The position numbers were made by a program, and so were the translations under genes. Positions 1 to 64,000 of a stretch of 64,000 nucleotides of DNA are shown piece by piece; position 1 is the first letter of the stretch; the number at the start of each line of letters is the position of its first letter. Source of the stretch: Larus michahellis (lineage: Eukaryota > Chordata > Aves > Charadriiformes > Laridae). The notes under the pieces were generated by a model. The model worked only from the letters and a program-made list of their open reading frames with translations, searched no databases and was not told the origin of the DNA. The DNA is taken from positions 23,469,583 through 23,533,582 of the forward strand of contig NC_133901.1 of NCBI RefSeq assembly GCF_964199755.1. Reading direction: 5' to 3'.

Positions 1-164
1 AATTTTAAGCGTAGATTTATATAAGCTAGAAATAATGTGTGTTGCTGTCATGACCTATTTAAAAATCTTATTTCTAGGGAAACTTTCAGTAAAATTTTGG
101 TAGACTTAAAAATGTGATGCTGATTTAAATCAGTTTAATTAGAACAGTTGTGTATTATACTTAC

Positions 165-357
165 GTTGCTATTGTTATAAGGAGCATATAGCACGCTTTA
201 AACGCAAGGTAACCAGCATAACAGGCCCAGATGTTGTTGGTAAAGTACATAAGAAACAGGGAACCAGCGTCCATTGCAGAAAAAATTCCCAAAACCAGTT
301 CTCCAGAAAGATCCCAGTTTACTTTGGCATATCCAACTGCCATGGATGTTGCTGAAC
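165..357 (-). CDS. SLC19A3: SLC19A3-like copy A, coding exon 3 (193 nt)
   Basis: Acceptor CTTTTTAG, donor AC|GTAAGT. Reads [16 protein letters not shown] through [16 protein letters not shown] to LLITIA. It ends in the same split Thr codon as copy B, so an exon 4 beginning with FQIA-like sequence is expected left of the window. Confidence 0.92.
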
Positions 358-3300
358 CTAAAAAGTTAAAAGTAATAATTAAAACTCTGCAACATCATCA
401 TCATTCTAGAGCCATTGCCTAATTGTGTAAATGGATCATACCAGGAGCTCTTGAGACTGTTATGGTCACAATGGCATCTGATAATGGTGTGGCTTCTACT
501 TTCTGTTAGTGGTCTGGGAGTCTTGTATTTCTTTGGTTGCTTGGGGTTTTTTGGGTTTGGTGGTGTGGGGGTTTTTTTTGGTTTTTTTTTTTTTTTTTCC
601 TCCTTGCTTACAGAGCCTTCACAGACTGAAGTACTCTGAGAAAGTGCCTCACGCCTAAGGCTGGAGGCAGCAGTGTACGGTCTATTGGTGTTGTTCCATA
701 TTCTAACAACTGTGAGCAAAGAGAAGAACAATCCCACCAAGCATTTTCTGCTGAAATATGCATAATGGAGTTTAATTCCTTCACGTAAAGATCTTTATGA
801 AATGAAAATCTGTTGCACTCCCTCTTCCTTCGTGCTTTTTTTTTTTTTTTTTTAGGAAAGTGTCTTTTTCAGTTTCTGGTGAAAAATCTTACGAACTGCC
901 TTTGTCAGTGCTTTATTGACAATCACGTAAAGTAAAAGCCCTTACTTGAGTGTAATATGGTATAAGAAACTCCAGTGCCTTGATATTTATTTATTTTTAA
1001 ATCTCTGCAATAATGATGTTTACTTTTTCTCCCCATCTCAGTTCTGGAGAAATACTGTCTACTGCTGTAAGAAGGTTATCCAGCTCTGGGTTTTTTGTTT
1101 TGTTTTTTGTTTGGTTTTTTAATGCTCCTCTAGCACAGAGGCTCCTGTAGGTTTATGAAAGCTCTTTGAAACACAATATGCTGAGATTAGTAGCTCAAAT
1201 GCAAAAAGAAGCCTGGTCCAGGCAGGTTATACAGCAGAGAGCATCAGTTGCCCAGATGTTTTCAGGCTGGCTAGCACATTACTGCAAACTGGACTTCATT
1301 TGCTGGTTGCATGTGCTCTTCATCAGAATTCAAAAAGGCATAGCAGGCCTACTCCTTTGGTCCATCACTGCTCTAACCAGAGGCTTCTAGTACTGAGAGT
1401 GCTTTCCGTACTCTGAAACAGTATCGAGTGCCAGAAGCAAGAAAGCCCTTGGAAATACTGCTCAAACCAGTAGTCTGGTAGTCTGAGAAGTTTTGGGGTG
1501 GCTTCAGCAAAATGCATTTTCATGCTGATTGCAGGGAGGAAAACTGAGAGTTCCCTGCAGAAACGTGAGATGAAGCTCCTGGTATGAAGGAGACATAGCT
1601 GTGTAAATGTGAGCTTAAAAATGAGGCTCCATTGGTACTGCAGAGCTCTTTAAATTAAGAAGTTGCACTTCAGCCGTATGCCTTCTGTGGCCAAAGAGGA
1701 GTGTCATTTGGACGAACCAAGTAGCTATAAGGAGACTCAGAATGTCTGAGGCTGGAAGAGGCCTCTGGAGATCGCCTAGCCCTCCTAAAAGCAGGGTTGG
1801 TTAAAGCAAGCTGCTCGGGATGGTGTCGAGGTTTTGAACGTCTCCAGGGATGGAGAGTCCACGCCTCTGGCCAGCCTGTTCCAGTGTTAAATCACTCTTA
1901 CAATAAAAATGGTCTTGTATGTTTAAGTGGAAGTTTGTTTAAATTTGTGCCCCTTGCCTCTTGTCCTGTCACTGGGCACCCCTAGGAAGAGCCTGGCCCT
2001 CTTTCCTCCTTCTGTTCAAGTACTTACGCACATTAATAAGATCCCTTGTTTTCTCAAGGCTAAACAATTGCAGTGCTCTCAGCCTCTCCTTGTGTGGCCC
2101 ATCCAGAGGCAAACTCATTGATCAGGATACAGATGCAGTCACAGAGTATTTGTTCTGGAGCACTTATCCTGAAATAGTCTTTAATCTACGGTCTAAACAG
2201 ATCATCTAGAGCAGGGTATCTGTTAATGTGATCTTTTAATTTCTAAAGCACCTAAATTAAGGTGTATTAGAGGGAGGAATAGGCAAGGTGTCATTGAAAA
2301 GGGTTTGCAACTGCTTACTTGGGGCTAAATTCATGGTTTAAAAAGAGCTGTGAACTTAAATTCTTGAAACACTTTGGTGGAATAAGGCTCCTCTAAGAAG
2401 GAAAAGCTTATATATATTTTTAAGTTTATTTTTGAAGACCCAAGTGATAAAGTTGTGCAGTAAAACCATGCTTTGCAGGCAACTTGTATTGTATATTGTA
2501 GGCTGTTGCTGTTGACCTTTGTTCTTGTAGGAAATAAACAGAAAGGCACCAAAGACATTCTGAAGAATGCCATCAGCACAGGATGGGTTAGAAGTAGTTG
2601 CTAATGACCTTTTACTTACCTAAAAATGTTGCTATTGCTTCAACCGCTCCATTGTACACTGCAGAGCTGTGAGAGGGGGCTCTGAAGTCCCACAGCACTT
2701 GGATATAGTTCAGAACCTGGTTGAAGCCTGCTGTAGCCAGAGCCCACCACAGGGACCAGTAGAGAAGTTTCCTAGAGCTGTAGCAGTCCCTCAGGTCCTT
2801 GCTCAGCTGCACCAGGACTCTGAGCACGTGATTCTGGGGCTCGGCGTTATCAGCCTGCGCTTTGGGTGTTGGTCCCCTGTCAGCAGATACGGAGCCTTCG
2901 TCCTCGTGGCAGCTCGATGGCCCGTCGGGGCCAACTGAGGCCACGGCGGCTTTATCTGGTGCTGGGGGAGTTGGCGAGACATCCTTCCTGTGGAAGAACA
3001 TGCTCTTTTGAGGCATTGGGAGGAAAAAGGAACACACGAATGCCAGGGACACGGAAGCCAAAGTAATGGCGTTAAGGTGAAAGTAGGATACGTCTGCTAA
3101 GGAAACCAGCAGCTGTCCCAGCACGGCGGCAACGGTGGCCGCAACCAGGGTGATACTTCTGCAATAGCTCGTCACTCTCTGATAGTGATCGGGGCTGACG
3201 ACGCTGTAGATGTAGGCGTAATAAGCGACCTCAGTGGCTGTCGCCATCCCGTAGAAGAATTCCACCATCTGCATGGCCAGCACTCCATGTGCGAAGAGCA

Positions 3301-5641
3301 GCAAGAGCCACGTGATGATGAAGCTGATGCCCTGGAGGTGGAGGACGGGCTTGTAGCGCGCGTAGTCTGTAATCAGGAAGACTGGGAAAAGGAGTGCAAG
3401 GTAGGAGTATGTCCAAACTGGGAAAATCTGGTTGGTAACCTAGAAGAAAATAAAAGAAAATATTTTTATAAAAATATATTTAAATGTGGATTTTGAAGCT
3501 CTTTGACAATGATATTGAAGGAACATAATAGTGGTGACAGAAAACACTGAATTGTGCAGACTTAAACTGCCTTAAATTACAAAACTGTAAACGTACTCCT
3601 TAAGAGGCAAAGGTAGTGATGCTAGGCTCTACTACATGAACAGGTAGATTAGCTTAAAAAATAATTCTAGTAAAGGCCCATGAAGAAGGCAGATTTTGAT
3701 GCGCAGCTGTTTAAAGCAGTTATAACAGTGTTTGTGTCACAGGAAAGTCTGTCTAGCATCAAATCCTATTCCCCAGAGGAGCTGAAAAAGAATGCCTACT
3801 TACTTTTCACATGAGTCATTGTATACCTTTGGTCACCTCTCTCCTTTGTTACAACTTGGGGGGGGGAAAAAAAGCATATGCCTCTTACGATGGGGGAACT
3901 GGAAATGCACATAGTGAGTGTGTGGCTGTTACTATGTTCACCTTCTATATCTTCTTCAAACATAATGTGTAAGAAGGTAATTTTGGTAAGTTTCTGTTGG
4001 CCTTCAATGCATAGATGGTCTGAAAAGAAATTCTTTCTCTTTTTCTAAAACTGATCTGCATTCAGGTTGGAAGATGCTGTTTACTGTTGCCACTAAAGCT
4101 CAGAGCTTGCCCAGGCAGCTTGACTACAGCTGTGGGGTTGGATACCCCCATCTTTTAGACACAGTCACAGAAAAAGCTCACTTTGGGATGTGCAAGTTGC
4201 CTGTTTTGGGGAGGTCTTATCCAATAATTGCTGGACCTGCTAGGGTATCCATTCATGATCACTCCTTCTCTGCTTAAGCAATTAGACTAGAAAGGAATTG
4301 TTTCAAATGCTGGAAGAACGATAGTAGCTGGCTATCTTTTTACTTCTGAACTCGTACAGGAGCGAGTTGCATGGTGAGCAGCAGGTTCACTATATCTTTT
4401 GGGGTGACTTGTTTTGTTTCTCTGAACTTTAATTAGAATTTTTAAGTGTTTGACTGAAACTTATAGAATTATCTCACCGGATGTGAATTTAGCTGAAAGA
4501 GCCAGTATCTATATTATCCTTATTTTTGAGTTAAGGATTATTGCTGAATCAGAATTAAAGTATCCTATCATGCTATTTGTCTATTTCAGGTACTAAAGAA
4601 AAAAATTTCCCTTTGTGGTTAAAGATAATAAAAAGGGGGGAAACAAAACCCCAACAACCCAAACCATGAATACTTTTTTTTGGAACAAACTTTGGTTTTA
4701 CACTATGCTAGCAGATTCTGCCTTAACACCTGCTGCTGCACATCAAGAATGATTGTTCTTCCTATTAGCTGTATGTGGGTGTACCAAGCTTGTGGTTTCT
4801 AATTATATCATTAGCTCCATGACTCAGCCGCTTGTTAACTATGTCCCCTTTTGTTGGGAAGAGTACTCCTGAAGCAGCCTCTGCTGAACAGAGGAGTAGA
4901 GCAAGGAAACTTGCAGTGCGTGCTTTTGTCAAAAAAAAAAAACAAACCCAAAACAAAAAAAAACCAAAAAAAAACCACCAAAAAAACCCCAAACCAACAA
5001 CCACCAAACACCCAAACCAAACTTTTTTTGAATGTGAATCTGACCTCTGGAGGCTAATGAATGCATGGAACAGCCCTGTGATGCAGGTAATAATCTAACA
5101 GCTCATAAGAGGAAGTCTGCTTGGTTTTCTTATGATTTGCACTTGCTAAGTCGCTATCAGTGTAATCCACTACATCATAAATATAAAAGAATCTTAGTGT
5201 TGCCCCTCCACTGAGGTTCTAGGTGGGGAAAGGAACTAGCTGACCTGATTTTGCTGAAAGTATCAATTTCTTAACCACCAAAGTGGTTTCAAAGTCTTAA
5301 GAATGTAGGGACTTTAAAGTTTTAACCTTCTGCATGAGGTGACTCCTTACTCTTTTCCAGAAGCATCTTAAAAATTAGTCTCTAGATAAAATATTCCTGT
5401 ATCATTGAACACTTAATCTTCCCTTCAGTTATTGCTGTAAGACTTAATGTCTTAAGCATCTTAATTATTACTTAAGAGAATAGTTACATACCTCTTCAAT
5501 CGTTAGGTTTTTGTCCGGTCCAGTTAGATATGGAGTGAGAAAAGATTCTGATGGCCTCATTGCAGAGAAAAATCCATTTGCACAGATGATCACCGTGGGA
5601 TAAATCCAGCTACGGCATATGGCTCCCTTCCAGCAATCCAT
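165..5641 (-). CDS. SLC19A3: Thiamine transporter 2-like gene, copy A (first 3 coding exons; cut by window edge)
   Basis: Tandem paralogue of the copy at 10694-17317, same strand. Visible coding exons are 5641-5492, 3439-2620 and 357-165, together 1163 nt or 387 codons, with exon lengths 150, 820 and 193 identical to copy B. All splice sites are canonical and no stop or frameshift is visible, so it looks intact as far as it can be seen. The two terminal exons should lie to the left of position 1. Exon 1 differs from copy B at 16 of 50 residues and exon 3 at 12 of 64, so the duplication is not recent. Exon 2 encodes an identical protein segment. Which copy is the stricter orthologue of mammalian SLC19A3, and whether this one still carries thiamine, cannot be settled here. 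Confidence 0.9.
536..600. repeat. T/G-rich low-complexity tract
   Basis: Runs of T interspersed with G (ttggggttttttgggtttgg and similar) followed by a long T tract. Same composition class as the A/C-rich tract at 4931-5022 in the opposite orientation. Confidence 0.85.
1738..2115 (-). mobile_element. CR1 LINE fragment, 3' region, degraded
   Basis: Read on the plus strand this follows the reverse complement of the CR1 3' region: a ggctggaagaggcctctgg block, ccagggatggagagtccac, a cttgcctcttgtcctgtcac block, and a cagcctctccttgtgtggcc block. No open reverse transcriptase reading remains. Borders are approximate. Confidence 0.75.
2620..3439 (-). CDS. SLC19A3: SLC19A3-like copy A, coding exon 2 (820 nt)
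   Basis: Same borders and length as exon 2 of copy B. Protein identical from VTNQIFPVW to IATFL. Differs from copy B only at 2828, 2897, 2900, 2924 and 3287, all third-position transitions. The last seven bases before the donor and the introns beyond the acceptor's CTTCTAG do differ. Joined to exon 3 through a split Gly codon (Ser in copy B). Confidence 0.94.
3440..5491 (-). other. Copy A intron 1
   Basis: No exon recognised. Holds a G run near 3858-3866, an A/C run near 4636-4665 and a prominent A/C-rich stretch at 4931-5022. It shows no visible similarity to copy B intron 1 (16844-17167), which is far shorter, about 0.3 kb against 2.05 kb. Confidence 0.75.
4931..5022. repeat. A/C-rich low-complexity tract
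   Basis: About 90 bases almost purely A and C on the plus strand, made of irregular caaaa, caaac and ccaaaa units. Its complement (T/G-rich) appears at 536-600, 7510-7560 and 25966-26026. ORFs rich in Lys, Asn and Pro (or Phe, Gly, Val on the other strand) in these places are artefacts of composition. Confidence 0.9.
5492..5641 (-). CDS. SLC19A3: SLC19A3-like copy A, coding exon 1 (50 codons)
   Basis: Reads [17 protein letters not shown] and later [18 protein letters not shown] to NLTIEE, donor GAG|GTATGT. The Asn45 sequon is retained. Immediately upstream of the ATG is a long T tract ending AAGATAG on the minus strand, which fits a 3' splice site closing a 5'-UTR intron. Residues 6-11 are fully different from copy B (GAICRS against QEKSST). 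Confidence 0.9.
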
Positions 5642-8600
5642 AGTCTATCTTAAAAAAAAAAAAAAAAACAAAAAAACTGCAACAAATTGTGAAAGAATAA
5701 GCACACCAGGAATTTTATAAAGATGCTCTTCGGAGCATTCTTTTTACAAATTAATCTGTAAGTTTACTTTTTAACTAACCCTACTTCAGCTAATGTTTCT
5801 GTCACTAAACGACCGAGCCATCCCAGATGCAGCTTGTAAATGAATAACTTGGATCAAGGTGCTTTGGTGGTGGTAAACTCCAGTCTCTCTATCATCTATC
5901 AAAGGTTGTTCTTAATGACGTACTTAGAATTGAGCGGAGGTATCACAGTGGAAGAATAAAGTTCCATTACGGTCTCACTTCCGAATAAATGAGTAATGAA
6001 ACTGTGAGATTAGAGCTCGTTCTCAGCATGCTTAAGGAGGCTTTTTGCTGTTGATTGGCAGCCTGGGAGCCAAGTGGAACAACAGAAGTGAAGGCCTTTT
6101 TGCAGACAATAAAAGCCACCAACCAGCCAGCTCACAACCCGTTGTGAGCTCGGTTTCTTTAAAATACTCATCATATTTCTTGCACTCCAGTCATTGGAGC
6201 AGGTAAAGAAAGATGCAGAAACTGCCTGCTAATGGTACCTGTTCAGACTTAGAAAAGAGGAATCTTGACTTCACCTTCGAAAGTGATGATCAAAAGGAAA
6301 AGAATGAGTCTTCTTTCTTTGCTGTAGTTAGCACCAAAAGGAAGCCTGAAGAGATTTGGGTTTTTTTAACTTGCTTGTTTTCCATTAGAAAGTCAATTCC
6401 ACTCTTCCTGGAAAACAAGTGAAACAAGAATGTTCTGAAACTTAAAAGAATGAAAGCAAAGCACTGACTGATATTTAACCAAGCTGTTACAAGCTATTTC
6501 TTTTAAAACGTTGAATTCCATTTAATAGCAGGCACTTTTCAAAAGTGCTTCTACTTGCACTGTGAGATATTGTATTTATTAAAACTTAGCATAAATAGTA
6601 TACTATTAAGGCAGTATTTCTTTGACCTCAGAGGAACGTTACAAAAAACAGCTCTAACCTTGAAACTTGATTTTAAATGACTGCCTCTGATTATCATCTT
6701 TCTCTTACAAATCGTTGTATATAAAATGTAGTCGTATTATCCTTAACTCTAGTTCTGCTTTGAAATCTTTTGGTATCTGTTATCTTTTTCAAAATAAAAA
6801 TATGCTAAGCCCTGGACTGATCAATAACATCAGCATAGATCTTGCATCGCTTCCAAATGCACTGAGCAAACGAGTGGCCAGCAGGTGAGCAAATGACTCT
6901 GAAGGTAAGGAATTACCTGTCAAAGCTGCAGCTGTGGTGCCCTTGCTGTGGATTCATGTGCAGTTTCCTCCTAGGATAAACAACCCTTTAGTATTGGAGG
7001 TAGTAAGAAATTTCTGTGTCTTTTAAAAAGTCTCCAAAAAGTTCTTTCTGAAGTTGATAAAATGTTATCAGAATTGAAAAAAGTAATAATCGTAATAAAA
7101 ATTAATCACAGCTCTTCTTGCTCACAGACGGGCAAGCTTTATCCTTGACAGATTTTGTCAGCAAACTGAGTTCTAATTTTAAGAGCAAGCTTTAAGAATC
7201 GTAATAGCTAATGATAAATGAAAACTGACGTGGCAAGAAAGCGACCACTTGATTGCATTTTTGTGTTAATAAATACCTTTAAAAGCTCTGGTCTCCAATT
7301 CATAGATAAGACTTAGCACCTATTTTACAGTTGAGACTGATACTGACCCTCCCCTTTGCACTGGGAATTACTTCTATACAAGGACCAATCTGTCACCTAA
7401 GGGCAAATGGACAAGAAGCTTCCAAATCTAACTTCTAAGCTAAAAAATTAGAACTGCTTCAGAGAAATGCTCCTGCTTTTTGCCTTCCTTTACCTGTGTT
7501 GCTGTGTTGTGGGTTTTTTTGTTTGGTTGGTTTTTGTTGTTTTTTTTGTTTTTTTTTTTTGACTGGACTCCCTACTTTCTTTCAAGGTTCATCAGAGGAT
7601 GGAGCTGACGCTGAAGCTTGCTGGCGGGATGTGTGTTGACACTGGGAGCACATGCTGTGGCCCTCGCAGGAGGGGCCCCGTGTGGTCCCCAGAGCAGCTT
7701 TGTGATCTGACAGCGCCTGGTTGTCTTCTACAGCTACAGAAACTTCTCCCAGTGCTTTGAGTGGGTAGCGCAACCAGGCAGGCAAGTGGTCGGAGAAGCC
7801 AGGCTTGCCTCTGTGTTTCATTCTCTTTACCAACTGCTGCTGAGAAGGGAGAACCGTGGGGAAGGTGCTGCTGGGTCTGTCTGCTGGCCTGCTGAAAGGT
7901 GGCTGCTGACTAGCATTTCCCTGGTAGCCCACGCAGTGCTTGGTTAATACCTGCTTGCTTTGAGTACAAAGGCACAATTTGTTTGCTGCATTGTTGGCCA
8001 GAACTGGCCTTATCAGCTTGCTGAACCGTATCTTCATGGAAGATTTGTGCTTAAACTCACTAATGTTTCAGAGGTAGTTAAGTGTTTTATTTAGAGGGGG
8101 ATATAGCTATGGGGTGATGTGCTCAGCTCCGGATTTTCGTATTTATGTGGAATCCTTTAGTATGCTAGGAGAAAGATAAGCACTTAATACTAAAATCTGC
8201 AAGGAGAGGAGGATTTGTTCCGTTTCCTTTTCCTGCAGGACTAGAGAGCCTGAGGTCGCAGCCTTGCTCATAACCTGCTAGGCCTCAGCTATCTCCTCTC
8301 CAAAGAGTGTCTGTATGTCCATGAACACACAGGTAGATGTGTGCATCTTACTGTTTTGGATGAAATCTCTAACTGTGATTGCTGAGTTAATGCCAATTTT
8401 GCAGGTGAAATCCCAGAGTAATAATGTAAGGCCCTACCTTCCCCTTGCTGCTGTTTCCACCTCCAATGTGTCGTGTCCTTCCTAACACTCCTAAGAGCTG
8501 CCCTCTTCCTTCCCCATTATAGCCCCTTTCAAGCCCCGTGCTCCCCCCAACTCCCAACCTCAGAATCTTTCTTTTGTAAATTTGAGAAAATAGGAATAGA

Positions 8601-10693
8601 TTTTTTTAAAATTTTTTTTAAGTCTTGCCTGTTTTCTGAAGGTAGTGTTCTCTACAGCTGCAAACCAGATGCATTGTGTCTGCATGGTTCCTTTGCTCCT
8701 TATGGCGTTCCATATACAGGGGGGCCGTGAGCTTTGACCAGTTCGAAACAGAAGAATTTTTATGGTTAATTCTACCAGTTTTTCTATCTGCTTTCCTGCA
8801 GCTTGCTACGGCCATCATTTTTTTATTTTTTTTTTTTTAATAATAGCAAAAGCTTCACATGTTGCTGACTCCTTTTGTCAGATGCTACATAGAGAGAAAT
8901 ACTTCCTAACTTCCTGTTTGAGACCGTGGAGCTGGAAATACCAAGTTCCTATTTCTCGCTTAAACACAGCCTCTGGTTACCTTCTAGTTCAGGACTGGCA
9001 CCTAGTTTTTTTTAATGAAAATGCCTCAAAAGAAGTTTCCCACTCCACAAGGAAAAGCAAAACAAAATAGTCCTATCTCTACTGGACTTCGTCCCCGTTT
9101 CTTCAGGCAGGAGTACCGTGCCCTCAGTTCTGCAGTCATAAGACACATATCTGTGCTTAGTGGAGACTGAGTACACCTCCTGCTTTTACAACTGCATCGG
9201 CTAAACCGCTCTGCTTACAGCCAGTTTACAGCTGAGCATGTCCGCACAATACTAAACAAAAAGCCTAGAAAATTAGCTGGGTTCACTTGGTCAAATTCTA
9301 CCAATTCTTCTTGTGACTTGAAACAAATTGCTTCTCGCCTGTCTGCTCTCGCCTCTGGGCAGTTTGTCTAGGTGCAGTATGTGACAATTGTATGAAACGC
9401 ACATATGTCTGTACAAATGATAGCTTGTGTTTCTACAGGAAAAATACGATTCTGTAAAGCCTAAGTATTTTCTATTTTTATTAGTTAGTGTAGGTATTGG
9501 AAGCTAGAAGCAAACAGCAGCACAGAAATAGCTTTAACATATGGATATAATTTATATTAAATCAGGCATTCACTGTGTAAACTCATTTAAGGTCTCTTTT
9601 TTCTTCTGGACGTCCTTTGTGCTGGACTAAATTAGCCGTAGGGCTTGAAGCTTCTTGATAAATTCTGAGATGCTCACCCTGCCAAATCCTTGGCCAAAAT
9701 CAGTGGATCTCCCTCATTTGGCACTCAAAAGCACACATGATGCTAGCTTTTTGTTTCAGTTACACATCTTCTTGGATATTCATGTTAATCTTGAATTTTC
9801 CTGTGAGGAATTGGCCAAATTTATCCACAACATACTTCTCTGGTTTCAGTCCATGCTACTCAATCCCTTTGATATTTTTTTTCTTTTCCCGTTGAAACAG
9901 GAAGACACTTAGTCCTGCATTTAATTTTACTGGAAGCACAAGGAAAGGAGTGGGGCTCTTTCATTTTGTTTTGACTTGGAAGTTTTTCCCTTCTGGGTTG
10001 AGATTGCTATGGACTCAGTATTGTCTTTAGGTTGCAGCTTTCAAATGTGGGCCAAGCAACAATTGTGGCTTAGCGGTGTTTTAGTGAACCTTCTCAGACA
10101 GGCTGTGCAAACCCTGCTTTTCTGCACCATTGCGTGCAAAAGGCCCGCTTCTGGTCTGGGCTTTTAAATTAGAAAGGAGAAGTCTGTCACTGAATTGCCT
10201 GGAGGTATATAGGAAAGAATACAGTGAAGGAAGCACAATCCCTTCTTCCTTGGTTCAGAACAAGGTATGTGCACAGGGGGGACAGACCCTTCACCCACCT
10301 GCATGAGCAAACCTGCACGGAAGCAGCTTGCCAATACCCTATACAAGATTTAGAATGAGCAAGGCAGGGTGCACTCTGATCTTTGCCAGCGTGCACGGTG
10401 GGATGCCAAGGTGGTTACTCTGTTCTTGTTTATAAATTACTGCTGTTAAGCTATTTATGGGCAAGTAAATAAGAATCTAAAGCAACTTATGTTCTCTTCT
10501 TGGCATGGTGCCATTATGGTGATGTCTTAGCTGGCATATGTTGTAACAAAGTGCTGCAGTGATTCAGCGTAGCTTTTCAGGGCTGTGTTGTGTGTCGATC
10601 TGGTGCCGCTGTTCCCTGTGTGCTGCAGTAGGAGCTCTTCTCCCACGAGGGCCTTGCCATGTGAGCCTGTTATCTCGAATCTCTGCCCGACTG
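5642..10693. other. Spacer between the two SLC19A3-type genes
   Basis: About 5 kb that should carry the promoter and non-coding 5' exon(s) of copy A and the 3' UTR and poly(A) site of copy B. No TATA-plus-exon arrangement could be fixed. A T/G-rich run lies near 7510-7560, and a minus-strand ORF of unknown status at 7582-8037. No tRNA or other RNA gene seen. Confidence 0.6.
7582..8037 (-). other. Unassigned 151-codon open reading frame
   Basis: Open from MKIRFSKLIRPVL to a stop after SSDEP on the minus strand, in a locally GC-richer patch directly upstream of copy A. The sequence is rich in Ser, Gln, His and Cys, with no membrane helix, signal peptide or motif I recognise. In frame, the first upstream stop is about ten codons before the ATG. 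It could be a chance ORF, an untranslated exon, or a small lineage-specific gene. Confidence 0.2.
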
Positions 10694-10873
10694 CTACAGC
10701 CGTGTCGCATAGCCAGTTGCAACCTGCTCTTTTGATTCGTGTTCAGCATGGTTCAGATGCTCTTTGCAAGATCTTGCTGTTTTCCTTTTGCATTTGCTTG
10801 AGGCAAGCATGCAAATGCTTCTGATCAAGAAAATCCCAGCTATGACTGCGAAGTAGCTGGCATAAATTAAAAA
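10694..10873 (-). CDS. SLC19A3: SLC19A3 copy B, terminal coding exon (59 residues plus stop)
   Basis: Follows acceptor CTCTCCCAG in phase with exon 4. It encodes the last membrane helix [19 protein letters not shown] and then a Lys/Arg/His-rich cytosolic tail ending GYATRL and TAG. It has no full-length ORF of its own and was found by looking for the family's [15 protein letters not shown] motif in the expected frame. The poly(A) site is not certain: minus-strand ATTAAA occurs near 9920-9925 and AATAAA at 9477-9482. Confidence 0.9.
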   Translation of the reverse strand, partial: FLIYASYFAVIAGIFLIRSICMLASSKCKRKTARSCKEHLNHAEHESKEQVATGYATRL

Positions 10874-13800
10874 CTGGGAGAGGGAGAGAAAAAGGCAGAA
10901 GAATTAATGAAAAACACATCAGGAAAACACTGTTGCTTCTGGAGATGACAGGCACTATTATTTTGTTTACCTGTGTTCTGGCATTGTTTCTCTATGTTCA
11001 AGTTTTTGTTTTGCAATTAAGCAAAATCTTAGCTTTTCCAGCAAATAGCAGATCTTTGAGGAATGAAGAACTGCCCCTTGCTTCCAGTCCTTATGCCTCT
11101 TAATAAACATCAGAGAGGGGAAGGGATATTTTTCTATTAGTGCAAGATGTAGAAGTAGCTTCACTACGTACATAGCCATGAATAACGTAAATGAAGGGTC
11201 TGAGTTGGTCCTTTTTTGCTCTTACTTGCACGTTTCAGTGCTGTCACCATGCTGGCTTCCGTAAATATACCATGACTTCGTATCAGTATTTCCAACAGTG
11301 GCAAGCCTATTTATGAAGTCCTACATATTGCTGTCATTAATTTTAAACTTTGAATTGTTAGTGTTTAATTCAATCTTTAATCTTTTAAGGTAACTTTTGC
11401 TTTCTCTGCAGAATATCTGAACAGCTTTAGTCTTTTTCAAATCCAGGAAGCTGCCCCAGCTGAGATCCCATCTGAGAAAATGCAGAAGTCAGTACGCTTC
11501 AGTTGACCTCATCCTGAGTGGAACTGGGCTGACCGAAGTTAGGGACACTGTTGTGAGATAGGATATCCCACCCCAAATTAAGTGCCCAAACTATGGTCAG
11601 AAAACTACTAATCATGCTGAGATACAGACCAGGTTTGCTCCTGAGATGGAATTAGAAGGCAGGTGTCCTTATCACTTGAGCTGAAATAACTCAAATAATC
11701 CAGGCTGTGTCTCATGATCTCAAACTCCCCTAAAAATATGTGGTCATGTTGATTCTGCATCTCAGAAAACCAGCCTGAATTTTTGGGGCAGAGAGGATGT
11801 TATTCGGTGTCCTATTAATTAGCAAAAGTTGGTCAGATAGCCCGATTATTTATGTTCTGGTGTATCTGCCCTTAAAAAGTCAAAGACCAGCATCTGTGAT
11901 CCTAAATGCTGCACTAAAAGGCAAAAGGGAAGAATGATGGCGGCACAAGGAAAGAGCAAGTTGTCCAGATTTCTGTAGATGAAAGAGGGAATTAAATTGT
12001 CCTTTGGCATAGCAGTTTCTTTCTGGGTAAACTTTTGAAGATGAATTGGCTAAGCATTAAATGGGAAGTAGAATCATAGAATAATTTGGGTTGGAAGGGA
12101 CCTTTTAAAGGTCATCTAGTCCAAGCCCCCTGCCATAAGCAGGGACATCTTCAACTAGATCAGGTTGCTCAGAGCCATATCCAACCTGAGCTTGAATGTT
12201 TCCAGGGATGGGGCACCTACCACCTCTCTGGGCAACCTGTGCCAATGTTTCACCACCCCCATTGTGGGGGGAAAAAAAAAAAGTCTTAAAATCTTCCTTG
12301 TATCTAGTCTAAATCTTCCCTTTGTTTAGCTTAAAATCATAACCCCTTGTCCTATTGCAATGGGCCCTGCAAAAAAGTTTGTCCCCATATTCTGATAAGT
12401 CCCCTTTAAGTACTGAAAGGCTGCAACACGGTCTCCTTGGAGCCTTCTCCAGGATGAACAACCCCAACTCTCTCAGCCTGTCTCCATAGGAGAGGTATTC
12501 CACCCCTCCGATCCTTTTTGTGGCCCTCCTCTGCACCCTCTCCAACAGGTCCATGTCTTTCCTGTGCTGAGGGCTCCAGAGCTGGATGCAGTACTCCAGG
12601 TGGGGCCTCTGGAGTAAGTTAATAGCACTCACCTGAGTCACTATGTTCAGTCCCAGGCCTTTTGAATCCACGACGACTACTGTAAGAATGGTCTGAATCA
12701 CCAGTGCAACAAAGTTGTTGAATCCAAACATCAAGGCGTAGCGCTCCATGCTCAGATTGACTGCAATCTGGAACCTAAGGTGAGACTGGCAGGTCAGTTA
12801 CTTCACACTGTGTGAAAGGTTGTTCCTCTCAATTTAGTTGATGAAGAAAAACCATCCATACAGATGATATATTAAGGATGGAGTAAATAGTGCAAATAAT
12901 GCTTCATTTGTTTGCTTCCTTGTTTGCTCCAAGCAACATCTTGACTACCATAGTGTATTTTGATGTTATTTTTACTTGCCTGTGTTGCTTTTCCAAAACA
13001 TGTTATCTGGTGATCTGCTTTATCCAGTTAGGAATCAGATCTCTTTAATCATCCTCTTTGTTTCTCCTCTACCTTCACAAACTGTGCAAGACAGGTTGTA
13101 AAGTCTCCACAGAGGCTTTGAAAGACATGTCCAGACAAAACCCTGACCTGACCTGGCATTGGCAGGAGTTCTGCCCTGGCTGGGATGTTAGACTAGAAGG
13201 TCACTATGGGTATCTTCTAACCAACTTTTCTATGATGGTGTGAATCACTTCTTGCTTTGTGGCTGGACAGTTGAGGTAGCATACCATTTATTTCTGTCAA
13301 GAGTCTGTAGATTTGCCTTGCAATTTCTTTTTTGACAATAATTGGAACACCTTTTCTTGCAATATTTACCTCCAAAGTTTCTATCTGAACAAATATGTGC
13401 TAGTCCTGCAGCACCCTCTTGGTTTTTATCAGGGCTTTTTTTGTGCAAGCTTTTACTTTTTTTTTTTTTTGGTAGAATATGCTGAAGTAGTCCAGGTGTG
13501 ATCCACTACAATGTACTAACAATCCACCAAGATGAAAACCGAGGATTCACTTGGCTTCATTAGGTATACCTTTTGTCATGCATTACAGTTTTAGCAGTTT
13601 TTTGAAATGATATCTGAATCATTTGGGGGTTTGACATAAAAAATTCACTGGGTATTTTTGTTAATGAAATAGTTTGGCATGTCTAAAGACATTCCAATAA
13701 ATAAAATAACTGGAGTAATAAAAATGTTTTATATTTATTACACAGATTATATATTTTTTTATTTATATTATTTTTATTTTTCTATTTCTGACAACAGAAT

Positions 13801-16800
13801 AGCTTGATCTCCTAAGAGAGTCTGAGGTTTTTATATGTCCAATGTTTTCTTTTCTTGTTTACATCATGGTATCATTAAGGGTTATATGTATAAAATTATG
13901 TTGGGGAATACTGTATGCCGAATCTTTTCTTGCATTCATGCAATTCATAGCTTGCTAACAAGTATATCAGCAAGCTGGTCTAGACGTAATTGGATCTTAA
14001 GGGATGGTTTTCTAGGCATGCTTGTCCCTCTTGTTCACTTGGCATCTTCTATGCCAGGAAGAAGGAAAATAGCTTATATGTTTTGCTGTTACTATTGCCT
14101 TTAGTAATAAAGATGCCTTGTACGTTGTTTAATTTCTGCCTAGGTATACGTTCAATGTCCTTTTAATAATTTTTTTATGGTTGTTTAGAAGAATGAAAAC
14201 AGCATAACTAGACACTTAAGTGTCCTTGTCTTTACCTAAACAGTTATGTCTAGCATTAGATCGGTGACCTCTGAGTAAAAGGAGGGATGTCCAAACTTAA
14301 AGTACTGTTGGTATTTTGTGTATAATAGTAGCACTGTAAGGTTTTATACTTACGTTGCTATTGTTATGAGGAGCATATAGCATGCTTTGAAAATGAGATA
14401 GCCGGCGTAACATGCCCAGATGTTGGTAGTGAAGTGCATGAGAAATAGAGAACCAGCATCTATTGCAGAGAAGATCCCTAAAGCCAGTTCTCCAAAAAGG
14501 TCCCAGTTAATTTTCATATATTGTACTACAAAAGATGTTACCGAACCTAGAAAAAGAGGAAAAAAACCATGTAAATATTGTATCTGTTCTATATCCTACA
14601 TCACCAAGTCTTGCTACCCTCACATGCTGAAAGGCAATGCTGAAGAATGATGCAGAATAGCTCTGGAAAGCATTTCTAATCACTTCTAAGTTGTGCAGAT
14701 GACTGGTCATTTTTAGACAACCGCATAAATCAAGTGTCTGCCATTCCTTTCTTAATGTTTTATTCACAGGATAAACTCTTATATAGAAAGATTCATTATT
14801 TATCTGTCTGTACCCAGCATGTATCTCTAGGGAGAGAATTAGTAACACAGTTTGGAATTCAAGAAGAACAATTCTTCCAGCTTCCACTAGCTTACTTTAT
14901 AGATAAGTTAGTAAATAATTACCTTCTAGTGTAACAGTTTAGCTCAGTGCAGCTAAACTCTCGAAAAAGGGAGTTTTGTGAGGTATCAAGTGAATGTGTT
15001 CAGGGAAATGAGAAAGGACAGGCACTGTTTGCTTTTGGTGGGCCTGCTACAAAGATGCATCTGTTGCAAAGGCAAACCTATCCATCTTAGGGTTCTCATC
15101 CAATTTTAAAACTCCTGCACCTCTACATTGAGAAACGGGCAATTCCGTGAGAAAGAGGAATTCACCAATGAGTAGACACTACAGGAGTTGCGTGCTTCTA
15201 ATTCGTAATTCAGCTGGTCGTTTTAGTTCCCCACCTCAAGACGAGAGTGATTTTTAATCTTAGAAGTATCTGTTTCTCCTTAATGACTGTGAGGCTAACC
15301 TGAATGACCAGGTATGATGTAGATGTGTTTATTTTCCCTGGTGGGTCACACCCCAATGTCTTGTGCAAGTTCTCTACAGCAGCACAATATGAATATGTGA
15401 AACACTGCCAAGCCAGGGTGGTATCTTCTGATGTTAGCTTTTGATAACATTACTTTGCTTATACGGTGCGGGCATCTGCTTCCGGTGGAAGAGAGTAATG
15501 GTTAATATCAGTAGCGTAATGAATTCAATAAGGTCTTTTCTGCAAATTTCCATATCTTGAAATGACTAAAATTCTTCTTTCCCTCCTGCTGCGCAAGAGT
15601 ATTTCACTAGCAAGATCTTAATGAGAGGATTATGTTCTTTTACACTAAAATATTTATGAAAAACTTCTTTCATCTGCGTAAGCTGATACCGTTGTTATGG
15701 GGACTGTGTGATATTTGTTTGGGGAAAAAAAAAAACCCCAAAAGAAACACGGGTACCTCTGAATGGATTTAGAAGCTGGATGCAAGGTCCATGTGACTTG
15801 TACACACTCTGCATACCAGTAGGATAAAGTTGGGTGTCCCAGCCATAAAGAAAAATAGCATAGCTTGCATTTGAACAGTTTTGTACACCACAGAACTAGA
15901 TTTTGAGTGCCCAATGCATACGCTGGCTTCCTGGAGCATCTGCAATGGACTGGCACTTTAAAAATGTTCTAAAGTAAAACTTCAGAAGCTGTCTTTGTGA
16001 TCGATGCTTAGACACTAACTTACTCAGAAAAGTTGCTATTGCTTCAACCGCTCCATTGTACACTGCAGAGCTGTGAGAGGGGGCTCTGAAGTCCCACAGC
16101 ACTTGGATATAGTTCAGAACCTGGTTGAAGCCTGCTGTAGCCAGAGCCCACCACAGGGACCAGTAGAGAAGTTTCCTAGAGCTGTAGCAGTCCCTCAGGT
16201 CCTTGCTCAGCTGCACCAGGACTCTGAGCACATGATTCTGGGGCTCGGCGTTATCAGCCTGCGCTTTGGGTGTTGGTCCCCTGTCAGCAGATACGGAGCC
16301 CTCATCCTCGTGGCAGCTCGATGGCCCATCGGGGCCAACTGAGGCCACGGCGGCTTTATCTGGTGCTGGGGGAGTTGGCGAGACATCCTTCCTGTGGAAG
16401 AACATGCTCTTTTGAGGCATTGGGAGGAAAAAGGAACACACGAATGCCAGGGACACGGAAGCCAAAGTAATGGCGTTAAGGTGAAAGTAGGATACGTCTG
16501 CTAAGGAAACCAGCAGCTGTCCCAGCACGGCGGCAACGGTGGCCGCAACCAGGGTGATACTTCTGCAATAGCTCGTCACTCTCTGATAGTGATCGGGGCT
16601 GACGACGCTGTAGATGTAGGCGTAATAAGCGACCTCAGTGGCTGTCGCCATCCCGTAGAAGAATTCCACCATCTGCATGGCCAGCACTCCGTGTGCGAAG
16701 AGCAGCAAGAGCCACGTGATGATGAAGCTGATGCCCTGGAGGTGGAGGACGGGCTTGTAGCGCGCGTAGTCTGTAATCAGGAAGACTGGGAAAAGGAGTG

Positions 16801-17317
16801 CAAGGTAGGAGTATGTCCAAACTGGGAAAATCTGGTTGGTAACCTAGAAGAGAAGAGGAAATCTCTGTGTTGTTACTCTTGGGAAAAGTAGTTCATTTAT
16901 TTAAAATGGCTTTGTAGAGGAAAGTTTTTGCTCTGAAGGAATTCATAAAATATATAACCACACCGAAGCAGCATATGACTGTTGAACAGGCAAGTGGATC
17001 TTAAATCCATTAAATGGTTCTTTTATTTATGCCATCTGCTGCAAATTGTGACCTGCCAAAGCTGGTTATAGTGTGCTTTTTTTTTCTTTTCTTAAAAACT
17101 TTGTTCAAAGTTTGTCTTTTTTTTTTTTGCTGTTCCATATAAAAGAAAAGGCAAAGTGAAATCATACCTCATCTATGGTCAGGTTTTTATCTGGCCCTGT
17201 TAGATAAGGGGTTAGGAAAGGTTCTGATGGTTTCATCATGTAGAAGAATCCGTAGAGGCAGAGAATCAAGGTGGGAAAAATCCAAGTGCTGCTTTTTTCT
17301 TGCTTCCAGCAATCCAT
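10694..17317 (-). CDS. SLC19A3: Thiamine transporter 2-like gene, copy B (complete, 5 coding exons)
   Basis: Solute carrier family 19 member of the major facilitator type, a plasma-membrane thiamine importer in the known family. Coding exons on the minus strand are 17317-17168, 16843-16024, 14546-14354, 12774-12633 and 10873-10694. They join in frame to 495 codons including the stop, giving 494 residues, close to the roughly 496 of human SLC19A3. All introns have GT/AG ends. The family motif [11 protein letters not shown] is present, with an N-glycosylation sequon at Asn45. Hydrophobic helices occur in every exon, with a long polar loop in exon 2 (residues about 200-245) and a short basic/polar C-terminal tail. 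The next gene downstream on the same strand is a paralogue (copy A). Exon 2 is almost identical to that of copy A although exons 1 and 3 are not. The family call is very sure; one-to-one orthology with mammalian SLC19A3 rather than a sister paralogue is less sure. Confidence 0.93.
10874..12632 (-). other. Copy B intron 4, largely filled by a CR1 insertion
   Basis: Between GTGAGT at 12632 and CTCCCAG at 10874. The 5' part of the intron, from about 12622 down to 12071, is CR1 sequence. The rest shows no recognisable feature. Confidence 0.85.
12071..12622 (-). mobile_element. CR1 LINE, 5'-truncated, 3' end present
   Basis: On the minus strand it encodes the C-terminal part of CR1 reverse transcriptase: [20 protein letters not shown], then [20 protein letters not shown] and DRLRELGLF. 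It continues through the CR1 3' UTR to the typical terminal region, which on the plus strand reads agaatcatagaataatttgg. A short A run at 12270-12281 interrupts it. It starts only about ten bases beyond the exon 4 splice donor of SLC19A3 copy B. Nothing suggests it is active. Confidence 0.92.
12633..12774 (-). CDS. SLC19A3: SLC19A3 copy B, coding exon 4 (142 nt)
   Basis: Acceptor CCTTAG, donor CAG|GTGAGT. It encodes [20 protein letters not shown] and then a helix ending LGLNIVTQ, as in SLC19A2/3. Open reading continues past the donor into CR1 LINE sequence, so a naive ORF call wrongly fuses the transporter to reverse transcriptase residues. Confidence 0.93.
12775..14353 (-). other. Copy B intron 3
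   Basis: No exon recognised. Contains a short CR1-like 3' remnant near 13165-13245, a T run near 13457-13472 and a strongly AT-rich patch near 13721-13795. Confidence 0.7.
13165..13245 (+). mobile_element. Possible CR1 3'-end remnant
   Basis: The words gttagactagaaggtcacta and cttctaaccaacttttctat followed by gatggtgtgaa resemble the CR1 3' terminus (gttggactagatgatct...ccttccaacc...ttctatgattctatga) with several differences. Short and degraded. Confidence 0.5.
14354..14546 (-). CDS. SLC19A3: SLC19A3 copy B, coding exon 3 (193 nt)
   Basis: Acceptor TTTTTCTAG, donor AC|GTAAGT. It reads [16 protein letters not shown] through [16 protein letters not shown] to LLITIA, typical of the SLC19 C-terminal helices. 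It joins exon 2 through a split Ser codon. It is 52/64 residues identical to the matching exon of copy A (165-357). Confidence 0.93.
14547..16023 (-). other. Copy B intron 2
   Basis: About 1.5 kb between exons 2 and 3. No repeat or exon recognised apart from a short A/C run near 15722-15745. It shows no obvious similarity to copy A intron 2. Confidence 0.65.
16024..16843 (-). CDS. SLC19A3: SLC19A3 copy B, coding exon 2 (820 nt)
   Basis: Starts VTNQIFPVW after acceptor TTCTAG, and ends IATFL plus one base before donor GTAAGT. It encodes several membrane helices (for example around [20 protein letters not shown] and [12 protein letters not shown]), the polar central loop, and the helices after it. 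The exon is markedly richer in GC than its surroundings. It matches copy A exon 2 at 815 of 820 positions across 16032-16851. Confidence 0.95.
16844..17167 (-). other. Copy B intron 1
   Basis: A 324-bp intron from GTATGA to TTCTAG with two pyrimidine-rich runs on the plus strand (17080-17094 and 17117-17129). Only the last seven bases before the acceptor match copy A. Confidence 0.8.
17168..17317 (-). CDS. SLC19A3: SLC19A3 copy B, coding exon 1 (50 codons)
   Basis: Begins [12 protein letters not shown] and ends NLTIDE before donor GAG|GTATGA. An in-frame ATG lies 18 codons upstream, but the intervening bases contain a branch-point-like TTCTAAC and a pyrimidine tract ending in TCCTCAG and CTGCAG just before the MDC start. 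They therefore read as the end of a 5'-UTR intron, so the MDC start is preferred. It encodes the first membrane helix and the conserved [16 protein letters not shown] segment. Confidence 0.92.
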
Positions 17318-19039
17318 GGTCTCTGCAGCAAAGCTGAGGAGGAAGTTTGTTAGAAGAATGATACTGCCCATGCAATTGCAGAGATGTCTTGTAATTGATT
17401 TTTATTTTGTGGTTTCTAATGCTAAGGAGTGCTCTTTAGAGGCTGGCAGTTGGAAAACATTTTTCTTCATAACTTTAAAGTGAACAGCTTTTCCTTACAT
17501 TTGCTGTTTGTCTTTGTAGATAGTGTATAAAGACTATAACTGGGAGAAAAATTACGCTGTCATTCAGTCTGCACTGATCAAGCTAACCACAGGAAAAGCG
17601 TTTCTAGACAAAAATCACTGAAGACAGCTGAGCACTGAGATTCACCTGACACCATGACTGATCACAGCCAAGCACCATGTCGAATGACAAGTAACTAGTT
17701 CAGGATTGCTGTTTTTTTTTTTTTTTTTTCTTTTTTGCCTCCTAGAATGCACATGACGTTCCTGTTATGGAAAGCTGGTAACTCTGGAGCCTAGTAGATG
17801 AGAGTCACTAGTAAATACAGAAAGAATGTGTCAAGCTAGATCCTCAGCTGGAATTAACTGTGTCAGAAGTCCAGTTTGGATACAGCCATCCTATTTTCAA
17901 TCTATTAAAAAAAAACCCCATTTGTGGTCACTGAAAGCAATAGTTCACACTAAAATTAAATGAAACATATTTTTGTTCTTGTCTCCATCTGAGACTTATG
18001 GAATAAATTAAACTTCGCAACTCTGCTGGACAGACCCCAAAGGGAAGTAAAAATGGGCATAATGGGGGGGCATGCAAAGGAAACAGACAGTAAGTTATAC
18101 TCCATGTTGGTATAGGCAATGTCAGGAATCTAAACATGTACAATTTATCTTTTACGCCCTCTGGAAGGTGCTCATTGCCAGCTGGGATTTCCATCACTCT
18201 GCTTTTAACTTTTACCTGTTTACTTCCTGAGAACTTGTGTTTTCAGGCAGAAGTTTTAATCTTAAAAATGAAGTATTTTGCAGGCAGTGTTTTTCCTCAA
18301 ACTTTTTTGTGAAAGCTGAGGAAAGATCTCTTCCAAAACAGCCAAAAATGTTCATGTACCTGTTGACTACATCACTCCAGAATGGGTGGGCAGACAATCC
18401 TCTCATAGGGTGTAATACATAACGTATAAGGCAGCAAGAATTACGCATCTTCTTTTCTAACTTCACACCATGACAGCATTTTACTAATGACCTAACACAC
18501 TAAGATATGGGTGCAGATCAAAGGGAATTTGAATTATTTTATGCGTAACAGCTTAAACCATTGACTTCACATCAGAAATTAGTTTAGCTCTGTGTCAGCT
18601 CTGTAGCGTGAACCACTAGAGGGCAAGATGACGCCAGCAAAGGAAAAATGTTATATGCAGGAATGTGGGACATTCAGTGTGCTCAGGGAAAGAAGCATTT
18701 CTGCCCCTTCTTCCTCCCGTTGTTGTAATAGCTTCTGCTGCAAACATGGCTTTGGCAGGACTGGTTTTGGCCCTGCCCAGGATTACAGTCACTTAGTCAC
18801 CATAACATCCCCTCACTCTCCTTTCACATGATAATCATTACAGTGTTACAGCACCCTAATACCAAGTGAATGGTTTATGTCGTACCCAGAGGTTCTGAGA
18901 AAGGCATCAGGATGGGAAATGAAAAGCATCTCTAGCACTGTAACGAAGAACATTTGTACAAGTTAGCCAGGTTGTATTTTTCCCTTCCCAGCCTAGATTC
19001 TCTGCTCCCGTCTGCTTCAGGTCCTGCCACGTTTAGTGG

Positions 19040-19112
19040 TAACTTGGCAGTGCTGGGTTAATGGTTGGACTTGATGATCTTAAAGGTCTCTTCCAACCAA
19101 AACAATTCTATG
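19040..19112 (+). mobile_element. CR1 3'-terminal fragment
   Basis: Contains gttggacttgatgatcttaa aggtctcttccaacc followed by attctatg, matching the CR1 3' end in plus orientation. Only about 70 bases remain. Confidence 0.8.
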
Positions 19113-21000
19113 TTTGCTCTCCCCCTGGTAGGCTGTGTGACACAAAGGCAGCAGGTCTCATGGATCCTTTCAAAATGTCCCGCACCTTGGGAGGTGAGTG
19201 GGGCAAACTGCTGTATTCCCAGGGCTCGCAGCGTAATCTGTGTTGCACCTCTGCTGCTGCCCGCCTGTGGCAGGGCTGTGCCACCGTTTGCAGTAATTTC
19301 TGTTTTGAGCTATGTACAGAAAAACTTAAGTTGTGCCCTGGTCACTGCGTGCCTCCAGTCCCAGCACATGCACTGTTTGGGGTTTTCTGCTAGATATCCA
19401 CCTCTAATCTGTAGATTTACTCTTTGAGGCACCTGTGAAGTCAGATGAGAATTTTCCCACCCGATTTAAGCAGCTGTGCAGGAAAATACCTGCTGCTGGT
19501 GCTGAGTGGGGAAAGGCAGTGGACTGAGGGCTCTCAGCCTGCTTTGACCTTGGGGAGCAGGAGGTGGGTGCTGCTCCATCTGCAGTGGGTGGGATGGAGC
19601 CTCACACCCCAGCCCATCGCTGTTGGTGAAGGGCTCTGCTGCAGCCCCAGCTCAGCTCTGCCGGCTGCTGGTATAACTGCTCCTTTCTGTATTCATAAAC
19701 ACAAACCTCTGACAGCGAGACCTCCACCTTCGTGCTTAAGGGGGAGGGATCCAAATCGTTCCCATTCAGTCAGCCCTTATGGTCAACTTATCTTTCACAA
19801 ATGTAGGTCTGTCTTAACTTTTGGGGAGTTGATGGGATGCCTTGGTGTCATTCTGCGGCTAAACAATCCTCTGTTTCTTGTTTCCCCCAGTCCATTCTTG
19901 GTTAATGCCAGAGCTGTCACCTGTTCTCCCACACACCCTGACCCAGCCTCCCAGTTCCCCACTGGACTGCTCTCTTCTTTCCTCCTTTTTTCCTTTGTCA
20001 CTGCAGGAATTTTGATTTCCAAAGTTCATATATAATCATACCTTGTCTGCTGGAGCTTCTGCTGGAGCTCTTCCTTTCTTACTTCCAAAGGAAAAGTCCT
20101 CTTTCTGTATTTCCAGTCTTTCTTCTGGCTGTCCTGTGTGTAATGCGGCTACTGGACTCTCTTTGGGTTTTGTGCTTTTCCTGTTCTTCTGGTATTTCAG
20201 CTTGCCCTCATGACACCTCCTTTGAAACCATTTCCAGCTGGCTTGCTTTCAGCACCCTTAAAGGAACAGCCAGACAATCCTGGCCTTGCCCAAAGGCAGA
20301 AGTAAATCAAGACCCAAACTGCAGTTTGGTGCTTGACTGGCACAAAAGCAATAGAGCTAATCCTGTTCCCAAAGAATTTTGGATCTGTTTTACGGGGTGC
20401 ATGGATCTGTTTTACATGGTATGAGGCCTGGGACCCACCTGTGTCTCAAACTGGTCTATATTAAAGATGGAGCAGTAGCTATGCATGGGTAACAACAGAG
20501 ATGAGGGAGGACAAATATCAGTGTTCCAAGATATAAATGTTTCCCCACTAAATACATGGGGTTTCATACTATTCTGGCAGGTTTAAAAAATAAAACACTC
20601 TGCTCTGCTTCCCCTTGACTGCTGTTTGTTAGGAAATTTCTCAGATGTTTGGCTTAGGCTGGTTCTCACAGTCCTACTGAAGGCGGAGATGGCCCTCTAG
20701 TCATCTTCAGAAGATCCTGTGGGACTCACAACAGCAAAGGATGCTATCTGATTTGCACAAAAAGTATGTATCTACAAATCTAGATCCATTCCCACCCTGG
20801 TCTTACAGCATATAGGTCTGGAACAAGGGATATAACAATTACTTAGGAATGTAACCCAACAGAGTAGGAAAATGATAAATTTGTAAATAACAATGAATTA
20901 TCCAATAATTTTAGAGGAAGGCAGCTCTTCAGTTCATGCACAGTAAAATGGTAGAGTAACTTTAGGGAGTTATACAGGAATATGAAAACCATACGAAATT

Positions 21001-21260
21001 CCCTGCTGCGTCAGATGAGTTGCCCTACTAGGCCAGTCCTTTGCCTTCAGCCTTGGCCATGCTTTGCAGCCTTTTTGCCTCCTACTCCTCAGCAGTCAAA
21101 GTTACAGGATTAGTGACATTAGAGGGGCCATCCCTGCCTGTTGCCTTTATGTCATTTGTTTGTTGATCTGTTATCCGCGAATTCATCTGATCCTGCCTGG
21201 GACACTGCTGTATACTTATGTGAGCTTTTGTGATGTATGTGATACTAATGCATGAAAAAA
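21001..21260 (-). mobile_element. Possible ancient CR1-type relic
   Basis: Words such as ctactaggccagtcctttgc, cttggccatgc, ggggccatccctgcctgttg and gcgaattcatctgat recall, from memory, the 3' region of older reptile/bird CR1 subfamilies (reverse complement). Divergence is high and borders are guesses. Confidence 0.4.
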
Positions 21261-24200
21261 GGATCTAATAATTCCTTTTGGCGCCTTCCCAGCCATCAGT
21301 CACCGTCTGGCACTGATCCCAGAGCTATTTTGGTTCTACATGTTTTACTGAAGCTGTAGCTATAGCAGGTGACAGCCCGTCTGAGAGGAGACTGTGTATA
21401 CCTGCATTTGATTTTGTTCTTGAGGGCTTTTGCTAAAATGCAGAGAACTTCTGTTAAAGGGAATAGTGTTACTCTGTGTTTGCATTGACTTACTGAGGTA
21501 AAAATCCAACTCAAATTTCCTGGCACTCAAAAAAACCCCCAAATTCTGTTTTTCCTGTAATGTAATAATGAGAAAGAACGATTTAAGTAACTTCCAGTGA
21601 TTGATGTTTGTATTTTCTGCTTTCAGATCCTCTTTTATCCTCTATTAGCTGTTCTTTCCATACTCTTTAGTCCATCTCATTTGTACTTAAAACTTCATCC
21701 TTTTTCACTGATTCATATCTGAATGCCATATGGAAGACAGGAAAACTGGTGGGCTTATGCAAGATTTTGGTCAACTTGAGCCCTATGTCATAAGCTGCCT
21801 GCAGCAGAGCTTGGTTGCTGGCTTTGAAGGGGACTGTGCTATTTACGCTGAGTTTGACTGTAGTCTGGTCGGAAGCAGAAGTATGTTCTTCTGCATGGAG
21901 GGTGGTCTGGGGGATCTGTTTAGAACTGGCATCCCAATTCTGTTCAGTTGGGAAAGGGAGGACTCTGTAAGACCTGCAGAAAGGGTGAATTTTCTAGTAG
22001 TAGTATATCCTAAAGAGTTAATGCAATATGGTCTCTAATGTTTCAAGGATACAGGAACATTCTGAGGAGAGAAGGGGTGGAAAAAACAGTAAGAGAACAA
22101 ACCTCTGTCACCCCAGTACCTTCTCCTGCCTCTGCTGCCCCTTGGGCTCGATCCTGCTGTTATCTCTGGTGCTTTACAGGATGGCACCAAGGCTGAGCGC
22201 CTCACCTTGGCTGTGAGGTACGTCTCTCTCTCTCACTCAAACTGTCTGGTTGGGGCCTGACTTAGGCACTGGTTTTCAGCTCCCAAATCACATCTGTTTC
22301 TTGACACCTGCATAATTCGGGAGAAGAGACTTTGCAAATCAAACTGATGATGGCTTATACTTTTTGAAGAATGTGTACTACGCTCCTTCAAAGAAAGAGT
22401 GATAGCAAAGAAAACTTACTGTGGCTAACGCTGAAGATTTTTCTCAATTGGTGGTCAAATATAGCCCACGCACAGAAAGGTTGCACTGGCAGTTATGAAG
22501 ATTAAACTGCCTTTTTGTTGGATTCCTCAGACTCAGGAGTACTCACAGGGTAAGTTCACGTTTTGATTTATGGAGGAGCAGATATTTATCTCTTCTCATG
22601 CACTACATGCCCATTTTGGGAACGAGCTGACGTTTGCTGTCTGAGCTTGAACCCCGCAGTGTGTGGGTGAGGATTTCCATAACTCGCCTCTCAGCTGAAT
22701 CTCACACAGGGTTCTCAAGGTGGAGAGACTTTCGCATGCTGGGCTCAAATGCTTTCATCTGAGACACTTAAATGCTTATGCAAAGTCTAGTTTTGAATAT
22801 TTAGCTAGAAAGTACTAAGTGCATTACTCCGAGGGGTAAGTTAGAGAATACATTCAACCAAATTAATGTTTCAGGTATTTAGTTTAAATGTAGACTTATG
22901 ATTAATTCCTTACTAAAACATAATGACACAACCTTATTTTTCACTATGCTGATACTTACATAGGGCTACTGTCCTTCCTTTTTATCCAGTCACCCTTCTT
23001 ACTCACGTCACTAGAGTGTGCATTGCCATCCGCACCGTGCAGGGTAGTGGCTGTTGGTAGCAGTGCAGGATCTGGAACTAACAGCTGTGTCATTAATCAC
23101 CACTCTGGGACATTTCGGGGGAGTTAATTCTTTTTTTTTCTTACAGGCAACATTTTGGTGGTGGCATACTTGGATGTTTGTGTAAGTTAGGCCTGGAGCT
23201 CTTGGTCTTGCTACCAACAGAGCACGTAGGGGTTTTGTGATGAGTTTATACAGACTGGTTGAACCTACCTTGTTTCCAGTGTCATTCTTTATGTCCCCTT
23301 TTGTATGCTGCTAACTTTGGTCCAGCTCTAGGTTGAAAGGAGTGCTTTATCCTCTTAAACTCCTGTTATTGGCCAGGGAAAGTTAACTTCAATATCTTCA
23401 GCTTTCTACAACATAAGTCACTGGTTGGATTTTCTCCTCTTCTGGTTACAGTTTCATTGTTGAATTAAATGTAGGTGACAGGTCAACACCTTGATAGTTG
23501 TGAAAGGGGAAGTGGCATCCAATTTACACTGAGTGTCCCCTTGGGAGCATTGCCAAGACTTTAGAGGGATGTATGACATCCTTATTTGCATCACTGTGAC
23601 CTGCCTTGTAGCTCTCTGGTTTGCTTCTTATCTCTTGAGAAAACCTGATAGAGATTTTGGTACGTTTCCAACTAAAGGTGTTTCATGTTGTCTGACGACT
23701 GGGTTTGTTAGTTGAGCAATATCCCCCTTTTACTTTCTCGCTCTAATTGGCACAAAACACGCTCTGGTCTCCTAGCTGAGGGCTGCAAAGCAGTGTGGTC
23801 CAGAGGAGCCACAGAGCTGAGCCAGAAAATGGTCCAGCCATGTGAAGGTATCTCCTGATACTGTTCTGCTACAAAATTCATTGTTCAAACTGAAGCTGTT
23901 TGTGAGCTTTGCTGTATCTTCTTCTTTGATTTATAGGCCTGAGAATGCTGGAAAACTAAATTTTAACGTTTTCAACCTTGATTTTCATGTTTCAAAACTA
24001 CTTTTGAACAACAACAAAATATCAAGCAGGTAAGTTGAATAGATGGTAAAACTTTTAGGTTTGAACAGAAAAATTATACCTTACGTATAGTCTCCCCCTT
24101 GGTACTGCATTATATTTTAGCTCTAATAGCCAAATTTATTGCAATTTTACCAATAGAAAGGTACTGTCTTGAAACTTTTAAAACAGAAAAATGAAATTCC

Positions 24201-25965
24201 AAAATAGTGTGATCCAAAGTTTACTGGAAGTTGGAGAAAGTCTTCCTGTTGTGTTCAATGAATGTTACAGTAGGGCAGAAAGGTTTACAGAAGAATAGGC
24301 TATACCTAGTTCTTTTTCTTTTCCTTACATCTTCCTTCCAGATCATCAGCAGAGGACAGGAACTACTACTTTGTCAGTGGGATTCTCTGGGGATTTTCCT
24401 TTTATTTCAAATTTTATGTGGTGGTTGCCGTAGGTCTGCAGCTGACTTTTGTGCAAATGCTGGGTGTACTGGGCTCCAGTTTCCTTCTGCCTCCCACGTA
24501 GTATGTCTGTCAGCTCTTCTACTGGCATAGAAGCCATCAGTGTTTAAAGGAAGAACAGCAGTTTGATGGCAATTCTGGATGAGGTGGAGGATAAATGATT
24601 CTGGCGAGAAAGAAGTGGTTGTATTTTTGTTGTGACTGCAAAGTTATCTTTCACCATCACTTTAAGATTGTCGATGTGGTTCACACGTTGGCTTTGAGCT
24701 CTTCACTTCTGCAAGCAATGTGGTTGAAACATGTCTGTTTTCTGTGGCTGATAAGGACATTTTGTTTAATACTTCCTTGATATGAGCTACACGTTACATG
24801 TGAGAATGAAACAATCGCTTTCATAAAGTACTGAATGCTGTAAAAGTTGTGGCCTGTTTTCTCATCAGTGCCAACCACAGATCACTCCCATGACAGCTAT
24901 GAGCTCCACATGACCAATGAGCCAAGTAATCTCTGGATACAGAGCTTGGGCAACTCTCGCTGATTTTTTTGGTAGAAATGAAAAAACTCATTTTTTTTAA
25001 TTCAATGCAATCATTGTTCAACACTGTAACAAAAAAATGAGTAAAAATCATGCTTTTAAGTGATGAGGAAGAGAATAAAAGAATCTATTAAGCTTCACTT
25101 TTAGAATTTGAAAGACACTTCAGTCATGGATGGATGAGTGTAGTATGCAAACCCCAGCCCCAAACCCCCCCATATCTCTAAGTTTACTACTTGATGATTG
25201 GACCTGGTAACTTTGCTATCCTATTTGTATTTTTTGTAATGATGCTATACAATATAATTCATTATACACTCTTAGCTTGTGCTATAGCCTTTCTTTGATT
25301 GCATACTTTCTTTCATCTCCAGTGAAGCAACAAAAAGGAAATGATATATAGGTCAAAGAAAGCTCATTTAAATTAGTTAATACTTCTAGTGACGAATGGT
25401 GTCTTATCACGTATCGCCAAAGAGAGGTGAGACGAAAAACCTGAAACGATTTCTAAGTAACTTTCCGTGTTGAAAGATCACTTTCTGAGGCGTGTTCCCT
25501 TGTACGCTTGTCCTACAGACTTCCCACTAGTGGCAGATTTTGCCCTGTCGTCATGGATGGACATCTTGTTTCAGAGATGCAAATTTACATTTGCACAACT
25601 CGTGTGTAGGAAGTTTCACTCAGCACCTCCACTCTACCTCTCCCCCAGCCCGCCTCAAGGTGCCTCTCACTACAGACACTATGGGAGACTCTGAATCATT
25701 GCAACAGCCCAGGTAGTGGAAAGCCCTGCTGGGAGAATGTTTGTCACATTTTCACAAGTGCACATAACTAGCTGGATGCTTCACTTAATGCTAAATATCT
25801 ATGACATTTGAGAGAGACTTAAAATAAATGTGTCATGCTGCTTGTGTTTGCTTGAAAGAATACTTGTACTCAAAATGTCCTGGATTGTTCTAATACCTTG
25901 ATTTCTTGCCAGCTCAGAAGAGTCTGGATAATAGAGTCACCAAACACTTGCACGTGTTTTTGCTG

Positions 25966-26051
25966 GTTTGGGGTTTTTTTGGTGCGTTTTTTTGTTTTGC
26001 TTTTTTTTGTTGGTTCGATTTCCGCGCCCCCCCCCCCCCCCCCCCCCCCCC
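25966..26051. repeat. T/G-rich run followed by a 25-base C tract
   Basis: A T/G-rich stretch leads into an uninterrupted run of 25 C (26027-26051), then gcccc. The minus strand therefore carries 25 G, able in principle to form a G-quadruplex, with i-motif potential on the plus strand. Length in a homopolymer this long is unreliable, and assemblies often break or collapse here. Confidence 0.9.
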
Positions 26052-29000
26052 GCCCCAGCACTGTGCTGGGTTTTGTCCTTTTCATAACGAGTATTATTAT
26101 TTTTTTTTTATTATTTGGTCCAAGATTTTCTCCACCTGCCTTCATCTTCCTGTTAGTCCTTTCAAAGGCAGCAGTTATAGTGTATGGGTCGTGTCCTGAA
26201 CGTATCCTGAAGCTCTAGCCCTGGCTCCCAGGTCTCTCGGTGCACTAGGTTGTCTACAAACAGGAAGGAAAAGGACGACAGTCCTCTGATCTGAGGAAGG
26301 CTAAGTCTAGTTACTTGAGGCAAAGACGTTCTTGTAAAACACAGTTCATTTTGGAATAGCAGATTTGTCAAGCCCAGATTGCTTGGCTTAAAACATCTTG
26401 TGTTTGAGCAGCTTCTCTGGCTCTGCTTCTTGCAGAACAAGCCCTTGTTGTTTATGGGAGCCCCTGAAGCTTGTGCGCAGTGTCCCGTGGTTGGGAACAG
26501 CACCTTCCTTAAAGCCCTGGCCAAGGGCCTAACCAACAGGACACTGCTGTGGCTGACTGGAGTTGTCCAGTGGGCTGACTGGAGTTTCCCAGGCAATCAG
26601 TAAGTGGAGAAAGACTTTGAAAATGAGAACAAGCAAGATATGCTAGAATCAGCCAAGGGGAACCTTGTAGAAAGAGGAAAAATGACCCTGGAAGACATTT
26701 CCTTAATGGGAGCTAGGGCAAGACTGCCCTTAGGGGGGCCCCCAAATGCCTCTTGTGTAAATCAAGAGGTGAGGACTAGATCTAGAAAAAGAGTTTTAAG
26801 GGTATAGGAGGATAAGAAAGGCAGTATCTCAGTTGTTATGCAAAACAACCTGCAAGAGTCAGGATGGAAGGACCCAGGGCTGTGGTTTCCTTGGAAAAAG
26901 AGCAGGACTTTTGGACAGAGGGAAGTCTGAGCTGGCTGTTTTGGACAACCAAGGTTTAAATCTCCCCAGAGGAAAGTCCCTATGATGTAACTGTGTAGTG
27001 CTGAAAAGCTACAGCAATTGCAGCATTTGCCTTGAGAAGGCCTGTGTCCATGGCTACTCTGCCAATGTTCGTGACACAACCACTCAAAAGTTTTAACTAA
27101 TATCTATTAAAAACAAACTTGTTTGGGTTTTGTTTGGCAATCCAAAATAAGCACGTATTACTGGATATTTTTATTGGTCTTCCAATAATACATGACAAAA
27201 CACCAGCTATGTCAATCGTGTGCTAAGTAGTCCAGAGTGATCAAGTGCTCTATGTCAAGTGAGACTTAGTAAAGCTTTCAGTCAATGAGTTCTCTTGGTC
27301 AACTTAAAATGTTACTTTTTCATGTCACTTAGTTCTTCTTTCTTCTCTTTTCTTTTTAGGGTTTGTTTTATTGGTTTTTGGTCAACTTGAGGAAGCAAAT
27401 GTAGAACATGAGAAAAAAAAAAAAAGCAGCTTCATGTTTTCTAAATTATTTTCTTCTAAGAAAAAACTATTCAACATGTTTCAATTGAAGTCATGAATAG
27501 CATCTGCCCACCTAAAACTGCACTTCTAGTGAAATTTTTATGTGCCAGATTTTTTTCCCACCTCCATACTAGTCTACTAATTGTCAATCTGGAAAATGTC
27601 ACATACGTATCTCTTTCATAATTGCCAAGGAATAGTATCTTTTTCTCTTCTTTCTAAATTAAATATTTTTTAAGTGCAAACCTCATTTGTTAGTACTGAA
27701 AGCTGCATTGATGTTCAGGCTGTGGATTTTGGTCCCAGCCACTCTTCTTTTCCAGATCTTCTCTGTACATCTCTGGGAAACAGCCATGCCACAGCAGTGG
27801 AAAAGCACTGACCAACACGCATAGAGGTGGTGAGGTGGGGTCTATAGAAAACCAGAAGCTTCAGGCTTAATTTCAGTGGGGTTATATGATGAGTCTAGTG
27901 CTAAAAGGTTGCTGACAGCTTTTTTTGGGTGAAGATTCCAGAGTGTTAGACCACAGTAAATCCCACGGCTTCTTTTTGTAACCAGGTTCCTTATTATCTA
28001 CAAATAACACCTGGTGGTCTCAGTCCCTTGCAGGACATACATATTGTATCCTCTCAAGTGATTCCTTCCCTTCTTCCCCACCTTTGTAGAAGTTATGCAG
28101 AAAACTGGCACTTCTTGACCTCTTTAGTGGTCAGAAAAGTATTAGTCTAAATGTTTCTTTTGTTGTGTCTGTTATGCCTAAAGGCACATACAAATTTAGA
28201 CTGGAAAGGAGATAAAGCTGTAATGAAGAAAACCTAATGTAACCTAGACCTCGGCTTGGTAGGGAGCTTTTAATTGTTTCGTTTGTTGACTATTTTTTTT
28301 CATCCTTCTTTACAGCTGTAGGTTTTGCCTTCAACTTTTAGAGGTCCGTTTCTGTGAAAAGGTGGATGGCTATCACAAGAGTCTACAGACAGAGTAGGGT
28401 TAATTTTGAAAGAGAGAAACCTGCCCTCAGAACACCAGATATTCAGCTCCTGTATGAACATAGCAGCAAGCAACTAGCAGTGCTAGGATGGATACTGGGG
28501 TGTTCATGGCAGATGCACCAGCCTCGTCATAACCAGCAGTTTCAATAGAACAAAGGTTCGTTTCTCCCAACAGGCATATAATTTGTCCATAATTGCTTCA
28601 AACCAATGTCATTCAATAGTATTTCTAGATCTGTTCCTTATGAAGTGCAACATATAATTAGTAAAAATTGGTTTCTTCCTTCAGATAAGGTTTTTTGTCA
28701 GTCCATGCAAGCACTGAACTGCATGAAATCACTGTGTTGCATCACAGCTTCTAAAGCTCAAGAGATGTTGAGCAAGTTACCTGTGGAACTTTTGAGCTTG
28801 GGATTTATTATGCATTTCATCATCAAGGATTATGCAATGATTAAATCCCCGCATTTGGCCCTGTTCCTTTGAACTAGTGCCTTCTCATGCCCTTTGCTTT
28901 GTCAAAGGTTTCCTAAACCATTGGAAATTACAGAAGGGAATTTCCCGTTTGGTTCTGTTCTTCCTGGTCGATCAGCTGTATTGCTATAATGCTTTGTTTT

Positions 29001-30282
29001 CAGCAGTTCAAACAAGTGTAGTAATATGTAATAAAACAACTTATCTTTGCAAGAATGAATAAAAATGGAAATTTTGGTGAACTGCTGCCAGCCAATTAAA
29101 AACTCTCATGTTTCTCATCTTATTGTAGGGGACAGGTAAAGATATAAACAGCGTCTAACATCAGGGTAGGTAAGAGATGTTTTGTTTGGTTTTGTTTTTA
29201 AATATTTCATGTTTATTATTAGACCTCAATCTATAAAGAAGTTACTATAAGCTGTAGTCTATCAATCAAATAGTTAATAATTATAAAATTCCTTCTCTGT
29301 GTCTCTCTTCAGAAGCTAACGGAATGTTTTAAGTCTTGCATCTGTATGACTGTTCTAGTATCTCACAGGATAGCTGCATAGTCAAAAGATTACCACTGTG
29401 GGGCTACAGTTTCAATGCATTTCAAACTGTTTTCCAAATCATGTACGTCTCTGAATTCCCCATGTGCATGTGGCTTCTCATGTGCAAGATTTGGAATGAA
29501 AACAGGCATAGTTTTATTGATATAAGTCCACATGTACCTGGAAACCAAACAGTCTGCTTCTGTGCTGCTCCACAATGGGGAGAGCGATGGGGCAAGCCCA
29601 TCCCCCAGAAATAATGCCCATTTTTCCACTGGTACAGGGGTGTTTAGCAAGGTTGAACTATGAAGTCACGTCAGACTTTCAGCAGGTACTTCTGTGAGGA
29701 AAAGCCCTTTGGGATGAAAGAGAGGAAGCGTATTACCAGGGGACAGCAGCCTGGTGACCAGGGAAAGCAGGGACAGAAGAGCTGTAGCTTTGCAGCTGGT
29801 ATCCAAGAGCAGTCTGACCCCCCAGCTCTCCTCTTTAGCATCCCCCAGCTATCGGTTTCTCAGTATTAACTTGAAAAAGGCTGTTTTCCCTGAAGTGTTT
29901 CCTCTCCTTTCGGAACTGTAACTGAATGGCTCTATAGCACTGGCACCTAGGCCGTCTTTGCCTCATCTTTTTATAACACATAGAGAAGGGGTTTGGCCTG
30001 TTCCCTCTGGGCCCTGGAACAACAGGAGGGGAGGTGTAGGAGAGGCTGGAAACTTTGTCAATCTGTGTTTTGGTGCTTTCTCTTTGGTGCACACTCTGAG
30101 TGCAGCAACAGGGAGGGAGAGCAGGGTTTGTGAGGGTATCTGAGGAAGGACGTTGAGAAACTTACAGCAAAGGGAAGTTGGGAAGAGACAAATAAATTAG
30201 GAAACTAAAAGAAGAAAAGGAGAGTTAGACATGACAACACCACAAAAAATAACGTGGAACCCAAGTGTAAAATCATGCTCAG

Positions 30283-30600
30283 GGCAGGGCTATGTCCAGT
30301 TGAGGTTTGAGTATCTCCAAGGGTATTCAAACTGGGCTTTCACATCCCCTCCTGGGCAGTCTGTCCCACTGCTTCACCCCGCCTTGCTATGAAGACGGTT
30401 TTTCTCTATGTCTGATGAGAATTTCCCTTCTCACAACTTGTGGCTGCTGCCTCTTGTGCTTTGTCTGTGGCCCTCTGAGGGGACTCTGGGCACAGCCCTC
30501 CCCACGCAGCCCCACAGGCCCCAGCACAGGGAAAGAACAGCCTCCCTTGAGCGGGCAGCCCCCTCGCTGACCCCCACTCTGTGTGCAGCCTCCCAGCTGC
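30283..30600 (-). mobile_element. CR1-related relic
   Basis: In plus-strand reading: gtatctccaagggtattcaa, a cctgggcagtctgtcccactgc block, tgcttcacc, tttttctctatgtctgatg and tgctgcctcttgtgctttg follow the reverse complement of the CR1 3' region in order, with many substitutions. The right border is unclear. Confidence 0.6.
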
Positions 30601-33594
30601 GTCAGTATTAGGACACTAAACGCAATGTATTGGCCCAGAAATGACCACCCACAACTGGCCCATGAGGTGCTCGTGGCCACCCTGCAGCCTGGCAGACCAG
30701 CCTGTTGTAGGCCCCTGGCCAGTCCATATGGCCCGGTTTGGTCATGCAGGTGCTGAGGGAAACCGGGATGAAAGTCTCATGGGGTCTGGGTGGACAACAG
30801 TTGCCATCTCCTTATCCACAGGGAATAATTGCTTCCCTTGAGCACATAAGCACCTCCTTGTTTTTATATCTCTTGCCTTCTGTTTGTGTTATGGACTTGT
30901 AAATGTAAAGACTGATAAGATATGGTTATGAGTCATATCAGGACCTAGAAGGCAACTTTCTTCAGCCGTCTGCATTAAACCTTTTTTGATTATTTTTTTT
31001 AAACTGCTTAGTGTGTACAAAGTACCTTCAGTTTATTTGCACAAAGAACAAATAAAAGGACAGTGCCCCTGAAGTTGAGGCCCTCCTTGTGGCTTTTGAT
31101 CTAAATCTTAACCTAATTTCCTGAGCCATGAGGTAAAAGGAGTACTATGAGCAAGAGTCCCACTGTGACATAAAGCACAACGTAAGCCATGGCCTCTTGT
31201 GGGAATGAGGTGTGATGAAAACTGGCTGAGGGCAGAAGTATGGGGTGAGCACTAACTGGCTGACGTAGTTTCTCTGGTATCCAAACTGCTTGTGCTTAAT
31301 TTAGGAGCAGGTCGTGGTGTCAAAACTCATGTGAGAACATTCTGTCTAAAGAGCACTGGATGGAGAAGAAATGGAGCTGTTGAGATGCAAGGCCACCTCT
31401 ATCTATGTATCAGTAATGTTAAGCTGTAATTGTCTAGGAAATGGCATAAGAAGCACCAAAATGGCATACAAATGTAATAGATTTGGGATCAATGAGGAAA
31501 GAAATTAGGGGTGAGTTGTTTATTTGGGGAGAGTTTGGGCAGAGGAGAGGAGATACAAGGGTGGTGAAAAGGTGGGTTCAAGAAAAGGAAAAAAAATATG
31601 GAATAAGGTATAAAATGAAGAAGGAAGGCAAGAAATGGGAGGATCTTGCTAGAGGAGGAGTGTGGCTGCTTCCAGGCACTGGTGAGGCCAGCCTGTGGGC
31701 CCAAGATCCCCGGGATGCTGGGGGCAACCCCTGTGGACAACGCACCAGACTCTCCACCAGGTCTATGTCTGAAAGACAGTGCAGGAGGGGGGAGTAGGAA
31801 GGGACAGATTTGTAAGGAAGCATAGACTTGTACCTTAACACTCAGTGCAGGAGGCAAGGCAGCAGAATTGCAGTTTACTAGCACTTAGTAGTGATTTTTC
31901 ATTTTTCTTTATAATTTAGCCAATATATTAATGTAACTACTGTGTCGGTACTAATAGTAAGCAAAAGAACTGCAACTCAATATTACTTGAAGTGATATAA
32001 TTGGGAAGTAATATTTCTAATAATAGTGGTGTTTTTATTAGCCAATTAAGGTATTATGTTGGGTTTTTTTTAAAGATGCGCTGCCTAATCAATAACCATT
32101 ATAATCACTTACATCTCAAGTCTCCAAGCTAATGAGGGAGGGGTGAACTTGGAGAGTAACAAGTGCATTAGCAAGACAGGAGACAAACTGATCTCTCTTT
32201 GTGAGAAGGCTTTATTAGCAATTTTTGAAATTGTTTGCCTACCGCTTTTGGTGCTCTTGGTACTAATCCATGGATAAGAAGATAGGGTTACTATCTTGAC
32301 AATCTTAGAAAATTCTCTTTCTAAAGTAGCTGGAGACTTTCCTAGTATAGTATCGACACTAGAGTGAAATGGGAGGGTGGAAGTGGAGGAATATGAGTTG
32401 ATAACCCAATGCCTAATTTTCATGTCTTCTTAAAGGCAGTTGCTTGATAGAGACTGGATAGTGTGAATTCCTGCTTACAAAAAAGTAAAAAAAAAATAAA
32501 ATTCCCAGGTTGTTACTGGACAGCCAGTTTAAAAAAAAAAAAAAGCGGTGCCAATGGGGAAGATGGAGAATTGCTTACTATCAACCTGATGCTTCTTGAT
32601 ACCTGTCAATCTAGAAATAGTTATAAGTTATTCATGTTTACTCCTACCTTTGTGGAAAGGAAGAAGCTACCAAGCTGAACTTACAGCATTTCAGGTGTTA
32701 TCATTCTAGTTATCTATTTTGTAGCATTGCCTGATGCTGACAGATGGTCCTTAAAACAGTTCAGAAATCGCTGCATACTGACAGCATTGATCTTTGTGTA
32801 TATTTACGGTGTTTCACAATGACCAAAAAGCAGTTAGAAAAAGCAGTGTACATCAGGGCATGGGATCTTTATTGCCTCTTCCCCTGTCCCTTGGCCAATG
32901 GCAGTGGCTCTGAGGAGAAGCATCTCCAACACGTGTGACCATGCGCACTGCAAGGCCACTCATATGTACCCCAGCCATATAAGCTTCCCTAAATTAATTT
33001 ATCTGTATAATAGCCAGAATTTATCTGAATAACAATCTGTTCTAGAGTTCAAATTTTTTGCATTTCTAGGAAAAAATAATAGGAAGACGCCCTTTGTGAG
33101 AGGTAGTGGCAGTCTGTGAAGAACAGAAGGTATGTAATTATGAACTGACTATGACCTGTCCCCTCAGCTCTACTTTCAGAGAAGCTACTTAAAGCTCAGA
33201 TTACTCTCTAACCACCTGGAACTGGTAGCAGCTCCTGTGTACAACAGTTGACCAGGACGTGGCCTGCAGCCATCGTGTTCATGTCATGCAGGTCACTTAA
33301 ATGGTGTTGGAAAGTAGCAGCCTTCAGTAGTGGCTCCAAAAGTGCACTTGCAGAGATGAGAGAGCCTCTCTCCAGGGGTTTCTCTGAGCCATGCGAGGCA
33401 GTTTGAAGATTGTGTGTGTTTGAGCTGCACGTTCAGGAGTTCCGATATTCGGGTGAAGTTTGGGATGGGAAAGTAACAGGATACAGCTATTGCTTATGAA
33501 GCAGCATTAATGCATTCTGGACAGTACAGATTCAGTAGAAAATATAGTCCTATTTCAAGTTGCTTTTAGGCTAACTGTTTCAGATGAAATGGTT

Positions 33595-33800
33595 CAGATG
33601 TGTGATGAACTGGCAAGACACTGGAACAGTGTTGCCCAGGGAAGTTGTGGGTGCTCCATCCCTAGAGGTGTTCAAGGCCAGGTTGGATGGGGCTTTGAGT
33701 AACCTGGTCTAGTGGAAGATGTCCCTGCCCAGGGCAGGGGAGTGGAACTAGGTGGTCTTCAAGGTGCCTTCCAAGTCTGACTGTTCTATGAAAGTAATGG
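33595..33800 (+). mobile_element. CR1 LINE 3' fragment
   Basis: Plus-strand sequence runs in CR1 order: cactggaacagtgttgccca, ggtgctccatccctagaggt, gttcaaggccaggttggatg, gggctttgagtaacctggtc, tgtccctgcccagggcaggg, and a final ggaactaggtggtcttcaag block ending in a ttctatgaaa terminus. No coding part is left. Confidence 0.9.
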
Positions 33801-34324
33801 CAGTGAATATATGGTAAAAGAAACCCATTTCCATGAATAGTCAATGTTGCCCACGTGGCCCCACCAGTACTACAGTCTGGAGCTCAGAAAGCAGTAATCT
33901 GGAAAGCCTGATGTTAGTGTGTTGGCCAACCAGTAAAGACTAATGTAGTGCTTTGGTATCGTTTACCCAGCTCCTCTGAGTGTACCATACTGAAATGAAT
34001 GTCTGGGTTAGGCCCATCTCCTTCTGCCCCCAAATTGGGCTTATTAGACTAGAGCACAGCAGATACACAGTTTCTGTAGGTAACTGAGAGTTACCTACAC
34101 TTTACTCTCCTCATTTCACAACCCACACTCCTACCCCTAAAAATATACATGCTTCACCCACAGAACCATTACCTCACAGCCTTTTATTTCCTCTTCTTTT
34201 GGGCTGAATCTCCTAACCTACTTAAAGAAAAAAAAAAAAAAATTTCCCCAGCACGCTGTTATCTCTGGTTATAGCACCAGGAAGGTGTGCTTGGGGCCGC
34301 ATCGGGCATGATGGAATTTGCCAT

Positions 34325-34334
34325 GGGGAAACCC
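34325..34334 (+). promoter_or_regulatory. NF-kappaB-like site upstream of CCL20
   Basis: GGGGAAACCC, a near-consensus kappaB decamer, 57 bp upstream of the TATA box. Mammalian CCL20 promoters carry an inducible kappaB element at a similar distance from the start site, which supports the call. Binding itself is inferred. Confidence 0.65.
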
Positions 34335-34388
34335 GCTGATGACAGTGGAACCCGCCCTCGTGTGAATTCCCATGGCTCCCGCCACCCC

Positions 34389-34396
34389 TTTATAAG
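34389..34396 (+). promoter_or_regulatory. CCL20 TATA box
   Basis: TTTATAAG about 90 bp upstream of the start codon. A transcription start around 34420 would give a 5' UTR of about 65 nt, normal for small chemokine genes. Confidence 0.75.
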
Positions 34397-34486
34397 CAGG
34401 TGGAGGTGCAGCAAGGCTGGCAGGACAAACCGGCAGCAGCCCAGCACTCCCAGGAGCACAGCTGCTGTGAAGTGGAAAGAGTGGAA

Positions 34487-34568
34487 ATGGCTGGCTTTAG
34501 CAGCAAGAGCTTGGTCCTGGTTTCCCTGTTGGGGCTCCTGGCGCTGCTCCTGTGCGGCACCTCTGATG
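34487..34568 (+). CDS. CCL20: CCL20 exon 1, signal peptide
   Basis: Starts MAGFSSKSLVLVSLLGLLAL and ends in a split Ala codon before GTGAGT. It carries nearly the whole signal peptide. The longer ORF that overlaps it is in a different frame and reads through the donor. Confidence 0.94.
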
Positions 34569-36106
34569 GTGAGTGAGCTCGGGTGTCTGGCCCCAGGAAG
34601 CGGTTCTCGGTGCCTGCCACGCTGGGGTGTGCATGCTCATGGCTGGCAGCAGGACGAGGGAGAGGTGGAAGGGAATTATTTCAGCACAGTATGCTGCCTA
34701 ATCCTCCTCTTCTGGAGCTGGATAGTCAGGGGGCTGAACAGAGAGTACCCTAGGCAGCACGGCAGTGAGGTCCAAACGGGTTTTATTTACCTGGTCATTT
34801 TCCTTCATTCCAGCACAAAGCAACCAGGATTGCTGCCTGTCTTACACCAAAGTCCGTTTGCCTCGGTGGGCGCTGAAGGGTTATACTGAACAGCTCTCCA
34901 GTGAAGTCTGCGATATCCATGCGATCATGTAAGTTACTTTTCAGAAGATACTAGTTTTTTCTGACATGTATTAACCTTAAGATAACTGTTTGGGCAGAAG
35001 CAATGATTTGAACACTATAAGCATGATTTTTTTCCTTGCTTTTTCAAAACATTAAATTAACTGAATAAATGGTATATGATACCTGTAAACAAAATACATC
35101 GTCTCTAGTTGATAGGGACTACTATCTCATAGGACAGCCATACAATGTAAACAATAAATCTGACTGTTTAGCAATCACTGTGCAAAGACATGCTTTGTCT
35201 CCAGCTGAGGGCCACGCTAGCCGACACAGGGCCTTCCCTGGCCAAAACCTGTAAACAGATACATAAGTGATGAGTTCTCTTAACTCATAGAGATCAGAAG
35301 TTTTTTTTCCCCATGAGATTTTAGCCCTCTTAGATGTTGATCTGTCACCTTAACTTAACAGCAACTATTCTCCTTAGTCTCACAAATTATTTCTGGCATC
35401 CAGCAAAGCTCTTTGCCTCAATAGTTCCAATAAATTGAATACAACTTTATGGTGCAAAAAATGATCCCTGAGACTGAAGAAGCTATTACATTTTAATTTC
35501 ATTAGGTATCTCTTTTTGTTCATACAGTATTGGAGGGCTTGTGGAGCATCCCATATCCAACTGGCATTTACAAAAGTGGTTGCTATTGTTTATTATATAG
35601 AGTAACTAAATTGCATGTTTTTGACCAAATGCCTCTTCATAGTATTTACTGGCAGGGATTTCTAATGATTTACTGATCTCTTTATCATTATTTATTTTCC
35701 AGTTTCCACACCTACAGTGGACTGAACGCCTGTGTAAATCCTAAGGAAGGCTGGGTGAAGAAGCATCTTCTTTTCCTGAGGTAGGCATTTAAAAATCTAA
35801 ATACTACTAGGCTGATGAAAACAGAGCATGTATGAAAGCCCATTTCTTACATCCCCTGAATACCACTTCTGATGTGGCAATGCTGAACACATTTGTCTTT
35901 CCATCTCCTGTCAGAGATGGCTGCTCCTTTTTAGAGTCTGATGGGGACAGTCATGTCATGTGTCCCTTTTTCTACCTGAGCTATTCTCTCAGGAGGCGCT
36001 ACATCTTGGAGAGAGAACCTTATAATTGACTTATGGCTGAGGTCATTATTTAAGTGTGTTGTCTCATTCTTTTAACAGCCATAAGCTCAAGAGGATGTCA
36101 ATGTGA
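34487..36106 (+). CDS. CCL20: C-C motif chemokine 20 (MIP-3 alpha), complete, 4 exons
   Basis: Secreted CC chemokine. In vertebrates CCL20 binds CCR6 and recruits dendritic cells and B and T lymphocytes to mucosal surfaces. Exons 34487-34568, 34814-34928, 35703-35780 and 36079-36106 join to 303 nt, or 100 residues. A Leu-rich signal peptide occupies about residues 1-27, followed by AQSNQDCC with the adjacent cysteines at 34 and 35. The other two conserved cysteines are at 60 (EVCDIHAI) and 76 (NACVNP), and WVKKHL starts the C-terminal helix. The tail is basic (SHKLKRMSM). The DCCL start, the CDIxAI block and the FHT after it fit CCL20 among CC chemokines, as do the four-exon structure and the position between SLC19A3 and DAW1. 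Regulation: kappaB-like site and TATA box upstream, AU-rich motifs in the 3' UTR. Confidence 0.95.
34814..34928 (+). CDS. CCL20: CCL20 exon 2, N-loop and first strands
   Basis: Acceptor CATTCCAG, donor AT|GTAAGT. Encodes AQSNQDCCLSYTKVRLP to EVCDIHAI, holding three of the four cysteines. Confidence 0.95.
35703..35780 (+). CDS. CCL20: CCL20 exon 3, fourth cysteine and helix start
   Basis: Acceptor TTTTCCAG, donor GAG|GTAGGC. Encodes FHTYSGLNACVNPKEGWVKK and then HLLFL. Confidence 0.95.
36079..36106 (+). CDS. CCL20: CCL20 exon 4, basic C-terminal tail
   Basis: After acceptor TTTAACAG, a split Ser codon and HKLKRMSM then TGA. Too short to be seen as an ORF; recognised by frame continuity with exon 3. 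Confidence 0.9.
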
Positions 36107-36348
36107 TACGGTTTCCAGCAGGGAACTGAACATGGACGTGGCTGAAGAACCACTGGGTTCAACCTCTTGGTTGAGATTGTCGTCCTGTACACTGTTGTGT
36201 GCTTACTCACCACTGTCTCTGGCTTCTTTGGAACCGTCGGACTTCTGGAGTTGATTCATATTGCATCACTGTTTTGCTTGAATTAAGCACTTTGTTAAAG
36301 TTTCTATTTTTACTAATACTCGTATGTTACTAATATGATGTGAGTATT

Positions 36349-36450
36349 ATTTAGTAAGGACTACCTTAAGCTGTTGTACACAGTGTGAATTTTATTAAGT
36401 TTATTTCTTTTTTTTTTTTGTTGTTCAGCATATGTAAAACGGGTTATTTA
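36349..36450 (+). promoter_or_regulatory. AU-rich elements in the CCL20 3' UTR
   Basis: ATTTA pentamers at 36349-36353 and 36446-36450, the second inside TTATTTATT, in a T-rich 3' UTR. Such motifs usually shorten the life of chemokine mRNAs. Function here is inferred. Confidence 0.5.
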
Positions 36451-36587
36451 TTCTGCTTTTTTTGTTACTTCTTTGGAATGTCTTGTGCCAAAATGTTTCC
36501 TTTTAACTGTAGTTAGCATTATAATCTTGAACTATTGTTAAACAAAGTCTGCTTGTAGAAAAAATGGAAATTGGAGTTTAAAAAAAA

Positions 36588-36593
36588 AATAAA
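36588..36593 (+). terminator. CCL20 poly(A) signal
   Basis: AATAAA about 480 bases after the stop codon, followed by a T-rich stretch near 36620-36635, as expected for cleavage just downstream. Confidence 0.75.
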
Positions 36594-39500
36594 TGTTAAA
36601 ATCTGCACTCTGTGTTATGTATTTATTTTTTTAGTTGAAAAAGGTGACTTCCCCCTGAAATGAACTCCTTTGCTTATGAGCCTCCAGCTTGAACAATTAT
36701 TCGCACCTCTTAAAGCCACTTTCCACCTTGCTCACTTTGCTTGCTGTATGTGTAGCTATGAACTCCGTAGGATATAATTCCTTTGTCTCCCCCAGACAGC
36801 AGCTATATAAGAAGCTTTTGCTTACTTAACATGAAGACCTTTTCTTTGCTCAATTTCATCTTTATCAGACTTGAGAGAATTTCTCTTACCAGTTTCTCTA
36901 TTTGTTCAGGAGAAACCTTACGCATATTGTTACAGGGCAAGCTTCTAGCTCATCCACTGAGAAGGATTATGATTATGGTAACATAGTTTGCTCTCAACTT
37001 AAAGGGCTATCGCTAGAGGGGAAATTTGCAGTGCTTTCCTCCCCTTTATGCATTTCCTATAGTATATGATGACTTCTAGCATAACGAGATTTGTCTGATG
37101 CAGGATCTGGTTGATGGAGGTCTGCAGACACTACTAAAGTACAAATGATGCCTGATAAAAGTAATGGGACCTCGTGGAGTTGTAGGATCATGGGTGCAGG
37201 TTGAATGGGGAAGGCTGCTCAGCTTTTTAGGTACTATTATATGGCCCACACACACTTCAGGGATGTGACCAAGTAGGCTGTGCAAGTGTAGTCCTCTCAT
37301 TGTTGGCACCAGAGTCTTGCAGATAAATCTACATCTTGGGTTTTGGTACCTTTTAGACATAGAGATAGAAGCATTATTTTTAATTTAACTTAAATGTAAA
37401 GCAATTTTGGTGTCCTTGAGAGAGGAGCTGAGAGGTGTTGAGTTTTCTAAATCATGTTCATGAGTGTAAGGCGGTTATCTTCTGGTTTCAAAACTTGCTA
37501 GAACTTAAGCAATCTCCTTGTGGCTCTGCAAATCTGGGAATTGGCAATTCTCTGTGGGTAAGGCTCTGAAGAAGCAGGATTAATTTGTTTTAATTTCCAG
37601 CAGGTGGAATCCACGTTCCTGATATTAATGATATCATGTAAGAAGCTGTTGGCCTCCCAGGGAGGAGTAATTACCCAGCATGTTCCCTGGGGATTCCCAT
37701 AGCTTCTGGGCCAAACTTCAGAGCTCTGCCTCATACTAGCCAGCAGTGGTCTGGGCTCCTGTTTGGGGTCAAAGAGCTTGCAGGCTAAATCTGGCACCAA
37801 CAAAACGGTATAGACACAATGAATGGATTCATGTTAAAAACATCAGAAGGTGAGGTTCCCCAAGCCAACCCTGGGAATACGTAGGCATTGGTGGAGACGG
37901 TAGGAACCACAGCTATGGTGCAGAAACTCAGTGCAGAAAAACATGGAGTCCACGCTGGCAAATTCAAAGCGAGTGAGCAAAATAAGAAAGTGAAGATCAA
38001 TATGAAAAATTCTGTGGGTGGCTCTTTGCACTCCCAGCTTGGGCCTGTTAAAAGTTTCGTATTGCTTCTGTAACTCATCCTTCCTCTTGTCAGCCATGGC
38101 TCCATCACCACAAAAACCTGGATGCTTTATCCACAGAGCTATGACTTGTGCGATTTTTTTTTTGTTGTTCCTCTTTCATTCTAATTTAATATTTTTTCTT
38201 TTTTTATAACAAACCTCACTGGAAGAAAAAAAAGTAATTTGAATTTTTTTTTTCTATGCTCAATAGCATAGATTGATAAGGTTGTTATGTTACTGATAGG
38301 AAATTCCACATAAAAATAGCATGTCCCTCCACACATTCCCGAGGATACAGGCAGGTATTATAAGCGAGTGCTGTTTCTCCAAAATAATCGGACTTGAGGC
38401 CCATTTTTGTGAGTAAGTAACCTTAAGAGGCCAGTTAAAAGTTCTGACAGCTCGTAAAATCATGAGCATTTCTAGGAAAAGCTTAATCTTGATTACTTTG
38501 GTGGGGCTGTTTTGCATTTGTGTAGGTAAGTTTCTTTTTTTTTTTATATCTTTGACCCTGAGATCCTAATTCAGCATGTATAATTTTGTTGAACAATTTA
38601 ATGTGCAGTGCTAGACAGTCATCTCGGGACCTTTTCCTTCCCTGTATATATTATTTTTCAAAAAAACAAACTGTTTTTTCTTCCAAAATGCCAATGAGGC
38701 TTTTTATTAGAGCTTGGATATCATTTGGATAACAGGTGTGAGAGCTGTCAGTAGAAGTCTGTGGAAAAAAATGCTATTGTATAAGTTACCAGTTTAAACA
38801 AATTCAGTAGCATGACCCATATTGGTTAGTATTGCCTGATGCATGGATCTGGTTCTGTTCCAGTTCTGGATTTGGATCTGTTCTTGGCTAGTGGGAAAAT
38901 ATGTTTAAATACTATACTTTCTCATATCTGTGTACAGTCCTATGGAATTATCTACATAGAAAAAGGTATACAATGAGGAATGGCTCTTAGAATGCATTTT
39001 TATCTGCCACTGCACACTGTATGTTTAAAAATCAGCAGGTGTTAATGAAAGGTAGGAGAGATGTTGATAATAAAAATAACAGCATTGCACAGACAGTGAT
39101 TTTTGTAAGGAATAGCAAACCTTCTGCTGATTTAATTTTGCTATTAAAATATAAAACCTGCCACATCTCATCTGCTGGGCAAATATTAACAAGTTATTTG
39201 TTGAATTACTGTTGAGTTGATAGTAGCTCCTAACTATCAGTTGAAGACTGTTTTTTGTTCCTCAGCTGTTGTTTTTTCCACCTTCCACACCAAGAGGGGT
39301 TGTAAAGCATGTGCAAAACCAAGAGACAAATGGGCGAAGGCCCTTCTTAGCCTGCAGCATACATGTTTTCAAGTATATGTGAAAACCAAGCATTACTGGG
39401 TGTACTTAGTGACAATGACACTTTTAGATCTGTCATATGGGTGTTGATAATTGGTCAGTTGTTTTTGATTACCAGTACCACCAAGCCCGCATGTAGCTGA

Positions 39501-42500
39501 ACTCTACTCAAGAACTGGATGTATCGTTCAGCTGTGATTTTGTTGAGAAGAGAATGGGGAATTTGTGAACCAAGGAGGGCTTTAGGCTTGTGACACTGTC
39601 ACTTGATTAAGCCTTCTGTACACTGAGCTCAGCTGTGTCACGCCCTGGCAGTCCTAGTGCAAATACCAGGCTACAGGCAACATCCATTGCCAAAATATGA
39701 ATCACAAGTTTTTAATCTTCAGACTAAAACCAGTGCATTGTGTGTGTTATGTTTACAAAGTGATTATAGTTGTATGACTGTACAGAAATGGAAAATTATA
39801 ATCTATGTTCCTATGATCTTGTGGTTGCTCTGTTCTGGGAGGTGTCAGCCTTAACCATCCAGTGTTGCATCCCGAACTCTGTTAAAGGTTTTCAAATTGC
39901 TGTTTGTTCCTTCTACATTATCAGTTGCAGACAGCTTCCCGTCAAAGCTCACCAAGAGTTGCTGGCATTAGAACATTTAAATACGATATACAATTGATAT
40001 CGTGCTGTGGCTGCTATTATATATTAAGCGTAGTGTATTGCTTACGTAGCTACTACTGTAAATAAAGCCAGGCACTTGTTTAATAGTCTTTTAGCTTCCT
40101 TGAATTTATGGAATTATTCAAAGATTATGCAATCACAAATACATATTTAATATAAAGCATCAGATGAAATTCAGAATACTGTATGCTTAAAAAGCAAATA
40201 TGTCACAGGAAAAGTAGAGACTAAAATACTACTGTTAATTGTTATTATTAAATTTACAATGGTATTTCTATAGTTTTGCTTATATGACTTCAGTTATACC
40301 CCCAAAATAAAGTAACAATTTTACTCGTATGCATCTGCATCTACTTTCCTGTGTTCCTGAAATTTTGCTACTCTCTAACTTTAAATTGAAACCTCTATTA
40401 ATTTTATTTTTTTTTACACCCTCTGTATCAAGGAGACAATCGATAGCCTGGGTTGAGATCCCCTGAAAAACCAGATATTCTCTATATAGTGTCCATATAC
40501 AGAATTGTGCTGGGCACACTCACCATGCATGTCCTGTACTAGAGGGATTTTACCTACCATCAGGGCCACACAGCTGCACATGTAAACGGGAGGAAAAGAA
40601 GGATTGCACACCGCAGATTTTCCTAGACTAACGGTTCCAGCAAAGGGATATGAAAATCCAAGGAGAAAGAGCTACCCTACTCTCGGAAGAGGTGACTGAT
40701 GTAAGTGGGAGTTGACTTTGTATGGTTATCTGTTCTGTGGATAGAAGTCATATCTCAGGTTCTATTAAATTTGGTTCCTTCCCAATGGTTAATACTCTTA
40801 CTATTGGAGAGGTGTCCAAGGAACGTGTCAGATGCAATCACTAAGGTTCATTAAATATATCAATAATTCCTACATGTATTAATTTACAAACCTAATCTCT
40901 TGGTTAAATCTGTTCATATGACCATTGGATCCCATGCGTTCCAGTGTAGTAGATTTTTCACAATACTCCACCTCCTGGAGTAACTTGATTTACCTAAAAG
41001 TCTAGGCTTCTCTAGCCCTCAAAGTTACGGAGAAAGCCTTGGAAAATAAAAGATGAAGAGGAACATCTCAACAGCTTTTCACATCTAAGCTAGTTGTTAC
41101 AATGTTTTGATAATGGACTCATGTTTTTGAGTAGCAGCTGTAGTAGTGAAATTTAAAGGGAAGGTTATTGTTGTGTTTCCTGCAGTGAATGTTACTTTCA
41201 GTCACCAGAAATTATGATCTTGAGACACTTTCTCAGTGAAAAAAATTGCAGTTCTAGTTGAGTCTGAAGGTGTATATGTTCTTTCTATCTGTTTGTTTTA
41301 TAGTTTTTCTCCTTCATTTCTTTGCTACTGGAGATGGATGTAATGGCCCACCGGCTTCAGAGGAGATTTAGCTTGCTTAAGGGCTAACATTAACTGTTTC
41401 CTGTGCCACAGTGAATGAGAAGACACACCTAGATAGTTGTAATAAGGTATCAGATACGCTTTTTTGTTAGTTGGGGGGGTTTCTCAGCCTGTGAAGAATA
41501 TCTCATTTGGAAAGTCACGCTTACAGTAAGAATGAGGGAGAGAGAGAAAAACCAGCTTCTGGAAATAGGAATGGTGTGGCCCAGCAGTTGGGTTCCCTGC
41601 TGAGAAAGCCTGAATGACAGGATCCATTCAATAGACACCTACAGCATAAAGCAACGTAGGAAAGAAGGAACACTGAATTAGTGCAATTGGGGTACCATGA
41701 TTAGTGAAGCCGTGTACGAAAGACCAAAAAGTATTTCTTATTTCTGTGTCAAACTATAGCTATATTTGTGATGCAAATTGTAACTGTCTTCTCTTCTGGC
41801 CATGTGCCCATAAGCCAAGGCAACACATTTACGCGTAGGATGGTCTAGTACAACAAAATTGTACTAGACTCCTCCTATGTCTTCTGGATGATAAAATTTA
41901 ATGAAAACATAGATTGTTCTTGAAGGAACATGGCTTGCAAGGGGATAAACTCTACCATGAATTCATATAACAAATATTGAGGTGACAGTCGATAGCATCA
42001 TCAGGTACCAAGCACAGAAATATTACAAATCTGTAAGAAGCTACAGACCTGGGTTGGAAGGATAGCAAGGGGCTATGCACTGACCGATCAAGCCATCTAA
42101 TTAGAGTTGTGTCAGTGGAAACGGATTCAAGTAAGTGGTCCAGTTTTCAGTGAAATTGTCAATTATGGTGTCAAGATTAAACTAGTAGTTTAATATCCTT
42201 GCAGCATCATTGGTCAGGTACAAAGCTAGTGAGAACACTATAAACTTACAAAGCAGGCAAATGGGAATTTGAGAATGATAGGCTTAATGTGGCAGATAAA
42301 TCAGAGCTGTAGAGTGGTCAGTGTGGTGACTTCAACTGTTCATTCAAATGTGGCAGTACCTCATGTATGAATAAGCTTTGATATATAGCTGTACTTAAGG
42401 AATACAAATCAAAATGCTCATGTAAAAGTTTGTCATGCATATCTGAAAAATAATATTTTAGCTATAAGTCTTACTACAGTGACTTCTTTTTTCAAATGTA

Positions 42501-45500
42501 CATTTACTAGACCTGGTTGAAAATTAGGATTATGTGTTCCAGTGGGCATCTGAATGTTTCATATTGTTATTACTAGGAACAAATGGTCAAAATATCTTTC
42601 AGAGACAATGCAAATCCCAAAGATATCTGAGATACTGCAAATCTCAAAGAGCTGCTCACTCTATAGCATCCTCCAGATTGCCACAAGAGTAGGCCAAAAC
42701 ATTTTATGAATTTTGAAAGTGGCTAGTGCTGTATTAATGCTAATTACAATGAATGAATGATACACGCATATATTGTTTTGCATATCCATATGAAGTACAT
42801 CAAAATGATGGTAAAGAAACTCTGAATACAAGAAACACGGAGGCAATACAATAGTACTACCACACTTAGTGAAGGCATATAGATATGTAGAAAACATGAT
42901 GGTTTATGTGAAATGCTTAATGAATTTTGTCATTATAAAAATGAAATATAGAAGCACAAATGAGTTATTTTGACTTTTTTTATTATTATTAAAAACAATG
43001 GTGAGATGCATACGCTTTAAGGAAGCTGTGTTTTCTAAAACAAAGCGGCTTTCACTACTTATGTTTTCCAATTCTACTGTAGACTTACTAGAAATCCTGT
43101 TATTCGTCAGGAGCTTTCTGCTTTCTCCTGACTCAAAGTGGTTTGTCTCAATTTTGTGTTAGGTATATGTAGAAGTGCTCCTCTATTTTCCTCACTAGGT
43201 GCATCCGGATAACTCGCTGGCTTTCATCTTGCAGCTCAGACAATGTGACCACAGAATACTTGCGTAATTACCCGATACCGTCAGCTTTGCCGTCTTGACT
43301 GGATGATACAGAGCTCTCCCTAACCAAAAGGTATTCAGCCCCCTCCAGTCTAGACCATGGAAAGCACGATTAAAGGCATTTCTGAGTTCTTCTCAGAGAG
43401 GGTAAGATAAATAAATTTTATTGGTGTTTTTTTGCTTTGAGTTTTTTTTTTTCTTGTCATCAGGTCTACCCATCAGCTTGACAAGGTTAAGAGGAAAGGC
43501 GCTCCCTTAAAAAGCAGACAGCAAGGAAAACCTTTTTTCAGCTAAGTGAAAATTTGACTGAAACATGTAAAAATGTACGGAATTTACCTGGCTGCATGGG
43601 ATATGTAAGCAGTCTGTCAGAAATGGAAGAAAAGAGCAAAGAAGAGAACTACTGTTCTTTTCCAGTACTTGTTATTATCTCACTGTAGGTAAACAACACA
43701 TGCATCTATTCATGTGAACAGAAACCTGTAGACGACACAATTTCTAGGCAAATAGCAACTACTAATTTTTTTTCTTTATTCAAGATAGCTTTAAATGGAT
43801 GAAAACAGCCATGCAAAGATGAAAAACAATCTTTGGGAAAGAGAGCACTTTGTTCTGTAACACACTGTCAGCTCTTTCTCCCAGAATAGCTCTTACCTAG
43901 CAAACAGCAAACTCCCACTAGATCATGTTCTTTATACAAGTAAAATAGTTTTAACATTTTTGATGGCTGTGGTGTCATGATTAGTATTGGAAATAACAGA
44001 GCAGAAGTGAGAAGATGCTCTAACAATGCACAGAGAAGTGTGTGTGCATAGCGGTGTCTGTTTGGGCAAGAGGAAGCAGGTTATCTACACCAGAAGCAAA
44101 CAACCTTGAAAAACCATTTAATTCACTAAGCAGAAACAAGGAAATATCTGAGCACAGTCCTTCTGCAACTGAGAGACCTGACAATTATGAGAAAGGACAG
44201 CATGCGAGAAAGGACAACATGCAAAATCTCCCCTTAGTAAAAATTTGCTGCACCCATTACTAACATAGCAGAAAATAGGAAGTGGCTTTCTACATCTTTC
44301 CCTTAGCTCAGACTACTCTTGGGCTGGCCTTTCTGATTTAGTTCAGCATACCACAGACTGACCTACTTCAGAACAAGTGGGTCATGATACAACTTTAAAT
44401 CAGGAAGCCTAAACCCCACTCTTCTCTGCAAGCAAGAGTGTGTTTGAGTCAGAAACACTTTCTTCTTGTTATTCTTCTCAGGACAGTACTTTGGCTCAAG
44501 AAAAGAGAGATTTCAGACCTGTGTTGGTAGGAAGAACCCAGAGCTCTCAAAAGGAAGCTCTTCATTGTAACTGTATTAATTTTGCTTTGTAGTGTCCAAC
44601 ACAATTGTCTCCAGCACTCTAAATAAGTCGACATTGCAGCCTTTCAAAGGCTTCTGAATATTGAATGATAGTGAGGTTTATAGTATCTTAACTTTCTGCC
44701 ACTCCTGCAAACTGCTGACATAAGAAAAATGCAGAGGGCACAACTGATGTATAAGTTATCTTTCCAGGCTGATAACATTGATACTGTACATAAAACCTGA
44801 TTATCTCATCCAGAGATAAAAATTGCTAGAGATCCTGGCTGTATGTCTCAGCATTTAATTTTTATTTCCAGTGTAGATATTTTTGAACTTTCTACGGTGT
44901 GTATGCAGATTCTTTGAAGTTGGCCTTTCATAGCTTAAAGGCTGTGGGCAGTCTTTGGATGCTGAAAAGTATCAGGGCAATGATATTGCCCCAGTAGCCT
45001 AAAATTTTTCCTTCTAAAAGTATATACTAGTTGCCCATTTCACTGAACTTTAAAAAGAGTTAAATTTCTGCTTAACAGTCAAGGTTTAGTGGTACAGATT
45101 TCAGCTCAGTCTGATGCATCATCAGGGTACCTGCTCGATGAGTCCTCAAGGAATTAGCTGTGTTTAAGTCCTTCCCTTCACTCCCTCACTACAGCTTTTA
45201 TCTTTGTTGCCTAAAGTCTCCTTGGGTAATCCCACCTGTGCTACAACTCTGGTTCTGTTTTGTCAGAAAGACATACTGTTAGTTACAATATATTTATTTT
45301 GCAGACAGGCCTGTTCTGGGTGGCACTCTGGGGAAAACTTCATCTCAGCACGGTGTAAGCTCTTTGTCCCCTGCTCAGGTGGTCACCAATTTTTTCCAGT
45401 TACTATATAGGAACAGAGCAAACAATGTCATTATGCCAGTGCCTCCTTGGGACAGTCTGGATAGCAGGCCCAGAGCTAAGAGGGATTTATTTCTGACTCC

Positions 45501-47130
45501 ACTGCTCCTGAATCTTCTGCTACAGAAGCAAGGAAAGGAGGCGAGAGTTGAGGCCTGATTTGACATATCATTTTCCAGTGTCGCTATTGATGACAAGCTG
45601 TGAGGTGTGCATGTGCAGATGGAGACTTACAGCAAGAAAGTGAGGAGAGAATGTGCCGAACCATCGGGTACTGACGTCATGGAGCTCTGCAGCCGTTCCA
45701 TTTCCCTCTCCTCCGCTTAGACTGGTCTGCACTTGCCCTTTCTGTGTCTCATGAAAAGCAAACACAAAAAAAAGCTTGTTGGCATATGATATGCAAAATG
45801 ATTGAAAAAATGATTGCTCAAGAATATCACAATAATTGATTCAATGATGCAAATACAACCCTGAAGTATAGAATTGAAGAGATGTTTACTATGTAAGTTA
45901 TATTGGAACTGCAGATACTCATTTATGCTTTAGAGAAGTATCAAGCTTTTAAATTTGACTAAAAAAATTAAATGTAGCACTTCTAGTTGGCATTAAGTAA
46001 CACTGACGGCACCAGAAAGTCTGCATGAATGTGTGTTTATGAAGAACAAAGAAGGTGTTAATGTAGGAAGCAGTGCCTATGCCATGTTCATTGGTAACAT
46101 CACCTAAGTTAAAAGAACAGAAAAATGTTTATATTCAGAAATTATAACCTGGGTGGATACACATTATGTTAAACGAATACAAAAGGCTGTTAAGAAATTG
46201 GAGACCACCAAGATTAGAGGTTGTTCAAAAAGCTATTTTTCCACATAAGTCAATTCAGTTGGAAAGCTGTTCGGATTCTTTGTTTCCAATACAAGTATTT
46301 CTTATCTGTCTCAAGACTTTCCATGTACAAATAAGACAAAAGATTAAACCAAACAAATAGGAATGAAAAACCCAGAGACCACTTTGTCCCCCAGTCATGT
46401 CCCAGAGTAAATCTGGAATTGGCCATTGTATTTTACTTCCTGGCTTTCAAAAACCAAAGGACTGTCTTCAAAGTGAAGCTGCAGGGAGCCATATGGGTGT
46501 TTTCGGAAAAGTCATGTTTTGTTAAACACTGACTGGGACTGTCTTCTGTTGACCCATTGTCAACAGTGTGGGCTATGAGATTTGCTAAATGAAAATGTGT
46601 TCACTGCTTCCCCCTGTTGATGCTCTACAGTCATTTCTGCATAAAGCTCCACTCAAATTTTGGGTTCTATTAATAATACTAATCTTTTAATGATTCCATG
46701 TTGGTCGTCTCTTTTCATATAGATTCTTTCTTCTCTTTGATGAAAGAGCATTTTCATACTCGTGTCTCTGTCCTGAGTTTCTTTTAAAAAAAATTAAGCT
46801 GATTAGGTTCTCTCTTTTCTTTTTAATCTTTGCCTTAGTCATTAAGTGACTATGTGCTTTTCAGGTAGCTTTCATATATTTATTATGCCGTTACCCCTGG
46901 CTCTTTAGCACTCCGAATTTTATAATTTTTTAGTGCACTCCGCCCTTTGAAGGTCTCCTGCTTCCCTTTCTGCGCCATAGATCAGAAGACCATGCCAGCT
47001 CTGCATGAATTATACAGGGCGAGCCGTTCTAGCTGTCGGCATTCAGGTAGCCGAGACGAGCCGACTGTGGAAACTGCAGAGAAGCCTTGCAATACTAAGT
47101 GAAAGGATGATAAAATTCAGCGGGGATAAC
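36594..47130. other. Interval between CCL20 and the DAW1 promoter
   Basis: About 10.5 kb, AT-rich, with no gene recognised. It holds one patch of overlapping minus-strand frames (37498-38111) that I cannot assign, short homopolymer runs, and no clear mobile element. It may contain enhancers for CCL20 but nothing in the sequence proves this. Confidence 0.6.
37498..38111 (-). other. Patch of overlapping unassigned minus-strand open frames
   Basis: Three frames of 84-108 codons overlap or abut on the minus strand. One starts MADKRKDELQKQYETFNRPK; another contains a hydrophobic FFILIFTFLFCSLAL stretch; the third runs MLVPDLACKLFDPKQEP onward. The way open reading shifts from frame to frame could mark a decayed processed pseudogene, but I cannot name a parent. 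Confidence 0.2.
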
Positions 47131-47156
47131 TATATGCCTACGCACAGGAGGCCTCA

Positions 47157-47252
47157 GCTGCGCGGCCGAGGCAGGAGGAGGACACGGCTGCGCAGCCGAG
47201 GCCTAGGCCTCGGCTGCGCAGCCGTGTCCTCCTCCTGCCTCGGCCGCGCAGC
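47157..47252. repeat. Perfect 96-bp palindrome, no spacer
   Basis: Two 48-base arms are exact reverse complements centred between 47204 and 47205 (centre CCTAGG). The first mismatching pair is 47156/47253. Each arm holds two near-repeats of GCTGCGC(A/G)GCCGAGG around a GGAGGAGGACAC segment. It can fold into a cruciform or a very stable hairpin. It lies about 230 bp upstream of the DAW1 start codon, in the CpG-rich promoter area. A fold-back assembly or amplification error is the main alternative. Confidence 0.95.
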
Positions 47253-47417
47253 CACCAGGGCCGGTGCTCAGTGCTCCACACCGGCTTCACACCGGCTCCC
47301 CACCATGCCCCTCCATCTGTGTGGATGCCAAAAGCCCGGCCCCAGGGGCTTGAAGAAGCACCGCCATACCCCACCCAGGCCCGAAGCGGCGCCCGGGCCT
47401 TCCCGCCTGAGGGCAGG

Positions 47418-47427
47418 GCGCATGCGC
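47418..47427 (+). promoter_or_regulatory. NRF1-type site in DAW1 promoter
   Basis: GCGCATGCGC, the self-complementary core of the nuclear respiratory factor 1 consensus, common in CpG-island promoters, 58 bp upstream of the start codon. Confidence 0.6.
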
Positions 47428-47444
47428 GGAGGCGCTGTTGGGGC

Positions 47445-47458
47445 GTTGCTATGGGAAC
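47445..47458 (+). promoter_or_regulatory. X-box-like RFX site in DAW1 promoter
   Basis: GTTGCTATGGGAAC, an imperfect inverted repeat close to the RFX-family X-box (GTNRCC, short gap, RGYAAC), 27 bp upstream of the start codon. X-boxes near the start are a hallmark of motile-cilium genes, which fits DAW1. Confidence 0.7.
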
Positions 47459-47484
47459 GGGACGAAGCCCGGAGGAGGAGGAGG

Positions 47485-47524
47485 ATGAAGCTGAGGCGGC
47501 TGCTGCTGCGCTACTACCCGCCGG
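47485..47524 (+). CDS. DAW1: DAW1 exon 1
   Basis: [13 protein letters not shown] plus one base, donor G|GTGGGG (weak but phase-correct). An ATG 33 bp upstream (in ATGGGAACGGG) is in another frame, and its Glu/Ala-rich product is a composition artefact. Confidence 0.9.
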
Positions 47525-50500
47525 GTGGGGAGGCCAGGACGGTTCACTGCCCTGTTCAGGGGCCGTGCCGGCTCGGTGGGGCTGGGGCCAGGCGTGGGGA
47601 TCGCCGTTGGGCGGCCGCCCCTGTGAGGGAGGCGCGGGGTGTGTGCGGGGGGGTGGTGGTGGTGATGGTGGTGGGGGTCTCCTGTAATGGGCGTTTTCCT
47701 CACCTCTGTCATGGGCTAGGACAGAAGTAAGCTGGTGGATGGCGCTGGGTTGGCTTCAGGTGCGGGTATTTTGGCATCTGCGGTCGGTGGAGGGACTTCC
47801 AGCTCATCAGGGCTGTAATTAATGAATTACCATTGCGAAATCAAGGCGGTCTTATTTGCATTGCTGTAAGGAGTTTTACAAGGTCAAAAGTGGCGGTAGT
47901 TGGCACCAAAAACAACATACATGTGTTGTCAAGAGGTCTGATTAGCAAAAAGTTGCCACATTTCTTATTTTTTCTTTCTCTGTGCTGTGAATTTTCTGAG
48001 CAGAACCATGCTTTGGAAAGCTGTGCTGCTGAGCTGCCTTCATCGTTTATCATGAACTCAGTCAGGAGATTTAATGAATTTTAAGAAGTGAAACATGACG
48101 GAGATGGCCAGCTCAGGAAGTGTATTGTAATATCGGATCTTCCTTTCAACTTAATAACTTTTCTTATGGACTTGGAAAAATGCAAAATGAGATAGAAATT
48201 CATCTAAAGCATCCTTTCCCGCAGAAAACCAAGGAGCAGCAGAACTCTTTAACAACTGTTTCAAAACAGGAAGCAATGCGGTTAAACATTTTAATGCTTC
48301 AGCTCAGTAGAAGGTGCAGAGATGCCAGAGCATACCTAGAAATGGAAAGCGTGTTATGATTTTCTATACATTACTGCACACAGGCCTTTGCAAACACTGA
48401 AATAAATAGAACAGGTTTTGTAAAACATATTTTCCAGGCTTCTTGGAACACCAAACTACAACAAGTGTCTTCAGGACAGCTTCTTTGAAAATAGGGCTGA
48501 TGAAATAATGGAGAAAGTTGGGGAAAAAAGAGTATGTTCATTTCCAGAACAGAAAATGGGTCATAAACAATAATGTTTAATATCTTTTATTGTATAAACA
48601 CATCGGAGTTGTTCATCACCCTGCTAACTCTCAGCAAGAACAGACAAACTCGTTCCAGTTCCAAGAACTGGTAGTAGGTCTGCTGAAGTCAGTGGAGCAA
48701 TAAAAGCGGAAGCATCGCTGTCTACAGTGCCTGTTATAAAATCCCAGGTACCTAATTAAGACCTTCTTATTATTTTTTTTTTAAAGGAATTATTCTGGAA
48801 TATGTACAAGGTGGTGAGCCAAAGACCAGATCTATAGATCTACTTGATCTTCGACCTGAGTAAGTATGATATTATTTCAGATAAAAGCACTCTCTGCCGT
48901 TTTGTAGCATGCTCATATACAACTCTATTTGATTGTTTTAAATATAATTGAGGTCACCTATGTCTTTGTTCACTAAAGTACGCACTAAGAAAAAAAATAA
49001 CACAGTCAAATCATTCTCCTACTATTTTAAATACAGAATCTTGCATTCCAGCTGAATATTACCATCATGATTTTCTGTTCAGAGGTGAAGCCTCTTTTTG
49101 TTTATAGAGTTATGATTATCAAGATGCCTGTACAAAGCCAGCAGAAATATACAGCGCTTAACATTGTGATGAATGACAGTTAATTCTTAGGTCCTGTAAT
49201 AGTGTTACTGGTCTTCAGAACATTTTCAAACAGTGGGTCTAACTCAGCCCCCTGTTACGTTGGTTTAAAGGACCTCTGTTGAAATCACTGAAAGTAACAA
49301 CTAGGCATCAGTTCAGATCTCTCCTGTTAGTGAATTAATCCTCATAACAACCATAGGTAAGGCAGTGTAAGATAGGCAAGTAGGTGATTCCCTCTCACGT
49401 ATTTGTGTGGAGAAACTAAGTATTTGCTTCTGTTGCAAGTAATGGAAGCTTTCTGGTTTCCTTTGTTTCAAACCTAATTGCAGTTGGCTTCTTTGAAAGA
49501 ATAAGTAAGAGTGCATAATCTGATTTTCTAGTATCCTACCGATGATGAGAGAATTTGCAGGAGCTTGATATATCTAAAAATCAGGGGTTGGCCTAACTGA
49601 AGAATAAAAAATACAATGTATTTCAAAGTCAAGTTTAGATTTAAGTTTGATAAGGATATCTTTCGGTAAGATAGAAGGCAGAGGTCACTTCATGAGGAAG
49701 CAAGTAAGACTTGCTATGTGGAGGATGATACTCAAATTATCTGCCGCTGGCTTTCAGACAGTTGGAATGCACCAATCTGAAACTCCTATATGTATTCCTT
49801 GTGAGGAATAGGACAAATTTGTTGTAATGAGAATGTTGACTTAAGAAGTTATTTAGCTTTAGTACTGCTACATGTAATTTATGCACCAGTGCTTTATCCA
49901 TATTTCTTTAAGCCATTACAGAATGAGATAAATGCATATAATTTAATTGCTTACTTCAGTTTCTCTGCAAGTAAATAATATTCTTGGGTTTATATTCATA
50001 ATTATTGACAGAGGATGAAATATGGTGGATTTTGGTTTTTGGGTGATGGATTTTGTTTGTTTGGTTGTTTTTTTTACACACGCCCCCCACCCCCAATTAG
50101 CACAGATGCCATAGCCTTAGTAGAAGAAATTGGAAAAGGAGAACCTCTCATCACAGCTTCATGTAAGGAACACATCATACATTTAGTACGAAGATTGCAA
50201 GAGAAGCTAGAGGAAAAAGAGGATCACAAATTCTATCTTTTTAAGGTCAGAGACATCTTTAAAATAATTTGGGGCATTTTGGGGGGTTTCAGTTCTGGTG
50301 TTGCGAGTATGTTTTAACTGCTGCATATTATGCATGAGAGCAAAATTTGGACTTTATGGCCAATTTCTTGGCTCTTTTCAATCACCTCTGCACTGCTTAG
50401 AGTGACTGAGTCTGGACTGGTTATGTCGGCCAGGAATTCCCCGAAAAGTCTGGGAGGTGTAACTGTTCCGAGACACTGTTTACGCAGGCTTATGGACAAG

Positions 50501-53500
50501 GGTGTGTTTTGGATGGAGAGAAAGAATTCTCGTTTGTTAAATAAGGCCTGGGGGACAAGCAACACCCGTAGTTACGTTTAAACAAAACCTGCAAATCGAT
50601 CCCAAGTAAATTATCTGCTGGGAAAAGGCTCATCTTCAGTTTACAGACAGTAATTTAAAAATTTATTTTAAATGAGTAAGCTTTTTAAAAACAATGATTA
50701 GAGAGACCTTTCAGGGCTTCAAATCCAGGATTCAGTCTGTCAGAAAGGAATAGGTTTACTTGTATTTCATTGTGGAAATAAAAATAAAATTACTTCCAGA
50801 GATTGTATGTTGCAATCTGAAATAATTAAGTGTTGTATCTTTACTGTGTCAGCAGATGGCAATGTGTAGCTGTTAAAAATTGCTGGTCAGTCCTATGTTA
50901 TTGTTACCGTACATTTAGAGGAAAGGAAGAAGTTTTGTGTTGGTTTGTTTGGCTAAAAAAAACCCCTTACATGTTGCTAGACATAACTTCGATTCTTTTG
51001 ACCAACATTACACATTTGGGTGAATTCTGCAAAGATCTGTGTATTTAACCTTGAAAACAGAGCTATGTAATAAGGCATTTTAAATTTAAAAAGTTTATGT
51101 TCCGTTTTAAGGTATGCTCTCAACTGAGAAAATGCCTTGCGTTTCACAAGCTTTTAAAATTGTTTGTTCATCGCAGAGTCTGGGAAATCATCAAATATTT
51201 GTTTAAATTTCAGTGTAAATAAAGTATTTGTTCTTTGTTGGTTATAGTGCCACATTTGAGCTTCTGAATTTTGAAGTACTAGAGGCAGGCAAATCCAATC
51301 AGTGCTGGCTTATTTCCTTCACTGAAGAGTAGTCAGAAGTGTCTGAAATTAACTTGTTTTATGTTTCAGTTCCATTTAAAGCTACTGAGATGCTAATAAA
51401 ATATAAGAGGTGGGTGGAAGCGAGAATTTTTTTTTTTTTAAATGTGTTTGCATTGTTTGGAAAGGAATATTTTTTCCTGTTGCACTGGAGCATAATCTTA
51501 AATGAGTGTATAAACCCATCTTTTTGTTATTTCCAGTAATTGGGGTGACAGTGCTGTGTTAGGTACCCTACAGAGAAACAAGCTTTTGTAACAATTTCTC
51601 AGGTTTTAAACTAATGCATAGAAATGGTATACTGTAGTGATTTGCAGATTTTTATCTAAGGGACTGCTGTAGCAGATTTTGCAGAACTGAGGTACATTTT
51701 TTAAATTTTGCCTTAGGGTTTGATTATTGTATCATTTGCACAAGCAATTCTTGCTGGCTTAGAGTTCTGTGGATGAAGCAACTGCAGCACTGGGCATTGG
51801 AAGAACAGAATTAGTCCCATGATCTGAAATTGCACATAAACCCATCTCATTTTCCTCCCTTTTTTCATAATGGTTAAACATGTTTGTTGTTCAGAGCTGC
51901 CTGCATGGAGCCCTAAAAATGTCATGGGTCAAATTTCCATAAACTTCCATGATTATCCATTCTCATGTGTAGATATTTGTATTCTGTGGCTGTTTAAAAA
52001 AAAAAAAAAAGCAAAATATTTTTGTCATTCCCACTGCTGTAACTGAAAGTACAACTTGTCTTACTTTCTGGAGAGAACAGAAATTGCTGTTTCTCTAACA
52101 TTAAATATGTTTTTTCTCTCTCTCTCTCAGTCCTTCACTTGACCATTGTTATTTCCATTTTATCAGTCCCTGCTCTTCTGAGTAGATGATCTCTGAGCTC
52201 CTTTCGTTTTTCTTTTGGAGACAGACAGCTGAGAAAGCTAAAGTTAAGAACAAAAAGTTGAAGCTCTGGTAATATGTCAGTGATTAAATCGCGTTGCTCA
52301 TAAATCATTTCTTCTTCATTCTTACGCTGTGAAGAAGACCTAGTGGACCACTGCTGTATTTTTAACATCCCTTTACTTCACTGTCAGCAGTTGCTGTGAT
52401 TTTCCAGGATATGATTTTATTATGCTTTAGACTCAAGCAGAAGCCAGCTTGTAATAGGTGAAAGTTGTTCAAATGCAAACCCTGATATACAGTAGCCACC
52501 TTATTCAAACACAAACCAGATTATTATTTGTTCTTTTGTCATTTTCAAAGTATCACAGCACACTTAATTTCATTGGCAGTATCTGAAACCATTTTCACCT
52601 ATGTTTAATAAACCTTACTATTATTATGGCTATGAGATAATTTACATTAAACATATATACTGTCTGATTTTAAAGGACCGTAGAAGCAATGTTAGAAAGA
52701 GTCACCTCCATAACCTACACAATACAGGCAGACATCAAATTTGAAATTCCCTCTTTGAATTTTGTCTTGATAACTATCTTTTTTATGGTTCTGCATGCCT
52801 TTTTTGTCATGACCTCACAGGACGTAGATGTATCTTGTTTCTGTTCTTCATGTTTTTGAAAACAAAATCATATACTAGCTGAAAGCATCCCATAACCTAA
52901 AAGACTCAAAATACTCAATTCAGCTGGATCTCTTCATTCACTATATAAGGCTTAGTATTAGTTGGGATTGCTTTCATCAGTGATCTCACCAGACGTGATC
53001 TCCTCACTCATTTGTTTTTCATCTCTGGTCTAGGGTTACTTTGCTGGTCTCAGAGAAGGTGGAGAAAAAGCAAACATGGGGGAAAAGACAGTTCATTCAA
53101 GTAAAATATAAATTTCAAATCAATACTATATAATACCTTACAGTGATAACCTGTTGAGGCATGGGAGATTTTTTTAGTTAGAGATTAATGTATTGCAGCT
53201 GTAACTGCTACTCTGACAGGAGGAGAAGAAAATATTAACCTAGTGAATATTTTAAGCAATTGTTATTGGTTCTTTTTTTTAATTTTCATCAAATGTTGTT
53301 TTCTTCTTCCTTCCCTTGCTTCTGTTTCAGGTACTTAGAGCACATATATTGCCACTGACTAATGTAGCATTTAACAAATCGGGTTCCCGGTAAGTTGTTT
53401 TCAAAGTCAAAGTACATAATCACTAATTGAAGTTTTGTATTTGTAAATTAAATTGTAAGGGAATTTCAGTGCTCTTATCTTGCTGCAAAAAGAATTCAAA

Positions 53501-56500
53501 GAATTCAGCTGTGTTACTTCTAAGCATCTTTGACATAAATTCATTTGGGACTTTCACTGTAGTGGAATTTCATGTAAATTGATTCAACTGTGGGCACATG
53601 CCAAATCATTTTTTCTTCATGTCTTGAAAGCAACAGCTTGCTTTCTAGTTGAAATACATTAAAGATTAGAAACAATTTTTTTTGTGAGTAACAGTTTAAA
53701 AAAAAAACAGAAAAGGAATCTCTATGGTCATTAATCTGTTTTTTTGAAAGAAAGAAGATATTTAGGGTCTGAGACAGTGCTAACTGAAATCTGTGGAAAT
53801 AACTCATTTGACTATGCACCAGGACCAGTAAGATATTTACTGTATTCAGAAATTAATTTCTCTTTCCTTTAGCTTTATCACTGGAAGCTATGACAGAACC
53901 TGCAAAGTATGGGATACTGCATCAGGAGAAGAGCTACGTACGCTGGAGGGACACGGAAATGTTGTCTATGCAATAGCTTTCAATAATCCCTATGGGTAAA
54001 TATATTTTCTCTGGGATACATCATAATTGCTAATCATGTATTTTGCAAATACAGAACTGTTACTCAGACTTTAACATCAAATATATTATCTCAAATTGAA
54101 AGGGTTAAAATTCTGAATTTGTAAAGTTCAAGTATAATCACCATGGAACAGCACTGTATATTATTTTTATGAGAGATACACTCAAGCGTGTTTTCTGCTA
54201 TAATTTGTATATGATGTGAAATATAAGTACTTACTACATCTTGTGTTGCTGCAGTTAAGGAGAAAGAACGTTTCTGTCATAATAAAAGTGGGTTTCTCCA
54301 TTTGGTGTGGCACATTCATTATTATTTAGGACAGAATTTAGAAGTGTCATAGCTGTTGAGTAATTATTATAAAATCCACAGGGTGCCGCTGTATGAATGT
54401 CAAATATGAATCTATGCATCTTTTGTTTTCTGCAATAACTGTTTGCCCTAGGTTAGAATTGCCACATGGTAGGTGAAGGGAATTACACGTTAGCTACCGA
54501 AGTTTCGTTGTCATTTGCTTCTTGAGGAAGCTGTCGTGTATAAGTAAACTGTTTTGCTTCCCTGCAAAATAGGAAAAATTAATTCCTATTTTTATATTGA
54601 ATCACATTACTTCTTTCACTGTCAGATGCTGGATTTATCAGTTAAGCAATACACAATCAACATCAGAAAATAATAGTTACAGACTTTTTCTTACATTATT
54701 CGGAGCATCATCATTTCCTTCTAGATGAAAAGACTTTATCTAACCTAGAACCTGCTACGTCAATGTCTTATATTCTGCTATTATTCTTAACTATTTTAAA
54801 GTAACCAATTAATGAGATTTTTATGTACTGTGAAGAAAGTAATGTATGACAAATACCTGTGCAAAGATCAATAACTAGACTGTAACATTAAAGTGGAGAA
54901 GTGATATATAGCAAGCGAAAGCTTGGTGAGAACCCTGAGCTACATTATTTAAAGTTCAGTATAAAAGAACTTTTTTTTTTTCTGCTCATCTTTAGATTTC
55001 GATACAGTGTCCTTTGCTACATTTTCTGGGTACCTCACTTCAGTCTTGCTCTAACTGCAGTTGATCACAACACTTCCACTGACTTTGGTGGGAGTGGAGT
55101 TCGACCTCTGAAATTTGGGTAAACTGCTTATAAAAGGAGTTTGTAACTGTTGATAAACAGGTGCTATCTGACAAAATGACATAACTTTTAAATACATCTG
55201 GAAGTCCAGCAGATAACTTCATCCCTAATGTAGATTAGTCATCAGTTATGAACAGTTCTGTGCTAATAGGCACAGCAGCTCTTTGAAAAACTAATTATGT
55301 CTGCTAATTTTTTCTACTAATGTAACTTCTGTTTGTGAAATCCTGCTTCAGTATCTTATAGTGCAGCAGAATGCACCAAAATGAATGAAAAATTCAACAG
55401 CTGGGTATTGTTTCTGTGAGTTTTACTGTCTTTGAGGTCAGAGTTTTTTTTCTAAATAAAAATGTCAGGATTTTTTCCATTTAGTGACAAGATTGCCACT
55501 GGATCTTTTGATAAAACCTGCAAACTGTGGAGTACAGAAACAGGAAAATGTTATCATACTTTCAGAGGACATAGTGCAGAAATAGTGAGTACCGATGGAC
55601 ACTTCGTATTCCTTTTTGTTTTCTTATTCCATCACTGATGACTGTGCGTTCCAAGTCCCTGTGAGCTGAGACTGGAAGGGGCAGCTATTCTATTGCGTCT
55701 GTTCACACATTCAGATATTGTGAATGTTTCCGCACTACAAGAAAAAATACTCTGACAGTTCTTAAGAAATAGAATAAAACATTGTATACAGTTTGAAATT
55801 ATATTTTTATTTTTAGTTTGTTCCAATTTCACTTGTTTGCTAAATGTGAAAACATTTTTGAAAAACACCATAACAATCGGAATTTTCAATTTACTGCATA
55901 TATCTGTTCCTTGATTTGTTTATGCATCTAATTTTTTTCTAGGTATCTTGCATTGTGTCTCGTATTTGCAGAACTAAATACACAAGAACGTCATTGCTTG
56001 TATTGCTGTCTTTCACATGTAGATCTGTACTTCACATACAGGGCCAACTGGAGCCATAGAAGACGGAATTTCTGAAATTCTAAGCGTATTAGCTGGGAAT
56101 ATGTGGGATGCTGAAATGTCAAAGATATATGAAATGAAAATAATTTTAGCTTAAAAATGGTTAGTTTCCTTTCCAGTGCACTGAGATCCCTCTTAGCATT
56201 AGTGAATATCTTGATACACAGCATTCCGATTTAAAAGATCAGGGCAAATCCACTGAAACTCTTAATGTCAATGCAGAATATATTTTTTAACAGAAATAGC
56301 TATACAATCATTATTCAATAAAGCATTTCTGGAAACATTTGGAATTTAATTTGTAGATTGTGAGGCCTATAGCTGGTGTGTTTGGTGGATGGTAGTTTAC
56401 CTTGGTGGAATGTGACCTTGGTTTTAGTGGTTTTTTGATTCTCTGGATAATTCAAAACAGTTACCTCTTACACTGGAGAATGCGTTTGCTTATTGAGACA

Positions 56501-59500
56501 GGCTGCAGTGATTTTGCTGCTGCAAATCAGTTGGCTAAATATTTAAAGGCCTGTCAATTTCTTCTGACTTCTGGAGGCATTAGATTAGACCCAAAGTGTT
56601 ATGAATTGTGCTAGCAAGTAATTAGTAGAATATAATAGCCAGCAGAAGATGATGTGTTTCTCTGAATGAGACTAGTTTCTGAAAGGCCATTATTGCATAT
56701 GATACTTTGCTGGCAAGGGCATGTTCATAATTATTCAGTATAAAAAAAAAAAAAAAAGAGAGAAAAAGAAAGAAGTGGACATAATGAAAATGCACCAGTG
56801 ACCCTAGCTACTGTTTTCCTCTTTACATGGCACCTCCTATTCTTTATTAGGAGAACAGTCATATTGAATAATTACAGAAAATGGGAAAATGACTACATGA
56901 TTTTCTAATGTGAAAAATTAATTAAGGAAGTTGTTGAGCTTTTGTTCTTGCTTTTTCATAAATAAATATGATGTTGTGGCAATGCCCTCAGCAAATGACC
57001 TAGATAATGACACCTGTAAAGAGTATGAGTGTACAAAGTGTGTTTGGGGGTACACAAAACTGTCTGGAGGGTCTTTGCCCCAAACTGATCAAGTTAAAGA
57101 GGAAGCCTACCAAATGATAGTGTTAGGGAGGACTGTCAGGCAGATTGAACAGTAACTGGAGAATCTCAAAGAGAATTTTGAAATAAAGAAGTAGAATTTT
57201 GAAGAAAGAAAAGGAAAGAAGTAGAAAAAGATGAAAGAATCAAGATAATTTATAACAGGGTGGGGGATATATTAGTCTGGAAGTTGTCACAACCTGCTCT
57301 GGTGCTTCCAGAAGTCACCGAGGGCATCACAATCTCTGCCTAGACCCGAGAGTGTAACCTTCCTTTTGGAGACACCATGAGGAGTCTTCATCTGACTAGT
57401 GAATTGTCAGTACGGGGTTCAACAAAAAGGGCCAAATTGTCCATCGCCCCACCCCCATGAGACGTGCATATGTGAATTTGGATGCCTTCTCTCTGGTGTG
57501 TGGATCAGCAAGTTGTAGGAAGTGGCGTGGGTTCAACTAAAGCTAAAGCGCTCACGTCTCCTAGGGCAGGTGTGTGTGAGTAGGGGAACACATACTGCTA
57601 GGAAATGGGGATGCGCTTGTATCCCACTCATCCCCTGAGAGAGGATGAGTGAGTGTGCGTGCAAGAGTGTGAAAGTGTGTGTGATTAAAACTTCTTGGAG
57701 TTAGAGGAGGTGGTTTAGATATTTGTAGCTGTTTATTAAGATTGCGTAAGTTTATCTTTGTATTAAAGATACTGATACTGAATACATAGTTCTCTGCCAG
57801 TTAACTATGCACTGTTAATAAATTAACAGACTGCTTCAGGCTTGCTTTTCATTAAAACTTTCAGAACTAAATAGTTGCTCCCTGTGACACAAAATGAAGC
57901 ACCTAAATAGTGAATTTTAATCCAGGCTCAGAAAACAATGCAGGAAATCTTCCAGTAAGTCTTTTTAATGCATTACCATTGCAAAGCAGCCAATCAGTCC
58001 AATTGATTTGAGTAGTCATCCAGAGCTATGTGATAAGGATTTATTGCTCTTCTAGTGAGCTGTTGGAAGAACTCTGCATAAAATATTGTCAGACTTTTGT
58101 CTTTTTTTTAAAAAAAATATTAATCCTGACCCATTGTTTTTGAGAAAATGTATATAAACACTCTCCCACTTTTTCCATCCAATGTTTCTTGCTATAGGTA
58201 TGTTTATCATTTAATCTTCAGAGCACATTGGTGGCAACTGGAAGCATGGATACCACTGCCAAATTATGGGATATCGAGAAAGGCGAAGAAGTAGTCACTC
58301 TAAGTGTATGTTTGCCTTCCTTACGGTTTTAAAAATGTTCCTTGCTTTCTTAGTTTTCTGAGACAAATAACAGTATAACCGTTCCAATGATTTCAAAACT
58401 TGCTGAGTTTCTTTTACCAGGTGGTCCCACAGTGACTGCAGTTAAAACAGATTAAGAAAACTTGAAGGGAATGATAGAGCTATGGTATTTTATAAGAAGT
58501 CCTATTTATCAAAAGGCAGAATTTCTCATTTCAATAACATTACTGCTATAGATCAGAATGCCTTCCATCGCTCATTAAAACAGGTTGCTATACTGTAAAT
58601 TATGACCACTTCTGCATTAACATAAAAGAACTCTGAGAACATTAATGTCAAACACTACATCTGTATGGATCTTCTTCTTGTAAGCATCAGCAGACAACAT
58701 ACATCCACTTACCTCTAGATTGTGATGTCTCTCTGCTCTACGTGGCTTACTGGGATTATACAGGTTCAGACTGGCCTGTGCTGTTTCAATGCATTTCTCG
58801 TGCATAAATCCTAAATAACAGGTAGCGCATAAGCTTCCTTTGGTGTATGTGGCCTATAGAGTGAGGAAGGCATTTTATCCTCCTTGACTTTATCTTCCTT
58901 AGAGCCCCGAACAGAGCAAAGAGCAGTAGAATGTGTGAACTTTTAGCTTATAAGTATGTGCACATTAATTTTTCCAACCCTCTCCACCAACACCAATGAC
59001 AAGCTGTACTGTAGTTTACTGTAAAATGAATCATCTGGTTTCAGTATGTATTGATGAACAAATATGATTCTGTTTAAATCAAATATGGGAAATATACACT
59101 GATGACATCACTGAACAATTGTTCATTGCTTAAGTGATGTGCCTGATTTCTTTCAGTTATTGGGATATTGACTATTCCACAGTCCAGTATATCTTTCTGC
59201 AAAAGCTGTGATATATTGGACAAGACAGTAAATGATATATTGAAGGGTTATAGAAGGATTATACTGCTGGAAAAAAAGCTACATATTAAACTACATTAAT
59301 GGAAAAGTTATAATTTGCGTTCTCATACTCCTTTTTTAAAATTCTCTCAGGGGCACTCAGCAGAAATTATTGCATTGTCTTTCAACACCACCGGAGACAG
59401 GATTATCACTGGCTCCTTTGACCATACAGTAGCAGTGTGGGATGTTGGCACTGGCAGGTACTAAAGTACTAATAAATATAATTTTACATTGCATGTTTTC

Positions 59501-62500
59501 ATGACAAGTGAAAGAGACAATGTTGAGCTACAAATTACAGACCTTGTGTTTTGGCTTCATTTAGAGTATACGTTCCTTCATCTTATCATTTGTTACTCCT
59601 GTTCTCTTTGTTCTTCTGAAAAGGAATGCTGCTCATGAAGTGCTTTTGTATGTTTTTTTTTCCTAAATTTCCATCTTATGAGCACTGAGGAGGCAGACAG
59701 AATGGACAGATCTTGTGTTTGTTGCTGATGAAATCTTCAAACAGGAAAATATTTTACCAACATGGAAACTCATGGTTTGGAAGGTGTCTATAGTTTCTAG
59801 ATGGAACAGGCTGTTTAAGTAGAAAGAAAGTATATTTTATGTCATAGAAAAGTAGCCTGGTCACATTGTCTTTAAAAACTATAGAGGGTCTGTTTTCCTT
59901 TCCACAATCCTTTAAGTCAGTATAAATTTATAGAGGAGAAAATTTGGCCCCTCTGACTACAGAGAACAGAATGTCTTGATTATGATGCCAACAAATAATA
60001 ATTTAGTAGCTAAATATGAACTTGTTGTATTATCCTGACAAATTCACTTGTTTTTTCAACTGGAAACTCAGTATAAGTGGAATAATAAAATGATTGCCCT
60101 GGTGACTGACAAAGTAATTTATGAAGAAAACCATTTTGTTACATTCTCAGAGGTCATGTCTTTTTTCTTTTTGTGACAGCAAGGGGAATATCTCTGAAAT
60201 GTCTATATAAAAGGAAGTGTGTGTATAGTGATATCTTGGGGTAATAAACAATGCGTATCACTTCAAAATGAGAGTAATCATGTGATTTAAAAAAAAAGTA
60301 TACATAGTACATAGTACATCATTTACGGCTTGATCCTGTAAGCTTTGAGCTTATTCAACACCAGAATTTTAATGTTTGGCATGGAAATACTTAGGAGGCA
60401 CTCACTCAGCAAACTAGACCTTTGGATTCAACTTCATTCAGCCTGGTGTTCTTGCAAATATTTTTTGTTTGAAAACAGTTTCTTCTTCCAGCTTCTTGTC
60501 TGAGCCTGCAGCAAATTCAGTCTTGGGATTTTCATGTTGCATTCTTTTTTTCTAAGAAATGAATGTGGACTTCATGTCAGGGTCAATACCAGGAAGTGGA
60601 ATATGAAGGAGAAAATTCTTGTTTAAACACTGGCAGCTCTAGTGATTGGCTAGTGGGCAACAGAATTGTGCCAGAGCCAGCATTCAGCCTTTTAGATGGC
60701 AGTTGGGGATGTATATATTTAGTAATAATGAAAAGTTGCAGTCAGAAATACTGTGAGCAAATCATACTTTGCTGTATACAGGTTCAGGTAGATTTGCAAA
60801 AATCTTGTAGGTGAGGTTGTGCATGCCCATCTTTCACCATATGAAATACATGAGAAACACTGCTTTCCAAATCTGAGTTACAACTTGAAGTTTCTTTTAA
60901 TTTTGCTGGCTGACCGATGGGTGACTGTGTTCCTCAGTTTTATTCTGGGTAGGTATCCAGAATTGTCCTGAGGGAAGTTGATGCAGGGACAAGAAATCTC
61001 AAGAATGTTCAAGAAGGCTTTCTTCATAAAATGTTAAATTTATAAAAAACCCAAAACAACCACACAACAAAAAAACGGGAGGGGGACACGCACACACAAC
61101 ACAGGACATGCTTTTGGAATATAGGTCTGTATTTCATCAATAATTTCTCCATGGCAGGTACGGTCAGCTACAGTTCAGCTGAAGGTGTCTTCAGTTTCAT
61201 GTGACAAATCAACAGCCTGTAACTGGGGTCAGGAGTTGTGGACACCAAGATGCTGAGAGAGAGACGGCTTCTTATTTGTAATTCTAGTGCAAATATTAGA
61301 GCATCCATATATTAAGTTTCACTGGAAACTGAAAGCTAAAGAAGTATTATTATGACTGAAGCTGATTTTTTTCTATTATTATTTTTAAAAATAATTTAAA
61401 TGGAATTTTTTCATGGCATTTCACAAGTCTGTTTTCTGTGTTCTTTCTAATTGTTTGTCTGATAGATAGTGGTTTCTGTGAGATGTCCCATACTTTGCTA
61501 TTTATTCTGCTTATTGACCAGATATTTACGTTGAAGCTTGAAGCCTGGACTGTCTTTGTGAAATTTGGAAATTCAAGTCTTTAGATTGTACATTAAAACT
61601 TTTTCCATTATTAGTTATTTTGGGTATTAGGTATTACAGTAACAGCAGTTTCTATGGCCAAATAATATGTTCACAAAATTAAGTTTCCTACTGTTGTTTT
61701 CTGCTTGTTGATTTTTGGTTTTACTGTAAAAAGGTCTACACAATTACAATGGTGCATGCCTCATATTGTTAGAAAGTAAAAGGCAAGTAATAGTAGAATT
61801 CTATAAAATGACACAAGTTTAATCAAGTTTTTGTTATCATAAACAAATAGAAAATTCAATTGCCTAGGAGATTTGCTTTGCTGTTCATTTAGCATATATA
61901 TTAATTTAGCTACCCTTACATATCTTATGCGATGAATAAAAACACTTCAGTCACTTAAACTCATTTAGTTGTTTTTCTAGTCATTAGTTTATCCATTAGT
62001 TCAAGCAGTTTTCTACTAATGATACAGTCATATTAGCATTGTGATAATAACCTAATTTAATAATCCTTTAATATATGTATGGCGATTAATCATTTTCAGG
62101 GTTCATTGCCTTATAGGCCATTAACTCATAGGAAGCAATAATGGCTAATTGTACCCTCTCTATTCAGCTAAAGCTGAAGAATTTAATGGAACTAGTATTG
62201 CCAGTCTCGTGCAGCAAGAAGTTTAGGATTAATGAGGATTAGAAATCATATTTCATTTAGGCCGTCATCTGCCTGTTACTTGGGAACATGATCACATTTA
62301 GTACCTGATTAAGTTCCATCTGATCTTCAGTGGATTTTATAAATGGTTTAGATTATATGGAGCTTTAAAGATGCACTGTTTACAGTTCGTTGAAGTAGGA
62401 TAATGGGAGAGAAATGTGGAAAAACTTGCGCTTTGTGCTTTGTATGTAGAAGAATACAAGAAATCTGTCTCTGGCACTGGGAAGTTATCACATTTCAGTG

Positions 62501-63374
62501 GAAATACATTCACTAAAATGTTTTTGGAAGAGAAGGGAGGGCGTTTCCATTTTATTCCTTACTGCCTTTCTGTCTCAAAGATAAAAAATGGAATTGATGT
62601 AGTACTAGAATCATAAATGAGCTGTACCACTCCATTTAATTGCTTTAATGGATAAAATGGTGAAGACTTGACACCTTAACTATACCATTTTACAAACTTA
62701 CTTATAATTTATATGCGTATATCAAAATGCACACTAAAAATGTAAATTCTCTTTTTTGTAGGATGTTACATACCTTAATAGATCACCGAGGAGAGATTAG
62801 CAGTGCACAGTTCAACTGGGACTGTTCTCTCATTGTCACTGGATCAATGGACAAAACATGCATGGTAGGAAAGTTGACTAGGTACTGAATACAGCTACTT
62901 GATATATAAATATATATCTTTTGTAAATGAAAGAGCATTATTTTAAACTAGTACATGTAATTCGTTAAAGAATTTACAACTAAATGCAGAAGCTATAAGC
63001 TTATTCATTTCAGTGAAGTCCAGTTAAATAACAATAAAAGTTTTAAGGCTCGTTTAATCAATACACTGAAATAAAAAAATATACAGAACTTCATTAAACT
63101 GACTAAACAATGACTCTATTGATTTATATCCAGGTTTTGTGTTAATGCGTTGTCAGACATCAGAAAGGGTTTATACAAGTTGCTTTATGGATCAACTAGA
63201 TATTTATCAAGTAAATTCGTCAAAATAAGCAAAAATATCACCCTTATTTATCTATGCAGCTGTGGAATGCTATGACTGGGACACATATAGCAACGTTAAC
63301 AGGTCACAGTGATGAAATACTGGATGTCTGCTTTGATTATGCTGGCCAACGTATTGCAACTGCCTCTGCTGACG
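47485..63374 (+). CDS. DAW1: Dynein assembly factor with WD repeats 1 (first 10 exons; continues beyond window)
   Basis: DAW1 (WDR69, ODA16 homologue) is a WD40 beta-propeller protein that helps deliver outer dynein arms to cilia with the intraflagellar transport system. Ten exons join in frame to 973 nt, 324 codons: 47485-47524, 48787-48859, 50101-50245, 53331-53389, 53873-53995, 55485-55584, 58198-58305, 59351-59457, 62762-62864, 63260-63374. The N-terminus [14 protein letters not shown] and the IDLLDL segment are typical of DAW1. From about residue 90 onward come successive WD repeats with GH and WD dipeptides ([50 protein letters not shown]). The human protein is about 415 residues, so roughly the last two WD repeats lie past 64000. 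All introns are GT/AG and no disruption is seen. Confidence 0.97.
47525..48786 (+). other. DAW1 intron 1
   Basis: The first 150 bases remain CpG-rich. A G/T-rich segment at 47648-47680 has seven G in a row, several GGT triplets and GGGGG, and could form a G-quadruplex in the transcript. The rest is AT-rich with no exon recognised. Confidence 0.7.
48787..48859 (+). CDS. DAW1: DAW1 exon 2
   Basis: Acceptor TTTTTTAAAG, donor GA|GTAAGT. Encodes [12 protein letters not shown] and then [10 protein letters not shown], the conserved N-terminal segment before the propeller. Confidence 0.93.
48860..53330 (+). other. DAW1 introns 2 and 3 (around exon 50101-50245)
   Basis: AT-rich sequence with no exon other than exon 3. 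Contains a T/G-rich run just before exon 3 (50027-50076), an A run near 51995-52010 and a short CT repeat near 52117-52130. No mobile element recognised. Confidence 0.65.
50101..50245 (+). CDS. DAW1: DAW1 exon 3
   Basis: Acceptor CCCCAATTAG, donor AAG|GTCAGA. Encodes [20 protein letters not shown] and later [20 protein letters not shown], an alpha-helical stretch ahead of the WD repeats. Confidence 0.95.
53331..53389 (+). CDS. DAW1: DAW1 exon 4, start of first WD repeat
   Basis: Acceptor CTGTTTCAG, donor CG|GTAAGT. Encodes [19 protein letters not shown] and a split Arg codon. Confidence 0.94.
53873..53995 (+). CDS. DAW1: DAW1 exon 5, WD repeat 1 and start of 2
   Basis: Acceptor CTTTAG, donor GG|GTAAAT. 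Encodes [20 protein letters not shown] and then the [16 protein letters not shown] part of the second repeat. Confidence 0.95.
55485..55584 (+). CDS. DAW1: DAW1 exon 6, WD repeat 2 and start of 3
   Basis: Acceptor CCATTTAG, donor ATA|GTGAGT. Encodes [20 protein letters not shown] and the GHSAEI that opens the next repeat. Confidence 0.95.
57170..57840 (+). mobile_element. Possible endogenous retrovirus LTR remnant
   Basis: A purine-rich stretch (57170-57240) and a gggtggggga block near 57259-57268 are followed by a GC-richer segment starting near tgtcacaacctgctctggtg. It ends in an AT-rich part with a polyadenylation-like attaaa near 57763. This order (polypurine tract, then LTR) suggests an old insertion. 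No target-site duplication, paired LTR or viral protein could be shown, so this is weak. Confidence 0.25.
58198..58305 (+). CDS. DAW1: DAW1 exon 7, WD repeat 3
   Basis: Acceptor TGCTATAG, donor AGT|GTATGT. Encodes [20 protein letters not shown], then [11 protein letters not shown]. Exactly 36 codons. Confidence 0.95.
58306..62761 (+). other. DAW1 introns 7 and 8
   Basis: Long AT-rich introns (58306-59350, 59458-62761). A short AC-rich patch near 61051-61102 is the only obvious feature. Confidence 0.65.
59351..59457 (+). CDS. DAW1: DAW1 exon 8, WD repeat 4
   Basis: Acceptor TTCTCTCAG, donor AG|GTACTA. Encodes [20 protein letters not shown], then [15 protein letters not shown]. Confidence 0.95.
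62762..62864 (+). CDS. DAW1: DAW1 exon 9, WD repeat 5
   Basis: Acceptor TTTTTTGTAG, donor ATG|GTAGGA. Encodes [20 protein letters not shown], then [14 protein letters not shown]. The final Met stands where other repeats of the protein have Lys (TCKLW), and the GH of the usual pattern is HR here. Confidence 0.94.
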
Positions 63375-64000
63375 GTGGGTGAAGTGACTGGGACTGCTGT
63401 AAGGATTGCAATAGTAGCATAAAACACCTTCGTCCTTTTCTGTTGGTTTTGCTTTGAATGTAGCTTGATGAAAGAGGATTATCGTGACTCCAAACTATAG
63501 ATCAAGCAATGTTTGTTGCATTATAGAAAGTTTGGCATTAAACTTAAGAAGTTTTCCCCAGAGAAAATTTTCTTATTTTTCACACTTTAATCAACTCAAC
63601 CAGTCTTTCCCTTTTAACTTCAAATTTGCAGGGAAATATTTCACTTGTGGGTGGAAATGCATTTTAAATGCTTAGATAAGTAGTTTTTGAGTGAAGTTTG
63701 ATTTGAGTGGCTCAAATTTAGGCTTAAATGAAAAAGGTAGTTGGAATTTTAATGGTGGATTTGCAACTAGGCTTTCCAAATGCACAGCAAGAGAACACAC
63801 AGTAAAGAGGCAGTGAAAGAAGCAATTTTGTTATTGGTATGTGGCAATTTTGCAAGCTTATTATTTTTTTAGGAAGCAGAATAAGTAGTTTTTTGTATTC
63901 ACCTGCACAGTGTTATATTATAGTGCATAAAGACATACCATATTATTTTTACATACTTAAGTGTTTTGATTTGCACTTCCGGAAACGGGATACCAGACTG
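62865..64000 (+). other. DAW1 intron 9 and start of intron 10
   Basis: Intron 9 is 395 bp (62865-63259). After exon 10, the sequence to the window edge shows no further DAW1 exon; the next should begin by completing a Gly codon and coding a TARIF-like WD segment. Confidence 0.7.
63260..63374 (+). CDS. DAW1: DAW1 exon 10, end of WD repeat 5 and start of 6
   Basis: Acceptor CTATGCAG, donor G|GTGGGT. Encodes [20 protein letters not shown], then [15 protein letters not shown]. The split Gly codon means the next exon lies right of this one, beyond 64000 or undetected in the last 600 bases. Confidence 0.95.

Follow-up and report, generated by a model that had tools for sequence, protein, structure and literature searches.

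Gene conversion is a well-known process, and the described systems closest to the locus reported here are (i) the avian receptor pairs TLR1A/TLR1B and TLR2A/TLR2B (PMC3125219), (ii) the sodium-channel genes and duplicate exons of newts (PMC8476164), and (iii) the primate opsins. Like the two SLC19A3 genes of Larus michahellis, the TLR pairs are old bird paralogues in which one or two blocks have been homogenized and another block has diverged, and their conversion is reported as recent, 0-20 Mya in birds (PMC3125219). The TLR blocks are parts of coding sequence that lie beside other coding parts, whereas the SLC19A3 block is one exon with unalignable introns around it, and the TLR study covers many species where ours covers one genome. 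The newt genes resemble our case in the exon-scale homogenization of tandem paralogues and in the use of a longest-identical-stretch test; in newts, however, conversion spread resistance substitutions (PMC8476164), whereas the SLC19A3 case comes without an identifiable adaptive change. Primate opsins are likewise tandem paralogues that mix homogenized and diverged segments, but there the introns are homogenized and an exon is held apart by selection. SLC19A3 is the mirror image, with a homogenized exon between diverged introns.

The SLC19A3 pair is a new, very clean, exon-sized instance of this process. Our literature search on exon-limited conversion returned no match, and among the matches listed for SLC19A3 duplication or conversion in birds, judged by titles and abstract openings, nothing was on point. 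Working from the sequence of one assembly, we consider it very likely that interlocus gene conversion within exon 2, probably recurrent, is the best explanation for the pattern described below.

Two tandem SLC19A3 genes at one contiguous locus

We analyzed a stretch of 64,000 nucleotides of Larus michahellis (contig NC_133901.1, positions 23,469,583 to 23,533,582), referred to here as the window. Two intact SLC19A3 genes, copy A and copy B, lie in tandem at this locus, 13.4 kb apart, on the same contig and in the same orientation. Read on the minus strand, and with DNA to the left of the window included, each has five coding exons, GT-AG introns and no internal stop codon; copy A encodes 475 amino acids and copy B 494. 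Exons 1, 3 and 4 are small (142-193 bp). The exons, all from GT-AG gene models, and the shared tract are as follows, in window coordinates (negative numbers lie left of the window):

5492..5641, minus strand, copy A exon 1 (start codon)
2620..3439, minus strand, copy A exon 2, 820 bp, Pfam Folate_carrier PF01770
165..357, minus strand, copy A exon 3
-510..-369, minus strand, copy A exon 4 (left of the window)
-1424..-1302, minus strand, copy A exon 5 (left of the window)
17168..17317, minus strand, copy B exon 1 (start codon)
16024..16843, minus strand, copy B exon 2, 820 bp, Pfam Folate_carrier PF01770
14354..14546, minus strand, copy B exon 3
12633..12774, minus strand, copy B exon 4
10694..10873, minus strand, copy B exon 5 (stop codon)
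2628..3447, minus strand, near-identical tract of copy A, made up of 812 bp of exon 2 and the 8-bp acceptor end of the upstream intron, with 5 differences in 820 bp and sharp edges
16032..16851, minus strand, near-identical tract of copy B, used in the ungapped comparison with the copy A tract and in the edge test

Both copies are predicted SLC19A3 thiamine transporters. PF01770 covers its full model in each (E = 1e-177 for copy A and 3e-178 for copy B), and the top match of copy A among solved proteins is human thiamine transporter 2, with transporter 1 and the folate carrier lower. For further members we scanned the whole assembly, 616 contigs totaling 1.405 Gb in which the window lies on contig C10. 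A DNA search found three places, namely copy A, copy B and SLC19A2, and a PF01770 search found 17 exon matches, of which eight belong to the two SLC19A3 copies on C10, four lie on C11 and five on C1. Elsewhere the family is thus represented by one gene on C11 (SLC19A1-like) and one on C1 (SLC19A2-like). Neither whole-genome search yielded a third SLC19A3 copy that could have served as donor. In SLC19A2, the counterpart of SLC19A3 exon 2 is broken by an intron of ~3 kb (parts 4459-5064 and 8091-8315 of the extracted SLC19A2 stretch); the long unbroken exon is therefore a feature of SLC19A3, shared here by SLC19A1. Collections of other genome contigs and viral contigs, searched on the slim chance of stray bird sequence, contained no relatives of the locus.

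There is no run of N between copy A and copy B, and the locus is contiguous. To the left of copy A, runs of 66 and 371 N lie at window coordinates -5733..-5668 and -5372..-5002, and from there to the right end of the window there are no further runs.

The shared tract and the divergence around it

According to the first-pass annotation, 2628-3447 matches 16032-16851 in a gap-free alignment with five differences in 820 positions. We reproduced this exactly; the differing positions of copy A are 2828, 2897, 2900, 2924 and 3287. The annotated intervals describe the tract rather than the exon, since exon 2 proper is 2620-3439 and happens to be 820 bp long as well. The two are offset by 8 bp: at the donor end, the final 8 coding bases fall outside the tract and differ at four positions, while 8 intron bases on the acceptor side are common to both copies and lie inside it. 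Ungapped identity is 0.994 across 2628-3439 and 0.24-0.33 in five outer 100-bp blocks, and it falls to background within 8 bp of either edge of exon 2.

A low-stringency gapped BLAST of the two gene regions returned six matches, five on the five coding exons and a sixth off-exon. Those on exons 2 and 3 spill ~60-70 bp into an adjoining intron at lower similarity; for exon 2 this extension reaches ~70 bp into the downstream intron, where similarity is much lower. In a self-comparison of the whole window, the matches above 100 bp were the exon 2 tract, the exon 3 match (79.5%) and one pair of inverted repeats. The latter (12091-12248 and 33618-33774, 78% identical) may be an avian CR1 retrotransposon, which it resembles.

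We compared silent divergence between copies A and B exon by exon with our own script for the Nei-Gojobori method; a dS above 1 is near saturation. Exon 1 has 34 of 50 residues identical, as previously noted, and a dS of 2.30. Exon 3 has a dS of 1.18; it had been counted as 52/64 and is indeed diverged, although the correct figure is 51/63 for whole codons, or 52/65 with the split codon. In exon 4, 44 of 47 residues are identical and dS is 1.32, and the first 25 codons of exon 5 retain 17 identical residues with a dS of 0.91. Exon 2 stands apart: all 273 full codons encode the same residue in both copies and dS is 0.042, a level that neither exon 1 nor exon 3 approaches. Eight silent differences fall in exon 2, five of them within the tract, and for the tract alone the exon counts give ~193 silent sites and, by arithmetic, a dS of ~0.026. 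At four-fold sites, exon 2 shows 1 change in 143, whereas the split codon and exons 1, 3 and 4 together show 35 in 60. Similarly, 7 of 262 degenerate codons for the same residue differ silently in exon 2, versus 55 of 120 elsewhere (Fisher 5e-25).

The identity of the tract is not a matter of chance, as shown by two calculations. In the alignment of exons 1-4, the longest identical run is 362 bp, whereas the maximum in 20,000 shuffles of the 119 differences was 148 (a GENECONV-like test run with our own script, not GENECONV itself). The hypergeometric probability of finding at most one of the 36 four-fold differences in exon 2, which holds 143 of the 203 sites, is 6e-22. The longest identical runs in the other exons are 15 bp (exon 1), 14 bp (exon 3) and 32 bp (exon 4). 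A recent duplication of the whole gene is ruled out by introns that do not align and by a dS of 1.2-2.3 in exons 1, 3 and 4.

It had also been argued that selection on the protein would not hold silent sites, and our controls back this. Over the first 151 exon 2 codons, copies A and B differ at none of 77 four-fold sites, while copy A differs from SLC19A2 at 33 of 51 and from SLC19A1 at 28 of 38; silent sites of this exon are therefore able to change. Together with exon 4, in which 44 of 47 residues are kept at a dS of 1.3, the SLC19A2 comparison indicates that constraint does not explain the identity of exon 2. Furthermore, a cytoplasmic loop in exon 2 is poorly conserved, with 15 of 48 aligned residues matching human, yet copies A and B are the same there.

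Probable conversion and the alternatives to it

On the conversion account, A and B would be old tandem duplicates whose introns and small exons have drifted apart. Exon 2, at 820 bp, is the sole long shared block remaining between the copies, and hence would be the sole place where one gene could act as the repair template of the other. Non-reciprocal exchange with the neighbor as template would copy sequence within exon 2 and would stop at the exon edges, where homology runs out. By the usual estimate, exchange becomes efficient at ~200 bp of identical sequence. Because the identical runs of 14-32 bp elsewhere fall below this length, and because ordinary tracts are short, exon 2 probably never diverged far, and many exchanges over a long time would be preferred to one late repair of a diverged exon. 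The mean non-crossover tract of zebra finch is given as ~32 bp and kilobase non-crossover tracts as <2% in baboons and humans (PMC12047795), and the human rate of interlocus conversion as ~1e-6 per site per generation (PMC4467073). The 812-bp tract far exceeds the zebra finch mean, which counts against the conversion account. The earlier interpretation is supported in part: interlocus conversion confined to exon 2 is strongly supported by the contrast in dS (0.042 against 2.30, 1.18 and 1.32), and "recent" holds for the last exchange, although a single event appears less likely than recurrence.

All five differences within the tract are synonymous transitions, and four of them lie at CpG, a context that makes up 74 of 812 positions (P of four or more out of five = 0.0003 under uniform placement). 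Synonymous transitions mostly at CpG point to ordinary mutation following conversion. Four of the five are also clustered within 97 bp (P = 0.026, again under uniform placement), and the tract may therefore be a patchwork of several tracts, or the cluster may merely reflect the density of CpG in the loop.

The alternative that survives best, though we regard it as improbable, is an error of assembly or polishing by which one exon 2 was written onto the other locus. Identity is so high that short reads could indeed be misplaced. However, the few differences carry the mutational signature just described, the final 8 exon bases and the unrelated introns are particular to each copy, and the stretch with both genes has no N run. 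Cross-polishing, moreover, presupposes exons that are already nearly identical.

Slightly less probable still is RNA-templated conversion, in which a reverse-transcribed transcript of one copy repairs the other and the exchange ends at exon borders. Such a cDNA would account for tract edges at most 8 bp from both splice sites, but the same edges are expected if homology survives in exons alone. The tract also passes the acceptor by 8 bp into the intron, although so short a pyrimidine/AG match can arise by chance, and exons 1, 3, 4 and 5 bear no trace of conversion. Finally, strong purifying selection acting on exon 2 at the nucleotide level in both copies (through RNA structure, splicing or other signals) would fit its long identical runs, but it is very improbable, as it would have to span nearly all 143 four-fold sites and then halt at the exon edge, in a homologous exon whose silent sites are free between SLC19A3 and both SLC19A2 and SLC19A1.

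Exon 2 has a GC content of 0.55 and a GC3 of 0.67, whereas GC3 in the other SLC19A3 exons is 0.40-0.60; the first-pass annotation was correct that exon 2 is the GC-richer, but not in taking this as a mark of biased conversion. GC3 is 0.74 and 0.73 in the matching exons of SLC19A2, a gene that lacks a close duplicate in this genome (its later exons have 0.45, 0.64 and 0.53), and 0.82 in exon 2 of SLC19A1. The control is imperfect in that these genes lie on other chromosomes and SLC19A2 exon 2 is near a GC-rich first exon. Because the unconverted counterparts are equally rich or richer, GC-biased conversion is not supported as the source, and we regard the richness as a family trait of the exon.

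Taken in 200-bp blocks, exon 2 has a CpG observed/expected ratio of 0.57-0.92 in three of four blocks and of 0.07 in the final one, where the window as a whole has 0.27; the last 200 bp (2620-2819 and 16024-16223) has a GC content of ~0.53 yet is nearly devoid of CpG. Elsewhere in the window, the sequence from 46741-47356 onward is CpG-island-like (820-bp windows with GC of 0.55-0.65 and CpG ratio of 0.67-0.73). Since recombination events of zebra finch are reported to be enriched at CpG islands (PMC12047795), a CpG-rich exon could draw breaks.

Age of the duplication, the thiamine pocket and implications

Outside exon 2, copies A and B form a group apart from human, supported at 95/91 when an SLC19A1 row is included and at 76/66 without it, and in an AU test on the latter tree neither human+A nor human+B was rejected (p = 0.216 and 0.22). 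Given this lower support and the unrejected alternatives, the tree leaves the age of the duplication unfixed. Shared residues differ between two sets of exons. Across exons 1 and 5 the two copies have 51 of 75 residues in common, and they share 51/75 and 52/75 with human; in exons 3 and 4, the corresponding figures are 96/112 between the copies and 77/112 and 78/112 with human. This contrast could reflect either older layers of conversion in exons 3-4 or uneven selection. We tentatively suggest, as a possibility rather than a probability, that exon 2 is a self-sustaining island of homology, kept identical by repeated conversion since a duplication that may be older than crown birds, with exons 1 and 5 diverged as far from each other as from human and intron boundaries marking the limit between concerted and freely diverging modules.

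Exon 2 also carries the greater part of the thiamine pocket. Thiamine contacts are named in a cryo-EM study of human SLC19A3 (PMC11447181), and of the 14 that we took from it, 12 map to exon 2 and two to exon 1. By sequence alignment, all 12 contacts in exon 2 are the same in A, B and human; of those in exon 1, Glu32 is kept and human Ile36 is Thr in both copies. The copies agree at all 27 positions that we checked, and selection alone could therefore keep the pocket alike. Conversion accounts for the silent sites and not for the need of the pocket.

The pair offers a clean natural case of homology-limited conversion, with one exon at almost no silent divergence and other exons near saturation. 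Trees, dating and short-read variant calls based on exon 2 would mislead. Amprolium is a poultry drug against coccidia. It is reported to bind human SLC19A3 (PMC11447181), and pocket-binding inhibitors of this kind would encounter identical exon 2 residues in the two transporters. If conversion has been recurrent, the locus raises the question of how tracts of ~32 bp, as given for zebra finch, homogenize 812 bp, and it would allow us to ask how long one exon can sustain concerted evolution.
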